From: Tropicimonas isoalkanivorans | GTDB lineage: Bacteria; Pseudomonadota; Alphaproteobacteria; Rhodobacterales; Rhodobacteraceae | NCBI RefSeq assembly: GCF_900112335.1 | Contig: NZ_FOLG01000014.1 | Span: 62,001-126,000 of the forward strand | Direction: 5' to 3' | Length of the DNA: 64,000 bases | Shown here: piece after piece, positions 1-64,000 of the stretch | Layout: the number at the start of each line of letters is the position of its first letter | Position numbering within the stretch: position 1 is the first letter of the stretch | Translations under genes and position numbers: made by a program | Notes under the pieces: generated by a model | Databases searched by the model: none | Told to the model about the DNA's origin: nothing | Seen by the model: only the letters and a program-made list of their open reading frames with translations

Positions 1-1
1 C

Positions 2-595
2 GCGGAATTCCTCACCGCACCGGGCGCGCCACAGCGGTTCTGGTGCGGACCGGACGATCCCGACCCCGTACTGGTCCAGATCGGAGCGGTGGCGCTGAAC
101 CTCACCGGGACCATCGGCCCGGCAGAGACATTCCAATGCGTCGTGATCCCGCGTGACCGGCACGGCGCGCCGTACGCACTCAGTGAGTTCTTCACCCGGC
201 TGACGGGAATCACCTCCGACCGGGTCGCCGAAGAGGGCCTGGAGCTGCCAGAGGCTCTGTCGCGGTTCGATGCCTTCACCCAGGGTGCACCGATCTGGGC
301 CTGGGGGACCGACGAACTGAACGCCGTCGCGGTCAGCTGTTACCTGTCCGGCATCGCCGCGCCGATCCCCGCCACGCGCTTCGGCAACGCGCCGACGCTG
401 TTCAAGACCGCGGGGATTCCGGTGGAGGACATCCACAAACTGCGGTCGAACACGCTCTGCGACTATTTCGGCATCGATCAGCCCGAGGCGCGCGCCCATG
501 ACGCGTTATCCGACGCCACCGGAACGGCACTGGCACTGCCACATCTGCTTCGGCAGGGCCACCTGGGCGCGGACGATTTCGCCCTGCCTGCTTGA
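2..595 (+). CDS. DEDDh-type 3'-5' exonuclease, 5' part outside window
   Basis: The reading frame is open from the left edge to a TGA at 595, so the start lies upstream. The visible part ends with the H-x4-D box of DEDDh exonucleases (AHDALSDATGT), preceded by an acidic motif (WAWGTDEL), and an early QIGAVAL strand that resembles the start of the DnaQ-like fold; the first D-x-E motif must be outside the window. The family removes nucleotides from 3' ends of DNA or RNA. Which substrate this one uses cannot be told. A 55-bp gap separates it from the aminotransferase on the same strand. Confidence 0.75.
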   Translation, partial: AEFLTAPGAPQRFWCGPDDPDPVLVQIGAVALNLTGTIGPAETFQCVVIPRDRHGAPYALSEFFTRLTGITSDRVAEEGLELPEALSRFDAFTQGAPIWAWGTDELNAVAVSCYLSGIAAPIPATRFGNAPTLFKTAGIPVEDIHKLRSNTLCDYFGIDQPEARAHDALSDATGTALALPHLLRQGHLGADDFALPA

Positions 596-650
596 CCTTT
601 CATTCGCCGCAGCCCTTAAAAGCGGGCAACACACGACAGGAGACAAGACC

Positions 651-1511
651 ATGAGCCGGATCGTCTATGTGAACGGAGAGTACCTCCCGGAGGAGGAGGC
701 GACGGTTTCGGTCTTTGACCGCGGGTTTCTGTTCGCGGACGGTGTGTACGAAGTGACATCGGTTCTGGGTGGCAAGCTCATCGACTTCGACGGGCACTTC
801 CAGCGGCTGAAGCGCTCGCTGGCCGAGCTCGACATGCCGGCGCCGGCGGCCATGGACGACCTCTTGGAGATCCACCGCGAGCTGGTGGCGCGCAACGAGA
901 TCGAGGACGGGCTGGTCTACCTGCAGGTCACGCGCGGGGCGCCGGCGGACCGCGATTTCGCCTATCCCGGCGAAGACGTTGCGCCCACGCTGGTGCTTTT
1001 CACCCAGTCCAAGCCCGGTCTGGCCGACAGTCCGGCCGCGCGGGCGGGGATCAAGGTGATTTCCATCGACGACATTCGCTGGGGCCGGCGGGACATCAAG
1101 ACGGTGCAACTCCTCTATCCCTCCATGGGCAAGATGATGGCCAAGAAGGCGGGCGCAGACGATGCCTGGATGGTCGAGGATGGGTTCGTGACTGAGGGGA
1201 CGTCGAACAACGCCTATATCGTCAAAGGCAAAAAGATCATCACCCGGAACCTCGGCAACGAGATCCTGCACGGGATAACCCGCGCCGCCGTGCTCCGGTT
1301 CGCTCGCGAAGCGCAGATGGAGGTGGAGGAACGCCCCTTCACCATCGAGGAAGCGAAGGGGGCCGACGAAGCGTTCTTCACCTCGGCCTCGGCCTTCGTC
1401 ATGCCGGTTGTGAGCATCGACGGTGTCATGCTGGGAGACGGCACGCCCGGACAGCTGACCAAGCGCCTGCGGGAAATCTATCTCGACGAGAGCCGCAAGA
1501 CCGCGAGCTGA
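651..1511 (+). CDS. dat: D-amino-acid aminotransferase (PLP fold type IV)
   Basis: This 286-residue protein matches class-IV PLP aminotransferases of the D-alanine transaminase type: the N-terminal DRGFLFADGVYEV block, the PLP lysine in RRDIKTVQLL (K150), and the cofactor-clamping Glu in VTEGTSNNAY (E182). The reaction exchanges amino groups between D-alanine and 2-oxo acids such as 2-oxoglutarate, feeding D-Glu/D-Ala for peptidoglycan. The ATG at 651 is chosen because a GGAGA ribosome binding site precedes it and family members start here; an upstream in-frame ATG would only add a non-conserved segment overlapping the exonuclease. A branched-chain aminotransferase or ADC lyase is a less likely alternative. 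Confidence 0.85.
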   Translation: MSRIVYVNGEYLPEEEATVSVFDRGFLFADGVYEVTSVLGGKLIDFDGHFQRLKRSLAELDMPAPAAMDDLLEIHRELVARNEIEDGLVYLQVTRGAPADRDFAYPGEDVAPTLVLFTQSKPGLADSPAARAGIKVISIDDIRWGRRDIKTVQLLYPSMGKMMAKKAGADDAWMVEDGFVTEGTSNNAYIVKGKKIITRNLGNEILHGITRAAVLRFAREAQMEVEERPFTIEEAKGADEAFFTSASAFVMPVVSIDGVMLGDGTPGQLTKRLREIYLDESRKTAS

Positions 1512-1519
1512 CGCTCGCC

Positions 1520-1915
1520 TCAGGGCTGGTAGGTGTAGGTCAGGCAGCCGCTTCCGCCGTCAAAATCGGTGACCTGCGGGCGGCGGATCCGGTCGGGCAA
1601 CTCGAAGTCGGCACAGACGCGAAAAGCGCGGTCGGACAGGCGCTCGTATCTGTAGGGCGCGCCGGTAAACGGGTCCGCCAGGCGCAGGTCGCTCGGCGCG
1701 CCGATCATGCTGTCGAGCGCCTCCGGCAGGGTGCCCGATTCGGCATTTGCAGCCGCGCGGACCGTGGTCGCCACATCCCGCAGATCCGAGAGCCGCGTTC
1801 GGTCGCGCTCCTCCATGCGGCCGGTTTCGGGACCGCCGGTGATGCGCACCCCGAGCACGATCAGCAGAACGACGAGCAGCGCGAGGGAGAGGCGGGCGAG
1901 GGTGTCAGGGCGCAT
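1520..1915 (-). CDS. small single-pass membrane protein, unknown
   Basis: A 131-residue protein with one N-terminal membrane anchor (about residues 9-26, LSLALLVVLLIVLGVRI) and a soluble, probably periplasmic, region ending in a two-cysteine C-terminal section (FRVCADF ... GSGCLTYTY). The chosen ATG overlaps the end of the upstream membrane-protein gene by 11 bp, which indicates translational coupling; a longer version would only add an arginine-rich tail. The soluble part looks like other short proteins that carry a pilin-like hydrophobic start, but I do not recognise a family. Function unknown; presumably works with its partner gene. Confidence 0.65.
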   Translation of the reverse strand: MRPDTLARLSLALLVVLLIVLGVRITGGPETGRMEERDRTRLSDLRDVATTVRAAANAESGTLPEALDSMIGAPSDLRLADPFTGAPYRYERLSDRAFRVCADFELPDRIRRPQVTDFDGGSGCLTYTYQP

Positions 1916-2540
1916 CCTCGGTCTCCGACGTGACGCCCCGCAGATACAGCAGCACGAGCCCGGCCGTCGCGGCGACAAGGGCGGTCTTGGCCACGAAGCG
2001 GCTCGTCAGGTCTCCGTTCAATAGCGCGAAGATCAGTGCCACGGTGTCCCCCAGCAGCACGATCACGGCGAGGAACAACGTGATGTAGCCGAACCACTTG
2101 CGCACCGCGGAGCGGCGGCGGCTGCGGTCGGCCTGCGCGCCGGTCTCGACCCGCTGGCTTATGACGAGAAAGACCGGGAAGAACACGACGAGATATGCGA
2201 TGGACCAGCGCATCGAGGTCAGGCTTCGAGTGCCGTCGCCATCCGTCACGTCAGGGAGCCAACGGTCGATGAGGTCGAAGCCAAGGATCGTGACGTTGAC
2301 GCAAACGACGAGGAGTGCGGCAAACAGCAGGCCGTAGACGAAGGCCTCCCGCGCGGAAACAACCGTGCGCGGTCGGGGGACGGGCGGCACGAAAGCGCTG
2401 TCGGCCCAGGCGTGAAGGGCCGTGTCGATCTCGCTTTCGCTCCAGCCCGCCGTGCGGAGTTCGGCTGCGATGGTCTGCCTGTCATGCCCCGAGGCCAGGG
2501 CCGTTCCGACGAATTCGGAAAGCTGGTCCGATGCGCGCAC
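1905..2540 (-). CDS. DUF5671-type multi-pass membrane protein
   Basis: A 211-residue protein. Residues 1-47 form a small predicted helical region (FVGTALASGHDRQTIAAEL, GWSESEIDTALHAW) like a UBA/helical linker, followed by four hydrophobic segments at about 66-92, 112-130, 150-174 and 186-202. The arrangement fits DUF5671 inner-membrane proteins, whose role is unknown. It is the first gene of a two-gene operon with the overlapping single-pass protein. No catalytic motif can be seen. Confidence 0.65.
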   Translation of the reverse strand: MRASDQLSEFVGTALASGHDRQTIAAELRTAGWSESEIDTALHAWADSAFVPPVPRPRTVVSAREAFVYGLLFAALLVVCVNVTILGFDLIDRWLPDVTDGDGTRSLTSMRWSIAYLVVFFPVFLVISQRVETGAQADRSRRRSAVRKWFGYITLFLAVIVLLGDTVALIFALLNGDLTSRFVAKTALVAATAGLVLLYLRGVTSETEDAP

Positions 2541-2613
2541 CTTGCCGCCTCCCCAGTGTTATCATGCCGCTAGATAGGCACGGCACGCCGCACCGCAACC
2601 CCCGGTGCCGGGG

Positions 2614-2934
2614 TCAGACGGTGTCGCGCGGGCCGACGTTTTCGCGAAATGCCTTCTCGAACTCGGCCTGTTTCTCGGCGCTGCTTTCCCCCTGATAGCG
2701 GTCCTTCCACGCGTCATAGGGCATTCCGTAGAAAACCTCCCGGCTCTCGGCCTTGTCCATCTCGATGCCGCGTTCGGCCGCGGCTTCCTGGTACCAGCGG
2801 GACAGGCAGTTCCGGCAGAATCCGGCGAGCGTCATCAGGTCGATGTTCTGTACGTCCGGGCGATCCGTCAGCAGGTGTTCACGCAGGCGGCGGAACGTGG
2901 CGGCCTCGATTTCCGTCCGGGTCTGGTCATCCAT
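2614..2934 (-). CDS. DUF1244 family protein
   Basis: A 106-residue all-helical protein of the DUF1244 family, with the typical NIDLMTLAGFCRNCLSRWY block containing two cysteines and the VFYGMPYDAWKDRYQ block. The family is conserved in alpha- and gammaproteobacteria and has no established function. ATG 2934 is preferred over a GTG two codons upstream because the GGGAG site is then 7 nt away. It sits 27 bp downstream of the N-formylglutamate amidohydrolase-like gene on the same strand, so the two are probably cotranscribed. Confidence 0.85.
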   Translation of the reverse strand: MDDQTRTEIEAATFRRLREHLLTDRPDVQNIDLMTLAGFCRNCLSRWYQEAAAERGIEMDKAESREVFYGMPYDAWKDRYQGESSAEKQAEFEKAFRENVGPRDTV

Positions 2935-2961
2935 CGTCACTCTCTCCCTTTGTGTGGACTG

Positions 2962-3705
2962 TCAGGCGTTGCAGTCGGTGAGCGCGCCTTGCAGCAGCGG
3001 TGCGATGCGCCGGCCCCACGCTTTCTGTTGCTCGACAGTTTCGATCAGGTCCTGCCGGACTTCCAGCAGGACATGGGGCCGATCGTGCCCGAGCGCATGA
3101 CGGTCGATCGAATCACCGGGCTGATGGCCGGCATAGGGCTCGTTGTCGCCGACGCAGATGTCCGGCTCCCCCTCCAGCCGCGCAATCAGCGCCAGCGAGA
3201 GCGCGTTCTGCGGCGGCGAATGCAGAATCGCGACGTGCCACGGGCGGGGCGGGCGCCCGCGCAGTTGCGGCGTGAAGGAGTGCACCGCCAGAATCACCCG
3301 GTCGCTCCGGCCGGCTGCGATGCGCCCGAGTTCGGCATGGTAGGGGCGGTAGCACAGCTCCTTGCGCCGTTCGATTTCGGCGCAATCCGCATGCCGGTTC
3401 CCCGGAATGATCGTCCCGTCGTAAAGTTTCATCAGCAGCGTCGGGTCGTCTTCGCCCCGGTTGGGGTCGATCACCAGCCGCGAAAAGTTCGACGTGATGA
3501 GCGGCGCCGACAGCGCGTCCGCGATCGTATGGGCCACGCCCGCGGCGCCGGGGTCGTAGGCGATGTGCCGCGACATCTCGGATTGCGGCAGGCCGAGCGT
3601 GCCGCCGTTGATTTGCGGCGGGACGGTATTGGTTGCATGATCGCAGGTGACGAGCCAGCGGCTGTCGCGATCCTCTCCGGCGGTATGAAAGGCGTGATAT
3701 GTCAT
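2962..3705 (-). CDS. N-formylglutamate amidohydrolase family protein
   Basis: A 247-residue protein with the family landmarks: the metal-ligand region VTCDHATNTVP near the N-terminus, SRLVIDPNRGEDD in the middle, YRPYHAEL, and AVHSFTPQLRG. The best-known member hydrolyses N-formyl-L-glutamate to formate and glutamate in histidine breakdown (HutG), but many homologues, including this one, sit outside hut operons, so the substrate is uncertain. No other hut gene is in the window. It leads a two-gene unit with the DUF1244 gene and is divergent from pyk. Confidence 0.8.
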   Translation of the reverse strand: MTYHAFHTAGEDRDSRWLVTCDHATNTVPPQINGGTLGLPQSEMSRHIAYDPGAAGVAHTIADALSAPLITSNFSRLVIDPNRGEDDPTLLMKLYDGTIIPGNRHADCAEIERRKELCYRPYHAELGRIAAGRSDRVILAVHSFTPQLRGRPPRPWHVAILHSPPQNALSLALIARLEGEPDICVGDNEPYAGHQPGDSIDRHALGHDRPHVLLEVRQDLIETVEQQKAWGRRIAPLLQGALTDCNA

Positions 3706-3838
3706 AGGGGCGTGAAGTTTCGTTCGCCTGGGTGTAAGGCGTCAGAAGACAAAGGGCCAGAGCCCGGCGGGGTGGCGTTTTCACAAGTTTATCGCTAACG
3801 CTCGGCCAGGACCTCGCATCATACAGAAAGGTTGCCCC

Positions 3839-5287
3839 ATGAGACGGATGCGCAATGTGAAGATCGTGGCCACCCTTGGCCCCTCTTCGGACGATTACGA
3901 TACGATCCGGCGGTTGTTCGAGATCGGCGTGGACGTCTTTCGGCTCAACATGAGCCACGGCAGCCAGGAAGAGATTCGCGAGCGCCACACGATCATTCGA
4001 CAGATCGAGCAGGAACTGGGCCGGCCGATCGCGATCCTGGCCGACCTTCAGGGGCCGAAACTTCGCGTGGGGGTGTTCGCAGGCGATTCCGAGGAACTGG
4101 TCGAAGGGGCGACCTTCCGGATGGACCTGGACGAAGCCGAAGGCGATGCCAGCCGGGTCCGCCTGCCGCACCCGGAGATTTTTGCCGCCCTGCAACCGGG
4201 CGCCACGCTGCTCGTCAACGACGGCAAGATTCGTCTCCGTGTCGAGAAATGCGGCGAGGACTTCGCCGACTGCATCGTCGTGACCGGCGGCACCATCTCC
4301 AACCGCAAGGGCGTCAACGTGCCCGATGTCGTCCTCCCGCTGGCCGCGCTGTCGGGCAAGGACAAGTCCGACCTGGAGTTCGTCTGCGAGCTTGGCGTCG
4401 ACTGGGTGGCGTTGTCTTTTGTCCAGCGTCCCGAGGACGTGCTCCAGACGAAGGAACTGGTGGCCGGTCGGGCGGCTGTTCTCTCCAAGATCGAAAAGCC
4501 TGCCGCGGTCGAGGCGTTCGACGAAATCCTCGCTGTTTCCGACGGGATCATGGTGGCTCGGGGCGACCTGGGCGTGGAACTGCCCGTGCAAGCGGTGCCC
4601 CCGATCCAGAAGCGCCTGATTCGCGGGGCGCGTGCCGCGGCCAAGCCGGTGATCGTCGCCACGCAGATGCTGGAATCGATGATCGAAAGCCCGATGCCCA
4701 CCCGCGCGGAGGTCTCCGACGTCGCGAACGCTATCTACGAGGGCGCCGACGCCGTGATGCTGAGCGCGGAATCGGCGGCTGGCGCCTATCCGCTCGAAGC
4801 AGTCCGCACGATGAACGCGGTCGCCGAGGAGGTGGAAAAGGGCGAGATGTATCGCAGCATCATCGAATCCGCCCGTGACGTGGAACGCAAGACGACAGCT
4901 GACAGCATCGTCGCCTCGGCCCGCGAAATCGCGGAAAACATGGGCGTTCGCGCAATCTGCTGCTTCACCCACTCCGGCACCACCGCGCTCAAGACCGCAC
5001 GCGAACGGCCTCGAGTGCCGATTCTCGCCCTGACACCTTTCACGGCGACCGCCCGCAGGCTGTGCCTGTCCTGGGGCGTGAACTGCTTCATGACCCACGG
5101 TGATGTGAGCCGGTTCAAGATGGCCGTGGTCTCCGCCGCCCGCGCCGCTCGCCAAGGACAGTTCGCGGATTCCAACGACACGGTCGTGGTGGTTGCGGGT
5201 GTTCCTTTCAACATTCCGGGATCAACCAACATCCTTCGTGTGGCGCCCTGCGATGAAAGGTTGATTTTTAATACAGATCCGGAATAA
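3839..5287 (+). CDS. pyk: pyruvate kinase
   Basis: A 482-residue pyruvate kinase, the usual length. It starts with KIVATLGPSS, has the substrate/Mg and K-binding motifs LNMSHG, ADLQGPKLRVG and LSFVQRPED, the catalytic-lysine region SKIEKPAAVEAFDEI and the MVARGDLGVELP and ATQMLESMI signatures, followed by the C-terminal allosteric domain. It converts PEP and ADP to pyruvate and ATP in the cytosol. ATG 3839 follows an AGAAAGG site. It is divergent from the amidohydrolase-like gene and is followed by a small membrane protein gene 33 bp on. Its reaction opposes the two PEP carboxykinases near 55-58 kb. Confidence 0.97.
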   Translation: MRRMRNVKIVATLGPSSDDYDTIRRLFEIGVDVFRLNMSHGSQEEIRERHTIIRQIEQELGRPIAILADLQGPKLRVGVFAGDSEELVEGATFRMDLDEAEGDASRVRLPHPEIFAALQPGATLLVNDGKIRLRVEKCGEDFADCIVVTGGTISNRKGVNVPDVVLPLAALSGKDKSDLEFVCELGVDWVALSFVQRPEDVLQTKELVAGRAAVLSKIEKPAAVEAFDEILAVSDGIMVARGDLGVELPVQAVPPIQKRLIRGARAAAKPVIVATQMLESMIESPMPTRAEVSDVANAIYEGADAVMLSAESAAGAYPLEAVRTMNAVAEEVEKGEMYRSIIESARDVERKTTADSIVASAREIAENMGVRAICCFTHSGTTALKTARERPRVPILALTPFTATARRLCLSWGVNCFMTHGDVSRFKMAVVSAARAARQGQFADSNDTVVVVAGVPFNIPGSTNILRVAPCDERLIFNTDPE

Positions 5288-5320
5288 TCGAACGAGGGGC
5301 GTATCGCGGAGGCAACTTTT

Positions 5321-5551
5321 GTGAACATCGACCCAGATCTCGTATTCGTCGTCGGGATCATCCTGGGTGCCGCTGCATTTCCAGCCCTTCTCAATTCCTT
5401 TACTCACGGGCGAGCACCCAAGGTGACGGCGCTGCTTTTCTTGGCGTCGTTCTCGATGATTACCTACTCTGTCGTCCAACGTCCGTCCGGTTACGCTGTC
5501 GCGGAGCTGCCGGGCGTCTTCAAACGCGTCTTGACCCACACGGTGAACTGA
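5321..5551 (+). CDS. small two-helix membrane protein downstream of pyk
   Basis: A 76-residue protein with two hydrophobic segments (about 7-24 and 36-53) and a polar C-terminal tail (LPGVFKRVLTHTVN). It begins with GTG after a GGAGG site at 5309-5313. The short gap after pyk and the rho-independent terminator straight after its stop codon show that it is the last gene of the pyk transcript. No known family or function is recognised; proteins of this look follow pyk in related genomes as far as I recall. Confidence 0.7.
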   Translation: MNIDPDLVFVVGIILGAAAFPALLNSFTHGRAPKVTALLFLASFSMITYSVVQRPSGYAVAELPGVFKRVLTHTVN

Positions 5552-5559
5552 CCGCCAGC

Positions 5560-5583
5560 GGCGCCCCTCCGGGCGCCGTTTTT
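5560..5583 (+). terminator. rho-independent terminator after pyk operon
   Basis: A perfect 7-bp GC stem (GGCGCCC/GGGCGCC) with a CTCC loop is followed by G and five Ts, 8 bp after the stop codon of the small membrane protein gene. Confidence 0.9.
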
Positions 5584-5695
5584 CCCTTGCCAGTCGTGGC
5601 AACTGTGCCTATACGCGCGGCTTCAACCGTTGCGGCGGGCCAGATGTGGCATGCCTGCCCCAGCGACGCGACCGATCCAGTAAGGGAGCTGTCAA

Positions 5696-5896
5696 ATGCC
5701 CAAGATGAAGACGAAATCCGGTGCGAAGAAACGGTTCAAGGTAACCGCCACCGGCAAGATCAAATCCGCCCAGGCCGGCAAGCGCCACGGAATGATCAAG
5801 CGTTCCAACAAGTTCATTCGCGACGCTCGCGGTACCATGGTCCTCTCCGAGGCCGATACCAAGATCGTCAAGAAATACATGCCCTACGCGCGCTGA
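5696..5896 (+). CDS. rpmI: 50S ribosomal protein L35 (bL35)
   Basis: A 66-residue, very basic protein beginning [20 protein letters not shown], the diagnostic L35 start, and containing [11 protein letters not shown]. It binds 23S rRNA in the large subunit. An AGGGAGCTG ribosome binding site precedes ATG 5696. It is followed 14 bp later by rplT, the standard pair; infC, which often precedes them, is absent here. Confidence 0.98.
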
Positions 5897-5910
5897 AGGA
5901 GGCTTGAGAA

Positions 5911-6273
5911 ATGTCCCGAGTCAAAGGCGGAACCGTCACCCACGCCCGGCACAAGAAGGTCATCAAGGCCGCGAAAGGCTACTATGGCCGCCGGTCCACG
6001 AACTTCAAGACCGCGACGCAGGCGGTCGACAAGGCCAACCAGTACGCAACCCGCGACCGCAAGGCCCGCAAGCGCCAGTTCCGTGCGCTTTGGATCCAGC
6101 GAATCAACGCGGCCGTGCGGGAGCATGACGAGGCGCTGACCTATTCGCGTTTCATCAATGGCCTCGGCAAAGCCGGCATCGAAGTGGACCGCAAGGTCCT
6201 CGCCGACCTCGCCGTGCACGAACCCGAAGCGTTCGGCACCATCGTGGAGAAGGCGAAGGCCGCGCTGGCCTGA
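5911..6273 (+). CDS. rplT: 50S ribosomal protein L20 (bL20)
   Basis: A 120-residue basic protein with the L20 sequence [19 protein letters not shown] and the [15 protein letters not shown] and SRFINGL motifs. L20 binds 23S rRNA early in 50S assembly and in many bacteria also regulates its own operon; no leader structure was identified here. It is cotranscribed with rpmI and ends 24 bp before a strong terminator. Confidence 0.98.
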
Positions 6274-6297
6274 CCTCTCTCACGATCGAAAATCGAC

Positions 6298-6331
6298 GCC
6301 CCGCCGGCTATCGCCGCGCGGGGCATTTTTT
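6298..6331 (+). terminator. rho-independent terminator after rpmI-rplT
   Basis: A 7-bp stem GCCCCGC/GCGGGGC encloses a 13-nt region and is followed by A and six Ts. It lies 24 bp after the rplT stop. Confidence 0.85.
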
Positions 6332-6477
6332 CTGCCCGCCTGAAGCCGCGAAGCCACTCGCCCCAGGCGGATGCTCGTTCGTACTCTCGGTGAGTGATGA
6401 ACCTCAGGACCTGCGCATCCCAGTAGGCCGGCCAGAGCTGTCATCGGGACGGCGGCCGCCCGTTCTGCTTCACGGGG

Positions 6478-7740
6478 TCAGTGCTCCGGCGTGGTCCACT
6501 CCGCCTCGGGCACATTGCGACGACGCAGGCGCACGGCCAGCCCCGCGGCGATCCCCACGCCGATGGCCACCGTAAGATCGGTGAGAACCGTCAGAACGAG
6601 CGTCAGGATCAGCAGAACCTTGTCGGCGGTGCGCTGGTTGAGATGACTGCGCCACTTGTGCGGCTCGGTCATGTTCCAGGCGGTCAGGCACAGCAGACCG
6701 GCCAGCGCGGGCATCGCGAGATACCCGGCAAGCGGCGCCGCGACCATCATGATCGCCAGGATCGTCAGGGCGTGCACGAGGCCCGCCACCGGCGTGCGCC
6801 CGCCTGCGCGGACGTTCGTGGCCGTGCGGGCGATGGCGCCGGTCGCGGGCAGGCCGCCGAACAGCGCCGAGCCGATATTCGCCCACCCCTGTGCAAAGAT
6901 CTCCGCGTGGGAGCGGTGCCGGCTGCCGACCATTCTGTCTGCGACCATCGCTGACAGCAGGGATTCCACGCCTGCCAGGAAGGCGATGACGAAGGCCGAC
7001 GGCAGGAGTTCCCGGATTCGCGACACATCCAGTGGCGGCAAATGCGGCATCGGCAGGCGGTCGGGCAGCGCCCCGAACCTGTCGCCGATCGTGTCCACCG
7101 GAAGGTTGAACCACGCCACTGCGGCAGACGTGGCCGCCACCGCGAGAATGAGTCCGGGAAACCGGGGAAAGAGGTTCCGCAACCCGATGACGAGCGCCAT
7201 GGTCGCAAGCCCAATGCCGAAGCTCCACGGGGCGAAGGTGTCCCGCGCCGCCCAGAGCGCCGGGATCTTCTCCACGAAGTCTGCAGGAACCGCGTCCATC
7301 GACAGGCCGAACAGGTCCTTGAGCTGGCTGGCCCCGATGATGATGGCAATGCCGATGGTAAAGCCGTCGATCACCGGCTCCGGCACGAAGGCAATGAGAT
7401 TGCCCGCCCGCAACGCCCCGGCGCCGAGCAGGATCAGCCCTGCCATGAACGTCGCCAGCACCAGTCCGTCGTAACCGTGCTGCGCGATGACCCCGTAGAC
7501 GACCACGATGAACGCGCCGGTCGGCCCACCGATCTGCACCCGGCTTCCGCCGAGCAGGGAAATGATGAACCCGCCCACTACGGCCGTCACCAGCCCGACG
7601 GCCGGCTCCGCCCCGGAGGCGATGGCGATTGCGAGGCTGAGCGGAATGGCGACCATCGCCACGGTCAGTCCTGCCAGCAGGTCTGCGAGGAACAGCGCGC
7701 GGCTGTACTCCCGGAGTGTCGTGAGAATCTTGGGCTTCAT
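6478..7740 (-). CDS. SulP family anion transporter without STAS domain
   Basis: A 420-residue integral membrane protein with 10-12 hydrophobic segments and SulP signatures: ADLLAGLTVAMVAIPLSLAIAIASG near the N-terminus, VQIGGPTGAFIVVV, GFTIGIAIIIGASQLKDLFGL, the NIGSALFGGLPATGAIARTA block and TAWNMTEPHKW. SulP proteins move sulfate, bicarbonate or other anions, usually with protons or sodium. The protein ends about 20 residues after its last hydrophobic segment, so the C-terminal cytosolic STAS domain of most members is missing. ATG 7740 is taken as start; a GTG two codons upstream is possible. It is divergent from pheS and alone in its unit. Confidence 0.9.
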   Translation of the reverse strand: MKPKILTTLREYSRALFLADLLAGLTVAMVAIPLSLAIAIASGAEPAVGLVTAVVGGFIISLLGGSRVQIGGPTGAFIVVVYGVIAQHGYDGLVLATFMAGLILLGAGALRAGNLIAFVPEPVIDGFTIGIAIIIGASQLKDLFGLSMDAVPADFVEKIPALWAARDTFAPWSFGIGLATMALVIGLRNLFPRFPGLILAVAATSAAVAWFNLPVDTIGDRFGALPDRLPMPHLPPLDVSRIRELLPSAFVIAFLAGVESLLSAMVADRMVGSRHRSHAEIFAQGWANIGSALFGGLPATGAIARTATNVRAGGRTPVAGLVHALTILAIMMVAAPLAGYLAMPALAGLLCLTAWNMTEPHKWRSHLNQRTADKVLLILTLVLTVLTDLTVAIGVGIAAGLAVRLRRRNVPEAEWTTPEH

Positions 7741-7901
7741 GGGCACGCTCTATCGGCTCGCTCCGGGAATGGACAAGCGGCATTCCGTCCCCGTGCCCTG
7801 CGCCCGCCACTTGCCATCGGGCGCGCATGTGATACCCACGCGCGCATCAATTGCGGCGCCGCATGTGTTCGGCGGGGCGTTCTGACGGACGGGAGCCAGC
7901 C

Positions 7902-8972
7902 ATGGAAGAGCTGAGGCAGAAATACATCGCGGCGATTGCCGAAGCCGCCGACGAAGGCGCGCTGGAGGCGCTTCGGGTTCAGGCCGTGGGCAAGAAGGGC
8001 GAAGTCAGCCTGAAGATGCGCGAACTGGGCAAGATGAGCCCGGAGGAACGCCAGGTCGCCGGCCCCGCGCTCAATGCGCTGAAGGACGAGATCAATTCCG
8101 CCCTGGCCGCGAAGAAGACCGCGCTCGCCGACGTGGCGCTGGAGGCGCGGCTCCGGGACGAATGGCTCGATGTGACGCTTCCCGCCCGGCCGGTGCGGCG
8201 CGGTACGATCCACCCCATCAGCCAGGTGACGGACGAAGTCACGGCAATCTTCGCGGACATGGGTTTCGCCGTCGCCGAAGGCCCGCAGGTCGAGGACGAC
8301 TGGCACAACTTCGACGCCCTGAACATCCCCGGCCACCACCCCGCACGCGCGGAGATGGACACGTTCTACATGGCCCGCGCCGAGGGCGACACACGCCCGC
8401 CGCATGTGCTGAGAACCCACACCTCGCCAGTGCAGATCCGGTCCATGATGAAGCACGGCGCGCCGATCCGGATCGTCTGCCCGGGCCGGGTCTATCGCTG
8501 CGACTACGACCAGACGCACACCCCGATGTTCCATCAGGTCGAAGGGCTGGCGATCGGCAAGGACATCTCCATGGCCAACCTGAAATGGGTGCTGGAGGAG
8601 TTCTTCACCGCTTTCTTCGGCACCGAGGTGCGCACCCGTTTCCGCGCCTCCCACTTCCCCTTCACCGAACCCTCGGCGGAGGTGGACATCCAGTGCTCGT
8701 GGGAGGGCGGCACCGTCAAGGTGGGCGAGGGCGACGACTGGTTGGAGGTGCTGGGCTCCGGCATGATCCACCCCAAGGTGCTCACGGCGGGCAACATCGA
8801 CCCGGTGGCCTGGCAGGGATTTGCCTTTGGCATCGGGATCGACCGGCTGGCGATGCTGAAATACGGCATCCCGGACCTGCGCGCCTTCTTCGACAGCGAC
8901 CTGCGCTGGCTCCGCCACTACGGCTTCGCGGCGCTGGACGTGCCCACCGTGCACGGCGGTCTGAGCCGCTAA
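7902..8972 (+). CDS. pheS: phenylalanyl-tRNA synthetase alpha subunit
   Basis: A 356-residue class-II synthetase subunit. The N-terminal coiled-coil arm (about 1-90) is followed by the catalytic core with motif 1 ([19 protein letters not shown]), motif 2 ([20 protein letters not shown]) and motif 3 ([18 protein letters not shown]). With PheT it forms the tetramer that charges tRNA-Phe. ATG 7902 follows a GGGAGC site; an upstream in-frame ATG would add residues that do not belong to the family. Unusually it is not followed directly by pheT. Confidence 0.98.
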
Positions 8973-8978
8973 AGCAGC

Positions 8979-9006
8979 GCAAGGGCGGTGAGAGGTCCGC
9001 CCTTGC
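8979..9006 (+). terminator. hairpin after pheS, possible terminator
   Basis: A perfect 10-bp stem (GCAAGGGCGG/CCGCCCTTGC) with an 8-nt loop starts 6 bp after the pheS stop. There is no T run after it, so it may be a 3'-end stabiliser or an imperfect terminator. Confidence 0.5.
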
Positions 9007-9130
9007 TCGCCATTGGCACGTGTCGGCCACCGACACCGGCGTCCCGGAGCGAAACCCGCCGGGAGCCGGACAGCGAGGCTGGACCGCGTGCACGGCCGGC
9101 CCGGCGACGGCGGTTACCGCGCCGGAACAC

Positions 9131-9380
9131 TCATGAAAACGCCGCCCCCACGCCGTTCGCCCCGCCGGACTTCGCCACAACCGCTCCGTTGCGGGCCAAC
9201 CCGAAATCCTCGGTGGTCGCATCGTTCCAGGGCTTCTGTCAGGGTGACGATGGGCGTCGGGCGGTCGGCGCTATTAGGTGACAGATCCGCCGACCAGGCG
9301 CCCGTGAGCGTGGCCGCCGCGATCACGGCCAAAAGGGCCATCAACAAATGCTCACTGGAACTATTGACCACACCGAACAA
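9131..9380 (-). pseudogene. small membrane-anchored or secreted protein gene with an apparent frameshift
   Basis: On the minus strand an open frame (TTG 9380 after GGGAG, or a GTG or ATG a few codons further) encodes a hydrophobic N-terminus, LLMALLAVIAAATLTGAWS, followed by ADLSPNSADRPTPIVTLTEA. From there this frame turns arginine-rich, whereas the +1 frame reads WNDATTEDFGLARNGAVVAKS and GGANGVGAAFS to a TGA at 9131. The latter has normal composition and higher GC at third positions. A one-base insertion in the GGG run at 9231-9233 would explain both. It may be a decaying gene, a sequencing error, or a chance reading; no family is recognised. Confidence 0.4.
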
Positions 9381-9486
9381 AACAACTCTCCCGTACTTCC
9401 GATACCGATAGCATTTCGCAAACGATCGTTGAAAATTCGCTAAATGTTCTCATTTTTTTCCGGGCCCATTCTGGTACTCCATAAAA

Positions 9487-9519
9487 GTTCGGCCGCGCGC
9501 TCTCGGCGCGCGGCCGAAC
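9487..9519 (-). terminator. strong minus-strand terminator within pheS-pheT gap
   Basis: A perfect 14-bp inverted repeat (left arm 9487-9500, right arm 9506-9519, 5-nt loop) is followed on the minus strand by TTTTAT. It lies 13 bp beyond the stop codon of the small minus-strand gene ending at 9533 and supports that gene being transcribed. Confidence 0.85.
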
Positions 9520-9532
9520 ACCGCTGCACAAC

Positions 9533-9793
9533 TCAGTGGTCAGGTTCTTTCGAAGCAGGCGACAGCCACGGCACGAGGTCGCCGATCGGCGTGTTCCAGT
9601 ACCGCGCCGGATTAAGCTGGCACAGAGCGCGGTTCAGAGCCGGATCATCGAAAAACGCGCGACAGTCGAACCTGCCGGCGGTCTGGAGCCCTGATTTCGG
9701 TTCTGTGGTCAGAAACCCCATTGCCGTCAGGATCAGAAGCCCCAGGGCCAAGGGCTTGGCCACGTTGCCCACATAACTGGCGATTGCCGACAT
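9533..9793 (-). CDS. small single-pass membrane protein between pheS and pheT
   Basis: An 86-residue protein with one membrane segment (about 13-31, AKPLALGLLILTAMGFLT), then a polar region with two cysteines (RFDCRAFFDDPALNRALCQL) and a tryptophan/proline-rich end. ATG 9793 is preceded by AAAGG at 9 nt; a GTG three codons upstream is an alternative. The strongest support is its own rho-independent terminator on the same strand. It runs against pheS and pheT and separates them. No family is recognised. Confidence 0.6.
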   Translation of the reverse strand: MSAIASYVGNVAKPLALGLLILTAMGFLTTEPKSGLQTAGRFDCRAFFDDPALNRALCQLNPARYWNTPIGDLVPWLSPASKEPDH

Positions 9794-10011
9794 GGCGCTC
9801 ACCTTTCTTCACTCGTTACGGCCCCCACCGAACGTGATCCTCTTGCGGCGGAAATGTGGCGAAAAAGTGGCAAACGTGGCGCAAACGTGGCGACAATGCC
9901 GGCCGATTGTTTGCGCTTCGGCACCGGCCGCGCCGGCACACCCGCCCCTTCACCCGACCGCCCGGATGGGCTAAGGACACGCGACTTCTGAACCTTGCGG
10001 GGGCTCGACCC

Positions 10012-12420
10012 ATGAAATTCACGCTGTCCTGGCTGAAGCATCACCTGGAAACCGAGGCGACGGTGGACGAGATCGTCTATGCGCTGACCGACCTCGGGCT
10101 CGAGGTGGAGGGGGTGGAGAACCCCGCCGAGCGGCTTGCGGACTTTACCATCGGCAAGGTGAAGACGGCGGAGAAGCACCCCGACGCGGACAAGCTGCGC
10201 GTGTGCCAGGTGGAAACCGACGAGGGCGTCTTGCAGATCATCTGCGGAGCGTCCAACGCGCGGGCCGGGATCACCGTCGTCGTGGCCAAGCCGGGCACCT
10301 ACGTGCCGGGCATCGACACCACCATCGGCGTGGGCAAGATCCGCGGTATCGAGAGCTACGGCATGATGTGCTCGGAGCGTGAGATGGAACTCAGCGACGA
10401 GCATTCCGGTATCATCGAGCTGCCCTCGGGCGAAGTCGGCCAGAGCTTCACCGACTGGCTGGCCGAGAACCAGCCGGAAAAGGTGGACCCGGTAATCGAA
10501 ATCGCCATCACGCCCAACCGCCCCGACGCGCTCGGTGTCGAGGGCGTGGCGCGCGACCTGGCCGCGCGCGGGCTGGGGCGGCTGATCCCGCACGAGGTGG
10601 AGCCGGTGCCGGCGTCCTTCGTCTCTCCGCTCGACGTCACGATCGACGCGGACACGGCCGACGGCTGCCCGCTGTTCTGCGGCCGTCTGATCCGGGGCGT
10701 GAAGAACGGACCCTCGCCGCAGTGGCTGCAAGACGCGCTGCGCGCCATCGGGCTCCGTCCGATCAGCTTCCTGGTCGATGTGACCAACTTCTTCACCTAC
10801 GACCGCAACCGGCCGCTGCACGTGTTCGATGCCGACAAGGTGACGGGCAACCTGCGGGTGCACCGGGCAACCGGGGGCGAGACCCTGCAGGCGCTGGACG
10901 AAAGGACGTACACACTCCAGCCGGGCCAGATTGTCATCTCCGACGACACCGGCCCCGAGAGCATCGCCGGCATCATGGGTGGGCTTGCCACCGGCTGCAC
11001 CGAGGAGACGGTCAACGTCTTCGTCGAAAGCGCCTACTGGGACCCGATCCAGATCGCCTACACGGGCCGCGCGCTGAAGATCAATTCCGATGCGCGTTAC
11101 CGCTTCGAGCGCGGGGTGGACCCGGCCTTCACCCCCGTCGGGCTGGAGCACGCGGTGCGGATGATCGTCGACCACGCGGGCGGGGAGGCCAGCGAGGTGG
11201 TGATCGCCGGGGCGGTGCCCGACACCGACCGCGCCTACCGGCTGGACAGCAAGCGGGTCGAGAGCCTCGTCGGCATGGAGATCCCTGCGGAGACGCAACG
11301 CGCCACGCTTACCGCGCTCGGCTTCCGGCTGGAGGGCGACATGGCGCACGTACCGAGCTGGCGGCCAGACGTGCAGGGGGAGGCCGACCTTGTGGAGGAA
11401 GTGGCCCGCATCGCCTCGCTCACCGGTCTTCAGGGCAAACCGATGGGCCGCGCGCAGCCGGGCGTGCCCGAGCCGGTGCTGACGCCCATGCAGCGCCGGG
11501 AGAGCATGGCGCGGCGGACGATCGCGGCGCTGGGCTACAACGAATGCGTGACCTATTCCTTCGTCGACGAGGCGGCGGCGTCGCTCTTCGGCGGTGGCGG
11601 AGAGGCGACGCGGCTGGAAAATCCGATCTCCTCGGAGATGAGCCACATGCGGCCCTCGCCGCTTCCGGGCCTGTTGCAGGCTGCGGCTCGCAACCAGGCG
11701 CGCGGGTTCGCGGATCTGGCGCTATTCGAGGTCGGCCCCGCCTTCCACGGTGGTGAGCCGGGGGAGCAGACCCAGGCCGCCGTCGGGCTGCTGGTGGGTT
11801 ACACCGGCCCGCGCGACGTGCACGGCGCCCGGCGCGCTGTGGACACCTTCGACGCGAAGGCCGACATCGAGGCCGTCCTTGCCGCCGCCGGCGCGCCGGC
11901 CAAGGTGCAAGTCCGCCGCGACGTGCCCGGCTGGTTCCACCCCGGCCGCTCCGGCGTGATCTGCCTGGGCCCGAAGAAGGTCCTCGGGGTGTTCGGCGAG
12001 CTGCATCCGAAGGTGCTCGACGCGCTCGACGTGAAAGGGCCGGCGGTGGCGTTTTCGGTCGATCTTGCCGCCATTCCCTTCCCCAAGGCGAAAGGCGCCA
12101 ATCGCGGCGCGCTGGAACTGGCGGACCTGCAGGCGGTCGAACGGGACTTCGCCTTCGTGCTGGATACGCGGGTGGAGGCTCTGGATCTGGTGAACGCCGC
12201 CGCCGGGGCCGACAAGGCGCTGATCGAGGAGGTGCGCGTCTTCGACGAGTTCCACGGGCCGAAGGCCGAGGCGCAGATGGGGGAGGGCAAGAAGTCCGTC
12301 GCCATCACCGTGCGCCTGCAGCCGAAGGAAAAGACGCTGACCGAGGACGAGATCGAAGCCGTGAGCCGCAAGGTGATCGAGAAGGTCGGAAAGGCCACCG
12401 GCGGCGTGCTGCGTGGCTGA
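10012..12420 (+). CDS. pheT: phenylalanyl-tRNA synthetase beta subunit
   Basis: An 802-residue protein of normal length. It starts MKFTLSWLKHHLETEATVDEI, has the tRNA-binding (EMAP/OB) domain at about 40-150 (IICGASNARAGITVVVAKPGTYVPG), the B3/B4 editing region, the B5 domain and the C-terminal ferredoxin-like anticodon-binding domain (VERDFAFVLD). With PheS it charges tRNA-Phe and hydrolyses mischarged Tyr-tRNA. ATG 10012 is chosen by family alignment; an open frame runs 52 codons further upstream but is basic and not conserved. It lies 1 kb from pheS. Confidence 0.97.
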   Translation: MKFTLSWLKHHLETEATVDEIVYALTDLGLEVEGVENPAERLADFTIGKVKTAEKHPDADKLRVCQVETDEGVLQIICGASNARAGITVVVAKPGTYVPGIDTTIGVGKIRGIESYGMMCSEREMELSDEHSGIIELPSGEVGQSFTDWLAENQPEKVDPVIEIAITPNRPDALGVEGVARDLAARGLGRLIPHEVEPVPASFVSPLDVTIDADTADGCPLFCGRLIRGVKNGPSPQWLQDALRAIGLRPISFLVDVTNFFTYDRNRPLHVFDADKVTGNLRVHRATGGETLQALDERTYTLQPGQIVISDDTGPESIAGIMGGLATGCTEETVNVFVESAYWDPIQIAYTGRALKINSDARYRFERGVDPAFTPVGLEHAVRMIVDHAGGEASEVVIAGAVPDTDRAYRLDSKRVESLVGMEIPAETQRATLTALGFRLEGDMAHVPSWRPDVQGEADLVEEVARIASLTGLQGKPMGRAQPGVPEPVLTPMQRRESMARRTIAALGYNECVTYSFVDEAAASLFGGGGEATRLENPISSEMSHMRPSPLPGLLQAAARNQARGFADLALFEVGPAFHGGEPGEQTQAAVGLLVGYTGPRDVHGARRAVDTFDAKADIEAVLAAAGAPAKVQVRRDVPGWFHPGRSGVICLGPKKVLGVFGELHPKVLDALDVKGPAVAFSVDLAAIPFPKAKGANRGALELADLQAVERDFAFVLDTRVEALDLVNAAAGADKALIEEVRVFDEFHGPKAEAQMGEGKKSVAITVRLQPKEKTLTEDEIEAVSRKVIEKVGKATGGVLRG

Positions 12421-12548
12421 GTAAACGGGGGCCGCGTGCCGCGTTGATTTAGCTCATGGCGCGCGGTGCACCCGGTCGCTACCGTCGACGTGGGAGCTAC
12501 CTCGGGGGTGTGTATCTCACTGTATCGATGGGTGGGGCTCCGCAAGTG

Positions 12549-12574
12549 AGCGTCCCTGAGATTTCAGGGGCGCT
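12549..12574 (+). terminator. hairpin downstream of pheT
   Basis: An 11-bp stem with one T-G pair (AGCGTCCCTGA/TCAGGGGCGCT) and a GATT loop lies about 130 bp after the pheT stop and is followed by CCGATTGTT. The 216-bp stretch between pheT and the GST-like gene holds nothing else I can name. Confidence 0.45.
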
Positions 12575-12636
12575 CCGATTGTTCCCATGACATTCGTCTC
12601 CCCCGGGGCGCGCTCCGGTAGCGACGCCAGCGCGCG

Positions 12637-13362
12637 TCAGTCCCGCGCCGGCACGTTCAACCCCCTCTGGACCGCGGGCCGCGCCACGAACCTGTCGCGA
12701 TACGCCTCGACGGCCGGGAAGTCGCTCCACCCGATGTCCTTCAAGGCGCCGTAGCCGGTCTCCAGGCTTCGGATCCAGGGGCCAATGGCGATGTCGGCAA
12801 TGGAGAAGTCGCCCGCGATCCAGTCCCGGTCGGCCAGTTGGCCATCCAGAACGCCGAGCAGCCGCCGGACCTCGCCGAGATAGCGCTCAAGGGGGCGGGC
12901 GTCTTCGATGGCTTTGCCGCCGAACGCATAGAAATAGCCGAACTGCCCGAACATCGGCCCGACCCCGCCCATCTGGAACATCAGCCACTGGGTGACCACC
13001 GCCCGGTCCCGCGCCGTCGTGCCGATCAGCTGTCCGGTCTTGTCGGCGAGGTAGAGCAGGATCGCCCCGGACTCGAACAGCCCGATCGGTGCGCCGTCCG
13101 GCCCGCCCGGGTCGATGATCGCCGGGATCTTGCCGTTCGGGTTCAGCGATTCGAACTCCGGGCTTTTCACGTCGGACTCCGCAAGCGTCACCTTGTGTGC
13201 CTCGTAGGGCAGGCCCAACTCCTCCAGAGCGATGGAGATCTTCACGCCGTTCGGCGTGGGGAAGGAGTAAAGCTGAATGCGGTCCGGGTGCTGCGCCGGC
13301 CACCGCTGCGTGATCGGAAACTGCGACAGGTCGGTGGCGCGGGGTAGGCTGTGCTCGGTCAT
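12637..13362 (-). CDS. glutathione S-transferase-like disulfide-bond oxidoreductase (YghU/YfcG type)
   Basis: A 241-residue protein. The N-terminal thioredoxin-like GST domain includes IQLYSFPTPNGVKISIALEELGLPYEAHKV, with the Asn-Gly glutathione contact of YfcG/YghU proteins, NPNGKIPAI and GLFESGAILLYLAD; the C-terminal all-helical domain includes the family N-cap motif DFSIADIAIGPW. These cytosolic proteins bind glutathione and reduce disulfides or peroxides; the physiological substrate is not known. ATG 13362 is chosen because an upstream ATG adds seven residues without support. Single-gene unit. Confidence 0.88.
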   Translation of the reverse strand: MTEHSLPRATDLSQFPITQRWPAQHPDRIQLYSFPTPNGVKISIALEELGLPYEAHKVTLAESDVKSPEFESLNPNGKIPAIIDPGGPDGAPIGLFESGAILLYLADKTGQLIGTTARDRAVVTQWLMFQMGGVGPMFGQFGYFYAFGGKAIEDARPLERYLGEVRRLLGVLDGQLADRDWIAGDFSIADIAIGPWIRSLETGYGALKDIGWSDFPAVEAYRDRFVARPAVQRGLNVPARD

Positions 13363-13472
13363 GTCGGCTCCTTGGGGTACCAACCCGATTTAGGCGGCAC
13401 GACGCGGAATGAAAGCCCGGGGTCTGTGCGCGGATGCACGGGGGCCGGTGCATCGGCCTGCATCCCGCAAAG

Positions 13473-13500
13473 AAAAAACCCCCGACCGGGCCGGGGGTTT
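13473..13500 (-). terminator. rho-independent terminator after rpsU
   Basis: On the minus strand the 8-bp stem AACCCCCG/CGGGGGTT is followed by six Ts (six As at 13473-13478 on the plus strand). It lies 66 bp after the rpsU stop and before the GST-like gene. Confidence 0.85.
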
Positions 13501-13565
13501 CACGACTGGCGTTCGCCGCGTCGTCTCAGTCGCGCCTTGGCGGCGCCGTGGGTCTCACCCTGTCC

Positions 13566-13772
13566 TCAGAGGAGCCCTTCGCGCTGCGCTTTCTTACGCG
13601 CCAGCTTGCGTGCACGGCGAATAGCCTCGGCTTTCTCGCGCGCCTTCTTCTCGGAAGGCTTCTCGAAGTGCTGCTTGAGTTTCATCTCGCGGAAGACGCC
13701 TTCGCGCTGCAGCTTCTTCTTCAGTGCGCGGAGCGCCTGATCGACATTGTTGTCGCGAACACTGACCTGCAT
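13566..13772 (-). CDS. rpsU: 30S ribosomal protein S21 (bS21)
   Basis: A 68-residue basic protein with [36 protein letters not shown] and a basic tail, all diagnostic for S21 in alphaproteobacteria. It sits near the 3' end of 16S rRNA and helps initiation. An AAAGGTGG site precedes ATG 13772. A longer in-frame extension upstream is not conserved. The gene is divergent from the COQ9-family gene, an arrangement I recall in Rhodobacteraceae. Confidence 0.97.
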
Positions 13773-13890
13773 GTGGTTGTCACCACCTTTCCTGTTAGAG
13801 TTGCATCTGATTGCAGGAAGTGGCCGTATAGCAAAGGCAAACGGCCATGTCCATATTGACATTGAGCCAATCGCCAGCAGGGGAAGACCG

Positions 13891-14634
13891 ATGAACGAGA
13901 CCGAAACCGCGACCGCCACGGAGCCGCAAGACAAGATCCGGGAGCGGCTTCTGGACGCGGCCATGGTGCATGTGGCTTTCGACGGCTGGAGCGAGGCAAC
14001 GTTCCGCGCGGCCTGCCGCGATGCCGGTGTGGATGCGTCGGTCGCGCGCATGGTCTGCCCCCGCGGCGGGGTGGACCTGGCGCTGGCCTACCACGAACGC
14101 GGCGACCGGCTGATGCAGGAGCGGCTGGAGCGGGAGGACCTGCCCACGATGCGCCTGCGGGACCGGATCGTTCGCGCCGTGCGGACCCGGATCGAGGTGA
14201 TCGACGACAAGGAGGCGGTGCGGCGCGGCTCCACGCTGCTCACCTTGCCGCAATACGCCGGCGATGGTGCGCAGGCGATCTGGTCCACGGCCGACCGGAT
14301 CTGGAATGCCCTTGGGGACGACTCCGACGACCTCAACTGGTACACCAAGCGCGCCTCCCTCTCTGGCGTGTATTCCAGCACCGTTCTCTACTGGCTGGGC
14401 GACGACAGCGCCGGCAACGAGGCGACATGGGCCTTTCTCGACCGGCGGGTCGGCAACGTGATGCAGCTCGAGAAGGTGCGGGCGCAGATGACCGGAAACC
14501 CAGTGCTCAAACGGCTCTTCGCGGGGCCGAACTGGATTCTGGGAAAGGTGCGGGCGCCCGGTGCCCCCAACGAGGTCCCCGGAAGCTGGGCAGAGGACCG
14601 TCCCGCCCGCGGTGCCGCCTTTCGTCATCGCTAA
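13891..14634 (+). CDS. COQ9 family protein
   Basis: A 247-residue helical protein. The N-terminal half has a TetR-like start ([32 protein letters not shown]) followed by [17 protein letters not shown], typical of COQ9. The C-terminal COQ9/rpsU-associated domain includes [27 protein letters not shown]9 binds lipids and supports the hydroxylase step of ubiquinone synthesis at the membrane. ATG 13891 follows GGGGAAG. It is divergent from rpsU and precedes a quinone oxidoreductase gene by 63 bp. Confidence 0.9.
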
Positions 14635-14697
14635 GGGGCGATTGAATCTCCGCTGACGCAGGTTCAAAAGCATCGCGAGACACAAAGGAGCCCCGCG

Positions 14698-15687
14698 ATG
14701 ACCCTGCCCGAAATGATGCGCGCCGTAGAAATCAGCGAGCCCGGCGGACCGGAGGTGCTCAAACCGACGCACCGCCCGGTGCCTCAGCCGGGCCCCGGTG
14801 AGATCCTCATCCGCGTGCGGTGGGCCGGGGTGAACCGTCCCGACGCGCTCCAGCGGGCCGGCAGCTACAAGGCGCCGCCGCAGGCAAGCGACCTGCCCGG
14901 GTTGGAGGCCTCTGGCGAGGTCGCGGCCGTCGGCCCGGAGGTCTCCGGCTGGTCCGTGGGGGATGCCGTCTGCGCGCTCCTTCCGGGCGGGGGCTACGCC
15001 GAATTCGCGGTCACGCCCGCGGCCCACGCTCTGCCGGTGCCGGACGGCATGGACCTGCGGGAGGCCGCCTGCCTGCCCGAAACCTTCTTCACCGTCTGGT
15101 CGAACGTGTTCCAGCGCGGCGGTCTGAAGGCTGGCGAAACATTCCTCGTTCACGGCGGCAGCTCCGGCATTGGAACCACTGCGATCCAGCTTGCGTCCCA
15201 CTTCGGCGCGCGGGTCTTCGCCACGGCGGGCACGGCCGAGAAATGCGCTGCCTGCGCCAAGCTGGGGGCCAAGCGCGCGATCAATTACCGCGAGGAGGAT
15301 TTCGTGGAGATCCTGCGCGGCGAGGGCGGGGCCAACCTGATCCTCGACATGGTCGGCGGCGACTATATTACGCGCAACGTGAAGTCCCTGGCGGACGACG
15401 GCCGGCTGGTGATGATCGCGTTCCTTCAGGGGCCGAAGGTGGAGTTGAACTTCGCCCAAGTCATGCTCCGCCGGCTCACGATCACCGGTTCGACCCTGCG
15501 CCCGCAATCCGACTTCGCCAAGGCCCGGATCGCCGACAGCCTGCGCGACAGGGTCTGGCCGCTGCTCTCGAACGGGGAAATCGCGCCGGTCATGGATTCG
15601 GAATTTGCCCTCGAAGATGCGGCCAAGGCTCACGCGCGCATGGAAAGCTCCGGTCATGTTGGAAAGATCGTGCTGCGGATCTCCTGA
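14698..15687 (+). CDS. NAD(P)H:quinone oxidoreductase, zinc-free MDR family (PIG3-like)
   Basis: A 329-residue protein of the medium-chain dehydrogenase family without the zinc ligands of alcohol dehydrogenases. The GroES-like N-terminal domain (GEILIRVRWAGVNRPD, YKAPPQASDLPGLEASGEV) is followed by a Rossmann domain with the NADPH motif VHGGSSGIGTTAIQLA. The length and the AGVNRPDALQRAG motif fit the PIG3/quinone oxidoreductase group. It probably reduces quinones one or two electrons at a time. A GGAGCC site precedes ATG 14698. Its place after COQ9 suggests, but does not prove, a link to quinone metabolism. Confidence 0.9.
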   Translation: MTLPEMMRAVEISEPGGPEVLKPTHRPVPQPGPGEILIRVRWAGVNRPDALQRAGSYKAPPQASDLPGLEASGEVAAVGPEVSGWSVGDAVCALLPGGGYAEFAVTPAAHALPVPDGMDLREAACLPETFFTVWSNVFQRGGLKAGETFLVHGGSSGIGTTAIQLASHFGARVFATAGTAEKCAACAKLGAKRAINYREEDFVEILRGEGGANLILDMVGGDYITRNVKSLADDGRLVMIAFLQGPKVELNFAQVMLRRLTITGSTLRPQSDFAKARIADSLRDRVWPLLSNGEIAPVMDSEFALEDAAKAHARMESSGHVGKIVLRIS

Positions 15688-15796
15688 TAGCGGTCGCATT
15701 TTTCATTTCGCGATTGTCACGGGCCGCGCGTAGGTTTCTCGCGCTGGCCCGGCCATGTCGGCACGGGCGCATTTCATGCAAGCGGATTACTACGAC

Positions 15797-16534
15797 ATGT
15801 CAAAGAAACTCATCGCGGAATTTATCGGTACATTCTGGCTGGTCCTCGGCGGGTGCGGCGCGGCGGTTCTCGCCGCGGGCGTGCCCGACGTCGGCATCGG
15901 CTTTCTGGGGGTCGCCCTCGCGTTCGGTCTGACCGTCATGACCATGGCCTATGCGGTCGGCAATATCTCCGGCGGGCACTTCAATCCGGCGGTCTCGTTC
16001 GGGCTGATGATCGCCGGAAAGTTCGAGCGGAAAGATCTGTTCCCCTATTGGGGCGCGCAGGTCGCCGGCGCAGTCGTGGCCGCAATCGTGCTCTGGATCA
16101 TCGCGCACGGGCAGGCGGGCTTCTCCTCCGTCGGCAACTTCGCGCTCAACGGCTACGGGTCGGCCTCGCCCGGCGGCTACGGGTTTTTCTCCGGGCTGGT
16201 CACCGAAATCGTGATGACGGCGATTTTCCTCGTCATCATCCTCGGCGCGACCTCCCGCGGCGTTCCGGTTGGCTTTGCGCCCATCGCCATCGGGCTGGGC
16301 CTGACGCTGATCCACCTGATCTCCATCCCGGTGACCAACACGTCGGTCAACCCCGCCCGCTCCACGGGCGTGGCCCTGTTCGGCGGGGGGACCGCGATCT
16401 TGCAACTGTGGCTCTTCTGGGTGGCGCCGCTCCTCGGCGGCGCGCTCGGGGCGATCATCTGGAAGACGCTGGAACCCGAGGCCTACACCGCCGCGGAGGC
16501 GCCCGCCGTGCCGGATACGGGCAGCACCGCCTGA
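15797..16534 (+). CDS. aqpZ: aquaporin Z
   Basis: A 245-residue channel with six membrane helices and the two pore loops, HFNPAVSFG in the first half and [10 protein letters not shown] in the second, plus AVGNISGGH. The MIP family conducts water; the AqpZ-like N-terminus ([19 protein letters not shown]) points to a strict water channel. The start is uncertain: ATG 15797 matches family members, but in-frame ATGs at 15755 and 15776 exist and no clear Shine-Dalgarno site decides. It converges on the YafY gene. Confidence 0.93.
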
Positions 16535-16540
16535 TCGGAC

Positions 16541-16565
16541 TGGCGCCGGTCCTTGGCCGGCGCCA
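16541..16565 (+). terminator. hairpin after aqpZ
   Basis: A perfect 9-bp inverted repeat (TGGCGCCGG/CCGGCGCCA, 7-nt loop) begins 6 bp after the aqpZ stop. No T run follows, so termination function is only inferred from position. Confidence 0.5.
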
Positions 16566-16573
16566 CGCTGCCG

Positions 16574-16632
16574 TATCGGGTCGAGCATAGCCCGCGACAG
16601 GGCGCAGTCCCGGCGGGCATCGGGCGCACCGC
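16574..16632 (-). pseudogene. remnant of an RNase T2 gene 3' end
   Basis: This stretch matches the last about 19 codons of the RNase T2 gene at 17794-17852 with roughly 48 of 54 bases identical. Read on the minus strand it gives APDARRDCALSRAMLDPIR against APDARRDCTLSRALLDPVR in the intact gene. The intact TAG stop corresponds to CAG here. All three amino-acid changes are conservative, which suggests descent from a functional copy. It lies between the ends of aqpZ and the yafY gene. Confidence 0.6.
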
Positions 16633-16640
16633 CGTCCGTT

Positions 16641-17330
16641 TCAGTCTCGCACGCCGGTTTCCATCTGGCGGAAGAAAGCCGCCAGGCTCTTGTCCGCCTC
16701 GGGGCGGAAACGCGCATCGGTTTCGCTGAGGGTACCGATCCGGTCCAGTCGGAAGACGCGAAAGTCCTCGCGCAGTTCGCACCACGCGACGAGCGTCCAG
16801 ACTTTGCCCCAGAACCACAGGCCGAGCGGGCGGACACGACGACTGGTCCGGGCGCCCCCGGCATCGCCGTAGTCGATCTGCAAGACCGCGCGGCGTTCCA
16901 CTGCGGACTCGATGTAATCGATCCTCTGCCGCACGGACTCGGTCATTTCCGGGGCTATCGAATGCACCTGCACCGCAGCGGCCCGTTTCCGCTCGGCGTC
17001 CGGCAACACGGCACCGATCTTGACCAGCGCTTCCTCTGCACCGCGCGCCATCGCTGCGCCGCCCCACGCCCGGACCAGCCGCGCGCCGGCCACCAGCGCC
17101 ACGATCTCGTCGCGCGTGAACATGAGCGGCGGCAGGTCGAATCCGCCCTGCAGCACATAGCCAACCCCAGCCTCGCCCTCGACGGGGACGCCCGAGGCCT
17201 GCAGATCGACGATGTCGCGGTAGATCGTGCGCTCGGACACTTCCAGCCGCTCGGCCAGGCGCCGGGCGGTGACGAGCCGGCCACCCCTCAGATGTTGCAC
17301 GATCTGGAACAGGCGGTCGGCCCGGCGCAT
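16641..17330 (-). CDS. YafY-type WYL/HTH transcriptional regulator
   Basis: A 229-residue protein. Residues 1-60 form an HTH_11 winged helix (RRADRLFQIVQHLRGGRLVTARRLAERLEVSERTIYRDI), and residues about 130-215 a WYL ligand-sensing domain with RRVRPLGLWFWGKVWTLVAWCELREDFRVFRLDRI. YafY proteins are ligand-responsive, usually repressors. It is translated right after the VOC gene with a 1-bp gap, so it likely senses the compound that the VOC protein handles and controls its own operon through the palindrome at 17765-17790. Confidence 0.9.
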   Translation of the reverse strand: MRRADRLFQIVQHLRGGRLVTARRLAERLEVSERTIYRDIVDLQASGVPVEGEAGVGYVLQGGFDLPPLMFTRDEIVALVAGARLVRAWGGAAMARGAEEALVKIGAVLPDAERKRAAAVQVHSIAPEMTESVRQRIDYIESAVERRAVLQIDYGDAGGARTSRRVRPLGLWFWGKVWTLVAWCELREDFRVFRLDRIGTLSETDARFRPEADKSLAAFFRQMETGVRD

Positions 17331-17331
17331 G

Positions 17332-17718
17332 TCAGCTGGCCATTCTGGGCTCGAACAGGCCGATCCGGTTGCCGTCAGGGTCGGCGGCGTAAACGAAGCG
17401 GCCGGGTGGAATGGTCACGGTATCGGACAGGATCTTTCCTCCTGCCGCCTCGGCCCGTGCGGCAGCGTCCTCGAGCGTGCCCTCGACGACGAGGAACACC
17501 ACCGGGCCACGGTCCGCAGGGCCGGGTTCGCCGACGAAGAGATTGGCCGAAACTCCCTGGCCCGGCTCCGCCGTGCGTAGAAAGGCTGTGGCCTCACCGC
17601 CCATTTCCTTCCTGTCGAGGATGCCGCCCGTGGCAGCAGCATAAAAGGCCATCCCGGCGGAGAGATCCCGAACTGGAATTTCCGCCCAGACGTTGAAGTT
17701 CGCGGGTGTGAAGGTCAT
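17332..17718 (-). CDS. VOC family (glyoxalase/bleomycin-resistance fold) protein
   Basis: A 128-residue protein of the vicinal oxygen chelate superfamily: NVWAEIPVRDLSAGMAFYAAATG at the start and GRFVYAADPDGNRIGLFEP at the end, the paired beta-alpha-beta modules. Substrate and metal cannot be inferred; the family contains glyoxalases, dioxygenases and antibiotic-binding proteins. ATG 17718 follows AAGGA by 7 nt. It leads an operon with the YafY regulator, a pairing I recall in many alphaproteobacteria. Confidence 0.85.
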   Translation of the reverse strand: MTFTPANFNVWAEIPVRDLSAGMAFYAAATGGILDRKEMGGEATAFLRTAEPGQGVSANLFVGEPGPADRGPVVFLVVEGTLEDAAARAEAAGGKILSDTVTIPPGRFVYAADPDGNRIGLFEPRMAS

Positions 17719-17756
17719 CGTGAGTCCTTTGCGGTTGGGGTGTCTCCCGCAACTCT

Positions 17757-17790
17757 CTCATACCCCTCCTGACAGCGTCCTGTCAGGAGG
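17757..17790 (-). promoter_or_regulatory. promoter and palindromic candidate operator of the VOC-yafY operon
   Basis: An 11-bp perfect inverted repeat (arms CCTCCTGACAG 17765-17775 and CTGTCAGGAGG 17780-17790, 4-bp centre) lies 47 bp upstream of the VOC start. On the minus strand the palindrome contains CTGACA (17786-17781), which with TATGAG (17762-17757) at 18-bp spacing forms a plausible -35/-10 promoter. A symmetric site covering the -35 box is what a dimeric repressor such as YafY would use. No T run follows on either strand, which argues against a terminator for RNase T2. Confidence 0.6.
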
Positions 17791-18420
17791 CTAACGAACC
17801 GGGTCCAGCAGGGCCCGCGACAGGGTGCAGTCCCGGCGGGCATCGGGCGCGCACGCCCGCGGCTCCAGATCCCGCGTCAGGCAGATCCGCGTTTCCATGA
17901 TTCGCCCGGACTGGCATGTGACCGTCACCATGTCGGCGGAAAGCTCCGGGTTCGCCTCCAGCCAGGCCTCCTCCACCACGGCGGCCGGCAGAACCACGCT
18001 CTCGCTCAGCTTCCGCAGGACCGGCGGCGGCGTGACGCTTTCATACGCCCGCCGCGCCAGCGCGTAGTAGTCCGTCGCCTCCAGCCCCGAACACCGCCCG
18101 TGTTTCTTCCACTGGTACCAGGCCAGCCCGGGGGCCCCCATGATGTCGGCCATCGCGGCGGTCTGGCGGCGCGAGGGATTGGCGGCGGCGGAGGCGCAAA
18201 AGCTCGGCCACCCCTCTTCGTACTGCGGCCAAAGCCCGTGCAGCACCCAGCCCAGATCCCGCGCGGGGTCGCACTGCTCTGCCTCGCGCGCGTCGCCCTC
18301 CGTTGCGCAGTAGCTCGGCGTCCACGACAGCGCCATGACGTAGTAGTCGAAGTCCCCCGCCCGCTCCCCGTCGGCCACTGCCGATCCGGTGAGAAGGACC
18401 CAAAGCAAGATCCACCGCAT
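17791..18420 (-). CDS. secreted ribonuclease T2 family protein
   Basis: A 209-residue protein with a signal peptide (MRWILLWVLLTGSAVA, cleavage near residue 16) and both catalytic motifs: CAS I as HGLWPQ (His61) and CAS II as WKKHGRC (His107), with paired cysteines. T2 enzymes cut single-stranded RNA through a 2',3'-cyclic phosphate and act outside the cytosol, here probably in the periplasm for nucleotide scavenging. ATG 18420 is set by the signal peptide; the frame is open further upstream without conserved sequence. Its last 19 codons are duplicated at 16574-16632. Confidence 0.93.
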   Translation of the reverse strand: MRWILLWVLLTGSAVADGERAGDFDYYVMALSWTPSYCATEGDAREAEQCDPARDLGWVLHGLWPQYEEGWPSFCASAAANPSRRQTAAMADIMGAPGLAWYQWKKHGRCSGLEATDYYALARRAYESVTPPPVLRKLSESVVLPAAVVEEAWLEANPELSADMVTVTCQSGRIMETRICLTRDLEPRACAPDARRDCTLSRALLDPVR

Positions 18421-18543
18421 TTTGACTTCCCTTTCCGCTGCCGCGGCCTTATATGCCAAGCAATTCCCGAAAACGAGGAAAAGCGGCCCCGGGGGCTCGC
18501 GGCCGCAGCCCGGCCACGGTAGAATTGTGCGAAGGAGGCAGAC

Positions 18544-19317
18544 ATGAACAAGCCACTGATGGCAAAGGCCACCGCCGTCTGGCTGGTCGACAACACGACG
18601 ATCAGCTTCAAGCAGATCGCCGATTTCTGCGGACTGCACGAACTCGAGGTGCAGGGAATCGCCGATGGCGACGTCGCCGCCGGCGTGAAGGGTTTCGACC
18701 CCATCGCCAACAACCAGCTCGACCAGATCGAGATCGACCGGGCCGAAAAGAACCCGCTCCACAAGATGAAGCTTAAGTTCAACGCCGCCGCCGTGGGCGA
18801 GGAGAAGCGCCGTGGCCCGCGCTACACGCCCCTCAGCAAACGGCAGGACCGGCCGAACTCCATCCTGTGGCTGGTGAAGTTCCACCCCGAACTGTCGGAT
18901 GGCCAAATCTCGAAGCTGGTGGGCACCACCAAGCCGACGATCCAGTCGATCCGGGAGCGTACGCACTGGAACATCGCCAACATGCAGCCGATCGACCCGG
19001 TGGCGCTCGGCCTCTGCAAGCAGTCGGAACTGGACGCCGCCGTCCAGAAGGCGGCCGCGAAAAAGGCCGAGGAAGGCGTTGTGATGAGCGACGACGAGCG
19101 CCGCAAGCTCGTCTCCACGGAGCAGTCGCTGTCCGCCGATCCCGAACCTCGGATCCCCACGGCGATTTCGGGATTGGAGACCTTCACCCTCTCGGACCCG
19201 CGTGGCGACGAGGAAGAGGAGAGCAACGAGCCCATCCTCGATGCCGACAGCTTCTTCAACCTCCCCGACACCTCGGATGACGAGGACGACGACGAGGACA
19301 CGGACCGGAAGGACTGA
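18544..19317 (+). CDS. trcR: TrcR-type cell-cycle transcriptional regulator (DUF1013)
   Basis: A 257-residue protein. The conserved N-terminal part (about 1-165) contains TAVWLVDNTTISFKQIADFCGLHELEVQGIADG and KFHPELSDGQISKLVGTTKPTIQSIRERTHW, two helix-turn-helix-like segments typical of the DUF1013/TrcR family of alphaproteobacteria. It is followed by a basic/acidic linker and a strongly acidic tail (about 225-257) rich in Asp and Glu. The family is annotated as cell-cycle regulators in Caulobacter relatives. A strong AAGGAGG site precedes ATG 18544. Single-gene unit, divergent from RNase T2. Confidence 0.9.
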   Translation: MNKPLMAKATAVWLVDNTTISFKQIADFCGLHELEVQGIADGDVAAGVKGFDPIANNQLDQIEIDRAEKNPLHKMKLKFNAAAVGEEKRRGPRYTPLSKRQDRPNSILWLVKFHPELSDGQISKLVGTTKPTIQSIRERTHWNIANMQPIDPVALGLCKQSELDAAVQKAAAKKAEEGVVMSDDERRKLVSTEQSLSADPEPRIPTAISGLETFTLSDPRGDEEEESNEPILDADSFFNLPDTSDDEDDDEDTDRKD

Positions 19318-19664
19318 CAGCTATCCGGGCCATTCCGGGCGGGCGCCGTCTGTGCGCTGCCCGGAAGTGGCGGCACGCATCGGTACGGGGTGAAGCGGGA
19401 TCTGAGCGTGTATCTCTGCACCGATCTGAACGTGCGCTGCTCCCGACAATCATACGCGCCATTCAAGGTCGGCGAACCGCGCGATTGACAGCACATCTGA
19501 CAACTTCGCTGAGCGCCCGGCCTCGCGGCCAATGCGTTCCGGGCAGCCATCTTCAGCTCTCTCAAGAGGAAACGGCGAAGTTCGCGTCGTGAGACGGGCG
19601 GGACTGCGTCCGCGCCTCCCGGGAAGGCTGGATTTATCGGATCAGGTGACGCGCAAACAAAAGC
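19318..19664. other. 347-bp gap between trcR and idi
   Basis: No gene is supported here. The only structure I see is a near-perfect 12-bp direct repeat, GATCTGAGCGTG at 19399-19410 and GATCTGAACGTG at 19423-19434, spaced exactly 24 bp. Both flanking genes end here, so no promoter is expected. Confidence 0.5.
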
Positions 19665-20198
19665 TCACGGTCGCATCAGCGTGCCGAATATCCTGTCCTT
19701 GTATTGCTCGAGGTAGATGCGCAGCCACGGGGTAAATCGTTCCGGGCGGCGCTTCAGTTCCGCCGTCAGGTCGTAGAACCCGACCCATTCGACCTGCGCC
19801 ACTTCCTCCGGGTTCGGATAGACCTTCATCTTGCGCTCGGCCATCGCCATGAAGACATCGACGACTTCGTGCTCGACCATCCCGTTGCCCACGTCGGCGC
19901 GGTACTCGATCCGGTCCCGGTACGCCGGATAAAGCCCGGTGATGCCCAGCTCCTCCCGCAATCTGCGCACGGCGCAATCTGCGGCGGATTCGTTCCACTT
20001 CGGATGGGTGCAGCAGGTATTCGCCCACAGACCCGGCGAATGGTACTTGGTGGCGGCCCGGCGCTGGAGCAGGACGTTCTCGCCGTCCATCACGAACACC
20101 GAGACTGCCTTGTGGCGCAGTCCACGACGGTGGACCTCCAGCTTGGCCACCGGCTCGAGGGTGCCGTCGACCCAGGCAGGAATCATTTCGTCGGTCAT
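19665..20198 (-). CDS. idi: isopentenyl-diphosphate delta-isomerase, type I
   Basis: A 177-residue Nudix-fold enzyme of type I IDI length. It has the catalytic cysteine in LWANTCCTHP (residues 58-66), the metal/catalytic glutamate region VEHEVVDVF (about 108-116), and the HKAVSVFVMD and QRRAATKYHSPG strands. It interconverts IPP and DMAPP for isoprenoids such as ubiquinone and carotenoids. With ispH at 34 kb this is the second isoprenoid gene in the window. Single-gene unit, divergent from the cytochrome gene across 375 bp. Confidence 0.95.
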   Translation of the reverse strand: MTDEMIPAWVDGTLEPVAKLEVHRRGLRHKAVSVFVMDGENVLLQRRAATKYHSPGLWANTCCTHPKWNESAADCAVRRLREELGITGLYPAYRDRIEYRADVGNGMVEHEVVDVFMAMAERKMKVYPNPEEVAQVEWVGFYDLTAELKRRPERFTPWLRIYLEQYKDRIFGTLMRP

Positions 20199-20573
20199 CT
20201 GGCAGCAGTCGGAACGGTTCGGTTAAAAGACTTGAGCGCGCGGCAAGAGCAGGCATCGAACGGCAACACCCGACCGCCCGCTAGCCCGGTGGATGCAACT
20301 CCGATCTAAGCTTCGATCCGGCGCGCTTTCACGTCGACAAGGTGCCACAGGGCGGGGACACACCCATGTCCCGACGTCATGCGTGTTATATGTTGCGATA
20401 ATATCAAACAAATTCAATGCCTTTCATGAGCGCAACAAATATCCCGCATGCGTCTTTTTGCCCGATCGGATTGCAGCCCGTGCCCCCGCGGCTAGGATGA
20501 TCCCCCTCGGGCGCGGCGATTCCGGATTTGGCTCGGCGCTGTTCCGCATGAGGTCTACCGTAGAGGACTGTCT
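20199..20573. other. 375-bp divergent intergenic region, idi / cytochrome c2
   Basis: No open reading frame with coding character is seen. The part around 20385-20440 is clearly AT-rich compared with the rest of the window and contains TATA-like stretches (GTTATATG, GATAATATC), so it probably holds the cytochrome promoter. I could not identify a specific regulator site. Confidence 0.45.
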
Positions 20574-20996
20574 ATGTTCCGTTCCGTTGTCATTGCCGCC
20601 GCCACAACCGCGACGCTCACCCTCCCGGCGGTGGCCCAGGATGTGGAGGCTGGTGCCGAGTTGTTTCAGAAGCAGTGCGGCACATGCCACGTGGTCATGA
20701 ACGAGGACGGGGAGATTTTGGCCGGCCGCAAGGCGCGCACCGGGCCCAATCTGTTCGGCATCGTGGATGCGCCAGCCGCGCAGGTGGACGGCTTCCGCTA
20801 CGGGTCCGGCCTGCTGGCAGCGGCCGATGCCGGGCTGGTATGGGAGGTGCCCCACCTCGTCGCGTACCTGCAGGACACCAACATCTTCCTGAGGGAGGTC
20901 ACAGGCGATCCAAAGGTGCGGTCCCGGATGGCCTGGAAAGTGCGCAAGGACAAGGACGCCGCCGACATCGCCGCCTTCCTCGCCACCCTGAAGTAA
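20574..20996 (+). CDS. cycA: soluble cytochrome c2
   Basis: A 140-residue periplasmic class-I cytochrome c. A 21-residue signal peptide ends at AVAQD; the heme motif is CGTCH (residues 35-39), followed by AGRKARTGPNLFGIV as in Rhodobacter cytochrome c2, and a C-terminal FLREVTGDPKVRSRMAWKV where the Met is the likely sixth ligand. It carries electrons from the bc1 complex to oxidases or, in phototrophs, to the reaction centre. The family name c2 is by similarity; the exact isoform (c2 or c551-like) is uncertain. Confidence 0.88.
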   Translation: MFRSVVIAAATTATLTLPAVAQDVEAGAELFQKQCGTCHVVMNEDGEILAGRKARTGPNLFGIVDAPAAQVDGFRYGSGLLAAADAGLVWEVPHLVAYLQDTNIFLREVTGDPKVRSRMAWKVRKDKDAADIAAFLATLK

Positions 20997-21074
20997 GCAC
21001 GCCGGAAATTTCGTTTACCATTCCCGGCCCGCGCCCTGTAGCCTTCGGCCAAGAAACAACAGGGAGCCCGATTC

Positions 21075-22544
21075 ATGTTTCACAGACTTCTCCCCGCCGT
21101 CGCGTTTGCGGTCGCGGCGTCCGGCGCCTTTGCCGCGCGGGACGACATCACCATTGGCATGGGATTGGAACCGCCCAATCTCGATCCCACGGCCGGAGCC
21201 GCGGCAGCGATCGACGAGGTGGTCTATGCGAACATCTTCGAGGGCCTGACCCGGTTCGCGCACGATGGCTCCATCGTGCCGGGGCTGGCGGAAAGCTGGG
21301 ACGTCTCCGAGGACGGCACCGTCTACACCTTCCACCTCCATGACGGCGTCACCTTCCACGACGGCTCCACCATGGATGGGGAGGACGTGAAGTTCAGCCT
21401 CGACCGCGCCCGCGCCGAGGACAGCACCAACGCGCAGAAGGCGCTCTTCACCGGCATCGACTCGGTGGAGGTGCCGGACCCCCTGACCGTCGTGGTGACG
21501 CTCTCCGGTCCCGACGGCGCGTTTCCGTTCAAGATGGCCTGGGGGGACGCGGTGATCCTGGCCCCCGAAACGGCCGGCGAGGCCGCCACCAATCCTGTCG
21601 GCACCGGCCCCTTCAAGTTCTCGGACTGGGTGCAGGGCGACCGGGTGGAGATCGTCCGCAACGGCGCCTACTGGGGCGAGGCCCCGGCGCTGGCGAAGGC
21701 CACCTTCAAGATCATCTCAGATCCCAACGCCGCCTTCGCCGCGATGATGGCGGGCGACGTGGACGCCTTCCCCCGGTTCCCGGCCCCGGAGACGCTGCAG
21801 CAGTTTCAGGCCAACCCGATGTTCTCCGTCATCGTCGGCTCCACAGAAGGGGAGACGATCCTGGCGATGAACAACAAGCAACCGCCGCTCGACGACAAAC
21901 GGGTGCGCGAGGCGATTGCCCATGCGATCGACCGGCAGGCGCTCATCGACGGCGCGATGCAGGGCTATGGCACGCCCATCGGCAGCCACTTCCCGCCGCA
22001 CAGCCCGGACTACGTGGACCTGACGGGTCAGTCGGCGTTCGATCCGGAGGCGTCGAAGGCGCTCCTTGAGGAGGCCGGTCAGACGGACCTGAAACTCCGC
22101 CTCGCCCTGCCGCCCCCCGACTACGCCCGTCGTGGCGGTGAGGTGATCGCTGCGCAGCTTCGCGACGTGGGCATCGACACCGAGATCACGAACCTCGAAT
22201 GGGCCCAGTGGCTGGAGCAGGTGTTCAAGGGCAAGGATTTCGACCTGACCATCGTCAGCCACACCGAGCCTGCGGACATCAACATCTACGCCCGACCGGA
22301 TTACTACTTCCAGTACGACAACCCGGACTTCCAGGCGCTGATGGAGGAGCTCAACACGACCACCGACGAGGCGAAGCGGAGCGAACTGCTGAAGTCCGCG
22401 CAACAGATGATCGCGGACGACTACGTCAACGCGTTCCTCTTCCAGCTTCCCAAGACCGGGGTCGCCAACGCGAAGATCGAGGGCCTTTGGGAGAACGCGC
22501 CCACCCAGGCCAACGACCTGACCGGCGTGCACTGGACGGACTGA
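21075..22544 (+). CDS. family 5 ABC transporter substrate-binding protein (peptide/nickel type)
   Basis: A 489-residue secreted binding protein with a signal peptide (LLPAVAFAVAASGAFA), then ITIGMGLEPPNLDPTAGAAAAIDEVVYANIFEGL, LAESWDVSEDGTVYTFHLHDGVTFHDG and NKQPPLDDKRVREAIAHAID, all hallmarks of the DppA/OppA family. These capture peptides, metal chelates or other solutes in the periplasm. No permease or ATPase gene is next to it, so it is an orphan in this window and its partner transporter lies elsewhere. An AGGGAG site precedes ATG 21075. Confidence 0.92.
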   Translation: MFHRLLPAVAFAVAASGAFAARDDITIGMGLEPPNLDPTAGAAAAIDEVVYANIFEGLTRFAHDGSIVPGLAESWDVSEDGTVYTFHLHDGVTFHDGSTMDGEDVKFSLDRARAEDSTNAQKALFTGIDSVEVPDPLTVVVTLSGPDGAFPFKMAWGDAVILAPETAGEAATNPVGTGPFKFSDWVQGDRVEIVRNGAYWGEAPALAKATFKIISDPNAAFAAMMAGDVDAFPRFPAPETLQQFQANPMFSVIVGSTEGETILAMNNKQPPLDDKRVREAIAHAIDRQALIDGAMQGYGTPIGSHFPPHSPDYVDLTGQSAFDPEASKALLEEAGQTDLKLRLALPPPDYARRGGEVIAAQLRDVGIDTEITNLEWAQWLEQVFKGKDFDLTIVSHTEPADINIYARPDYYFQYDNPDFQALMEELNTTTDEAKRSELLKSAQQMIADDYVNAFLFQLPKTGVANAKIEGLWENAPTQANDLTGVHWTD

Positions 22545-22622
22545 GGCCGTCCCGCACCGGCAGCCGGGAGGCCGGTCTGCCGGTGCATGACGCAACGTTC
22601 CCACGGCAGGTTAGCCAAGGCA

Positions 22623-22672
22623 TGTTGCAAGTTCTTGCAGGATGTTGCAGAGATATGCTGCATTCTGCAGGA
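22623..22672 (+). promoter_or_regulatory. five 10-bp-phased TTGCA-type repeats before the DeoR gene
   Basis: Five consecutive 10-bp units carry TTGCA at 22625, 22635 and 22645, a diverged ATGCT at 22655 and CTGCA at 22665. The array ends 7 bp before the DeoR ATG and includes its AGGA ribosome binding site. A spacing of one helical turn puts all units on one DNA face, which suits cooperative binding by the adjacent DeoR-family protein and autoregulation of the DeoR-MFS operon. Confidence 0.65.
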
Positions 22673-22679
22673 CGCTCAC

Positions 22680-23447
22680 ATGCCATCTGATCCCGTTCTG
22701 AATTCGCCCGAAGGGCGCCAATCCATCCTCCGTGCCCGGGCCGCTGCGGGCGCGCCCCTTCCTATGGCGGCGCTGGCCGAAGAATTCGGCGTTTCGGTCG
22801 ACACGATTCGGCGCGACCTGCTGGCGTTGGAGGCCGAAGGCGCCATCCAACGGGTGCGCGGCGGTGCCTTGCCAGTGATGCAACCGGTGGAGCCTCTGGT
22901 AACGCGGATGCGGACGAGCGACGCGGCCGCCCACTGTATTGCATCAAGGGCGCTGGATCTGATCGAGGACGGGATGGTGGTAATGCTCGATGGCGGCACC
23001 ACGATCGCCCGCCTCGCCGCGAAGTTGCCCCCGCTGCCGCACGCGCTCATCATCACGCCGGCCCCGGCGGTGGCGGTTGCAACGCTGGCGGCCGGTATCG
23101 AGACGGTCCTCATCGGTGGGCAGATGTCGGCCCTGGGCGGAATGGCCGTTGGCCAGCGCGCGTGCGAGGCGGTGTCGGCCACGGCGGCCGACCTCTGCCT
23201 GTTGGGTGCATGTGGCTTGGAGCCCACCTTCGGGCTATCGGCCGACCGTCTTGACGAGGCGGCGGTAAAGGCCGCCATGGGGGCCGCCAGCAGCCGGACG
23301 GCGGTGCTGACCGATCGCAGCAAGCTTGGGCGGCGCGCGCGGCACCGGGTTGTGCCCTGCGCCAAGCTGGACGTGCTTGTCACGGATGCCTCATCGGAGG
23401 AGACCGCTGCTTTCCACGAGGTTGGACTGGAGATTCGTTGTGCGTGA
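22680..23447 (+). CDS. DeoR-family transcriptional regulator
   Basis: A 255-residue protein. The N-terminal DeoR helix-turn-helix (about 11-65) includes LAEEFGVSVDTIRRDLLALEAEGAIQRVRGGA; the C-terminal DeoRC sugar-phosphate-sensing domain has the DGGTT motif (MLDGGTTIARLAAKLP), and ends ARHRVVPCAKLDVLVTD. Such proteins are usually repressors released by phosphorylated sugars. ATG 22680 is preferred over an in-frame ATG at 22587, because the latter would read through the phased repeats. The stop overlaps the MFS start by 8 bp. Confidence 0.9.
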   Translation: MPSDPVLNSPEGRQSILRARAAAGAPLPMAALAEEFGVSVDTIRRDLLALEAEGAIQRVRGGALPVMQPVEPLVTRMRTSDAAAHCIASRALDLIEDGMVVMLDGGTTIARLAAKLPPLPHALIITPAPAVAVATLAAGIETVLIGGQMSALGGMAVGQRACEAVSATAADLCLLGACGLEPTFGLSADRLDEAAVKAAMGAASSRTAVLTDRSKLGRRARHRVVPCAKLDVLVTDASSEETAAFHEVGLEIRCA

Positions 23448-24615
23448 CATCAGAACCCCCCGGCGCGCCGTTTCGGCCGCCTTTGCCCTGAACGGGATGC
23501 TGCTCGGCACCTGGGCCTCCCGAATCCCCACGGTCATGGAGAACCACGGGTTGAGCGAGGGGCGCTTCGGCCTGCTTCTGCTCGTGATGGGGATCGGCGC
23601 GCTGATCTCCTTCCCGATTTCCGGCCGGATGGCGGACCGGTACGGCGCGGTGAAGCTGACGCATGTGATCGGATGGGCGTATCTGCTGTCCGTCGTGATG
23701 CTCGGGCTGGCACCCGGGCCGCTCTGGCTCTCCGGTGCGATGCTGTTCTTTGGCATGTGTCACGGGTCGATGGATGTCACCATGAACAGCTGGGCGACGG
23801 AGGTGGAGAAGTATCTGGGCCGTTCCGTCATGTCGTCGTTTCATGCCATGTGGAGCCTCGGCGCCGGGCTCGGTGCCGCCTCCGGCGCAGCGGCGAGCTG
23901 GGCAGGGCTGTCCGTTGCCGAGCATTTCGTGCTGGCAGCCATCGTTTTCGGCGCGGTGCTGCAATGGTTCGCGCATGTGCCCTGGACGTCCGAGACGCAG
24001 CCCCACAACCCCGACGCGTCGGCCTTTGCCCTGCCACGCGGGGCGCTGGTGCTGGTGGGCCTCATGGCGCTCAGTTCCGGCGCGGGGGAGGGGGCCGTGG
24101 CGGACTGGAGCGCCGTCTTCCTCTCCGGCGAGCTGGGCGTGACGGAGGCACGCGCGGCCCTCGGGCTGACCGTCTTTTCCGTGGTCATGGTGGGGATGCG
24201 CCTGGTCATCGACCGGATCGTGACCCGCATCGGCCCCGTGACCGTCGCCCGCATCAGCGGGCTGACGGCGGCGGTCGGGCTTGGGCTGGTCGTCCTGTCC
24301 GGCTGGCTGCCCGTGGCGCTTCTGGGCTTCGCCCTGATGGGTGTGGGGTATGCCGCCATCTATCCTCTGGCATTCAGCCGGGCCGCCCGTGATCCGGTGG
24401 TTCCTCCCGGCCAGGCCATCGCGAGCGTCGCCACGCTGGGCTACAGCGCACTGCTGCTCTCCCCGCCGGCCATCGGACTGATTGCCGAAATCGCGTCGCT
24501 TCGTGTCGCGTTCGCCCTGCTCGCGCTGCTCGCCATCATGATCTCCGTCCTCGCCGGCGTGTTCGGCCAGGGGCGGTCCGTGCCGCTGGCCCGCGGCGCA
24601 ACCTCTGCCGAGTGA
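23440..24615 (+). CDS. MFS transporter (YbjJ-like)
   Basis: A 391-residue major facilitator protein with 12 predicted membrane segments. The N-terminal RRAVSAAFALNGMLLGTWASRIP and the loop-2 motif GRMADRYGAVKLTH, plus CHGSMDVTMNSWATEVE in helix 4, resemble E. coli YbjJ and FucP-like sugar or drug carriers. GTG 23440 overlaps the DeoR gene and has GGAG 7 nt upstream. Being coupled to a sugar-phosphate-type repressor suggests a carbohydrate-related substrate, but direction and substrate are not established. Confidence 0.88.
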   Translation: MRDIRTPRRAVSAAFALNGMLLGTWASRIPTVMENHGLSEGRFGLLLLVMGIGALISFPISGRMADRYGAVKLTHVIGWAYLLSVVMLGLAPGPLWLSGAMLFFGMCHGSMDVTMNSWATEVEKYLGRSVMSSFHAMWSLGAGLGAASGAAASWAGLSVAEHFVLAAIVFGAVLQWFAHVPWTSETQPHNPDASAFALPRGALVLVGLMALSSGAGEGAVADWSAVFLSGELGVTEARAALGLTVFSVVMVGMRLVIDRIVTRIGPVTVARISGLTAAVGLGLVVLSGWLPVALLGFALMGVGYAAIYPLAFSRAARDPVVPPGQAIASVATLGYSALLLSPPAIGLIAEIASLRVAFALLALLAIMISVLAGVFGQGRSVPLARGATSAE

Positions 24616-24806
24616 CGGATCGGGGCGGGGGCCCATCAGCGTTCCCGTTCGATCCGCCCGAGCCCACCGCCCGCAACGTCCCTCGACGCGACGCGGGCGC
24701 TGCGGGACGAAGGGCCTGCAAGTAATAATGATATGAATCAATGACTTGATCGCGTCCCATCGTGAGACACCCTCAAGCCCCCCCTGCTGGAGCCGCGTGC
24801 CGAGCC

Positions 24807-25724
24807 TCAGATCAGCGCCAGAACCGCCACCCCCAGCAGCAGCGCCAGCCAACTCCGCCACAGCGCCCGGCTGGCCCGGTCAATATCCCCCGCGCCGGCG
24901 GAGCGGTTGCCCTCGGGATTGATAAACGGAAAATCCCGCATCTCCCCGTCATAGCTCCGCGGCCCGGAGAGCGCGACGCCCAGGCAACGCGCCATCGCCG
25001 CCTCTGGCCACCCAGCATTGGGCGAGCGATGCAGGCCCGCGTCCCGCGCGACGAGCCCCCAACCGGTCAGCCGCCCATGCCCCAGCAAGATCAACGCCGC
25101 CGCGAGCCGGGCAGGCAGCAGGTTCAGAAGGTCGTCGAATCGCGCCGCCGCCCAGCCGAAAGCCTCATGCCGCGGAGTCCGGTGACCGATCATGCTGTCA
25201 GCCGTGTTCACCACCTTGTAGACGAGGATGCCCGGCAACCCCGCAACCAGGAACGCCAGCGCCGGGGCAACCACGCCGTCCGAGAAGTTCTCCGCCGCGC
25301 TCTCGATCGCCGCCCGCGCGACGGCAGCCTCGTCCATCTCCGCGGTGTCCCGCCCGACGATCATCCCCACCGCCTTCCGCCCCTCCGGCAGCCCCTGCCG
25401 CAGTGCCGAGGCCACGGCGGAGACGTGTTCGACGAGGCTGCGCTGCGCGATCAGGACGGCCGCGAGGAGGGTGTCGATCAGGCCGCCGGGCGAGATCTCT
25501 TCCAGCAGGGAACCGAGCCCCCACGCGCCGATCACGAGGACGAACAGCGCCGCGCAACCCTTCAGGCGGCGATGGTCCCCGCCGTTCGTGTGGGCATCGA
25601 GCCATCCAACGCAGCGCCCCATCAGAACCGCCGGGTGCGGCAGCCGGGACCAGAGCCAACGGGGCTCGCCAAGCGCCGCGTCGAGCAGCAGGGCGCCGAG
25701 CAGCATCGTCTCCGTGCCGATCAT
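24807..25724 (-). CDS. cobD: adenosylcobinamide-phosphate synthase (CbiB/CobD)
   Basis: A 305-residue membrane protein with [25 protein letters not shown] at the start, [27 protein letters not shown] in the centre, [35 protein letters not shown], and a C-terminal hydrophobic helix; all typical of CbiB/CobD. It joins aminopropanol (phosphate) to adenosylcobyric acid in cobalamin synthesis. The start overlaps the cobC stop by 4 bp. The symbol follows the aerobic (Pseudomonas) naming; cbiB is the same protein. Confidence 0.95.
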
Positions 25725-26698
25725 GCCAGCACCGCCTCCAATCGCTGCCAGTCCGGTTCCCCGCCCGGAAGGCCCAGCCGCAGCCAGCGGTCGGAGTATG
25801 GGAAGATGCGGGTCCAGATACGGGCGGCGGCGAGCCGGTCCTGCATGGCGCGGGCATCGGCCGTGTCGTAGAGGCGGAACAGGGGCGTCCCACCCACTGT
25901 CCTTGCCCCGGCGCGTTCCAAGAGGGCATCCAGCCGCGTCGCGTCCCGCTCCAGCCGCGCGCGTGTCGCCTCGGCCCAGGTCACATCCCGAAGGGCCTCC
26001 GTTCCGATGGTCAGGGCGGGACCGGAGACGGCCCAGGGGCCGATCATGTCCCGCAGGGGGGCGATCAGGTCCGGAGCCGCGATCACGAAGCCCAGCCGCA
26101 CGCCGGCCAGTCCCCAGAACTTTCCGAAGCTCTTGAGGATGAGGGTCCCGGGCCGTTCGGTTGCGACCGAGATCAGGGTACGCTCGGGGCAGACGTCACA
26201 GAAACTCTCGTCGATCACCAGCAACCCGGAGGACGGCAGCGCGTCCCCAGTCCAGAGTCGGCCATCGGGGTTGTTGGGGTGAACGAGCACGCTTGCGTCC
26301 GGAGCGGGGTCGGCCTCCGCGGAAACGGACCATCCTGCCGCGCCAAAAGAGGCCGCGTGCTCGTTGTAGGTGGGTTGGGGAATCCATACCCGGCCCAAGG
26401 TGCCGAGAGCGGGCAACCTCGCGATGGCCGCGGAGGCGCCGGGGCACGGGAGGATGTCCAGCCCTTCCGGCACCTCCCAGAAGGCGCGGGCCGCCTCCAC
26501 GAGCGCCCGCTCGGCGCGGGAATCGGGCAGGGCGGTCCAGGCGTCGGCGGGCAGGGGGGGCATTGGGTAGGGTTGGGGATTGATGCCGGTGGACAGGTCC
26601 AGCCAGTCCGCCCGCGTCCCGCCCCAGCGGCCGGCGGCGGAGTCGATCCCGCCACCGTGGTCGCGGGGGTGTGCCGATCCATAGTTTTGTTCGCTCAA
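25721..26698 (-). CDS. cobC: threonine-phosphate decarboxylase (CobC/CobD-like, PLP)
   Basis: A 325-residue fold-type-I PLP enzyme with the [15 protein letters not shown] and [11 protein letters not shown] start, [17 protein letters not shown] and the PLP lysine in [17 protein letters not shown]. This is the histidinol-phosphate aminotransferase-like family placed next to cobD; it makes (R)-1-amino-2-propanol phosphate for the nucleotide loop of B12. First gene of a two-gene unit. No cobalamin riboswitch could be recognised in the 190 bp upstream. Confidence 0.92.
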
Positions 26699-26889
26699 CA
26701 GACTCGTCCCCTCGTCACCCGACGTCGCGGCGTTGGTAACGAAGATGCGGACCCGGGGTACAGCGGGAAATGGCTCGGCAGCACGTAGCGTTAATGAATC
26801 TGCCGCATCCGTTAACCTTTGTTTAGCATATTCGGCGCAAGAACCGTACGTGCGGGCCGTACCGGATTGTTTCCGCCGCGGAGGGTTAG

Positions 26890-27255
26890 ATGATTGTATT
26901 GATAGTAGAGAGTAACAGAGACCTGGGCTGGCTGTGGAAACGCCACCTCGAACGGCAGGGCCACCAGGTCGTTCATGTCAAAGGCCAGGAAGAGGCCATC
27001 GAGATACTCCGGCAGAACGTGGTGGGTGTGATCATTCTCGACGTCGTGCTGGAGGAGGGGAGCGCGTTCGCCGTGTCGGACTTCGCCTCCTATCGCTTCC
27101 CGGACATCAAGGTAATCTTCGTCACCAACACGACCTTCTTCTCCGACGGGTCCATCTTCCAGTTGGCGCCGAATGCCTGTGCGTACCTCCAGTCGCGCAC
27201 ACCGCCGGAGGACCTGACGATGATGGTGGAGCATTACGGCGCGCCGGCGCGCTGA
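26890..27255 (+). CDS. stand-alone receiver-domain protein, atypical active site
   Basis: A 121-residue single receiver domain: IVLIVESNRDLGWLWKRHLERQGHQVVHV, IILDVVLEEG with the phosphoacceptor candidate Asp51, and VIFVTN with the conserved Thr79. The acidic pair near the N-terminus is reduced to Glu7-Ser8 and the invariant lysine after the fifth strand is absent (AYLQSRTPP has Gln101 there). It may bind partners without normal phosphotransfer. A GGAGG site precedes ATG 26890. No kinase gene is adjacent. Probably a signalling adaptor; targets unknown. Confidence 0.8.
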   Translation: MIVLIVESNRDLGWLWKRHLERQGHQVVHVKGQEEAIEILRQNVVGVIILDVVLEEGSAFAVSDFASYRFPDIKVIFVTNTTFFSDGSIFQLAPNACAYLQSRTPPEDLTMMVEHYGAPAR

Positions 27256-27374
27256 CTCGGGCCTTGGCCACCACCGGTCGGAAACGTTCACGCAACCTTC
27301 CGGCAAGCCGCCGTATTCCTTGACAAAACAGCCTTTTCGGCGCTTCATGGAAGCAGGTCGAGGGAGTGAGTGGT

Positions 27375-27728
27375 ATGTCTGAATTTCTGTCGAAAGCCCT
27401 ACTGGACGACATGGAGCGCGCGCGCCGGTCTGCCAACCGGAAGCGGACGCACATGACGGTGTGTGCCGGCGGGCAGGAATTCACGATCCTCAGATACTGG
27501 AACACCGGGTTTGCGCTCGACGCAGCGGACGCTCCGGGTTTGCGAGGATTGGTCGACGTCTACTCGGGGGCGAAACATCTCTGCCAGGCGCTTGTCGTTA
27601 CCTCCTCGGAAGAGCAAGGCGAGCGGGTGTACGAGGTGAAACGCTCTACACCGGCACAGAACACGGCCCCGGCGGCGGATTTCGTGAGGGACCGTCCGGA
27701 GCCGGCCGGTCTGCTTCCCCGGCACTGA
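27375..27728 (+). CDS. conserved protein of unknown function after the receiver gene
   Basis: A 117-residue protein with an arginine-rich helix (LLDDMERARRSANRKRTHM), then a beta-rich core (VCAGGQEFTILRYWNTGFALDAADAPGLRGLVDVYSGAKHL, CQALVVTSSEEQGERVYEVKRST). The core is reminiscent of small beta-barrel domains such as PilZ, but the RxxxR and DxSxxG binding motifs are not seen. I recall near-identical blocks in other Rhodobacteraceae. ATG 27375 has AGGGAG 8 nt upstream. It follows the receiver gene by 119 bp on the same strand. Confidence 0.7.
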   Translation: MSEFLSKALLDDMERARRSANRKRTHMTVCAGGQEFTILRYWNTGFALDAADAPGLRGLVDVYSGAKHLCQALVVTSSEEQGERVYEVKRSTPAQNTAPAADFVRDRPEPAGLLPRH

Positions 27729-27740
27729 CGGAACGCAGCT

Positions 27741-28286
27741 TCAGGGCAGGATCTCCACGACCGTGCCCATGGGGGTGTAGCGGAACAGCTCCTCAATCTC
27801 CGCGTCCGTGATCGCGACACATCCCGCGGTCCAGTCTCCCGGCAGGTCGGGCCGGCCCTTCCGCTGATTGGGCTGGCCATGGATGAAGATGTCGCCCCCG
27901 GGCGAGACACCGGCGCCCCGGGCGCGGCTCCGGTGGTGCGGTTGCGGATAGTCGATCCCGAGCGAGAGATGGTAGGCGCTGCGGTCGTTGCGCCGGTCGA
28001 TCCGGAATGTGCCTTCCGGTGTGCGCCCGTCGCCTTCCTGGAACTTGTCGCCCTCGGGCGCGAAGCCGAGGGCAATCGGGCGATAGACCTTTCGGATTTC
28101 GCCGTCGCGGTAGACGCGCATCGTCCGGCGCCGCTTGTCGATCACGATACGGTCCACGTTCGCTTCAAGGTGCCGGGGCGGCGTCATATCCCACGGCGCG
28201 TAGTGGTCCCAGAGCGTCAGGCCCAACGACCCCGGCGGCCCGAGGATCATTGCCGCCAGAACGGCATGCGCGAACCCCGGGATCAC
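27741..28286 (-). CDS. L,D-transpeptidase (YkuD) family protein
   Basis: A 181-residue protein with an N-terminal hydrophobic signal or anchor (FAHAVLAAMILGPPGSLGL) and a YkuD domain: VDRIVIDKRRRTMRVYRDG, GRTPEGTFRID and the catalytic block IFIHGQPN ... GDWTAGCVAITDAEIEEL with the nucleophile Cys in AGCVAI. The family forms 3-3 cross-links or attaches lipoproteins in the periplasm. Its start overlaps the stop of the PatB-like gene by 4 bp, so the two are translationally coupled. Confidence 0.9.
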   Translation of the reverse strand: MIPGFAHAVLAAMILGPPGSLGLTLWDHYAPWDMTPPRHLEANVDRIVIDKRRRTMRVYRDGEIRKVYRPIALGFAPEGDKFQEGDGRTPEGTFRIDRRNDRSAYHLSLGIDYPQPHHRSRARGAGVSPGGDIFIHGQPNQRKGRPDLPGDWTAGCVAITDAEIEELFRYTPMGTVVEILP

Positions 28287-29452
28287 TGCAGGTCCGCGAA
28301 CGCGGCCGTCAGCCGTTCCGCGGCCTCCGTCACACGGCTGCGCGGCGTGCCGAAGTTGAAGCGAAGGAAGGTCTCCCCTCCCTTTCCGAAAGTCGGGCCG
28401 TGGTTCGGGGCGATCCGGGCGTCCTTTTCCACACGGGCGGTAAATTCGTCCGCCGCCATGCCCGTGCCAGCGAAGTCCACCCAGGCCAGGTAGGTCGCCT
28501 CGAGGGGCATCGACCGCAGGCCGGGAATTGCGTTCACGGCATCGTCGAACACCTGCCGGTTGCCGTCGAGGTAGGTGACCAGGTCGTCGACCCAGGCCGC
28601 GCCGGCCGGGGAATAGGCCGCCTCGGTCATCACCAGGCCGAAGGAGTTCGGAGACTTGCCGAGCCCCGCCATCCGCTTGCCGAAACGTTTTCGGAGCGAC
28701 GGGTCCTCTATGATGACCTGCCCGGTATGCGTGCCGGCGATGTTAAAGGTCTTGGAAGGCGCGGTCAGCATAACGAGCCGGTCGGCGATACCGGGCAGCG
28801 TGGCCATCGGAATGTGGTGCGCGCCGGGGTAGACCAGATCGTGGTGGATTTCGTCGGAGACAATCAGCAGGTCATGCCGCTTGGCGAATTCCGCGATGCC
28901 GTTGAGCTCCTCCCGCGTCCAGACACGCCCCCCGGGATTGTGGGGCGAACACAGGATCAGCATGCGTTCCTGCCCGGTCATCTGCGCGTCCCAGGCGTCG
29001 AAGTCCATCGCATAGGCTCCGTCCACGATCGGCAACTCGCATTCCACCACCTGCCGCTCCGAGGCCCGGATCACCCGAGAAAAGGCGTGGTAGACCGGCG
29101 TGAACAGAATCACGCCGTCTCCCCGTTCCGTGAATGCCTCCAGGCAGATCGCGACCCCGTTCACGAGGCCGGACGTGGTAAAGATCCAGGACGGGTCCAC
29201 CTCCCATCCATGCCGTTCCTTCATCCACCAGCAGATCGCCGCGCGGTAGCCGCGCTCGTCGCCGTAGTATCCGAACACGCCGTGATCGACCATTCCCTGC
29301 AGTGCGTCGCGCACGGACTGCGGCGGGCGGAAGTCCATGTCCGCCACCCACATCGCGATGCCGTCCTCGGCTGGGACGCCGTAGCGTTCCTCCATCATAT
29401 CCCACTTCAGACAGCGGCTGCCGTTACGGTCGATGATTTCGTCGAATGACAT
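28283..29452 (-). CDS. MalY/PatB family C-S lyase or aminotransferase
   Basis: A 389-residue PLP enzyme of the MalY/PatB group: WVADMDFRPPQSVRDAL, DPSWIFTTSGLVNGV, LCSPHNPGGRVWTREEL, VSDEIHHDLVYPG and the PLP lysine in TAPSKTFNIAGTHTG. Known members are cystathionine beta-lyases that release homocysteine, ammonia and pyruvate from cystathionine; a role as aminotransferase is possible. ATG 29452 fits the family start; the open frame continues upstream without conserved sequence. First gene of a pair with the L,D-transpeptidase. Confidence 0.92.
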   Translation of the reverse strand: MSFDEIIDRNGSRCLKWDMMEERYGVPAEDGIAMWVADMDFRPPQSVRDALQGMVDHGVFGYYGDERGYRAAICWWMKERHGWEVDPSWIFTTSGLVNGVAICLEAFTERGDGVILFTPVYHAFSRVIRASERQVVECELPIVDGAYAMDFDAWDAQMTGQERMLILCSPHNPGGRVWTREELNGIAEFAKRHDLLIVSDEIHHDLVYPGAHHIPMATLPGIADRLVMLTAPSKTFNIAGTHTGQVIIEDPSLRKRFGKRMAGLGKSPNSFGLVMTEAAYSPAGAAWVDDLVTYLDGNRQVFDDAVNAIPGLRSMPLEATYLAWVDFAGTGMAADEFTARVEKDARIAPNHGPTFGKGGETFLRFNFGTPRSRVTEAAERLTAAFADLQ

Positions 29453-29544
29453 GGGGGTCCTTTCCGTACCTTGAGACCGCAAGCTACTCCTGCGCACGCC
29501 AAGGACAAGGGGCGGATGTTGCACAATTTCAACCCTTGCCCTAA

Positions 29545-30075
29545 ATGCCGGACATGGCCCTGCGTTCCATCCTGATCCATCCTGATCCGCGCCTGAAAAA
29601 GGTCTGCGACCCCGTGCCCGATCTTTCGGACGAGTTGCGGGGTCTGGCCGACGACATGCTCCAGACCATGTACGACGCGCCGGGCATCGGCCTTGCGGCG
29701 CCGCAGATCGGTATCGCGAAGCGTCTGATCGTGCTCGATTGCGTGAAGGAGGAGGGGGCCGAGCCACGTCCATTGGCGATGTTCAACCCCGAGGTCCTGG
29801 CGTCATCCGACGAAAAGAACGTCTACGAGGAAGGCTGCCTGTCCATTCCGGAACAATATGCCGAAGTGGAGCGTCCGGCCGAGGTGACCGTCCGCTGGAT
29901 GGACCGCGACGGGAACGAGCGGGAAGAGACCTTTGACGGGCTCTGGGCGACCTGTGTGCAGCACGAGATCGACCACCTGAACGGCGTGCTTTTCATCGAC
30001 TACCTGAAGCCGTTGAAACGCCAGCTGATTACCCGGAAGATGCAGAAGCTCAAACGCGAACGCGCGCGGGACTGA
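29545..30075 (+). CDS. def: peptide deformylase
   Basis: A 176-residue enzyme with all three motifs: [10 protein letters not shown] (47-56), EGCLS with metal ligand Cys98, and HEIDH with His140/His144 and catalytic Glu141. It removes the formyl group from nascent N-terminal methionine in the cytosol. A possible second ATG lies three codons on. It leads an operon def - def paralogue - fmt, so formylation and deformylation enzymes are made together. Divergent from the PatB-like gene. Confidence 0.97.
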   Translation: MPDMALRSILIHPDPRLKKVCDPVPDLSDELRGLADDMLQTMYDAPGIGLAAPQIGIAKRLIVLDCVKEEGAEPRPLAMFNPEVLASSDEKNVYEEGCLSIPEQYAEVERPAEVTVRWMDRDGNEREETFDGLWATCVQHEIDHLNGVLFIDYLKPLKRQLITRKMQKLKRERARD

Positions 30076-30080
30076 TCGTC

Positions 30081-30587
30081 ATGGCAGTGCGCCCCTTCGT
30101 CCCGTGGCCGGACCCGCGGCTGCGGACGCCAGCTGAGCCCGTGGGCGAGATCACGGACGAGATCCGGCGCATCTGGGACGACATGGTTGACACGATGGAG
30201 GCGATGCCCGGCCTTGGGCTCGCGGCGCCGCAGATCGGCGTGATGCTCCGCCTGGCGGTGGTGGACTGCTCCGAAGAGCGGGGCCAGGCGGTGCGGCTTG
30301 CCGATCCGGAGATCGTCTCCGCCAGCTCCACATTGCGCAGCCATGACGAGGCGAGCCCCAACCTTGCCGGGGTTCACGCCCGGCTGGAGCGGCCGGCGCA
30401 GGTGGAGGTGGCGTTCAACGACGAGACCGGCACGCGCGTTCAGAGAGTTTTTGAGGGGCTATGGGCCACGTCCGTCCAGCACCAGATCGACCATCTGCAA
30501 GGCCGGATGTATGTCGACAGGCTCAGTCGAACGAAGCGCGAGATGCTCTTGAAGAAGGCGCGCAAGTCCAGGGGGGTGAGGCTATGA
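30081..30587 (+). CDS. degenerate peptide deformylase paralogue
   Basis: A 168-residue deformylase homologue 5 bp after def. Motif I is intact ([10 protein letters not shown], 44-53). Motif II EGCLS is replaced by [10 protein letters not shown], where the metal-binding Cys becomes Ser92, and motif III HEIDH is HQIDH (134-138), replacing the catalytic Glu with Gln. With a ligand and the general base gone, deformylase activity is not expected. The reading frame, codon use and tight operon position show that it is maintained, so a different role, such as ribosome or peptide binding, is likely. Its stop overlaps fmt by 4 bp. Confidence 0.9.
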
Positions 30588-31483
30588 GAGTCGTATTCAT
30601 GGGCACGCCGGAGTTTTCCGTCCCGGCGCTCGACGCCTTGGTCGGGGCAGGCCACCAGATCGTTGCCGTCTACACCCAGCCGCCGCGTCCGGCGGGCCGG
30701 GGGAAGAAACCGCGGCCGAGCCCGGTGCAGGCGCGGGCAGAAGCACTCGGCCTGCCAGTGCGCCACCCCGTGTCGCTTCGGCCGCAGGAGGAGAAGGACG
30801 CCTTTGCGGGCCTCGGCGCGGACGTGGCCGTGGTGGTGGCGTACGGCCTGATCCTGCCGCGCGCAATTCTCGATGCGCCCACCCATGGCTGCCTGAACAT
30901 TCACGCGTCGCTCCTGCCCCGCTGGCGCGGCGCCGCGCCGATCCACCGTGCCGTGATGGCGGGCGATGCGGAGACGGGGATCTGCATCATGCAGATGGAA
31001 GCTGGCCTCGACACTGGCCCTGTCCTGCTGCGCCAGGCCACGCCTATCGGGTCTGAGGATACGACAGCGGACCTGCATGACCGGCTGGCGGACATGGGCG
31101 GGCAGATGATCGTGCAGGCCCTGTCGCGGATCGGGAGCCTGACGCCCGAGGTGCAGCCAGAGGACGGCGTCACCTACGCCGACAAGGTCGACAAGTCAGA
31201 GGCCCGGATCGACTGGGCGCGCCCGGCGGAGGTGGTCGACCGGCAGATCCGCGGCCTCTCCCCATTTCCCGGCGCGTGGTGCGACATCGGCGGAGAGCGG
31301 GTGAAACTCCTGCGCTCGCGCCTGGTGGAGGGCAGGGGCGACCCGGGGGAGGTACTCGGCGGCTTTCGGGTCGCTTGCGGAACCGGCGCGGTCGAAATTC
31401 TGGAGGCGCAACGTCAGGGGAAGCGCCCGATGAAAGCCGAAGAGATCCTGCGCGGGCTCACCCTGCCCGCCGTTCTGGAGTGA
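30584..31483 (+). CDS. fmt: methionyl-tRNA formyltransferase
   Basis: A 299-residue protein beginning [19 protein letters not shown], with [20 protein letters not shown], the catalytic [21 protein letters not shown] motif, and the C-terminal OB-like domain ([18 protein letters not shown]). It formylates Met-tRNA-fMet with 10-formyl-THF for translation initiation. ATG 30584 lies in an ATGA overlap with the preceding gene. It ends the def operon and is followed 27 bp later by one copy of the 33-bp 3' element. Confidence 0.97.
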
Positions 31484-31509
31484 GCCGGAGGGCGCGCGAG
31501 AATTTTCTT

Positions 31510-31542
31510 GCCTCCGGCGGGGATATTTTCAGACACAAGAAG
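31510..31542 (+). repeat. 33-bp 3'-flanking element, copy 1 (after fmt)
   Basis: The copy begins GCCTCCGGCGGGGATATTT and ends GACACAAGAAG, 27 bp after the fmt stop and in sense orientation. Its GCCTCCGG can pair with CCGGAGG just after the fmt stop to form a stem. Related copies are at 31658-31690 (minus), 39650-39682 and 48930-48963. Confidence 0.75.
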
Positions 31543-31657
31543 CTTGTATGCGCCCGGCCGTTCCGTGGGTGGCCGGGCGACGTCTCGTGTCGCGGTCATC
31601 GGCGTCACCGCCTGTACCGCTCTTGCAGGGTGACGGAATTGAGTTAACAACCCGTGT

Positions 31658-31690
31658 CTTCTTGTGTCGAAAATTATCCTCGCCGAAGGC
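31658..31690 (-). repeat. 33-bp 3'-flanking element, copy 2 (after rnhA)
   Basis: Read on the minus strand this is GCCTTCGGCGAGGATAATTT ending GACACAAGAAG, about 26 of 33 positions shared with the fmt copy. It lies 17 bp downstream of the rnhA stop, in rnhA sense orientation, just after a perfect ATCGCCC/GGGCGAT hairpin. Together with copy 1 it makes an inverted pair between two convergent genes. Confidence 0.7.
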
Positions 31691-31707
31691 ATCGCCCGCA
31701 GGGCGAT

Positions 31708-32160
31708 TCAGCGCTTGAACGGGGCCATTCCGGCGCGAGCCAGTTCGTCGGCGCGTTCGTTTTCTGGATGGCCCGCGTGACCTTTTACCCATTTCCAGGT
31801 CACGCGATGGCGCGCCTGCGCCGCGTCCAGACGCTTCCAGAGTTCCTCGTTCTTTACCGGTTTTTTCGCGGCTGTTTTCCAGCCGTTCTTCTTCCAGCCG
31901 TGGATCCATCCGGTCACGCCGTTCTTCACATAGGCGGAGTCGGTGACGATGGTGATTTCGGTGGGGCGGGACAGGCTCTCAAGCGCGGAAATGGCGGCCA
32001 ACAGCTCCATCCGATTGTTGGTCGTGGCCGCTTCTCCGCCGTTGAGTTCACGTTCCTTGACGATAGTCTCACCGTCAAGGGCCCGGAGCAGCACGCCCCA
32101 GCCGCCGGGGCCGGGGTTTCCGGAGCAGGCTCCGTCGGTATAGGCGAAAAGATCTGGCAT
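31708..32160 (-). CDS. rnhA: ribonuclease HI
   Basis: A 150-residue RNase HI with the DEDD active site: [43 protein letters not shown], and [12 protein letters not shown], plus the basic handle region [16 protein letters not shown]. It cuts the RNA strand of RNA-DNA hybrids. It is the last gene leftward of the ispH-LysE-DUF3429-methyltransferase direction, with a 39-bp gap to the methyltransferase, so it may be read from the same transcript. Confidence 0.96.
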
Positions 32161-32199
32161 GGGCGGCGGATACGTCAGGCGGCGGCGGGCGGCAAGGTC

Positions 32200-32793
32200 T
32201 CAAAGCTTGCGGGCATGAAGAACAATGTACCGATGAGGTGATCCGTCAAATCCCACGTCGTCGCCATGCTCCCGCTCGGTGATCGCGAAACCGGCGTCCG
32301 TTAGGAGGCGCTCCAGCTTGGGTTCAGTGTAATAGGTGTAAAGGCGGTCCTTGCTGTCGCGCGCCTCGCCTTCGCCCAGTTTCATCACGATCAGGAAATG
32401 CCCGTCCCGGCGGAGCGCGCGGGCCAGGGCCGCGAGGTGGCGGGGCAGCGCGTCCCTCGGGGCGTGGAGCAGGCTGTAATGCGCCCAGATCCCGTCGTAG
32501 GCGTTCTCGCCGGTGACGTCGTCGAAGGTTCCCACGCGAACGTCGAGTCCATAGGCCGACTTTGCCGCCGCGGCCATTCCGGTGGAGGCGTCGAGGGCGT
32601 CGACGTCGAGACCGCGTTCTACCATGCGGGCCGCCCATGTGCCGGGTCCGCAGCCGAGGTCGAGGACCCGGGCGCCGGGTGGAAGAGCGTCGATGAAGCG
32701 TTCTAGCCTCGGATACCGCCGGCCGCGATGCGATTGTTCGGCGTACACGTCTGCCTCGGCGTCGTAGAGAGCGATGGTCCTTTCGTCGGGCAT
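32200..32793 (-). CDS. SAM-dependent class I methyltransferase
   Basis: A 197-residue Rossmann-fold methyltransferase with motif I ARVLDLGCGPGTWAARM, an acidic motif II (VDALDAS) and the DGIWAHYSLLHAPRDALPRHLAALARALRRDGHFLIV region typical of Methyltransf_11/25 proteins. The substrate is unknown; the short length suits small-molecule methyltransferases. ATG 32793 overlaps the DUF3429 stop by one base, so they are translationally coupled. Confidence 0.85.
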   Translation of the reverse strand: MPDERTIALYDAEADVYAEQSHRGRRYPRLERFIDALPPGARVLDLGCGPGTWAARMVERGLDVDALDASTGMAAAAKSAYGLDVRVGTFDDVTGENAYDGIWAHYSLLHAPRDALPRHLAALARALRRDGHFLIVMKLGEGEARDSKDRLYTYYTEPKLERLLTDAGFAITEREHGDDVGFDGSPHRYIVLHARKL

Positions 32794-33245
32794 CAGTCGA
32801 GCGCCACGACGGCGAGGCAAGCCACGACCACGGCGGTCAGCGGAATTCGGAGGGCCATCCACCAGCGCGGCGTCAGGCCGTTTTTCCAGAACAGCCAGTC
32901 GATGCCGAGAACGCCCAGGAAACCGAAGATCAGGTAGATCGCAGTGCTGACGGGCCCTGTGCCCGCGAAGAGGAATGCCCAGATCGCGGGCACCACGGAC
33001 AGTGCGTAACCAAGGCCACCCGTCTCACCCTCCGCACGGGCAGCGAAGCCCCAAAGGACACCGGACATGAAGGCAAGAATGATCGTGCCATAGAACAGCA
33101 GAATGTACGGTGCGACGAAGCGTGGGCCAGCAATCTGCAAGGTGAGATCATTGAGCGCGGGAATGTACCGCGTCAGCACGCCCCAGAGGAACGGGAGCAA
33201 GCCCGCAAGCCCGAGAACGAGCGGGGTGCGGGGGATGCCTTTCAT
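32793..33245 (-). CDS. DUF3429 membrane protein
   Basis: A 150-residue protein with five hydrophobic segments and the DUF3429 pattern (PLVLGLAGLLPFLWGVL, YILLFYGTIILAFMSGVLWGF, GYALSVVPAIWAFL, GIDWLFWKNGL). The family is widespread in proteobacteria and has no known function. The start shares ATGA with the LysE-family stop and the end overlaps the methyltransferase start. Confidence 0.85.
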   Translation of the reverse strand: MKGIPRTPLVLGLAGLLPFLWGVLTRYIPALNDLTLQIAGPRFVAPYILLFYGTIILAFMSGVLWGFAARAEGETGGLGYALSVVPAIWAFLFAGTGPVSTAIYLIFGFLGVLGIDWLFWKNGLTPRWWMALRIPLTAVVVACLAVVALD

Positions 33246-33856
33246 GCGCGTTCCAAAGCGAGGCGCGCGCCGAGGGCGGCAAAGATCGCGGCAAAGGACC
33301 GGTTGAGCCAGCGCATTGCCCGCTCGCTCGACAGGATCGCGTCGCGCGCCAATGCTGCGAACGTACCATAGAGCACGAAGACCGCGAAGGTCAGGACCAT
33401 GAAGACCGCGCCGAGCAGCAGCATCTCGGAGGTGGCTGTCGCGGGGGTGCCAGACAGGAACGGCGGCAGCAGGGCGAGGAAAAAGATCGAGAGCTTGGGA
33501 TTGAGGATGTTGATCAGGGCGGCCCGGCGCGCGATGGGCCAGGGGGCAAGCCGGTGCGGGGCGGCAGAGATGGCCAGCGCGCCGTCGGACTTCAGCGCCT
33601 GCCACGCCAGCCAGAGCAGATAGGCAACCCCGGCGAACTTCACAGCCTGAAACAGCACCGCGGAGGTATGCAGGACCGCGGCCAGCCCCAGAACGGCGGC
33701 CGCCAGGTGGGGCACGATGCCGATCGTGCATCCGAGCGCGGCCCAAACGGCGGCGCGGCGTCCCTGTCCCAGTCCGGTCGCGAGCGTGTAGACGACCCCG
33801 GTCCCGGGCGCGATCACCACCACGAGGGCCGTCAGGAGAAACTGGAGCGAGATCAT
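33242..33856 (-). CDS. LysE family exporter
   Basis: A 204-residue membrane protein with six hydrophobic segments. [34 protein letters not shown] and [19 protein letters not shown] are signature blocks of the LysE/RhtB family, which exports amino acids or related metabolites. The typical PGP motif appears as APGTG. It is coupled by 4-bp overlaps to ispH upstream and to the DUF3429 gene downstream. Substrate unknown. Confidence 0.9.
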
Positions 33857-34806
33857 GCGGGCACCTCGCGCAGAACCCGGGGCACCTTGAACTCCACGCG
33901 TTCCACGGCGGTTTCCACTTGTTCAAGCGTCACGTCGTAGCGGGCCTCGAACGCTTCGATCACCTCGCGCACCAGAACGTCAGGCGCGGACGCCCCCGCC
34001 GTGATGCCGAGGGCTGAGATCCCGTCCAACGCGCGCCAGTCGATGTCCGAGGCGCGTTGCACGAGCTGGGCATAGTCGCACCCCGAGCGCGCGCCGACTT
34101 CGACCAGACGGCGGGAGTTGGACGAGTTCGGCGCACCTATGACGAGGATCGCATCGACCTTGGGAGCCATCGCCTTGACCGCTTCCTGCCGGTTTGTGGT
34201 CGCGTAGCAGATGTCTTCCTTGTGTGGCCCGACGATGGTGGGGAACCGCCCCCGCAGGGCGGCGACCACATCGGCGGTGTCGTCGATCGAAAGGGTGGTC
34301 TGGGTGACGTAGGCCAGCTTGTCTGGATCTCGCACCTCAAGGGAGCCCACATCGTCCGCGGTTTCCACCAGCAAGACGTCGCCCTCCGGCAATTGCCCCA
34401 TGGTGCCGATGGTTTCCGGGTGGCCGGCGTGGCCGATCATGATGATCTGGAGACCTTCTTCGGCGTGACGCTCGGCTTCGATGTGAACCTTGCTGACGAG
34501 CGGACAGGTCGCATCGACATAGATCATGTTGCGCCGTTCCGCCTCCGCCGGGACGGCGCGCGGCACACCGTGGGCGGAGAAAATGACCGGGCGGTCGGTT
34601 GGGCATTCGTCCAGTTCCTCGACGAACACAGCGCCTTTCGCCCTGAGACCATCCACGACGTATCGGTTGTGCACGATCTCGTGGCGCACGTAGACGGGCG
34701 CGCCCCATTTCTCCAACGCCATCTCGACGATCTTGATCGCACGGTCCACGCCAGCGCAAAAGCCGCGGGGGGCGGCAAGAAAGAGCTTCAGGGCAGGTTT
34801 GGTCAT
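33853..34806 (-). CDS. ispH: 4-hydroxy-3-methylbut-2-enyl diphosphate reductase
   Basis: A 317-residue iron-sulfur enzyme with the three cluster cysteines in [21 protein letters not shown] and a later SGCDYAQ/ITAGAS region, and AHGVPRAV and [14 protein letters not shown] motifs. It performs the last step of the MEP pathway, making IPP and DMAPP. ATG 34806 matches the family; an open extension to 34959 is not conserved. First gene of a four-gene overlapping unit. Confidence 0.97.
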
Positions 34807-35021
34807 GTCGCGGCCTCCAGCCCAAGACCTAAGCCGCATGGCGCGGCCCGTCCAGACGCGAAACCGGTGGTCGGGGTGCCGGCTCACGCAGGTGTCATAG
34901 ATTTCGCGCCCGCTGGCGTTCCAGCGGCTGTACCTTCCAGGGGGGAGCCAAATTAACAATGGCCCGGTCCGTAATGGGCCGAGCCATGAAATTAGCGCAG
35001 TTTCGAAATCACGAGTTCGCC

Positions 35022-35600
35022 TTAGTCGCGGGCGAATTCTTCCGTATGCACGGGTTCGGTGTGGCGGGCCTCGCGCGGCGGGCGACCGATCACGTCCTTC
35101 AGATCATCGAGTTCGATGAAGTTGTCGGCTTGGCGGCGCAGCTCGTCAGCGATCATCGGCGGCTGGCTGCGGATCGTCGAGACAACCGACACGCGAACGC
35201 CGGATCGTTGCAGGCTCTCCACCAGCGGGCGGAAATCGCCGTCGCCGGAGAACAGCACGATGTGGTCCACGTGGGGGGCCAGCTCCATGGCATCGACAGT
35301 CAGCTCTATGTCCATGTTGCCTTTAACTTTTCTACGGCCTTGGCTGTCGATGTACTCCTTCGCGGGCTTGGTCACCATGGTGAAGCCATTGTAATGCAGC
35401 CAGTCGACCAGGGGACGGATCGGCGAGTAGTCGTCGTTCTCCAGCAGTGCGGTATAGTAGAAGGCCCGAAGCAGCTTGCCGCGGCGCATGAACTCTTGAC
35501 GAAGCAACTTGTAGTCGATGTCGAACCCAAGAGATTTGGCGGCGGCGTATAAGTTGGAGCCGTCGATGAAGAGCGCAAGCCGCTCGTCCCTGTAGAACAT
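35022..35600 (-). CDS. NYN-domain (LabA/DUF88 type) protein
   Basis: A 192-residue PIN-like protein with the acidic active-site residues of NYN domains: [53 protein letters not shown] and the VVST strand. The family is a predicted RNase or nucleotide-binding fold; LabA-like members act in regulation. ATG 35600 follows AAAGGAAA. It is divergent from folK with 92 bp between, an order I recall across Rhodobacteraceae, and could process RNAs of the neighbouring stress operon, which is inference. Confidence 0.88.
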
Positions 35601-35692
35601 CAAATTTCCTTTCGATATATCTGCCCGGCCCAATATGTGAGTGGGTGAGTGGGTCGAGCCGAACAGCAAGGGAAAAATAAGGAAATCTCGCT

Positions 35693-36319
35693 GTGCCGCA
35701 AGAGATATCACGTTACAAATGCGATACAAAGAGCCTCATTTCGGTAGGTTCGAATGTCGCAACAGCCGAACTTGAACCAAAAGAATTAGTGCTTGCCGGG
35801 ATTGAGGCGTTGATCAACGCCGAGTTGAGCGTGGAAGCGGCGAGTCGACTGTACGCCACGCCCTGTGTTCCCGCCGGAGCCGGCCCCGATTACGTGAATG
35901 CAGCGCTGGCAGTTCGGACGCAATTGCCCCCGACAGAGCTCCTCGCTCGGTTGCACGAGGTCGAGGCGCGTTTCGGCCGCCGGCGAGAGCGGCGGTGGGG
36001 CGCCCGGACCTTGGATCTGGACCTGTTGGATGCCAGAGGCGTCGTGATGCCCGATAAGGAGACCTGGCGGCATTGGTATGCGCTGCCGTTCGACGCGCAA
36101 CAGAGGGAGATGCCCGATGAACTGCTTCTGCCCCATCCCCGGATGCACGAGCGGGCCTTCGTCCTGGTGCCGTTGGCAGAGATCGCGCCCGACTGGGTGC
36201 ACCCCGTCCTCGGACAATCCGTCACGCAGATGTGCGAAGCTCTGCCCGCTAAGGAGATATCAGGGATCGTACCCATCGATTCTGCCGAATCCCTTGCGCT
36301 TCCTGCCAAGGGGCGCTAG
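35693..36319 (+). CDS. folK: 2-amino-4-hydroxy-6-hydroxymethyldihydropteridine pyrophosphokinase
   Basis: A 208-residue HPPK. SLISVGSNVATAEL at the start and the signature RRWGARTLDLDLL with the Mg-binding Asp pair are clear, followed by LLLPHPRMHERAFVLVPLAEIAPDW. It pyrophosphorylates 6-hydroxymethyl-dihydropterin in folate synthesis. The start is GTG 35693, with AAGGAAA upstream; no ATG is available before the conserved strand. First gene of folK-rpoZ-rsh-DUF2062. Confidence 0.94.
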   Translation: MPQEISRYKCDTKSLISVGSNVATAELEPKELVLAGIEALINAELSVEAASRLYATPCVPAGAGPDYVNAALAVRTQLPPTELLARLHEVEARFGRRRERRWGARTLDLDLLDARGVVMPDKETWRHWYALPFDAQQREMPDELLLPHPRMHERAFVLVPLAEIAPDWVHPVLGQSVTQMCEALPAKEISGIVPIDSAESLALPAKGR

Positions 36320-36356
36320 ATACTGCGTTCCCACATTTGCTGGACTGGAGTAGCCC

Positions 36357-36713
36357 ATGGCCCGCGTGACGGTCGAAGATTGCGTTGACAAGGTTCCCAA
36401 CCGTTTCGAACTGGTGATGCTTGCCGCGCATCGTGCCCGCGAGATTTCGGCTGGCAGCCAGCTCACGATCGACCGCGACAACGACAAGAACCCAGTCGTT
36501 GCCCTGCGTGAGATCGCCGAAGAAACCCAGCAGGCGGGCGATCTTCGTGAGCGGATGATCGAGGCCAACCAGACCCAGATCGAGGTGGACGAGCCCGAAG
36601 AGGACTCGATGGCCCTGCTCATGGGCGCCGAAGTGCCGGATAAACCCATCGACGACGGCATGGACGAAGAGAAGCTGCTGCGCGCCCTGATGGAAGCTCA
36701 GGAGCAGCGCTGA
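36357..36713 (+). CDS. rpoZ: RNA polymerase omega subunit
   Basis: A 118-residue omega subunit: [30 protein letters not shown] with the helix that clamps the beta' C-terminus, [14 protein letters not shown], and an acidic C-terminal tail. In proteobacteria omega forms part of the ppGpp-binding site 1 together with beta', which fits its place directly before the (p)ppGpp synthetase/hydrolase gene. Confidence 0.97.
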
Positions 36714-36752
36714 CGCTCGGGAGCGGGTTCGAGACATTGAGACCGGCGCGAA

Positions 36753-38888
36753 ATGATTGATGTCGAGGATCTCCTCGCGCTGGTCACCGCCTACAACCCG
36801 CGCAGCAATATCGACAAGATCCGCGAGGCCTATGCCTTCGGGGCCGATATGCACGCCGGACAGATGCGTCACTCCGGCGAGCCGTATTTCACGCATCCCG
36901 TCGCCGTCGCCGCCTTGCTGACCGAGCAGCGCCTCGACGACGCGACCATCATCACCGCTCTTCTCCACGACACCGTTGAGGATACCCGCGCGAGCTATCT
37001 CGACGTGGAGCGCCGTTTCGGCACCGAGGTGGCCGAACTGGTGGACGGCGTCACCAAGCTGACCAACCTGCAACTGACGTCGACCGAGACCAAGCAGGCG
37101 GAGAATTTCCGCAAACTGTTCATGGCGATGTCGAAGGATCTGCGCGTGATCCTGGTGAAGCTGGCCGACCGCCTGCACAACATGCGGACGATCAAGTACC
37201 AACGGCCCGACAAGCAGATCAAGAAGTCCCGCGAGACGATGGACATCTACGCGCCCCTGGCCGGCCGGATGGGCATGCAGTGGATGCGCGAGGAACTGGA
37301 GGACCTGTCGTTCCGGGTTCTGAACCCCGAGGGGCGCTCCTCCATCATCCGCCGCTTCATCATGCTCCAGCGGGAGACGGGCGACGTGATCCACAAGATC
37401 ACTCACGACATCCGGTTGGAGCTGGACCGCGTGGGGATCGAGGCGGAAGTCTTCGGCCGGGCCAAGAAGCCCTATTCGATCTGGCGCAAGATGCAGGAAA
37501 AAGAGCAAGGGTTCTCCCGGCTGTCCGACATCTACGGGTTCCGCGTCATCACCGAACACGAGATCGACTGCTATATGGTGCTCGGTGCCATCCACCAGCG
37601 CTGGAAGGCCGTGCCCGGGCGGTTCAAGGACTACATTTCGCAGCCGAAGTCGAACGGCTACCGCTCGATCCACACCACCGTTTCGGGGCGGGACGGCAAG
37701 CAGGTGGAGGTGCAGATCCGCACCCGCCAGATGCACGAGGTCGCCGAGTCCGGCGTGGCCGCGCATTGGTCCTACCGGGACGGCGTGCGAGCCGAGAACC
37801 CGTTCGCGGTCGATCCCGCGAAATGGATCAGCACCCTGTCGGAGCGGTTCGACGAGAGCACGAACACCGATTTCCTCGAGCACATGAAGCTCGAGATGTA
37901 TTCCGACCAGGTGTTCTGCTTCACGCCCAAGGGCGATGTGATCAAGCTGCCCAAGGGCGCCACACCGCTCGACTATGCCTACAATATTCACACCCGGATC
38001 GGAGACAGCTGCGTCGGCGCGAAGATCGACGGCGTGCGCGTGCCGCTCTGGACGCGGCTGAAGAACGGCCAGTCGGTGGAAATCATCACCGCCGAGGGGC
38101 AGCGACCGCAGGCGACCTGGCTCGATATCGTCGTGACGGGGCGCGCAAAGTCCGCCATCCGCCGTAGCCTGCGAGAGGAGAACCGCGAGCGCTACATCAA
38201 GCTCGGTTCGGAACTCGCGCGGGTCGCCTTTGAACATGTCGGCAAGAAGGCGACCGACAAGGCGTTGCGGACGGCCGCAAAGCAGATGGGTCTGGAGGAC
38301 GGGGAGGAACTGCTGGCGCGGCTGGGCAGCGCGGAGATGTCCGCCCGCGATGTGGTCAGCACGCTTTATCCCGAACTTGCCGCGCGCAAGGGCGAGGTGG
38401 TCTCGCGGGAACGGGCCGTCCTCGGCCTCGCCCCGGACCAAACGCCAACCCGGGGCAAGTGCTGCCAGCCGGTTCCGGGGGAGCGCATTGTCGGCATCAC
38501 CTACCGCGGGCAGGGGGTCGTCGTTCATGCGATCGACTGTCCGAGCCTGATCGAGGTGGAAAACCAGCCCGATCGCTGGGTGGATCTGCACTGGCATTCG
38601 GGGCTGCACCCGGCGGCCTACACGGTCACCCTGGAGATGACCATCAGCAATGACGCAGGTGTGCTGGGACGCATTTGCACATTGATCGGAGAGCAGAAGG
38701 CCAATATCTCCGACCTGCACTTCGTGGACAGGAAGCCGGACTTCTATCGCCTCGAAATCGACGTGGATCTGCGCGACGTGGAACACCTTCATATGGTTAT
38801 GACGGCATTGGAGGCCGACAACGACGTTGCGGAGGTGGCACGGGTGCGAAATGCGGATCGCTCGGAAGAAATGCGCGCCGCGCAATAG
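36753..38888 (+). CDS. rsh: bifunctional (p)ppGpp synthetase/hydrolase (RSH)
   Basis: A 711-residue long RSH protein. The HD hydrolase domain keeps HDTVEDT (about 70-76); the synthetase domain has GRAKKPYSIWRKM and RFKDYISQPKSNGYRSIHT, where RFKD is the R-x-K-D form of bifunctional enzymes rather than the E-x-D-D of RelA. TGS (VFCFTPKGDVIKLPKGATPLDYAY), RIS and C-terminal ACT (YTVTLEMTISNDAGVLGRI) domains follow. It sets alarmone levels under starvation. It lies 39 bp after rpoZ. Confidence 0.97.
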   Translation: MIDVEDLLALVTAYNPRSNIDKIREAYAFGADMHAGQMRHSGEPYFTHPVAVAALLTEQRLDDATIITALLHDTVEDTRASYLDVERRFGTEVAELVDGVTKLTNLQLTSTETKQAENFRKLFMAMSKDLRVILVKLADRLHNMRTIKYQRPDKQIKKSRETMDIYAPLAGRMGMQWMREELEDLSFRVLNPEGRSSIIRRFIMLQRETGDVIHKITHDIRLELDRVGIEAEVFGRAKKPYSIWRKMQEKEQGFSRLSDIYGFRVITEHEIDCYMVLGAIHQRWKAVPGRFKDYISQPKSNGYRSIHTTVSGRDGKQVEVQIRTRQMHEVAESGVAAHWSYRDGVRAENPFAVDPAKWISTLSERFDESTNTDFLEHMKLEMYSDQVFCFTPKGDVIKLPKGATPLDYAYNIHTRIGDSCVGAKIDGVRVPLWTRLKNGQSVEIITAEGQRPQATWLDIVVTGRAKSAIRRSLREENRERYIKLGSELARVAFEHVGKKATDKALRTAAKQMGLEDGEELLARLGSAEMSARDVVSTLYPELAARKGEVVSRERAVLGLAPDQTPTRGKCCQPVPGERIVGITYRGQGVVVHAIDCPSLIEVENQPDRWVDLHWHSGLHPAAYTVTLEMTISNDAGVLGRICTLIGEQKANISDLHFVDRKPDFYRLEIDVDLRDVEHLHMVMTALEADNDVAEVARVRNADRSEEMRAAQ

Positions 38889-38910
38889 CAACAGCAGGAG
38901 TTCTTGAGGC

Positions 38911-39624
38911 GTGGTCTTCAAGAGGCGGGAGAAACGGAGTTGGCTGCGGATCGCGGCCGAAAGTGTCTGGCCGCGAGGCGGTTGGGGACGGGCGGCGATC
39001 TATGTCAAACACCGGATCCGTCGCCTGCCGGACAAGCCCCATCGTATCGCACGCGGCATTTTCGCCGGCGTGTTCGTGTCGTTCACGCCATTCTACGGTC
39101 TGCATTTCGTCACCGCGTTCCTCGTCGCGAAAGTGATCGGGGGAAACTTCCTTGCGGCTCTACTGGCGACCTTCTTCGGCAACCCGATCACCTTTCCATT
39201 CATCGCAGCGATCGCGTTGAAACTGGGGTACTGGATTCTGGGCCTTGAGCCGAACGCGCCTATTCACGACCAGATGCGCAAGAGCATCGAGGATGGCGCG
39301 TTTCACGAACATATGAACTTCAGCCTCATGACCAAGTTTTCGGGGGCGTTCGCCGACCTCTGGTCGAACTTCCGGGCGATCTTCACCGACGATGTCGCCA
39401 ACTGGCATCGGCTAGGCATCTTCTATCACGAGGTATTTTTACCGTTCCTCGTCGGGGGCATCGTGCCGGGCCTCATCGCGGGCCTGATCGCCTATTACGT
39501 GACGCTGCCGCTGATCACCGCCTATCAGAACCGGCGCAAGATCATGTTCAAGAAACGCCTGGCGGAGCTTCGGGCCGGGACTGCGAAGGCCGCCGCGAAA
39601 AAAGCCCAGGAGCCGGGGAGCTGA
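38911..39624 (+). CDS. DUF2062 membrane protein
   Basis: A 237-residue protein with a basic cytosolic start and the DUF2062 core: HRIARGIFAGVFVSFTPFYGLHFVTAFLVAKVIGGN and LLATFFGNPITFPFIAAIALKLGYWILG, then a soluble segment and a final membrane hairpin (FLVGGIVPGLIAGLIAYYVTLPL). Function unknown. It is the last gene of the folK-rpoZ-rsh unit, 22 bp after rsh, and begins with GTG. A 33-bp 3' element follows its stop. Confidence 0.88.
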   Translation: MVFKRREKRSWLRIAAESVWPRGGWGRAAIYVKHRIRRLPDKPHRIARGIFAGVFVSFTPFYGLHFVTAFLVAKVIGGNFLAALLATFFGNPITFPFIAAIALKLGYWILGLEPNAPIHDQMRKSIEDGAFHEHMNFSLMTKFSGAFADLWSNFRAIFTDDVANWHRLGIFYHEVFLPFLVGGIVPGLIAGLIAYYVTLPLITAYQNRRKIMFKKRLAELRAGTAKAAAKKAQEPGS

Positions 39625-39649
39625 GGCAGGCCGCCGGCCGGACTTTTTT

Positions 39650-39682
39650 GCCTCCGGCGGGGATATTTGGGGACACAAGACG
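39650..39682 (+). repeat. 33-bp 3'-flanking element, copy 3 (after DUF2062 gene)
   Basis: The sequence GCCTCCGGCGGGGATATTT followed by GGGGACACAAGACG starts 25 bp after the stop codon, in sense orientation, and directly follows a TTTTTT run. The first 19 bases are identical to the fmt copy. Confidence 0.75.
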
Positions 39683-39711
39683 CCGGGACAGCAACGCCTG
39701 ATCGGGAGGCG

Positions 39712-42060
39712 TCAGGTGAACCTGTTGTCCCGCGGGAACCCGTAGGGCGGCTGGCGGCCAACGGAGGCGCGCTTGCCGATGTAGGGAGTAAGATCCTTCT
39801 CGTGCCGGGTCTGGCCGTTCGGCATGGTCCACTTCAACCCTTCGCCGATGTCGAAGGTCGTGATGTCGGAAAGACCACCGTCCAGTTCCAGCGTGCCCTG
39901 CCGGCCGCGGGTATGGTTGTATTTCTGGATGCGGACGCCCTTGCCCCGGGTCATCTCGGGCAGGTCGGCGAGCGGGAAGATCAGGAATTTGCGGTTCTTG
40001 GAAATCACCGCGACATGGTCCCCCGCCACGGGCTTGCAGACCGTTGCCGAAACCTCGCCCTTGACGTTCAGGACCTGTTTGCCGGCGCGCGTCTGGGCGA
40101 GCACCTCGTCGGCGGGCACGACAAAGCCGTCACCGGCGGACGACGCGACCAAGAGCTTCTGTCCGGTTCGATGGATCATCAGCGCCACGATTTCGGCTTC
40201 GTTCGGGAGATCCACCATCAGCCGGACGGGCTCGCCCATGCCGCGACCGCCGGGCAGTGCGGAGGCGGAGAGCGTGTAGAAGCGTCCGTTGGTGCCGAAG
40301 ATCAGCAGACGGTCGGTCGTTTCCGCATGGAAGAGGAAGCGGCCTTCGTCGCCGTCCTTGAATTTAAGATCCGAGTCCAGCCCGATGTGGCCGCGCATCG
40401 CGCGAATCCAGCCCATGCGCGAGCAGACAACGGTGATCGGCTCCCGGTCGATCATGGCCTCCAACGGCACCTCCGCCACGACGCCGGCCTCTGCGAAGCC
40501 GGTGCGGCGCGCGCCTCCGGGCGCTTTCTTGCCGAATTTCGCGCGGATCTCTTTCAGCTCCTCGCCGATCCGCGCCCATTGCAGGCCGGTGTCTTCCAAC
40601 AGGTCCTGCAGCGCGGCGCGCTCAGCCATCAGCGCTTCCTGCTCGGCGACGAGTTCCATCTCCTCAAGCTTGCGCAGGCTGCGCAGACGCATGTTGAGGA
40701 TTGCCTCGGCCTGTACGTCGCTCAGCGATCCGTCCTCGCCCTTTCGCAGGGGGGCCGGGGGCACGTAGTCGGCCTCGGAGAGGGCGCGCGGGAATTCCTG
40801 CCCCCAACGTTCGCGCATCAGCGCATCCTTTGGCGCCTCGTCGTAACGGATGATCTCGATCACGCGGTCGAGGTTGAGGAAGGCGATGATGAAGCCTTCC
40901 AACACTTCGAGCCGGTGGTCGATCTTCTCCATCCGGTGTTGCGAGCGCCGGATCAGCACCTCGCGCCGGTGGTCGAGGAAGGCCCGCAGCACTTCCTTGA
41001 GCGAACAGACCTTCGGTGTGCGGCCGTCGATCAGAACGTTCATGTTCAGGGAAAAGCGTGTTTCCAATTCGGAATTGCGGAACAGCATGTTCATCAGGAC
41101 ATCGGCATCGACATTGCGGGAGCGCGGCTCCAGCACAATCCGGATGTCCTCGGCGCTCTCGTCGCGCACGTCGGCCAGAATCGGGACCTTCTTGGTCTGG
41201 ATCAGCTCCGCAAGTTTTTCGATCAGCTTCGACTTCTGAACCTGGTAGGGGATCTCGGTCACAACGATCTGCCACTGGCCGCGACCGATCTCCTCGATCT
41301 CCCACCGGCAGCGCAGGCGGAACGCGCCCCGGCCCGTGCGGTAGGCCTCGGCGATGCTGTCCCGCGGCTCCACGATAACGCCGCCAGTGGGGAAGTCAGG
41401 GCCGGGAATAAAGTTCAGCAAGGTGTCGTCGCGCGCATCGGGTGTGTCGATCAGGTGCAGGCAGGCCTTCACCAGTTCGTCGAGGTTATGCGGCGGAATA
41501 TTCGTGGCCATACCCACCGCGATGCCGCTGGACCCGTTCGCCAGCAGGTTGGGGAAGGCGGCCGGCAGGACTTCGGGCTCGGTCAGGGTGCCGTCGTAGT
41601 TTTCGCGGAAATCGACTGCGTTCTCGGCCAGCCCCTCCATCAGGGCCTCGGCCGCAGCCGTCAGTCGCGCCTCGGTGTAGCGGGAGGCGGCGGGATTGTC
41701 GCCGTCGATGTTGCCGAAGTTGCCTTGGCCGTCGACCAGCGGATAGCGGATCACGAAATCCTGGGCGAGCCGCGCCATGGCATCGTAGATGGCGGCATCC
41801 CCGTGCGGGTGGTAGTTGCCCATCACGTCGCCCGAGATCTTCGCCGATTTGCGGAAGGCGCCGGTCGCGGTGAGCCGCAGCTCGCGCATGGCATAAAGGA
41901 TGCGCCGATGGACGGGTTTCAACCCGTCCCGCGCATCCGGCAGCGCGCGGTGCATGATCGTGGACAGCGCATATGTCAGATACCGCTCGCCGATCGCCCG
42001 GCTCAGGGGCTCGGATGTTTCCAGTGACGGAGGGTCCGGGCGGTTATCTTCATCGCTCAT
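39712..42060 (-). CDS. parC: DNA topoisomerase IV subunit A
   Basis: A 782-residue type IIA topoisomerase A subunit. It has [34 protein letters not shown], the [19 protein letters not shown] helix and the catalytic tyrosine in [11 protein letters not shown]. The length and the degenerate C-terminal beta-propeller, lacking a clear GyrA box, favour ParC over GyrA. It decatenates chromosomes with ParE, which is not in the window. ATG 42060 fits the family; the frame extends 27 codons upstream without support. Confidence 0.95.
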
Positions 42061-42198
42061 GGAACGTTGTGTAGCCAAGCGCGTTGGAACGAACAAGCGG
42101 TTCTGAAAGCGAACTGATCGAGCCAGTGCAACGCGTTGCATGGTATGTTGTCGACGTCAGGAGTGATTCCCGATGCTGTATTTTTCGGAGGTATTTTG

Positions 42199-42813
42199 AT
42201 GCTGGGACGTTATGTGGCCGGTACGCTTTTTATTCTTTTCGTGGCCATGATTATGGCCCCCCCTTCGCCTGATGGCCAAAACAGTGGTGTGGTCGTGACG
42301 CGTGCGGACGCGGCGCCATCCAGTCTAGCTGCTGTAGAGCGGCCGCAGTCTTTGAGCGAGCCGGCCGCGGCAATGCTGGAGCACGCGTCAGAAGTTCCTG
42401 CAATAGAGAGCGACGCGACGCCGGCGGTTCTGCAGGTTGCGGAAGGTGAAAGCCTGACGAATGGCGACGTATTGATCGAGGCATCAGCCGGCGCCGGTGT
42501 TGCGCCGCAGGTTGACGAACCGATCGGCGAGCCTGTTCTGGCGGGCCTGTCCGATCCGGGTTTCGGAACCGTGCAAGGCAATGCGCAAGCGAACCAGAGC
42601 GGGTCCACGATGCTCTACGTGACGGGCAATCGGGTCAACGTTCGGTCCGGACCGTCGACGGCATATCGCGTCATGGGTGCGGTGCAACAGGGCGATCTGG
42701 TCGAATTGGTCGCCTATGAAGGTCCGGACTGGGCGCGCGTTCGCATGAACGATGGCGACCAGATGGGCTACATGTCCCGCCGATACCTTGCCCGCAGCTT
42801 GAGCGACGGCTGA
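42199..42813 (+). CDS. SH3-domain protein with N-terminal membrane anchor
   Basis: A 204-residue protein. Residues about 5-21 are hydrophobic (YVAGTLFILFVAMIMAP), a signal or anchor; a long low-complexity Ala/Glu/Val linker follows, then a bacterial SH3 domain at about 140-200 (TGNRVNVRSGPSTAYRVMGAVQQGDLVELVAYEGPDWARVRM, GYMSRRYLA). Such domains bind cell-wall peptides, so a periplasmic envelope role is likely. ATG 42199 has CGGAGG upstream. Divergent from parC. Confidence 0.85.
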   Translation: MLGRYVAGTLFILFVAMIMAPPSPDGQNSGVVVTRADAAPSSLAAVERPQSLSEPAAAMLEHASEVPAIESDATPAVLQVAEGESLTNGDVLIEASAGAGVAPQVDEPIGEPVLAGLSDPGFGTVQGNAQANQSGSTMLYVTGNRVNVRSGPSTAYRVMGAVQQGDLVELVAYEGPDWARVRMNDGDQMGYMSRRYLARSLSDG

Positions 42814-42870
42814 CGTCTTGCACGCAGATTGAAGACACGCCAAGAGGGGGCAGCAGACGCAGGCCCCCTC

Positions 42871-43698
42871 ATGGTACGTTCCATCCTCATCACCGGCTGC
42901 TCGTCGGGCATTGGCTACCGGGCGGCGCACGACCTCAAGTTACGTGGGTGGCGCGTATTCGCGACATGCAGGTCAGAAAGTGACTGTGCGCGCTTATGCG
43001 ATGAGGGTCTGGAAAGTTTCTCCTTGGACTACGCGGACGCTGCGTCGATTGCAGCGGCAGTCGCTGAAGCGACTGCGCGGACAGGCGGGACGCTCGACGC
43101 ACTCTACAACAATGGCGCATTCGCCCTTCCCGGAGCACTGGAAGATCTTCCAACGGATGGGCTTAGAGCGATCTTCGAAACCAACGTCTTCGGCTGGCAC
43201 GACCTGATCCGCCACGTGATCCCGATCATGCGGGCGCAAGGGCAAGGGCGGATCGTGCAGTGTTCCTCGGTCTTGGGTCTGGTGCCGATGAAATGGCGTG
43301 GGGCATACGTGTCGACGAAGTTCGCCATCGAAGGACTGACCGATGTGCTGCGGCTCGAAATGGCGGATACGCCGATCAAGGTGGTGCTCATCGAGCCGGG
43401 GCCGGTGACGTCGAAAATACGTGTGAATTCCATTCCGCACTTCGAGCGCTGGATCGATTGGCGCGCATCGCCCAGGGCCGCGCAGTACGAAAGCAGCCTC
43501 CTCAAGCGTCTCTATAAAAGCCGCGGACGCGATCCATTCGAGCTACCGCCCTCTGCCATCTCGAAAAAACTGATTCACGCTCTCGAAAGCCGCAACCCTC
43601 GCCCCCGGTACTACGTGACCGCGCCGACGCACATCATGGGCGCGCTCAGGCGGGTCCTGCCGACCCGGGCGCTGGACGCCATCATCCGGCGGGGGTGA
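42871..43698 (+). CDS. short-chain dehydrogenase/reductase
   Basis: A 275-residue SDR with the cofactor motif TGCSSGIGYRAA, the NNGA structural motif, and the catalytic Ser and Tyr-x-x-x-Lys in CSSVLGLVPMKWRGAYVSTKFAIEG. The C-terminal part (RNPRPRYYVTAPTHIMGALRRVLP) resembles the SDR subgroup acting on lipid or steroid-like substrates. Real substrate unknown. ATG 42871 is the conserved start though its Shine-Dalgarno site is weak. It follows the SH3-protein gene by 57 bp. Confidence 0.88.
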   Translation: MVRSILITGCSSGIGYRAAHDLKLRGWRVFATCRSESDCARLCDEGLESFSLDYADAASIAAAVAEATARTGGTLDALYNNGAFALPGALEDLPTDGLRAIFETNVFGWHDLIRHVIPIMRAQGQGRIVQCSSVLGLVPMKWRGAYVSTKFAIEGLTDVLRLEMADTPIKVVLIEPGPVTSKIRVNSIPHFERWIDWRASPRAAQYESSLLKRLYKSRGRDPFELPPSAISKKLIHALESRNPRPRYYVTAPTHIMGALRRVLPTRALDAIIRRG

Positions 43699-43756
43699 AG
43701 GGGCTTCGCATTCTGGGCGTCACGGGCTATGTCCTGCGCAAGCCCAGGGGGACCAA

Positions 43757-43960
43757 ATGATTTCCGATCCGCTGTTCATCCTTGTCGCCGTCGCCGTCCT
43801 GGTCGTGCTGTTCATTCTGCTGACCGGCATCGGTGGCTTTGCAAAGGGGGGCGATTTCAATCGGAAACACGCCAACCGGATCATGCGCTACCGGATCTAC
43901 GCGCAGTTCGTCGCGATCCTCGTGGTCCTGCTTTATGTTTATCTACGCCGGGGAGGCTGA
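43757..43960 (+). CDS. twin-transmembrane HIG1-like small protein
   Basis: A 67-residue protein with two membrane helices (about 7-25 and 47-63) joined by GGFAKGGDFNRKHANRIMRYRIYAQF, the HIG1 (hypoxia-induced) domain pattern. In mitochondria HIG1 proteins associate with respiratory complexes; bacterial roles are not established. It precedes the cobalamin adenosyltransferase gene by only 2 bp, so both are cotranslated from one message. Confidence 0.85.
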   Translation: MISDPLFILVAVAVLVVLFILLTGIGGFAKGGDFNRKHANRIMRYRIYAQFVAILVVLLYVYLRRGG

Positions 43961-43962
43961 CC

Positions 43963-44535
43963 ATGGTCGTTCTCAACAAGATCTATACACGCACAGGAGA
44001 CGCCGGAACGACAGCCCTCGGCGATGGCGCACGGGTGCCGAAACACGCGTTGCGGGTCGAAGCCTATGGCACCGTGGACGAGTGTAATTCGGTCATCGGG
44101 CTGGCGCGGCTCCATGCAGAGGGCGACGCCGATACGCAGCTTTCGGCGATTCAGAACGATCTTTTCGACCTTGGGGCTGACCTGTGTCGCCCGGATGCGG
44201 AAAAGGACGCCGATGCGGACTATCCCCCGCTCCGTATGGTCGCCGCGCAAGTGGAGCGTCTCGAGCGGGAGATCGACGCGATGAACGCCGATCTTTCGCC
44301 GTTGCGCAGCTTCATCCTGCCGGGCGGCACCGCTCTTGCGGCCCATCTCCACCACTGCCGCACGGTGTCTCGCAGAGCGGAACGGCTCACGGTCGCGCTG
44401 GCGGAGGCCGAGGCAGTCAATGACACTGTCGTGAAATATCTCAACCGTTTGTCGGACTGGTTCTTCGTGGCCGCGCGGGCCGCCAACGACAACGGGACGG
44501 CGGATGTGCTCTGGGTCCCCGGCGCGAACCGTTAA
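43963..44535 (+). CDS. ATP:cob(I)alamin adenosyltransferase, PduO type
   Basis: A 190-residue protein with the PduO ATP-binding start NKIYTRTGDAGTTALGDG, EAYGTVDECNSVIGLAR, and the C-terminal CRTVSRRAERLTVAL and VVKYLNRLSDWFFVAARAAN motifs. It transfers adenosyl from ATP to cob(I)alamin, giving coenzyme B12. The ethylmalonyl-CoA pathway, represented here by mcd, needs that coenzyme for two mutases. Its stop overlaps the opposite-strand small gene at 44532 by 4 bp. Confidence 0.94.
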   Translation: MVVLNKIYTRTGDAGTTALGDGARVPKHALRVEAYGTVDECNSVIGLARLHAEGDADTQLSAIQNDLFDLGADLCRPDAEKDADADYPPLRMVAAQVERLEREIDAMNADLSPLRSFILPGGTALAAHLHHCRTVSRRAERLTVALAEAEAVNDTVVKYLNRLSDWFFVAARAANDNGTADVLWVPGANR

Positions 44536-44753
44536 TCGCGGCCGCTGTATCCCGTCAACATTGGGCAGCCGGGTTCGTCCGGTCCGCCGTGCGGGCAACT
44601 GGTCTCCTGCGGCAAGCCGCCGATCTCGGCGAATGCCGCCCGGAGCGCCGTTTGCGCCAGTTGCATCGTCCGTCGGTTGCCGCGGAAGCGCGCGGTCCCG
44701 CACACACGGCACAGGCTTTGGCCGATGTCGACGTGAACCTCGCGGTCGCTCAT
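44532..44753 (-). CDS. small cysteine-rich protein, unknown
   Basis: A 73-residue protein with CRVCGTARF (a C-x-x-C pair at 15 and 18), then SCPHGGPDEPGCPM, which gives four cysteines and a histidine in an arrangement that could bind zinc. ATG 44753 has a GGAG site 8 nt upstream, located in the end of the preceding small gene, and shares ATGA with its stop. This coupling is the main support. No family recognised. It converges tail-to-tail on the adenosyltransferase gene. Confidence 0.55.
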   Translation of the reverse strand: MSDREVHVDIGQSLCRVCGTARFRGNRRTMQLAQTALRAAFAEIGGLPQETSCPHGGPDEPGCPMLTGYSGRD

Positions 44754-44962
44754 ACTCCATTCTCCAGGTCGCCGGCGGGGAGGAGCGGCTGTGTCGTGTC
44801 GGACTCGCCGTTCGTTGCGAGCATGTCCGTCAGAACGGTCATCATAGCCTCCGCCGTTTTCTCGAATCCCATCGCCTTCGCCCGTGTGAGGGCTGCGTGG
44901 AGTTCGGAAATTTCATCGTGCGGAAACATCACTGCAGGTCTTTCGTCTGCACAATTCGGCAT
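44750..44962 (-). CDS. small helical protein, unknown
   Basis: A 70-residue protein (MPNCADERPAVMFPHDE, then SELHAALTRAKAMGFEKTAEAMM, then TVLTDMLAT) with a central amphipathic helix and a short tail. ATG 44962 is preceded by a GGGG stretch and a CCCCATGGGG palindrome at 44970-44979; a TTG at 45034 would be an alternative start. It overlaps the next small gene by 4 bp. It is divergent from etfB, with 286 bp between. Family and function unknown. Confidence 0.5.
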   Translation of the reverse strand: MPNCADERPAVMFPHDEISELHAALTRAKAMGFEKTAEAMMTVLTDMLATNGESDTTQPLLPAGDLENGV

Positions 44963-45248
44963 CTGGTAGCCCCATGGGGTTAAAAATGCGTTAATGAATG
45001 TTACCGCTCTGACGGCCTCGGGGCGCGTCTGCAATGATCTTGACGCGTCTAACGGGCGGGGTGTTTCCGTGCGGCAACAGGGTTATTTCTGAAACAATCT
45101 TTCTTGGCCGCGACAAAATCGCGTCGCCGACGGGCGCGCGGAGGTCGCTTTTTGCTGTTGCAGCGTAAATCGCTCCGGTAGGAAGTGTTCCGACAGATAC
45201 GAAATGTAACCGCCGGTCGAGGAGGCTGGCCAGCAGGGAGACACGTGA

Positions 45249-46010
45249 ATGAAGGTCCTCGTACCAGTCAAGCGCGTGATCGACTACAATGTGAAGGTTC
45301 GCGTGAAGGCGGACGGGAGCGGCGTCGATCTTGCCAACGTAAAGATGTCGATGAACCCCTTCGATGAGATTGCCGTCGAGGAAGCAATCCGCCTGAAGGA
45401 AAAAGGCGTGGCCACCGAGATCGTTGCCGTCTCCATCGGGGTAAAGCAGGCGACCGAAACGCTGCGTACCGCGCTCGCCATGGGGGCCGACAGGGCGATC
45501 CTGGTGGAGGCGTCCGAAGACGTCCACGCCGATATAGAGCCGCTGGCGGTTGCCAAGATCCTCAAGGCAATCGTGGAGGAGGAAGAGCCGGGCCTCGTCA
45601 TTTGTGGCAAGCAGGCGATCGACAACGATATGAACGCCACGGGCCAGATGCTGGCGGCGCTGCTTGGCTGGTCGCAGGCAACCTTCGCCTCCGAAGTCGC
45701 CGTAGAAGGCGAGAACGCCGTCGTCACCCGCGAGGTCGACGGTGGCCTGCAGACCATCAAGGTGAAGCTTCCGGCGATCGTGACTGCTGATCTTCGGCTG
45801 AACGAGCCGCGCTACGCATCGCTTCCCAACATCATGAAAGCAAAGAAGAAACCGCTGGATGCGAAGTCTCCGGCGGACTACGGCGTCGACGTGTCGCCGC
45901 GGCTTGAGGTCGTGAAGACGAGCGAGCCGGCGGAACGCAAGGCCGGGGTGATGGTGGGCTCGGTCGATGAGCTCGTGGCGAAACTCAAGGACGAGGCGGG
46001 GGTTCTCTGA
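45249..46010 (+). CDS. etfB: electron transfer flavoprotein beta subunit
   Basis: A 253-residue ETF beta subunit: [40 protein letters not shown] and the AMP/adenine loop [25 protein letters not shown]. With EtfA it accepts electrons from acyl-CoA dehydrogenases, including probably Mcd encoded at 62 kb, and passes them to ETF:quinone oxidoreductase. GGAG precedes ATG 45249. It overlaps etfA by one base. Confidence 0.97.
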
Positions 46011-46936
46011 TGACGGTTCTTCTTCTGGCCGAAGTGAACAAGGGCGAACTGGCGGTGGATGCCACCGCCAAGGCCGTGACCGCGGCGGCGCAACTGGGTG
46101 AAGTGACCGCGCTGTGCGCCGGTGCCCACGCTGCGGCGGCGGGCGAGGCCGCGGCCAAGCTCGATGGCGTGTCGAAGGTCCTGGTGGCGGAGGACCCGTC
46201 CCTGGATCACCGGCTGGCCGAGGCCACGGCTGCGCTGATCGTTTCGCTCGCCGACGGGTACGACCACATCGTCGCCCCGGCGACTACTGACGCCAAGAAC
46301 GTGATGCCGCGCGTGGCGGCGCTGCTCGACGTGATGGTGATCTCCGATGTGTCCGGCATCGTGGACGCCGACACCTTCGAGCGGCCAATCTATGCGGGCA
46401 ACGCGGTTCAGACGGTGAAGTCGAAGGATGCCAAAAAGGTTCTGACGATCCGCACCTCGACCTTCGACGCCGCCGGCGACGGTGGGTCTGCACCCGTTGA
46501 AACCGTTGCCGCTCCGGACGGGCCTGCGCTCGCCGAATGGGTGGAAGACAAGGTCGCTGCCAGCGACAGGCCGGAACTGACCTCGGCCGGTGTTGTCGTC
46601 TCCGGCGGGCGGGGCGTCGGCTCCGAAGAGGACTTCAAGCTCATCGAGGCGTTGGCAGACAAGCTCGGTGCGGCGGTGGGTGCGTCGCGTGCGGCGGTCG
46701 ATTCCGGATACGCACCCAACGACTGGCAAGTCGGGCAGACGGGCAAGGTCGTGGCGCCCGAGCTTTACATCGCGATCGGCATTTCAGGCGCGATCCAGCA
46801 CCTCGCCGGGATGAAGGATTCCAAGGTGATCGTCGCGATCAACAAGGACGAAGATGCCCCGATCTTCCAGGTCGCGGACTACGGCCTGGTCGCGGACCTG
46901 TTCCAGGCCGTGCCGGAGCTGACTGAAAAGGTCTGA
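46010..46936 (+). CDS. etfA: electron transfer flavoprotein alpha subunit
   Basis: A 308-residue ETF alpha subunit with the C-terminal FAD-binding domain: [67 protein letters not shown] and [25 protein letters not shown]. It forms a heterodimer with EtfB. The start ATG lies in a TGATG overlap. A terminator follows 18 bp after the stop. Confidence 0.97.
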
Positions 46937-46953
46937 CGGCGAGTCATGGCTTT

Positions 46954-46985
46954 CGGAGCCTGCCGCGTTGGCGGGCTCCGATTTC
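46954..46985 (+). terminator. terminator after etfBA
   Basis: An 11-bp stem with one T-G pair (CGGAGCCTGCC/GGCGGGCTCCG, GCGTT loop) is followed by ATTTCGTATT. It lies between the convergent etfA and DUF6473 genes. Confidence 0.7.
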
Positions 46986-46995
46986 GTATTACGCC

Positions 46996-47814
46996 TCAAG
47001 CGATTATTCTCTGCAAAGCTGGTACGAGGGCCTCAGCAACGGCCTCGTGGACGCTAACGCCAGGCGTGCTGACGGCTGCCGGCGCCTCCAATTCGGAAAA
47101 GACCAATCCGTCCGACGGTTCCGCTTCGGCCGGAACCGGGTAGACCACCTCCACCAGGCGATCCACCAGGGGCGTGATCTCGGCCAGCATCTTGCGATCG
47201 ATGAACCTGGGATCGGATGAGCCGTCGCCCTCCCCGGGAGCATGGTCGGCCAGCCATAGTAATACCGTGTGGCAGTCGAGGCTGCCGAGCCAAGAGCGCA
47301 TGCGCGCGACCCAGGCGGCTTTCAACTCGTCCACGACGAGCGCATAACTGCGTGGGCAATGCTCCTCCAACGATCTCAGGAGATGCTGCGTGAAAGTAAT
47401 CTCCGAGAAATCGAGGTCACGATACAGGGTTCGCATAAGCGCCGAGGGCTTGATGAATCTGTCGTTCCGGCGCGGATGAACGGAGTAGAACCGGTTCGAC
47501 AGGTTCGCCGCTCCCATGACCTGGATTACCGCGACCTGCGCCTTTCCGGCCACATCCTGCAAGAAGGCGTCGTGCTGGTAGGCGTCGATACCGGCATTCA
47601 CGCACCCCATGTTCACGGTGCGCATACCCATCCGGTCCCCCACCAATTCCGGAAACGGCCGTTCGATGTATTTTCCGTAGGTCTCTGAGCTTCCGAAAAA
47701 GACGGCGAATCGGCCCTCCAGCCGCCTCCGTGGCCCGCGGAAGAGGAGCTTCGACGCCCCGTAGCGACACGGATCGTAGTTCAGGGCGCCATCGCCCGGA
47801 TTTTCAAAAGCCAT
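46996..47814 (-). CDS. DUF6473 family protein (SGNH-like)
   Basis: A 272-residue protein with YDPCRYGASKLLFRGPRRRLEGRFAVFFGSSETYGKYIERPFPEL and VNMGCVNAGIDAYQHDAFL. The GSSETYG and NxGxxNAG blocks resemble the Ser and Asn/Gly blocks of SGNH hydrolases. In this group the family is often near capsule or sulfotransferase genes, but none is here. Function unproven. ATG 47814 has GAGG at 8 nt; a GTG three codons upstream is possible. Divergent from hbd. Confidence 0.82.
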   Translation of the reverse strand: MAFENPGDGALNYDPCRYGASKLLFRGPRRRLEGRFAVFFGSSETYGKYIERPFPELVGDRMGMRTVNMGCVNAGIDAYQHDAFLQDVAGKAQVAVIQVMGAANLSNRFYSVHPRRNDRFIKPSALMRTLYRDLDFSEITFTQHLLRSLEEHCPRSYALVVDELKAAWVARMRSWLGSLDCHTVLLWLADHAPGEGDGSSDPRFIDRKMLAEITPLVDRLVEVVYPVPAEAEPSDGLVFSELEAPAAVSTPGVSVHEAVAEALVPALQRIIA

Positions 47815-47999
47815 TACCGCCACCTCGAATCTGATTCACCCGGAGGCGAGACTCGCGCTGGTCCCTTTCGAATTGGCTAAATGAACATATTGAGACGATT
47901 TGCACGTACCGGCATCGGGTTCGTGTGCTGGATCAATCCGCAGGTGCAAAATATGATCGGCGGGATTTACCGATGCAGCATCCGTGGAGGGTGGGACAG

Positions 48000-48875
48000 A
48001 TGGACATAAAAAACGTAGGCATCGTCGGGGCGGGTCAGATGGGCAATGGCATCGCCCATGTCTTCGCTCTGGCTGGCTATGACGTGACGATCAACGACAT
48101 CAGCCAGGACGCCCTCGACCGCGGACTGAAGACCATCCGAAAGAACATGGAACGGCAGGTGTCCCGTGAGAAGATTTCGGCGGCCGACCGCGACGCGGCG
48201 CTGGCGCGCATCAGCACGACGCTGAGCCTCGAGGAATTGGGATCGTCCGACCTGATCGTGGAATCGGCCTCCGAGCGGGAAACGATCAAGTCCGCGATCT
48301 TCGAGGATCTGCAGCCGCATCTGAAGGCCGAAACGATCCTGACCTCAAACACATCCTCGATCTCGATCACGCGTCTGGCGAGCCGTACCGACCGGCCGGA
48401 ACGGTTCATGGGGCTGCACTTCATGAACCCCGCTCCGGTGATGCCGCTGGTTGAACTGATCCGAGGCATCGCGACCGACGACGCGACCTATCAGACCATG
48501 CTGAAGGTGGTGGAAAATCTCGGCAAGACGGCGGCGAGCGCGGAAGATTTCCCGGCGTTCATCGTCAACCGGATCCTGCTGCCGATGATCAACGAGGCGG
48601 TTTACACGCTGTATGAAGGTGTTGGGAACGTACGTTCGATCGACACCGCGATGAAGCTGGGGGCCGGACACCCGATGGGGCCCTTGGAATTGGCTGATTT
48701 CATTGGGCTCGATACCTGTCTGGCCATCATGAACGTGTTGCACGACGGACTGGCCGATACGAAATACCGGCCTTGCCCGCTGCTGACGAAGTATGTTGAA
48801 GCCGGGTGGCTGGGCCGCAAGGCGGGGCGGGGCTTCTACGATTATCGCGGCGAAGAGCCCGTGCCGTCGCGCTGA
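48000..48875 (+). CDS. hbd: 3-hydroxybutyryl-CoA dehydrogenase
   Basis: A 291-residue enzyme with the NAD-binding GAGQMGNGIAHVFALAGYDV, the catalytic His region MGLHFMNPAPVMPLVELI and the C-terminal NRILLPMINEAVYTLYEGVG and HPMGPLELADFIGLD blocks. It oxidises (S)-3-hydroxybutyryl-CoA to acetoacetyl-CoA or the reverse, linking beta-oxidation, PHB-related pools and crotonyl-CoA. ATG 48000 follows GGAGGGTGGG. A 33-bp 3' element follows the stop. Confidence 0.96.
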   Translation: MDIKNVGIVGAGQMGNGIAHVFALAGYDVTINDISQDALDRGLKTIRKNMERQVSREKISAADRDAALARISTTLSLEELGSSDLIVESASERETIKSAIFEDLQPHLKAETILTSNTSSISITRLASRTDRPERFMGLHFMNPAPVMPLVELIRGIATDDATYQTMLKVVENLGKTAASAEDFPAFIVNRILLPMINEAVYTLYEGVGNVRSIDTAMKLGAGHPMGPLELADFIGLDTCLAIMNVLHDGLADTKYRPCPLLTKYVEAGWLGRKAGRGFYDYRGEEPVPSR

Positions 48876-48929
48876 ACGGGAAAAGGCGCAGGGGGGCTGT
48901 CTGCCCCCCAACGCGCCCCGTGCCGGGGC

Positions 48930-48963
48930 GCTCCACCCCGAGGATATTTGGCGACACAAGATG
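48930..48963 (+). repeat. 33-bp 3'-flanking element, copy 4 (after hbd)
   Basis: The copy reads GCTCCACCCCGAGGATATTT and continues GGCGACACAAGATG, 54 bp after the hbd stop in sense orientation. It is preceded by a GCCCCG/CGGGGC hairpin. The first 10 bases are diverged, the GAGGATATTTGG-GACACAAGA core is retained. Confidence 0.7.
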
Positions 48964-48984
48964 TGTTGGGCGCGCGCCGCTCCG

Positions 48985-49896
48985 TCAGGTCGAGCGGAGG
49001 TCGAGAGTCCGTTGCCGAAGCCAGGCCACGAAACCGCGCGGGTTATCGGCCCAGGCGGAAATGGTGGTCCTGTCGATCACCTGGCCGACAATCGGCGCCT
49101 GTGGCCTGTTCAGCGCGTGGACAACTTCGTAGAGCAGAAGGCCCTGACGCAACGTGGCGGAAACCCGATTGGCCATCTGGTACCAGCGGGAATTGCTGCC
49201 TGGAAAATGGATGGGCAGAACTCGGGCGCCGGACCTCTGTATCATCTTGGCGGTGAAAGGGTTCCATTCCCGCTCGACGGGAGGTCCAAAGAGGCTGTCG
49301 GACGACGCCACCACGCCTGAGGGGAAGAGCACGATACAGCCGCCAGCCTTCAGATGATCCATGGCCTGCCGCCGCATGTCCAGGTTCTGCTGGAGTGCGT
49401 CCTCCTCGTGGGCGAAGGGGACGGGGATCATGAACTGGTCGATCTCGCCCACGCCGGTCAGCAACGAGCGGGTCAGGATCTTGTAGTCCGTACGGCGGCG
49501 CCCGATAAGCTCGGCAAGGACCATCCCGTCGACAAGGCCATGGGGGTGGTTCGCGACAATGACGAGGGCGCCGGTGCGGGGGATACGCGCGATTTGCTCC
49601 GGCGGGGTCCGCAGCGCGATCCCCATCACATCGAGCGCCTGTTTCCAGAAGGCCTGGCCATTGGGAACGCCCATCGCCTCGAACCGCCGGATCAGGCGAA
49701 GAAGGCGGAGTTTTCCGGTCAGCGCTTCCATGGTGTGGATCACACCGCGCCGGACGGGGCTTTCAAAGGTATTCGCATAGGACAGGCGGCGCCGGTCGTA
49801 GGGCTGATCCGCTAGGTTGCCGTCGCCCTGGCCCAGCAGCTGGCGCGTCGGCCGACGCCGTGCAGGGAGGAGCCTGTCCTGGGTCGATTCCACCAC
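48985..49896 (-). CDS. 1-acyl-glycerol-3-phosphate acyltransferase-type protein
   Basis: A 303-residue PlsC-like acyltransferase with the HX4D motif as VIVANHPHGLVDGMVLAELI, then VGEIDQFMIPVPF and GGCIVLFPSGVVAS (motif III) and VLPIHFPGSNS (motif IV). It probably acylates a lysolipid at the inner membrane. The start GTG 49896 has GGAGG upstream; the N-terminal 50 residues are variable in the family. It is 27 bp downstream of ptsH on the same strand and so is probably the last gene of the signalling operon. Confidence 0.87.
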   Translation of the reverse strand: MVESTQDRLLPARRRPTRQLLGQGDGNLADQPYDRRRLSYANTFESPVRRGVIHTMEALTGKLRLLRLIRRFEAMGVPNGQAFWKQALDVMGIALRTPPEQIARIPRTGALVIVANHPHGLVDGMVLAELIGRRRTDYKILTRSLLTGVGEIDQFMIPVPFAHEEDALQQNLDMRRQAMDHLKAGGCIVLFPSGVVASSDSLFGPPVEREWNPFTAKMIQRSGARVLPIHFPGSNSRWYQMANRVSATLRQGLLLYEVVHALNRPQAPIVGQVIDRTTISAWADNPRGFVAWLRQRTLDLRST

Positions 49897-49923
49897 CGCG
49901 CAAGACCTCCGGGCCGATCCGCC

Positions 49924-50202
49924 TTACATCGGCTCGCCGAACCGGTTGGCGACGAGCTCCGCCAGGGCCTGCGCAAGTTCCTCGGCCTGCGGGCCGCTGG
50001 TCTCGACTTCAATAGAGGTTCCGCGGGAGCCTGCCAACATCAAAAGGCCCATGATGCTGTCGCCGGCTGCGTCCAGGCCGTCCTTGCGGACTGTGGCCGA
50101 CGCGTCGAAGTCTTCGACGGTCTCCACGAATTTGGCGGAGGCACGGGCGTGCAGGCCCTTTTCGTTGACGATCTGCAGCGTCTGCACGACGTTCTTGGAC
50201 AT
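49924..50202 (-). CDS. ptsH: HPr phosphocarrier protein
   Basis: A 92-residue HPr with the phosphorylated histidine in GLHARASAKFV (His18) and the regulatory serine in GDSIMGLL (Ser49), the target of HPr kinase. It relays phosphate from enzyme I to EIIA domains and works as a regulator when phosphorylated on Ser. The EIIA stop is immediately next to its ATG. In this group the system is regulatory rather than for sugar uptake. Confidence 0.96.
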   Translation of the reverse strand: MSKNVVQTLQIVNEKGLHARASAKFVETVEDFDASATVRKDGLDAAGDSIMGLLMLAGSRGTSIEVETSGPQAEELAQALAELVANRFGEPM

Positions 50203-50604
50203 TCAGAAGCGTTTCCCGGTGGTTCCGTCGAAGCTGTTGATGTACTTCCGCCCCGCTTTCAACGCGGATTGCACGGCGGCGTCCACCGGCATTTGCCGGG
50301 ATTTTGCCAGCTTTATGAGCATCGGCAGGTTTGCGCCATAGAGGATCTTGCGATTTTCCTTGTCGCAGGCCCTGAGCGAGAGATTTGAGGGGGATCCGCC
50401 GAACATGTCCGTCACGACCACGACGCCGTCGCCGCTGTCCACCGCGTCGGCCGCCTCGAGGATTTCCGCCTGCTTGGCCAGACGGTCGTGATCCGGAGCG
50501 ATCGCAATCGCGCGCATGGCGTCCTGCTTGCCGACGACATGTTCGACGGCCGCAAGATACTCGTCCGCCAAACCGCCGTGGGCGACGATCACGATGCCGA
50601 TCAC
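50203..50604 (-). CDS. PTS EIIA domain protein, mannose family
   Basis: A 133-residue EIIA-Man protein with [25 protein letters not shown], where His9 is the phosphorylation site, and [21 protein letters not shown]. Without EIIB/EIIC components in the window it is a regulatory EIIA, as in the incomplete PTS of alphaproteobacteria. It is coupled by 4 bp to rapZ upstream and abuts ptsH downstream. Confidence 0.95.
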
Positions 50605-51521
50605 CTCAAGACCCCGCTTGCGCTGCCGCCTTGTGCGGCGCGACGCTCAAGTTCACGATGTCTAATTGACACCTGCCACCCCGCGTCCGCAAGTGCCTTC
50701 CCGAGACGTTGAGCGAGTGTGACCGAGCGGTGTTGCCCTCCCGTGCAGCCGAAGCCGATCGCGAGGTAGGATTTCCCCTCTTCCACGTATGCCGGCAGAA
50801 GCAGCAGGGCGAGATCGCGCACCTGGGTGAAGAAGGCGTCGAACCGCGGATCCTCCATCACGTGCCGGGCCACCTCGTCTGAAAGTCCGCTGAGCGGCCT
50901 GAGCGACGGCTCCCAGTACGGATTTCGCAGAAAGCGGCAGTCGAACACCATGTCCAGGCCCCGCGGCAACCCGCGCTTGTAGGAGAAGGAGTGGATGGAC
51001 AATGCCAGCCGTTTCTCCTGTCCGCCGCCGTACCAGCGTGCGATCTCGGCCTTCAGATCGTGGACGGTGAGTTCCGACGTGTCGATCATGATGTCGGCCC
51101 GTTGCTGGATCGGTGCCAGCAGGTCGAATTCCCGCTTGATGCCTACGCCCGGGCTCTCCGCCGGGGCGAGAGGGTGGCGGCGACGGGTTTCTGAGTAGCG
51201 CCGCAGAAGGATTTCGGGGTGGCAATCGAGATAGAGGATCTCCATGCCGCGATCTTCCATCCCGTCGCTCAGTTCCAGCAGCGCGTCGGGCGAGAAATCC
51301 CTGTTGCGGGTGTCGATCCCGAGCGCGAGAGCCGGACCGGAGGCCGGACCGTCCAGCAGACGCGGGACCAAGCTCAGAGGCATGTTGTCGATGACCTCGA
51401 ACCCGAGGTCCTCCAGCGCGCGGATGGCGGTGCTACGGCCAGCACCCGATGGGCCGGTCACCAGAACGATCCGGCGCGCCGGCCCGTCGCCCGGAAGGGG
51501 AAGGGGAGGTGTCTCGGTCAT
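50601..51521 (-). CDS. rapZ: RNase adapter protein RapZ
   Basis: A 306-residue P-loop protein with Walker [10 protein letters not shown] (23-31), a central [13 protein letters not shown]-type segment, and the C-terminal [16 protein letters not shown] domain, diagnostic of RapZ/YvcJ. In E. coli it controls GlmZ/GlmY small-RNA turnover and glucosamine-6-phosphate synthesis; in alphaproteobacteria the target is less clear. 4-bp overlaps join it to hprK and to the EIIA gene. Confidence 0.95.
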
Positions 51522-52054
51522 GGTGTCTCGCGCCGGTCCTTCAGGCAGTGGAACAATGCTCCTGCCGCATTTAACCCGGGTGGGCGATAGAGCAAAGTTA
51601 CTGATTGACCGAGCAGGCGCATGTGCCGGGGCGGCGGCAGTCGCTCGGTCTCCGTCCGGTCGAGGTCCATCACGTAGGTTACATCGGCCTCGGGGCAGCT
51701 CGGCAAGCGGAGTAGGCCGACATACCGCGCCTCGATCCTGCCTTCGATCGTGGGCGGGCAGGATGCCGTTAGTCGGTGGCCGTCGCGGCGGATCACGGTG
51801 CGGTCATCCGCGACGAGACAGGCGCCGAGAGCGATCATGTCCAGCGCCAGGCTCGACTTGCCGCTGCCGGACGCCCCGAGGATCAGCAGGGCCCGGCCGT
51901 CGAGCGCGACGCAACTGGCATGAAGGACCGTCTCCTGCGTCGGATCTGCGGTCTCGTTTTGTGTCTCCAGCGTTTCGGCCCCTTCCGCGGCCACGATCGG
52001 TGCGCCGGCCGAACGGGTGCGGAGCGGCGGCGGAGGCTTCGGGGGAGGCGTCAT
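51518..52054 (-). CDS. hprK: HPr kinase/phosphorylase, short alphaproteobacterial form
   Basis: A 178-residue protein containing only the catalytic C-terminal domain of Hpr[41 protein letters not shown], with Walker A at about 60-68, and the basic [22 protein letters not shown] segment. The N-terminal domain of the Gram-positive enzyme is replaced by a 40-residue proline-rich, low-complexity stretch. It phosphorylates or dephosphorylates HPr Ser49. GGAGG precedes ATG 52054, 20 bp after chvG. Confidence 0.93.
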
Positions 52055-52074
52055 TGGCGCGGCCTCCTCACGGT

Positions 52075-53757
52075 TTAGATCGGAAGGCCGACGACGAAAC
52101 GGGCGCCGAGCGGCTCGGAAGTGATGTCGGCCTCGGTCGGGCGGATGTTCTCGGCCCAGATCACGCCGCCATGCGCCTCGACAATCTGTTTGGAGATCGC
52201 GAGACCCAGCCCGGAGTGGTCCCCGAATTGCCCTGGCGGCCGTTCCGAATAGAAGCGGTTGAAGATCTTGGTGAGAGCCTGCTCGGGAATACCCGGTCCG
52301 GTATCCTCGAAAACCACGAGAACGCGATTGTCCCGTTTGCGGACCCAGACGCGAACGGCATCCCCCTCCTCGCAGAAGCTGATGGCGTTGGTGATGAGGT
52401 TGACGAACACCTGTGCGAGGCGTGCCTCGAGACCGTAGACCATGATCGGCTGTCGGGGCAGGTCGGTGATGAACTCGACACCTTTCGATGCGGCCTCCTG
52501 ACCGAGGTAATCGGTCAGGTTCGTGAGCATATGGAGGAGATCGAACTGGTCCTCCTCCTCCTTCACCAGTTCGCTGTCGAGGCGGGACGCATTGGAAATG
52601 TCGCTGACGAGGCGGTCCAGGCGCCGCACATCGTGGTCGATCACGTCGAGGAGCTTTTCGCGCTGATCCTCGCGTTTTGCCACGCGCATCGTGCCAACGG
52701 CGGAACGGAGGGAGGCCAGTGGGTTCTTGATTTCGTGGGCGACGTCGGCGGCAAATTGTTCGTTTGCCTCGATCCTGTCGTAGAGCGCGGCGACCATTCC
52801 CCGAAGCGCGCCGGACAGGCGGCCGATTTCGTCGGGCCGGCCCGTTAGGTCGGGGATGCGGACCCGGCCCGGAGCGAGCTTGCGGACGTTGCGGTCGCGC
52901 CCGATCTCTGCGGCTGCGGCGAGATCCGACAGCGGGTTGGCGATGGTCGAGGCGAGCACGAGGCTGAGCCCGATAGAGACCAGAATGGCGATCACGAACA
53001 TCTGGAGCACCTGCTCGCGCTCCTTGCGGACGAGCGAGTCGATTTCGCCGGCCGCGGAGGCGACGGCGACGGACCCCATCAGAGTCTCGCCCTGCATGAT
53101 CGGCGCCGCAACGGCGAACAGCTTTTCACCGGCGGCGTCCACCCCGGTTGCGGTCGGCGTCGTGCCCGGCGCGACGTTGGGCACGAGGGCGTCGGCAAGG
53201 TCCTTTCCGTCGGCGCCGGTGAACTCCAGGTTGCCCGGGGTCAGAAGGCGCGAGGTGGCATTCCAGATGCTGTTCAACGCCCCGGTGATGATATTGCCAC
53301 CCTCGGGCCGATCGAGTTCGATGGCCGGACCGGAGCGGTTGGCAACCTGCTGGCCGGCGCCGTCGTAGACGAAAACAGTGACACCGCGCGACAGCGACAG
53401 GGCGTCGAGCGTCGCCTGCGGGTTGATGCCGTCGCCGCTTGCCAGGCTGACAGGGGCGTTGCGCGGCATCTGCGCTTCGAAAACGTTGGCGATCAGGCCG
53501 GCCTCTGAATTCAGGCCGGAGACGCGTTGTGCAGTCAGGCTGTCGCGAAACGGGTTGAGATAGAACACCCCGCCGACGAGGATCAGCAGCCCGATGAGGT
53601 TGAAGGTGATGATCTTGCGCGCCAGCGGCGAGCGATTGAGCGTCAGGTAGCCGCGCCTCTCGCGTTTTCGGCGCACATCCGCATCGGAGGCTTCGGGGCT
53701 GACCCAATCCTCTCCGAGAACGACATCACTATTTACCACACCACGGTTGTCACGCAC
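52075..53757 (-). CDS. chvG: ChvG sensor histidine kinase
   Basis: A 560-residue sensor kinase. Two membrane segments (about 47-68 and 252-274) flank a periplasmic sensor of about 180 residues; HAMP, the HisKA phosphoacceptor in FAADVAHEIKNPLASL (His341) and a HATPase_c domain (GPGIPEQALTKIFNRFYS, GLGLAISKQIVEAHGG) follow. ChvG senses acid or envelope stress and phosphorylates ChvI. GTG 53757 is preferred: AGGGGA lies 9 nt upstream and it follows the chvI stop by 28 bp, whereas starts at 53844 or 53817 would overlap chvI. Confidence 0.93.
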   Translation of the reverse strand: MRDNRGVVNSDVVLGEDWVSPEASDADVRRKRERRGYLTLNRSPLARKIITFNLIGLLILVGGVFYLNPFRDSLTAQRVSGLNSEAGLIANVFEAQMPRNAPVSLASGDGINPQATLDALSLSRGVTVFVYDGAGQQVANRSGPAIELDRPEGGNIITGALNSIWNATSRLLTPGNLEFTGADGKDLADALVPNVAPGTTPTATGVDAAGEKLFAVAAPIMQGETLMGSVAVASAAGEIDSLVRKEREQVLQMFVIAILVSIGLSLVLASTIANPLSDLAAAAEIGRDRNVRKLAPGRVRIPDLTGRPDEIGRLSGALRGMVAALYDRIEANEQFAADVAHEIKNPLASLRSAVGTMRVAKREDQREKLLDVIDHDVRRLDRLVSDISNASRLDSELVKEEEDQFDLLHMLTNLTDYLGQEAASKGVEFITDLPRQPIMVYGLEARLAQVFVNLITNAISFCEEGDAVRVWVRKRDNRVLVVFEDTGPGIPEQALTKIFNRFYSERPPGQFGDHSGLGLAISKQIVEAHGGVIWAENIRPTEADITSEPLGARFVVGLPI

Positions 53758-53785
53758 GCGCGTATTCCCCTTCGGGGCCGGAGGA

Positions 53786-54487
53786 TCACTCCTCGTTGTA
53801 CCTGTACCCAATACCATAAAGTGTTTCGATCGCGGAAAAATCACTGTCGACGCTGCGCATCTTTTTACGCAGACGCTTGATGTGGCTGTCGATGGTCCGG
53901 TCGTCGACGTAGACCTGGTCGTCGTAGGCGACGTCCATCAGCTGGTCGCGGCTCTTCACGAAGCCGGGCCGCTGGGCCAGTGCCTGGAGCAGAAGGAACT
54001 CTGTCACGGTCAGCGACACGTCCTGGCCCTTCCAGCTCACCGAGTGGCGCAGCGGGTCCATCGTCAGTTCGCCGCGGACCATGATCTGCGCGGTTTCGGG
54101 CTCGCCGGATTCATCGGCCGCGATCGCTTCCTGACGGCGCAACAGCGCGCGGATGCGTTCCACAAGAAGCCGTTGAGAGAACGGCTTTTTCACGTAGTCG
54201 TCCGCGCCCATCCGCAGGCCGAGCACCTCGTCGATCTCGTCGTCCTTGGACGTGAGAAAGATGACGGGCATGCTGGTCTTCTGGCGCAGCCGCTGCAGCA
54301 GGTCCATGCCGTCCATCCGGGGCATCTTGATGTCCAGAACCGCCATGTCGGGGAGCCGGCGGTTGAAAGCGTCCAGCGCCGACTGCCCATCGTTATAAGT
54401 CTCGACTTCGAAGCCCTCCGCTTCGAGGGTCATCGATACTGAGGTCAGGATATTCCTGTCGTCGTCAACCAGCGCGATGCGCGACAT
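53786..54487 (-). CDS. chvI: ChvI response regulator
   Basis: A 233-residue OmpR-family regulator. The receiver domain has [14 protein letters not shown], phosphoacceptor Asp52 in [12 protein letters not shown] and DDYVKKPFS; the C-terminal winged helix has [43 protein letters not shown] and [10 protein letters not shown]. With ChvG it controls envelope, acid-response and central carbon genes, including PEP carboxykinase in related species. First gene of the leftward operon chvI-chvG-hprK-rapZ-EIIA-ptsH-acyltransferase. Confidence 0.97.
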
Positions 54488-54830
54488 GCCCGGGGTTCCT
54501 TGTACTGCTCTAGCATCATTATCGGCGCATTTTCCCGCTTAGTGACCACGGAATCAACCAAGAATGCGAATCGCGACCGGGTATGCCACCTTTGGAAAGG
54601 CTATTTCGGAGGTGGATTGCGTATTTGCATCACATGGTGCCGCGTACGCCGCGAGTTTCGACATGCAGAAAGGGAAACCCTGTCATTCACCCCCACGGAA
54701 ATGGGGGTTCGGCCGCTAACATGCCGGTCTTGTCGCAGTCCATTCTCTGTTGGTCGCTGTTATACGGACCTCGCCGGGCCAGTGGGCCCGCGCTGGCTGG
54801 GCAGATTGCCCGCAATCCGAGGAGACAAGC
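54488..54830. other. 343-bp divergent regulatory region, chvI / pckG
   Basis: No gene is supported. Promoters for the leftward chvI operon and the rightward pckG must lie here. The visible structure is a perfect 7-bp hairpin, ACCCCCA/TGGGGGT with a 6-nt loop, at 54689-54708, about 120 bp before pckG and inside its probable leader. The GGCCAGTGGGCC segment nearer to the gene can also fold. A ChvI site could not be identified by eye. Confidence 0.5.
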
Positions 54831-56693
54831 ATGGAAACGCAAACGGCCACACCGACCAAAAACGCCCGGCTGATCGCCTGGGTCGAAGAGATGCGTGCCC
54901 TGTGCAAGCCCGAACAAGTCGTTTGGTGTGACGGTTCCCAGGAAGAATACGACCGGCTGTGCCAGGAAATGGTGGATGCCGGAACCTTCATCCGCCTTAA
55001 TCCCGAAAAACGTCCCAATAGCTACCTGGCTCGCTCGCATCCGTCCGACGTCGGCCGCGTCGAGGATCGGACTTTTATCTGCTCCAATAGCAAGGAAGAT
55101 GCCGGCCCCACCAACAACTGGGCCCCGCCCGCCGAAATGCGCGAAACCTTGAACGGGCTTTTCGATGGCTGCATGGCCGGGCGCACGATGTATGTCATTC
55201 CGTTCAGCATGGGGCCGATCGGCTCCCCGATTGCGAAGATCGGCGTCCAGATCACCGACAGCCCCTATGTCGTCACGAACATGCGGATCATGACGCGCAT
55301 GGGCCAGGCCGTGCTGGATGCGCTCGGTACGGACGGAGAGTACATCCCCTGCATGCACTCCGTCGGCGCGCCGCTGGCGGCGGGCGAGGAAGACGTGCCG
55401 TGGCCGTGTGAAAGCGATATCCAGAACAAGTATATCGTCCACTTCCCGGAAACCTACGAGATCTGGTCCTACGGTTCGGGCTACGGCGGCAACGCTCTGC
55501 TCGGCAAAAAGTGCCTGGCGCTCCGCATCGCCTCGGTGATGGCGCGGGACGAAGGCTGGATGGCCGAGCACATGCTCATCATGGGTCTCGAGTCCCCCGA
55601 AGGAGAGAAGACCTATCTCGCCGCGGCCTTCCCGAGTGCCTGTGGCAAGACCAACCTCGCTATGCTTCTTCCGCCGAAAGGGTTCGAGGGTTGGAAAGTC
55701 AGCACCGTCGGTGACGACATCGCCTGGATCAAGAAGGGTCCCGAGGGCGAGTTGCGGGCAATCAACCCCGAAGCCGGCTTCTTCGGCGTCGCTCCGGGCA
55801 CCAACGAGGCCTCCAACCCGATCGCGGTGGAAACGATCCGCAAGGACGTCATCTACACCAACTGTGCGCTCACCGACGATGGCGACATCTGGTGGGAAGG
55901 CATGACGAAGGAGCCGCCGGCACACCTGATCGACTGGAAAGGCAACGACTGGACGACGGAAAGCGACACCCCGGCGGCGCACCCGAACGCGCGCTTCACG
56001 GCACCGGCCGCCAACTGCCCGTCCATCGACGCGGAGTGGGAGAACCCGGCCGGTGTGCCCGTCGCCGGTTTCATCTTCGGCGGCCGGATGAGCAAGGACA
56101 TGCCGCTTGTGTTCCAGTCCTTCAACTGGAGCCACGGGGTCTACCTTGCCGCGACCATGGGGTCGGAAGCCACGGCCGCCGCGATTGGTCAGGCCGCAAT
56201 GCGGCGTGACCCGATGGCGATGTTGCCGTTCTGCGGATACAACATGGCCGATTACTTCACCCACTGGCTGAACGTCGGGCGCAAGGTGTCCAACCCGCCG
56301 CGGATCTTCCGCGTCAACTGGTTCCGCAAGGACGAGAACGGCAAGTTCATCTGGCCGGGCTTCGGCGACAACATGCGCGTCCTGAAGTGGATCGTGGACC
56401 GCGTCCACGGCCGGGGCTACGCCGTCGAAAGCCCGATCGGCTGGATGCCGCGCCACGAGGACATCTCCTGGGACGGCCTCGATTTCCCGGCCGAGACCTT
56501 CTACAAGCTGATGGAAGTTGGACGCGAAGCCGGCGCCAAGGAAGCCCATGCCCACGAAGAGCAGTTCGACAAGTTCTTCGACCGGCTTCCGAAGGAGTTC
56601 ATCTTCGAACGCGAACTCCTGCGCTCGCGCCTGTGGCGCTCCCCGGACCATTGGGAACTTGCACACGAAGACGTGGTTCGGCCTGCTGGCTGA
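54831..56693 (+). CDS. pckG: phosphoenolpyruvate carboxykinase (GTP)
   Basis: A 620-residue GTP-type PEPCK. It has [54 protein letters not shown], the P-loop with reactive cysteine FPSACGKTN (267-275), [10 protein letters not shown] and [13 protein letters not shown] with the guanine-binding region. It turns oxaloacetate and GTP into PEP, CO2 and GDP. GGAGA precedes ATG 54831. It lies directly before an ATP-type PEPCK gene and has its own terminator. Gene composition is like that of the neighbours. Confidence 0.97.
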
Positions 56694-56700
56694 ACCCATG

Positions 56701-56729
56701 AAATCGGGCGGCTCAGGCCGCCCGATTTT
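56701..56729 (+). terminator. strong rho-independent terminator after pckG
   Basis: A perfect 12-bp stem (56701-56712 with 56717-56728), TCAG loop, ends in TTTT. It lies 7 bp after the pckG stop and separates pckG from pckA, so the two kinases are transcribed separately. Confidence 0.93.
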
Positions 56730-56873
56730 CCATCAAGGGCCGGGGAGCCGTGCGATATGCGCGAATGCGCGATTATCCGGAATATCCCAGGTCCGAACGC
56801 CTTGGTTGGCAGACCCGCTGCCCGCCATCACTTCAACAAGAAGGACCGCAATAGCGGTCGTGAGGAGTAATAG

Positions 56874-58472
<1,599 letters not shown>

Positions 58473-58498
58473 TCCGGCCCTTCGGCAAGACCTATTGC

Positions 58499-58530
58499 GA
58501 CGGCCCGGTCATTCCGGGCCGTCCTTCGTT
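58499..58530 (+). terminator. terminator after pckA
   Basis: A perfect 10-bp stem (GACGGCCCGG/CCGGGCCGTC, TCATT loop) lies 26 bp after the pckA stop and is followed by CTTCGTTT. Confidence 0.75.
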
Positions 58531-58612
58531 TGAGGAGTGTGACGTGCACGGCCTTGTGGGCGATGGCGGGGCGGGCCAGTATCGGTTCGGCCAGCTTCGG
58601 GGGAGAATATCC

Positions 58613-59386
58613 ATGAACGCAGTCGGGCCGCTTCTCGTGGCGGCAGTTCTCGGTGTCGCAGTGCCGGGTCCCGCCCGGGCGGACGAGGTGCTCGTCTTCG
58701 CGGCCGCAAGCCTGCGGGATGCGCTGCAGGAATTGGCTGGAGCCTGGCAGGAGGCGACCGGCCACACCGCGATCCTCTCCCTCGCAGGCAGCTCGACCCT
58801 CGCAAGGCAGATCGAGGCGGGCGCGCCGGCGGACCTGTTCCTGTCCGCGAACGAGGCGTGGGTCGATGAGCTGGAACGGGACGGCCTCATTGAACCGGGC
58901 AGCCGGCGCGATCTGCTGAAAAACTCCCTCGTGATCGTGGCGCATGACCCGGAGGCAACGCCGCTCGACATGAATCAACCGGATGCGCTAAAAGCCCGTC
59001 TCGGCGACGGCAGGCTCGCCATGGCGCTGGTCGATGCGGTGCCTGCGGGGATCTATGGCAAGGCGGCGCTCCAGTCTCTCGGGTGGTGGGATGGCCTCGC
59101 TCCCTCGGTCGCGCAGACTGACAACGTGCGAACCGCGCTGGCGCTGGTGGCAACGGGAGAAGCGCCGTTCGGCATCGTCTATGCCACTGACGCCCGGGCG
59201 GAGCCGCGCGTCACCCTCGTCGGCCGGTTTCCGGCGGAGACACATCCCCCGATCGTTTACCCGCTCGTCCGGATCGCAGGCAGCCCTACGGACGCCGCTG
59301 ACGAACTGGCCGACTTCCTTGGCGGGCCGGAGGCGGCGACCGTGTTCCACGCCCACGGCTTCGCGTTGGCATCGGAAGGCGGCTGA
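58613..59386 (+). CDS. modA: molybdate ABC transporter substrate-binding protein
   Basis: A 257-residue periplasmic protein with a signal peptide (LLVAAVLGVAVPGPARA), then the ModA core: VFAAASLRDALQELAGAW, LSLAGSSTLARQIEAGAPADLFLSAN and the YGKAALQSLG region and IVYATDARAEPRV. It binds molybdate or tungstate. ATG 58613 follows GGGGAGA; longer in-frame starts add non-signal sequence. First gene of modABC. No ModE gene or ModE-type site was seen. Confidence 0.95.
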   Translation: MNAVGPLLVAAVLGVAVPGPARADEVLVFAAASLRDALQELAGAWQEATGHTAILSLAGSSTLARQIEAGAPADLFLSANEAWVDELERDGLIEPGSRRDLLKNSLVIVAHDPEATPLDMNQPDALKARLGDGRLAMALVDAVPAGIYGKAALQSLGWWDGLAPSVAQTDNVRTALALVATGEAPFGIVYATDARAEPRVTLVGRFPAETHPPIVYPLVRIAGSPTDAADELADFLGGPEAATVFHAHGFALASEGG

Positions 59387-59388
59387 CC

Positions 59389-60087
59389 ATGGCGCTCGGA
59401 CTGTCCGCGGAGGCATGGGCGGCGGTTCTGCTGTCGCTCAAGGTCGCGTTCTGGGCCGTGGCGGTGAGCTTGCCGCTGGGCATCGGCATGGCCATGCTTC
59501 TGGCACGCAAACGCTTCCCCGGACGGCACCTGCTCAACGGGCTCGTGCACCTGCCCCTGATCTTGCCGCCCGTGGTGACGGGCTATCTGCTTCTCGTCAC
59601 TTTCGGGCGCAAGGGCGTCGTCGGGGCGTTTCTCTACGACACATTCGGCATCACTTTCGCTTTCAACTGGAAGGGGGCGGCTCTGGCAGCGGCGATCATG
59701 GCGTTTCCGTTGATGGTCAGGGCAATCCGGTTGTCGATCGAGTCGGTCGACCCGGGGCTGGAGCAGGCGGCATCCACTCTGGGCGCCGGGCGGCTGCGGG
59801 TCTTTGCGACCGTCACCCTTCCGCTGATCCTGCCCGGTGTGATCGCGGGGGCGATCCTCGCATTCGCCAAGGCGATGGGAGAATTCGGGGCCACCATCAC
59901 CTTCGTCTCCAACATTCCCGGACAGACCCAGACCCTGCCCTCGGCCGTTTACGCCTTTCTACAGGTTCCAGGCGCGGAGGGGCAGGCGGTGGCGCTGGTC
60001 GCGGTGTCCGTGACCCTCTCCATGGGTGCGCTTATCGCGTCCGAGATACTGGCGCGAAGGCTTCATGGCAGGATGGAAGGGCGATGA
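59389..60087 (+). CDS. modB: molybdate ABC transporter permease
   Basis: A 232-residue permease with five membrane helices and the EAA loop EQAASTLGAGRLRVFATVTLPLILPGVIAGAILAFAKAMGEFGATI, typical of ModB. LPLILPPVVTGYLLL is also characteristic. It forms the channel with ModC. Only 2 bp after modA and 4 bp overlapping modC, so the operon is tightly coupled. Confidence 0.96.
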   Translation: MALGLSAEAWAAVLLSLKVAFWAVAVSLPLGIGMAMLLARKRFPGRHLLNGLVHLPLILPPVVTGYLLLVTFGRKGVVGAFLYDTFGITFAFNWKGAALAAAIMAFPLMVRAIRLSIESVDPGLEQAASTLGAGRLRVFATVTLPLILPGVIAGAILAFAKAMGEFGATITFVSNIPGQTQTLPSAVYAFLQVPGAEGQAVALVAVSVTLSMGALIASEILARRLHGRMEGR

Positions 60088-61172
60088 CGTTCTCGGTCCG
60101 CCTCCGCCACCATCTTTCGGATTTCACCCTCGACGCCGCGTTCGAGGCGCCCGACGGCGTGACCGCGCTCTTGGGCCATTCCGGGGCCGGCAAGACCACC
60201 GTGGTGCAGGCCGTGGCGGGCCTTCTGCGCCCGGACGAGGGCCGCGTGGCCGTAGGCGGCTGGGTCATGGGCGACACCGCCGCCGGCGTGTGGTTGCCTC
60301 CGCACCGGCGCGGGGTTGGGTATGTGTTCCAGGAGGGGCGCCTGTTTCCGCACATGACGGTGCGCCGCAACCTGGCCTACGGATGCCGCGCGCAGGGCAG
60401 GGGGGTGGAAGAGGCGGAGTTCGACCGGATCGTCCACCTGCTCGGCATCGCAGGCCTGCTCGACCGACGTCCTGCCGGTCTGTCCGGCGGCGAAAAGCAA
60501 CGTGTCGCCATTGGACGCGCACTCCTCTCCCGACCACGGCTGCTGCTGTTGGACGAACCGCTCGCGGCGCTGGACGAAGCCCGCAAGCAGGAGATTCTGC
60601 CCTTCATCGAGGCGTTGAGGGACGAAGCCGGCTTGCCGATCCTTTACGTCAGCCATGCGGTAGCGGAGGTCGCCCGGCTAGCCACCACCGTGGTCGTTCT
60701 GGAGCGGGGGCGCGTGCTGCGGTCCGGGCCGACGGCAAGCGTGCTGTCGGATCTGGAAATCGTGCCGAGCTTCGGACCGCGCTCGGCCGGGGCGGTGATC
60801 GAGGCTCGGGTCGTCGCTCACCTGGCCGACGGGCTGAGTGAGTTGCGCACCTCCGCCGGTGCGCTGCTTCTGCCCGGCATTGCCGCCCCGCCGGGTCGCC
60901 TGCTGCGCATCCGCATCCTTGCGCACGAGGTCATCCTGTCGCGCGCCCGGCCAGAAGGTCTGTCCGCGCTCAACATCCTGCCGGCCACGGTAAGCGGCCT
61001 GCGAACCGTGCCGGGCGATTGCGTAATGGTGCAGCTCGCCTCCGGCGATGACACTTTGCTGGCGCGCATCACGACCCGGTCCGCCCGCGCGCTGGCGCTG
61101 ACCCCTGGAACGCCCTGCCATGCCATCGTCAAGTCCGTCGCGGTGGCCCCGCAGGCCTTGGGGGACGGCTGA
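60084..61172 (+). CDS. modC: molybdate ABC transporter ATPase
   Basis: A 362-residue ABC ATPase with Walker A LGHSGAGKTT, signature LSGGEKQRVAIGRALL, Walker B LLLLDEPLAALD and the H-loop VSHAVAEV, followed by a C-terminal Mop/TOBE domain (about 290-360) that can bind oxyanion. ATG 60084 is within the modB stop overlap. Energy supply of the molybdate importer; cofactor for enzymes such as formate or nitrate-type oxidoreductases. Confidence 0.96.
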   Translation: MTFSVRLRHHLSDFTLDAAFEAPDGVTALLGHSGAGKTTVVQAVAGLLRPDEGRVAVGGWVMGDTAAGVWLPPHRRGVGYVFQEGRLFPHMTVRRNLAYGCRAQGRGVEEAEFDRIVHLLGIAGLLDRRPAGLSGGEKQRVAIGRALLSRPRLLLLDEPLAALDEARKQEILPFIEALRDEAGLPILYVSHAVAEVARLATTVVVLERGRVLRSGPTASVLSDLEIVPSFGPRSAGAVIEARVVAHLADGLSELRTSAGALLLPGIAAPPGRLLRIRILAHEVILSRARPEGLSALNILPATVSGLRTVPGDCVMVQLASGDDTLLARITTRSARALALTPGTPCHAIVKSVAVAPQALGDG

Positions 61173-61184
61173 ACCTGTCGCGGC

Positions 61185-61955
61185 CTAGAACACCGCCCGC
61201 CGGATCAGGTTCAACCCCGCCACCACCAGCACCGCCAGCGTCATGCGCCGGAACATCGCCTGGTCCAGGCGGTCGTGGACGCGCTGCCCGAGCCACATTC
61301 CCGCCAGTGCCGGCGCGAGGAGGATGACGGAAAACGGCACCGTCTGAGCGTTCAGGACGCCAGTTTGCAAATGCGTTCCGAGCAAAAGGATCGAGGCCAT
61401 CCCGAAGCCAACGCCCTGCACGCGCACCTGCTCCGTCTTGGGCGTGTCGAGCGCCGTCAGATACATCACCAATGGCGGCCCCCAGACGCCGGAGATGCCG
61501 CCGATCCCGCCCGCCACGGCGCCCAAACCGATTTCTGCTCTGCGGCGATGCTCGCTGGTGATCGCCGGTTTCCACCCGGAAAGCTGGGCGACGCCGAAGA
61601 GCATGATCGGAACGCCGATCAGCGCGTAGATGATACGCGGGTTCACCGCCGTGACCAGTTGACCGGACAGGACGAGGAAGACCCCGCCGATGAGGAAGAA
61701 GAGGCGGTAGCGGCGAACCGCGTCCCATGCCGCCGCCGGTCCGTCCCGCAGCGCCTGCATCCCATTCGTAACTAACGTCGGAAGGATCAACCCTGCCAGC
61801 GCAAGTTCCGGCGAGAGAAAGGAGGCAAGGCCCGAGATCATGATCATCGGCATCGCGAACCCCGTGGCCCCTTTCACGAAGGCGGCAACCAACGTGATGG
61901 CGAAGGCCGCCACCAGAAGCAGGGGCGGGAGGATGCCGTTGAGAGACAGGTCCAT
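61185..61955 (-). CDS. TauE/SafE family sulfite or sulfoacetate exporter
   Basis: A 256-residue membrane protein with eight hydrophobic segments and the TauE/SafE pattern: AFVKGATGFAMPMIMISGL, GAVAGGIGGISGVWGPPLVMYLTAL and GMWLGQRVHDRLDQAMFRRM. The family moves sulfite, sulfoacetate or other organosulfur anions; the substrate here is not known. It is convergent with modC (12-bp gap) and divergent from mcd. Confidence 0.9.
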   Translation of the reverse strand: MDLSLNGILPPLLLVAAFAITLVAAFVKGATGFAMPMIMISGLASFLSPELALAGLILPTLVTNGMQALRDGPAAAWDAVRRYRLFFLIGGVFLVLSGQLVTAVNPRIIYALIGVPIMLFGVAQLSGWKPAITSEHRRRAEIGLGAVAGGIGGISGVWGPPLVMYLTALDTPKTEQVRVQGVGFGMASILLLGTHLQTGVLNAQTVPFSVILLAPALAGMWLGQRVHDRLDQAMFRRMTLAVLVVAGLNLIRRAVF

Positions 61956-62106
61956 CCACAGGAGTTAGCGTATCCGGGGACATCGCGCACCGGATTTTAG
62001 TGCGGGACATAAAGAACTCTATTACTTTGTCCAATTGAAATTATGTTGCTCTGCGACTGCGAAGGTCGTATCCCCGTCCGAGACCCGATGACGGAGGATT
62101 CGACCT

Positions 62107-63804
62107 ATGCCGCACGATGGACAGGACCTGCCCAAGGCCGACGCTGCCGGACCGCTTCTGGATGACCTGCTGACGCTGACCGAAGCCGCCCTTGTGCCCG
62201 TGGATGGCGTGCTGGCGCAGGCGCGCTCGGCCGTGCGCAGCCGCGTGACGGAGGACGGGCGCGTCTCCGGGCGGCTTGTCGAGGAACACCAGACCGCAGC
62301 TCACGCGCTGGCCTGGCTGGCGACTTACGCTCAGGCACTGAACCAGATGCAGGCATGGGCCGAACGACTGGAAGCGCAGGGCAAGTTTGGCGAGATCGAA
62401 CGCCTGATCCACCAGATCGCCTTCGCCGAATATCTCGCCCAGATCCGCGGCGGCATTCCCATGTCGCAGGGCGAAATCGTCCGGATGCGGGACATGGGCC
62501 TGGATGAAAGCGAAGCGCATAGCGCCCTGGAAACTCCGGAGGTCGATCTCCTTTGCCAGAGCGGCAACAGCCAGCGCGCCCGCACGCGTCTGGTGGAGTT
62601 GATGCAGGAGCAGGCAGCGAACATCACCGTTGGCGCCACGGGGCTGGACGACGAATTGGAGATGATCCGCGAGCAATTCCGCCGCTACGCCCTGGACCGC
62701 GTGGAGCCCAACGCCCACGAATGGCACCTCAAGGACGAGTTGATCCCAATGGAGATCATCGAGGAACTGGCCGAAATGGGTGTCTTCGGGCTGACGATCC
62801 CGGAGGAATACGGCGGGTTCGGCTTGTCGAAGGCATCGATGGTGGTGGTCTCCGAAGAGCTGTCGCGCGGCTACATCGGCGTCGGCTCGCTTGGAACCCG
62901 CTCCGAGATTGCCGCCGAGCTGATCCTCGCCGGTGGCACCCCGGCGCAGAAGGAACACTGGCTTCCGAAACTGGCCAGCGCGGAGATCCTGCCGACAGCG
63001 GTCTTTACCGAGCCCAACACCGGCTCTGACCTCGGCTCCCTGCGGACACGCGCGGTGAAGGACGAAAACGGGGACTACAGCGTCACCGGGAACAAGACCT
63101 GGATCACCCACGCCTCGCGGACGCATATGATGACGCTGTTGGCGCGGACCGATCCGTCCACGAAAGACCACAAGGGCCTGTCCATGTTCCTGGCCGAAAA
63201 GACGCCGGGTACGGAGGAGAATCCGTTCCCGTCCCCCGGCATGACCGGCGGCGAGATCGAGGTGTTGGGCTATCGCGGCATGAAGGAATACGAGCTCGGG
63301 TTCGACGGCTTCAAGGTGAAGTGTGAGAACCTGCTCGGTGGCGAGGAGGGGCAGGGCTTCAAGCAACTCATGAAGACCTTCGAGGCCGCCCGCATCCAGA
63401 CCGCTGCGCGCGCTGTGGGCGTGGCACAGTCGGCGCTCGATATCGCGACGCAGTACGCGCAGGACCGCAAGCAGTTCGGCAAGGCGTTGATCGAGTTTCC
63501 GCGCGTCTCCGGCAAGCTGGCGATGATGGCGGTGGAGATCATGGTGGCCCGTCAGCTCACCTATTTCGCGGCCTGGGAGAAAGATCACGACCAGCGCTGC
63601 GACCTGGAGGCTGGCATGGCCAAGTTGCTGGGCGCACGCGTGGCCTGGGCGGCCGCGGACAACGGGTTGCAGATCCACGGCGGCAACGGGTTCGCGCAGG
63701 AATACGCGATCAGTCGCGTGCTTTGCGATGCGCGTATCCTCAATATCTTCGAGGGTGCGGCGGAGATCCAGGCGCAGGTCATCGCCCGCCGGCTGCTCGG
63801 CTGA
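62107..63804 (+). CDS. mcd: (2S)-methylsuccinyl-CoA dehydrogenase
   Basis: A 565-residue acyl-CoA dehydrogenase. A 180-residue N-terminal helical extension precedes the usual core, which has TIPEEYGGFGLSKASMVVVSEELSRGYIG, AVFTEPNTGSDLGSLRT, GNKTWITHASRTHMMTLLART, YAQDRKQFGKALIEFP and QIHGGNGFAQEYAISRVLCDARILNIFEGAAEI. The long N-terminus and the total length are the mark of Mcd, which oxidises (2S)-methylsuccinyl-CoA to mesaconyl-CoA in the ethylmalonyl-CoA pathway. It gives electrons to ETF. ATG 62107 follows GGAGG at 8 nt. Confidence 0.93.
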   Translation: MPHDGQDLPKADAAGPLLDDLLTLTEAALVPVDGVLAQARSAVRSRVTEDGRVSGRLVEEHQTAAHALAWLATYAQALNQMQAWAERLEAQGKFGEIERLIHQIAFAEYLAQIRGGIPMSQGEIVRMRDMGLDESEAHSALETPEVDLLCQSGNSQRARTRLVELMQEQAANITVGATGLDDELEMIREQFRRYALDRVEPNAHEWHLKDELIPMEIIEELAEMGVFGLTIPEEYGGFGLSKASMVVVSEELSRGYIGVGSLGTRSEIAAELILAGGTPAQKEHWLPKLASAEILPTAVFTEPNTGSDLGSLRTRAVKDENGDYSVTGNKTWITHASRTHMMTLLARTDPSTKDHKGLSMFLAEKTPGTEENPFPSPGMTGGEIEVLGYRGMKEYELGFDGFKVKCENLLGGEEGQGFKQLMKTFEAARIQTAARAVGVAQSALDIATQYAQDRKQFGKALIEFPRVSGKLAMMAVEIMVARQLTYFAAWEKDHDQRCDLEAGMAKLLGARVAWAAADNGLQIHGGNGFAQEYAISRVLCDARILNIFEGAAEIQAQVIARRLLG

Positions 63805-63838
63805 CGTCCACGTGGCGTTGGGACGCATTCTGCTCAGG

Positions 63839-63866
63839 CGCGACGCGGCCCTAGGGTCGCGTCGCG
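63839..63866 (+). terminator. hairpin after mcd
   Basis: A 12-bp stem with one G-T pair (CGCGACGCGGCC/GGTCGCGTCGCG, CTAG loop) lies 34 bp after the mcd stop. TTCG follows, not a T run, so terminator function is probable but not certain. Confidence 0.6.
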
Positions 63867-63887
63867 TTCGGTGTGGAGTGTGGTGTC

Positions 63888-64000
63888 GTGTATCGAATCG
63901 GAAGGTTGCTGTCGTGTGGAGGCGCGATCGCGCTGGCGTCCCTTTCGGCCTGCACCGGACCCACCGACAGTGCCGATTTCTGGGAACTGAACGCGATGCG
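63888..64000 (+). CDS. lipoprotein, 3' end outside window
   Basis: An open frame begins at GTG 63888, with GGAG 10 nt upstream, and continues to the window edge. The 37 visible residues read as a lipoprotein signal: MYRIGRLLSCGGAIALASLSAC, that is a basic start, a hydrophobic core and the lipobox LSAC, followed by TGPTDSADFWELNAM. The protein would be diacylated at that Cys and anchored to a membrane. What follows is not in the window, so no function can be given. Confidence 0.6.
   Translation, partial: MYRIGRLLSCGGAIALASLSACTGPTDSADFWELNAM

Follow-up and report, generated by a model that had tools for sequence, protein, structure and literature searches.

Tandem operators with units spaced 10–11 bp apart are an established feature of the DeoR family of transcriptional regulators. 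The motifs of the DeoR-family regulator RhaR are direct repeats with a periodicity of 10–11 bp in four lineages, and gel shifts (EMSA) were run on a 38-bp tandem that contains four TCGAAA sites (PMC3870299). In Chloroflexus aurantiacus, RhaR is the regulator of a local operon, and its operator, four short TCGAAA sites within 38 bp, lies before its own regulator gene (PMC3870299). For the DeoR-family AxgR of Caldicellulosiruptor, a tandem-repeat operator was predicted throughout the genus between the regulator and a transporter operon; in the same genus all 12 regulators of the LacI and DeoR families have their sites over promoters or within 5' UTRs, an indication that they are repressors (PMC8579813). 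The SorC-family DeoR and CggR of Bacillus subtilis bind a long (39–45 bp) repeat-bearing operator that is contacted by a tetramer (PMC11229326). Our literature search returned nothing nearer than these RhaR, AxgR and SorC-family tandem-repeat operators. An earlier note on the DNA analyzed here had called a regular array beside a DeoR gene unusual, which is wrong, given the published 10–11-bp tandem operators of the family (PMC3870299).

The array that we describe resembles these systems and is located in a stretch of 64,000 nucleotides from Tropicimonas isoalkanivorans (hereafter the window), where it precedes a DeoR-family gene and a gene of the major facilitator superfamily (MFS). Positions 22623–22672, which hold it, are part of ...ATGTTGCAAGTTCTTGCAGGATGTTGCAGAGATATGCTGCATTCTGCAGGA..., and the features of the locus are as follows:

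22625..22629, + strand: candidate operator unit 1, TTGCA (sequence, motif search, shuffle test)
22635..22639, + strand: candidate operator unit 2, TTGCA (sequence, motif search, shuffle test)
22645..22649, + strand: candidate operator unit 3, TTGCA (sequence, motif search, shuffle test)
22655..22659, + strand: candidate operator unit 4, imperfect, ATGCT (sequence, shuffle test; register kept in orthologues)
22665..22669, + strand: candidate operator unit 5, CTGCA, extending into the Shine-Dalgarno sequence (sequence, shuffle test, orthologues)
22669..22672, + strand: AGGA, probable Shine-Dalgarno sequence of the DeoR gene (inferred from its place 7 bases before the ATG)
22680..23447, + strand: DeoR-family transcriptional regulator, 255 aa, with HTH_DeoR (PF08220) and DeoRC (PF00455) (ORF and domain profiles)
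23440..24615, + strand: MFS transporter (PF07690), GTG start overlapping the stop of the regulator; conserved partner (ORF and domain profile)

In contrast to the RhaR operator of C. aurantiacus, the core here is TGCA and not TCGAAA, the units usually number five and are spaced by exactly 10 bp, and the operon has an MFS transporter but no catabolic enzymes (PMC3870299). AxgR is a different regulator with a different operon, and its operator is a prediction only (PMC8579813), whereas the B. subtilis DeoR and CggR belong to another protein family and recognize palindromes plus direct repeats that form no even 10-bp ladder (PMC11229326). It is well supported by the comparison of sequences that the array is a new, unusually clean candidate for a DeoR-family tandem operator that has a distinct core sequence and is paired with an uncharacterised transporter.

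The regulator carries an N-terminal DeoR-type helix-turn-helix (PF08220, E=2.6e-10, 40.3 bits vs a cut-off of 21) and a C-terminal DeoRC sensor domain (PF00455, E=4.2e-31, 108.5 bits vs a cut-off of 31.8). It scored below every curated cut-off of the named NCBIfam equivalogs (GlpR, AgaR, SrlR, UlaR, DeoR and others), with haloarchaeal GlpR as the best of them at 143 bits against a cut-off of 300. Among solved structures, and apart from an unrelated HTH protein, the regulator profile matched only the effector domain of a deoxyribose operon repressor (7l6l); the MFS protein had no sequence match. The C-terminal loop of this clade, LTxxxKLGRR, presumably differs from the usual DeoR-family form, and a sugar-phosphate as ligand is therefore uncertain. 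Since the GTG at 23440 overlaps the stop of the regulator, the two genes probably form a single operon with coupled translation.

Direct reading of the sequence confirmed what the earlier note had seen, namely TTGCA at 22625, 22635 and 22645 followed by two degenerate units in the same phase, so that all five units share one 10-bp register; an additional TGCA at 22659–22662 falls outside it. The final unit is overlapped by the AGGA that precedes the DeoR-gene ATG at 22680. The pattern TTGCAN5TTGCAN5TTGCA has a single exact match in the window and a single one in the 4.98-Mb genome. When scored as five TGCA units at period 10, the best array reached 19/20, a value equaled by none of 1000 dinucleotide-preserving shuffles, and for the window array all other periods from 7 to 14 gave scores of at most 13.

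We examined the conservation of the array among relatives. In a search of relatives, every one of the nine genomes of the genus had the regulator, as did a single additional genome of a 100-genome sample, and an ortholog scan of 84,980 species genomes identified 23 clear orthologous loci (L024–L046). Their hosts are Tropicimonas, Aliiruegeria, Allosediminivita, Palleronia, Salipiger, Halovulum and other Rhodobacterales, together with the gammaproteobacterial Salinicola and Parendozoicomonas, and the identity of the DeoR protein across these loci goes down to 41%. All 24 regulator loci contain 4–7 TGCA-like units with exact 10-bp spacing upstream of the gene, which is where the earlier note had proposed to look for the repeats; the absence from orthologous loci that would have spoken against its reading was not observed. 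The distances between TGCA pairs, a fair measure because unfitted, showed 36, 33, 21 and 13 pairs at 10, 20, 30 and 40 bp across the 24 loci (shuffle mean ~0.2 each, maximum 2–3), with zero pairs at a distance of 9 or 11. The weakest ladders belong to L032 and L033, whose scores were matched by 3 and 1 of 1000 shuffles, respectively, and the array furthest upstream, in L036 (Parendozoicomonas), begins 118 bp before the gene. In an alignment anchored on the first unit, with anchors thus drawn from the array itself, conservation is limited to the TGCA columns and a few adjacent bases, and no conserved column was found upstream of the array. GC is present in 124 of 126 units, partly by construction, as array ends were extended by requiring GC. 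An A+T-rich stretch (47–60% vs 32–42% upstream) coincides with the array. The MFS gene comes directly after the regulator in 22 of the 23 orthologous loci, and the contig of the 23rd stops there.

These data bear on two other explanations. Slippage can generate short tandem repeats, and the array could be a functionless remnant of it or a product of chance; however, the units share nothing but the TGCA core, their six spacer bases being different, the 10-bp register is conserved across bacterial classes, and the score in the window was never reached by shuffles. These findings speak against such an origin and leave this explanation with almost no probability. The second explanation concerns the start of the regulator. 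The reading frame is open in the window back to an ATG at 22587, and the earlier note had pointed out that a translation start there would make the array a coding part of a longer regulator. Seven orthologues (L029, L034, L037, L038, L039, L043 and L045) carry in-frame stops within or near the array, which rule out a coding explanation; furthermore, protein similarity of the regulators starts near residue 8 counted from the 22680 start, and the period of 10 is no multiple of 3. A coding origin is thus exceedingly improbable.

To what extent the array is confined to this operon was addressed by genome pattern searches that tolerated two mismatches across four units. The deoR-MFS site gave the best array match in each of the nine genomes of the genus, and the other matches are isolated and not common to the genomes. 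Among ten further genomes, the deoR site was recovered as the best array match in eight (positions were compared with the contig ranges of the orthologs), while in the remaining two, G106 and G107, the strict pattern missed the deoR array owing to degenerate units. A search of 149 family genomes with the DNA pattern alone yielded 13 genomes with a match; in five of these the match immediately precedes a DeoR-MFS pair, in one case with a regulator just 37% identical. A ladder of this kind is missing at five other DeoR-family genes in the genome of the window. A wider regulon was rejected, as matches elsewhere in the window genome, the genus and the ten further genomes were all isolated and unshared. 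Because most of the best matches lie at deoR-MFS, the others are isolated and these five DeoR genes are without a comparable ladder, the array appears to be a local operator that travels with its regulator, and the predicted regulon apparently comprises one operon.

The earlier note had taken the array for a probable DeoR operator, and the conservation upstream of orthologues together with the tracking of the DeoR gene supports this. For these reasons an operator for the adjacent DeoR-family protein is by far the best reading, and we consider it very likely that this protein represses its own deoR-MFS operon through the array until it is released by a ligand. It is conceivable that another DNA-binding protein, such as a global regulator or nucleoid protein, occupies the array and that the DeoR protein binds elsewhere, given that a three-unit look-alike adjoins Flp-pilus-like genes in the same genome and several pattern matches in other genomes have no DeoR neighbor. 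We regard this as improbable, since the full ladder stands essentially only before the deoR-MFS pair and accompanies it into another bacterial class, whereas look-alike arrays are not common to different genomes.

In the proposed mechanism of the DeoR operator, every 10-bp unit, with its TGCA core, would be contacted by a single winged-helix domain. The spacing of roughly one helical turn could bring multiple subunits of an oligomer next to each other on the same DNA face, covering the promoter and start region. The bound regulator would repress transcription of deoR-MFS, a putative negative autoregulation, and would be released by a DeoRC-domain ligand, probably the substrate of the MFS transporter or a product thereof. 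Transcriptional auto-repression is the likely mechanism judging from the sequence, and promoter occlusion would fit the position of the array, which lies a short distance ahead of the start codon within the sole A+T-rich stretch. No sigma-70-like promoter was found by consensus at 22500–22800, and across the loci the promoter position was inconsistent, with best-fit hexamers at differing places. The suggestion of the earlier note that the array also controls access to the ribosome-binding and start region is unsupported: the regulator is a DNA-binding protein and does not cover the mRNA, so that ribosome blocking does not follow. Activator annotations exist for some members of the DeoR family, e.g., the L-fucose operon activator model, and the regulator might likewise activate its own operon through the array. 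However, the array is found roughly 10–70 bp ahead of the start codon, often reaching into the Shine-Dalgarno sequence, which is the typical position for a repressor, while activator sites are usually upstream of the promoter (PMC8579813); activation is accordingly rather improbable, somewhat more so than binding by a foreign protein, and auto-repression by the DeoR protein is preferred.

A more speculative and doubtful proposal is that a row of at least five DeoR winged-helix domains, larger than a dimer or tetramer, might read the 4–7-unit ladder. Cooperativity would then be set by how many units are present, and the final unit would serve at the same time as Shine-Dalgarno sequence or start region. 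Our literature search found no such multi-subunit operator logic for the DeoR family. The unit is nearly palindromic, Y-TGCA-R, with weak asymmetry (the first T of TGCA is replaced in 31 of 126 units, the last A in 17 of 126). Given a self-complementary TGCA and near-symmetric flanks, the term direct repeat, i.e., a head-to-tail orientation of the units, can be applied only weakly.

With these results, an uncharacterised DeoR-family regulator gains a precise, conserved candidate motif and a regulon of apparently one operon, so that the ligand of the MFS transporter paired with it can be tested directly. With its 4–7 cleanly spaced units, the ladder would also be a convenient model for the assembly of DeoR-family proteins on tandem sites.

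Several minor observations were made at other loci. The gene for the 37%-identical DeoR-family regulator (L089, about 1501–2309, in G058) has an array whose last unit overlaps the probable start codon (ATGCAC). The three-unit look-alike, GTGCATTCGATTGCAATTTATTGCA, is located at L017 1501–1525 (C27:171053–171077 of the window's own genome), between cpaB-like and cpaC-like genes of a Flp/tad pilus cluster, and is possibly due to chance. At L093 1501–1534 (G044), the ladder TTCAN6TGCAN6TGCAN6TGCA may be another tandem operator; judged by eye, it is flanked by a gene for an HTH/substrate-binding-type regulator and by tungstate-type ABC permease/ATPase-like genes. Within the window, also judged by eye, the ORF at 17791–18966 on the − strand has an RNase T2-like sequence (HGLWPQY), and the ORF at 18544–19317 on the + strand resembles the DUF1013/TrcR cell-cycle regulator.
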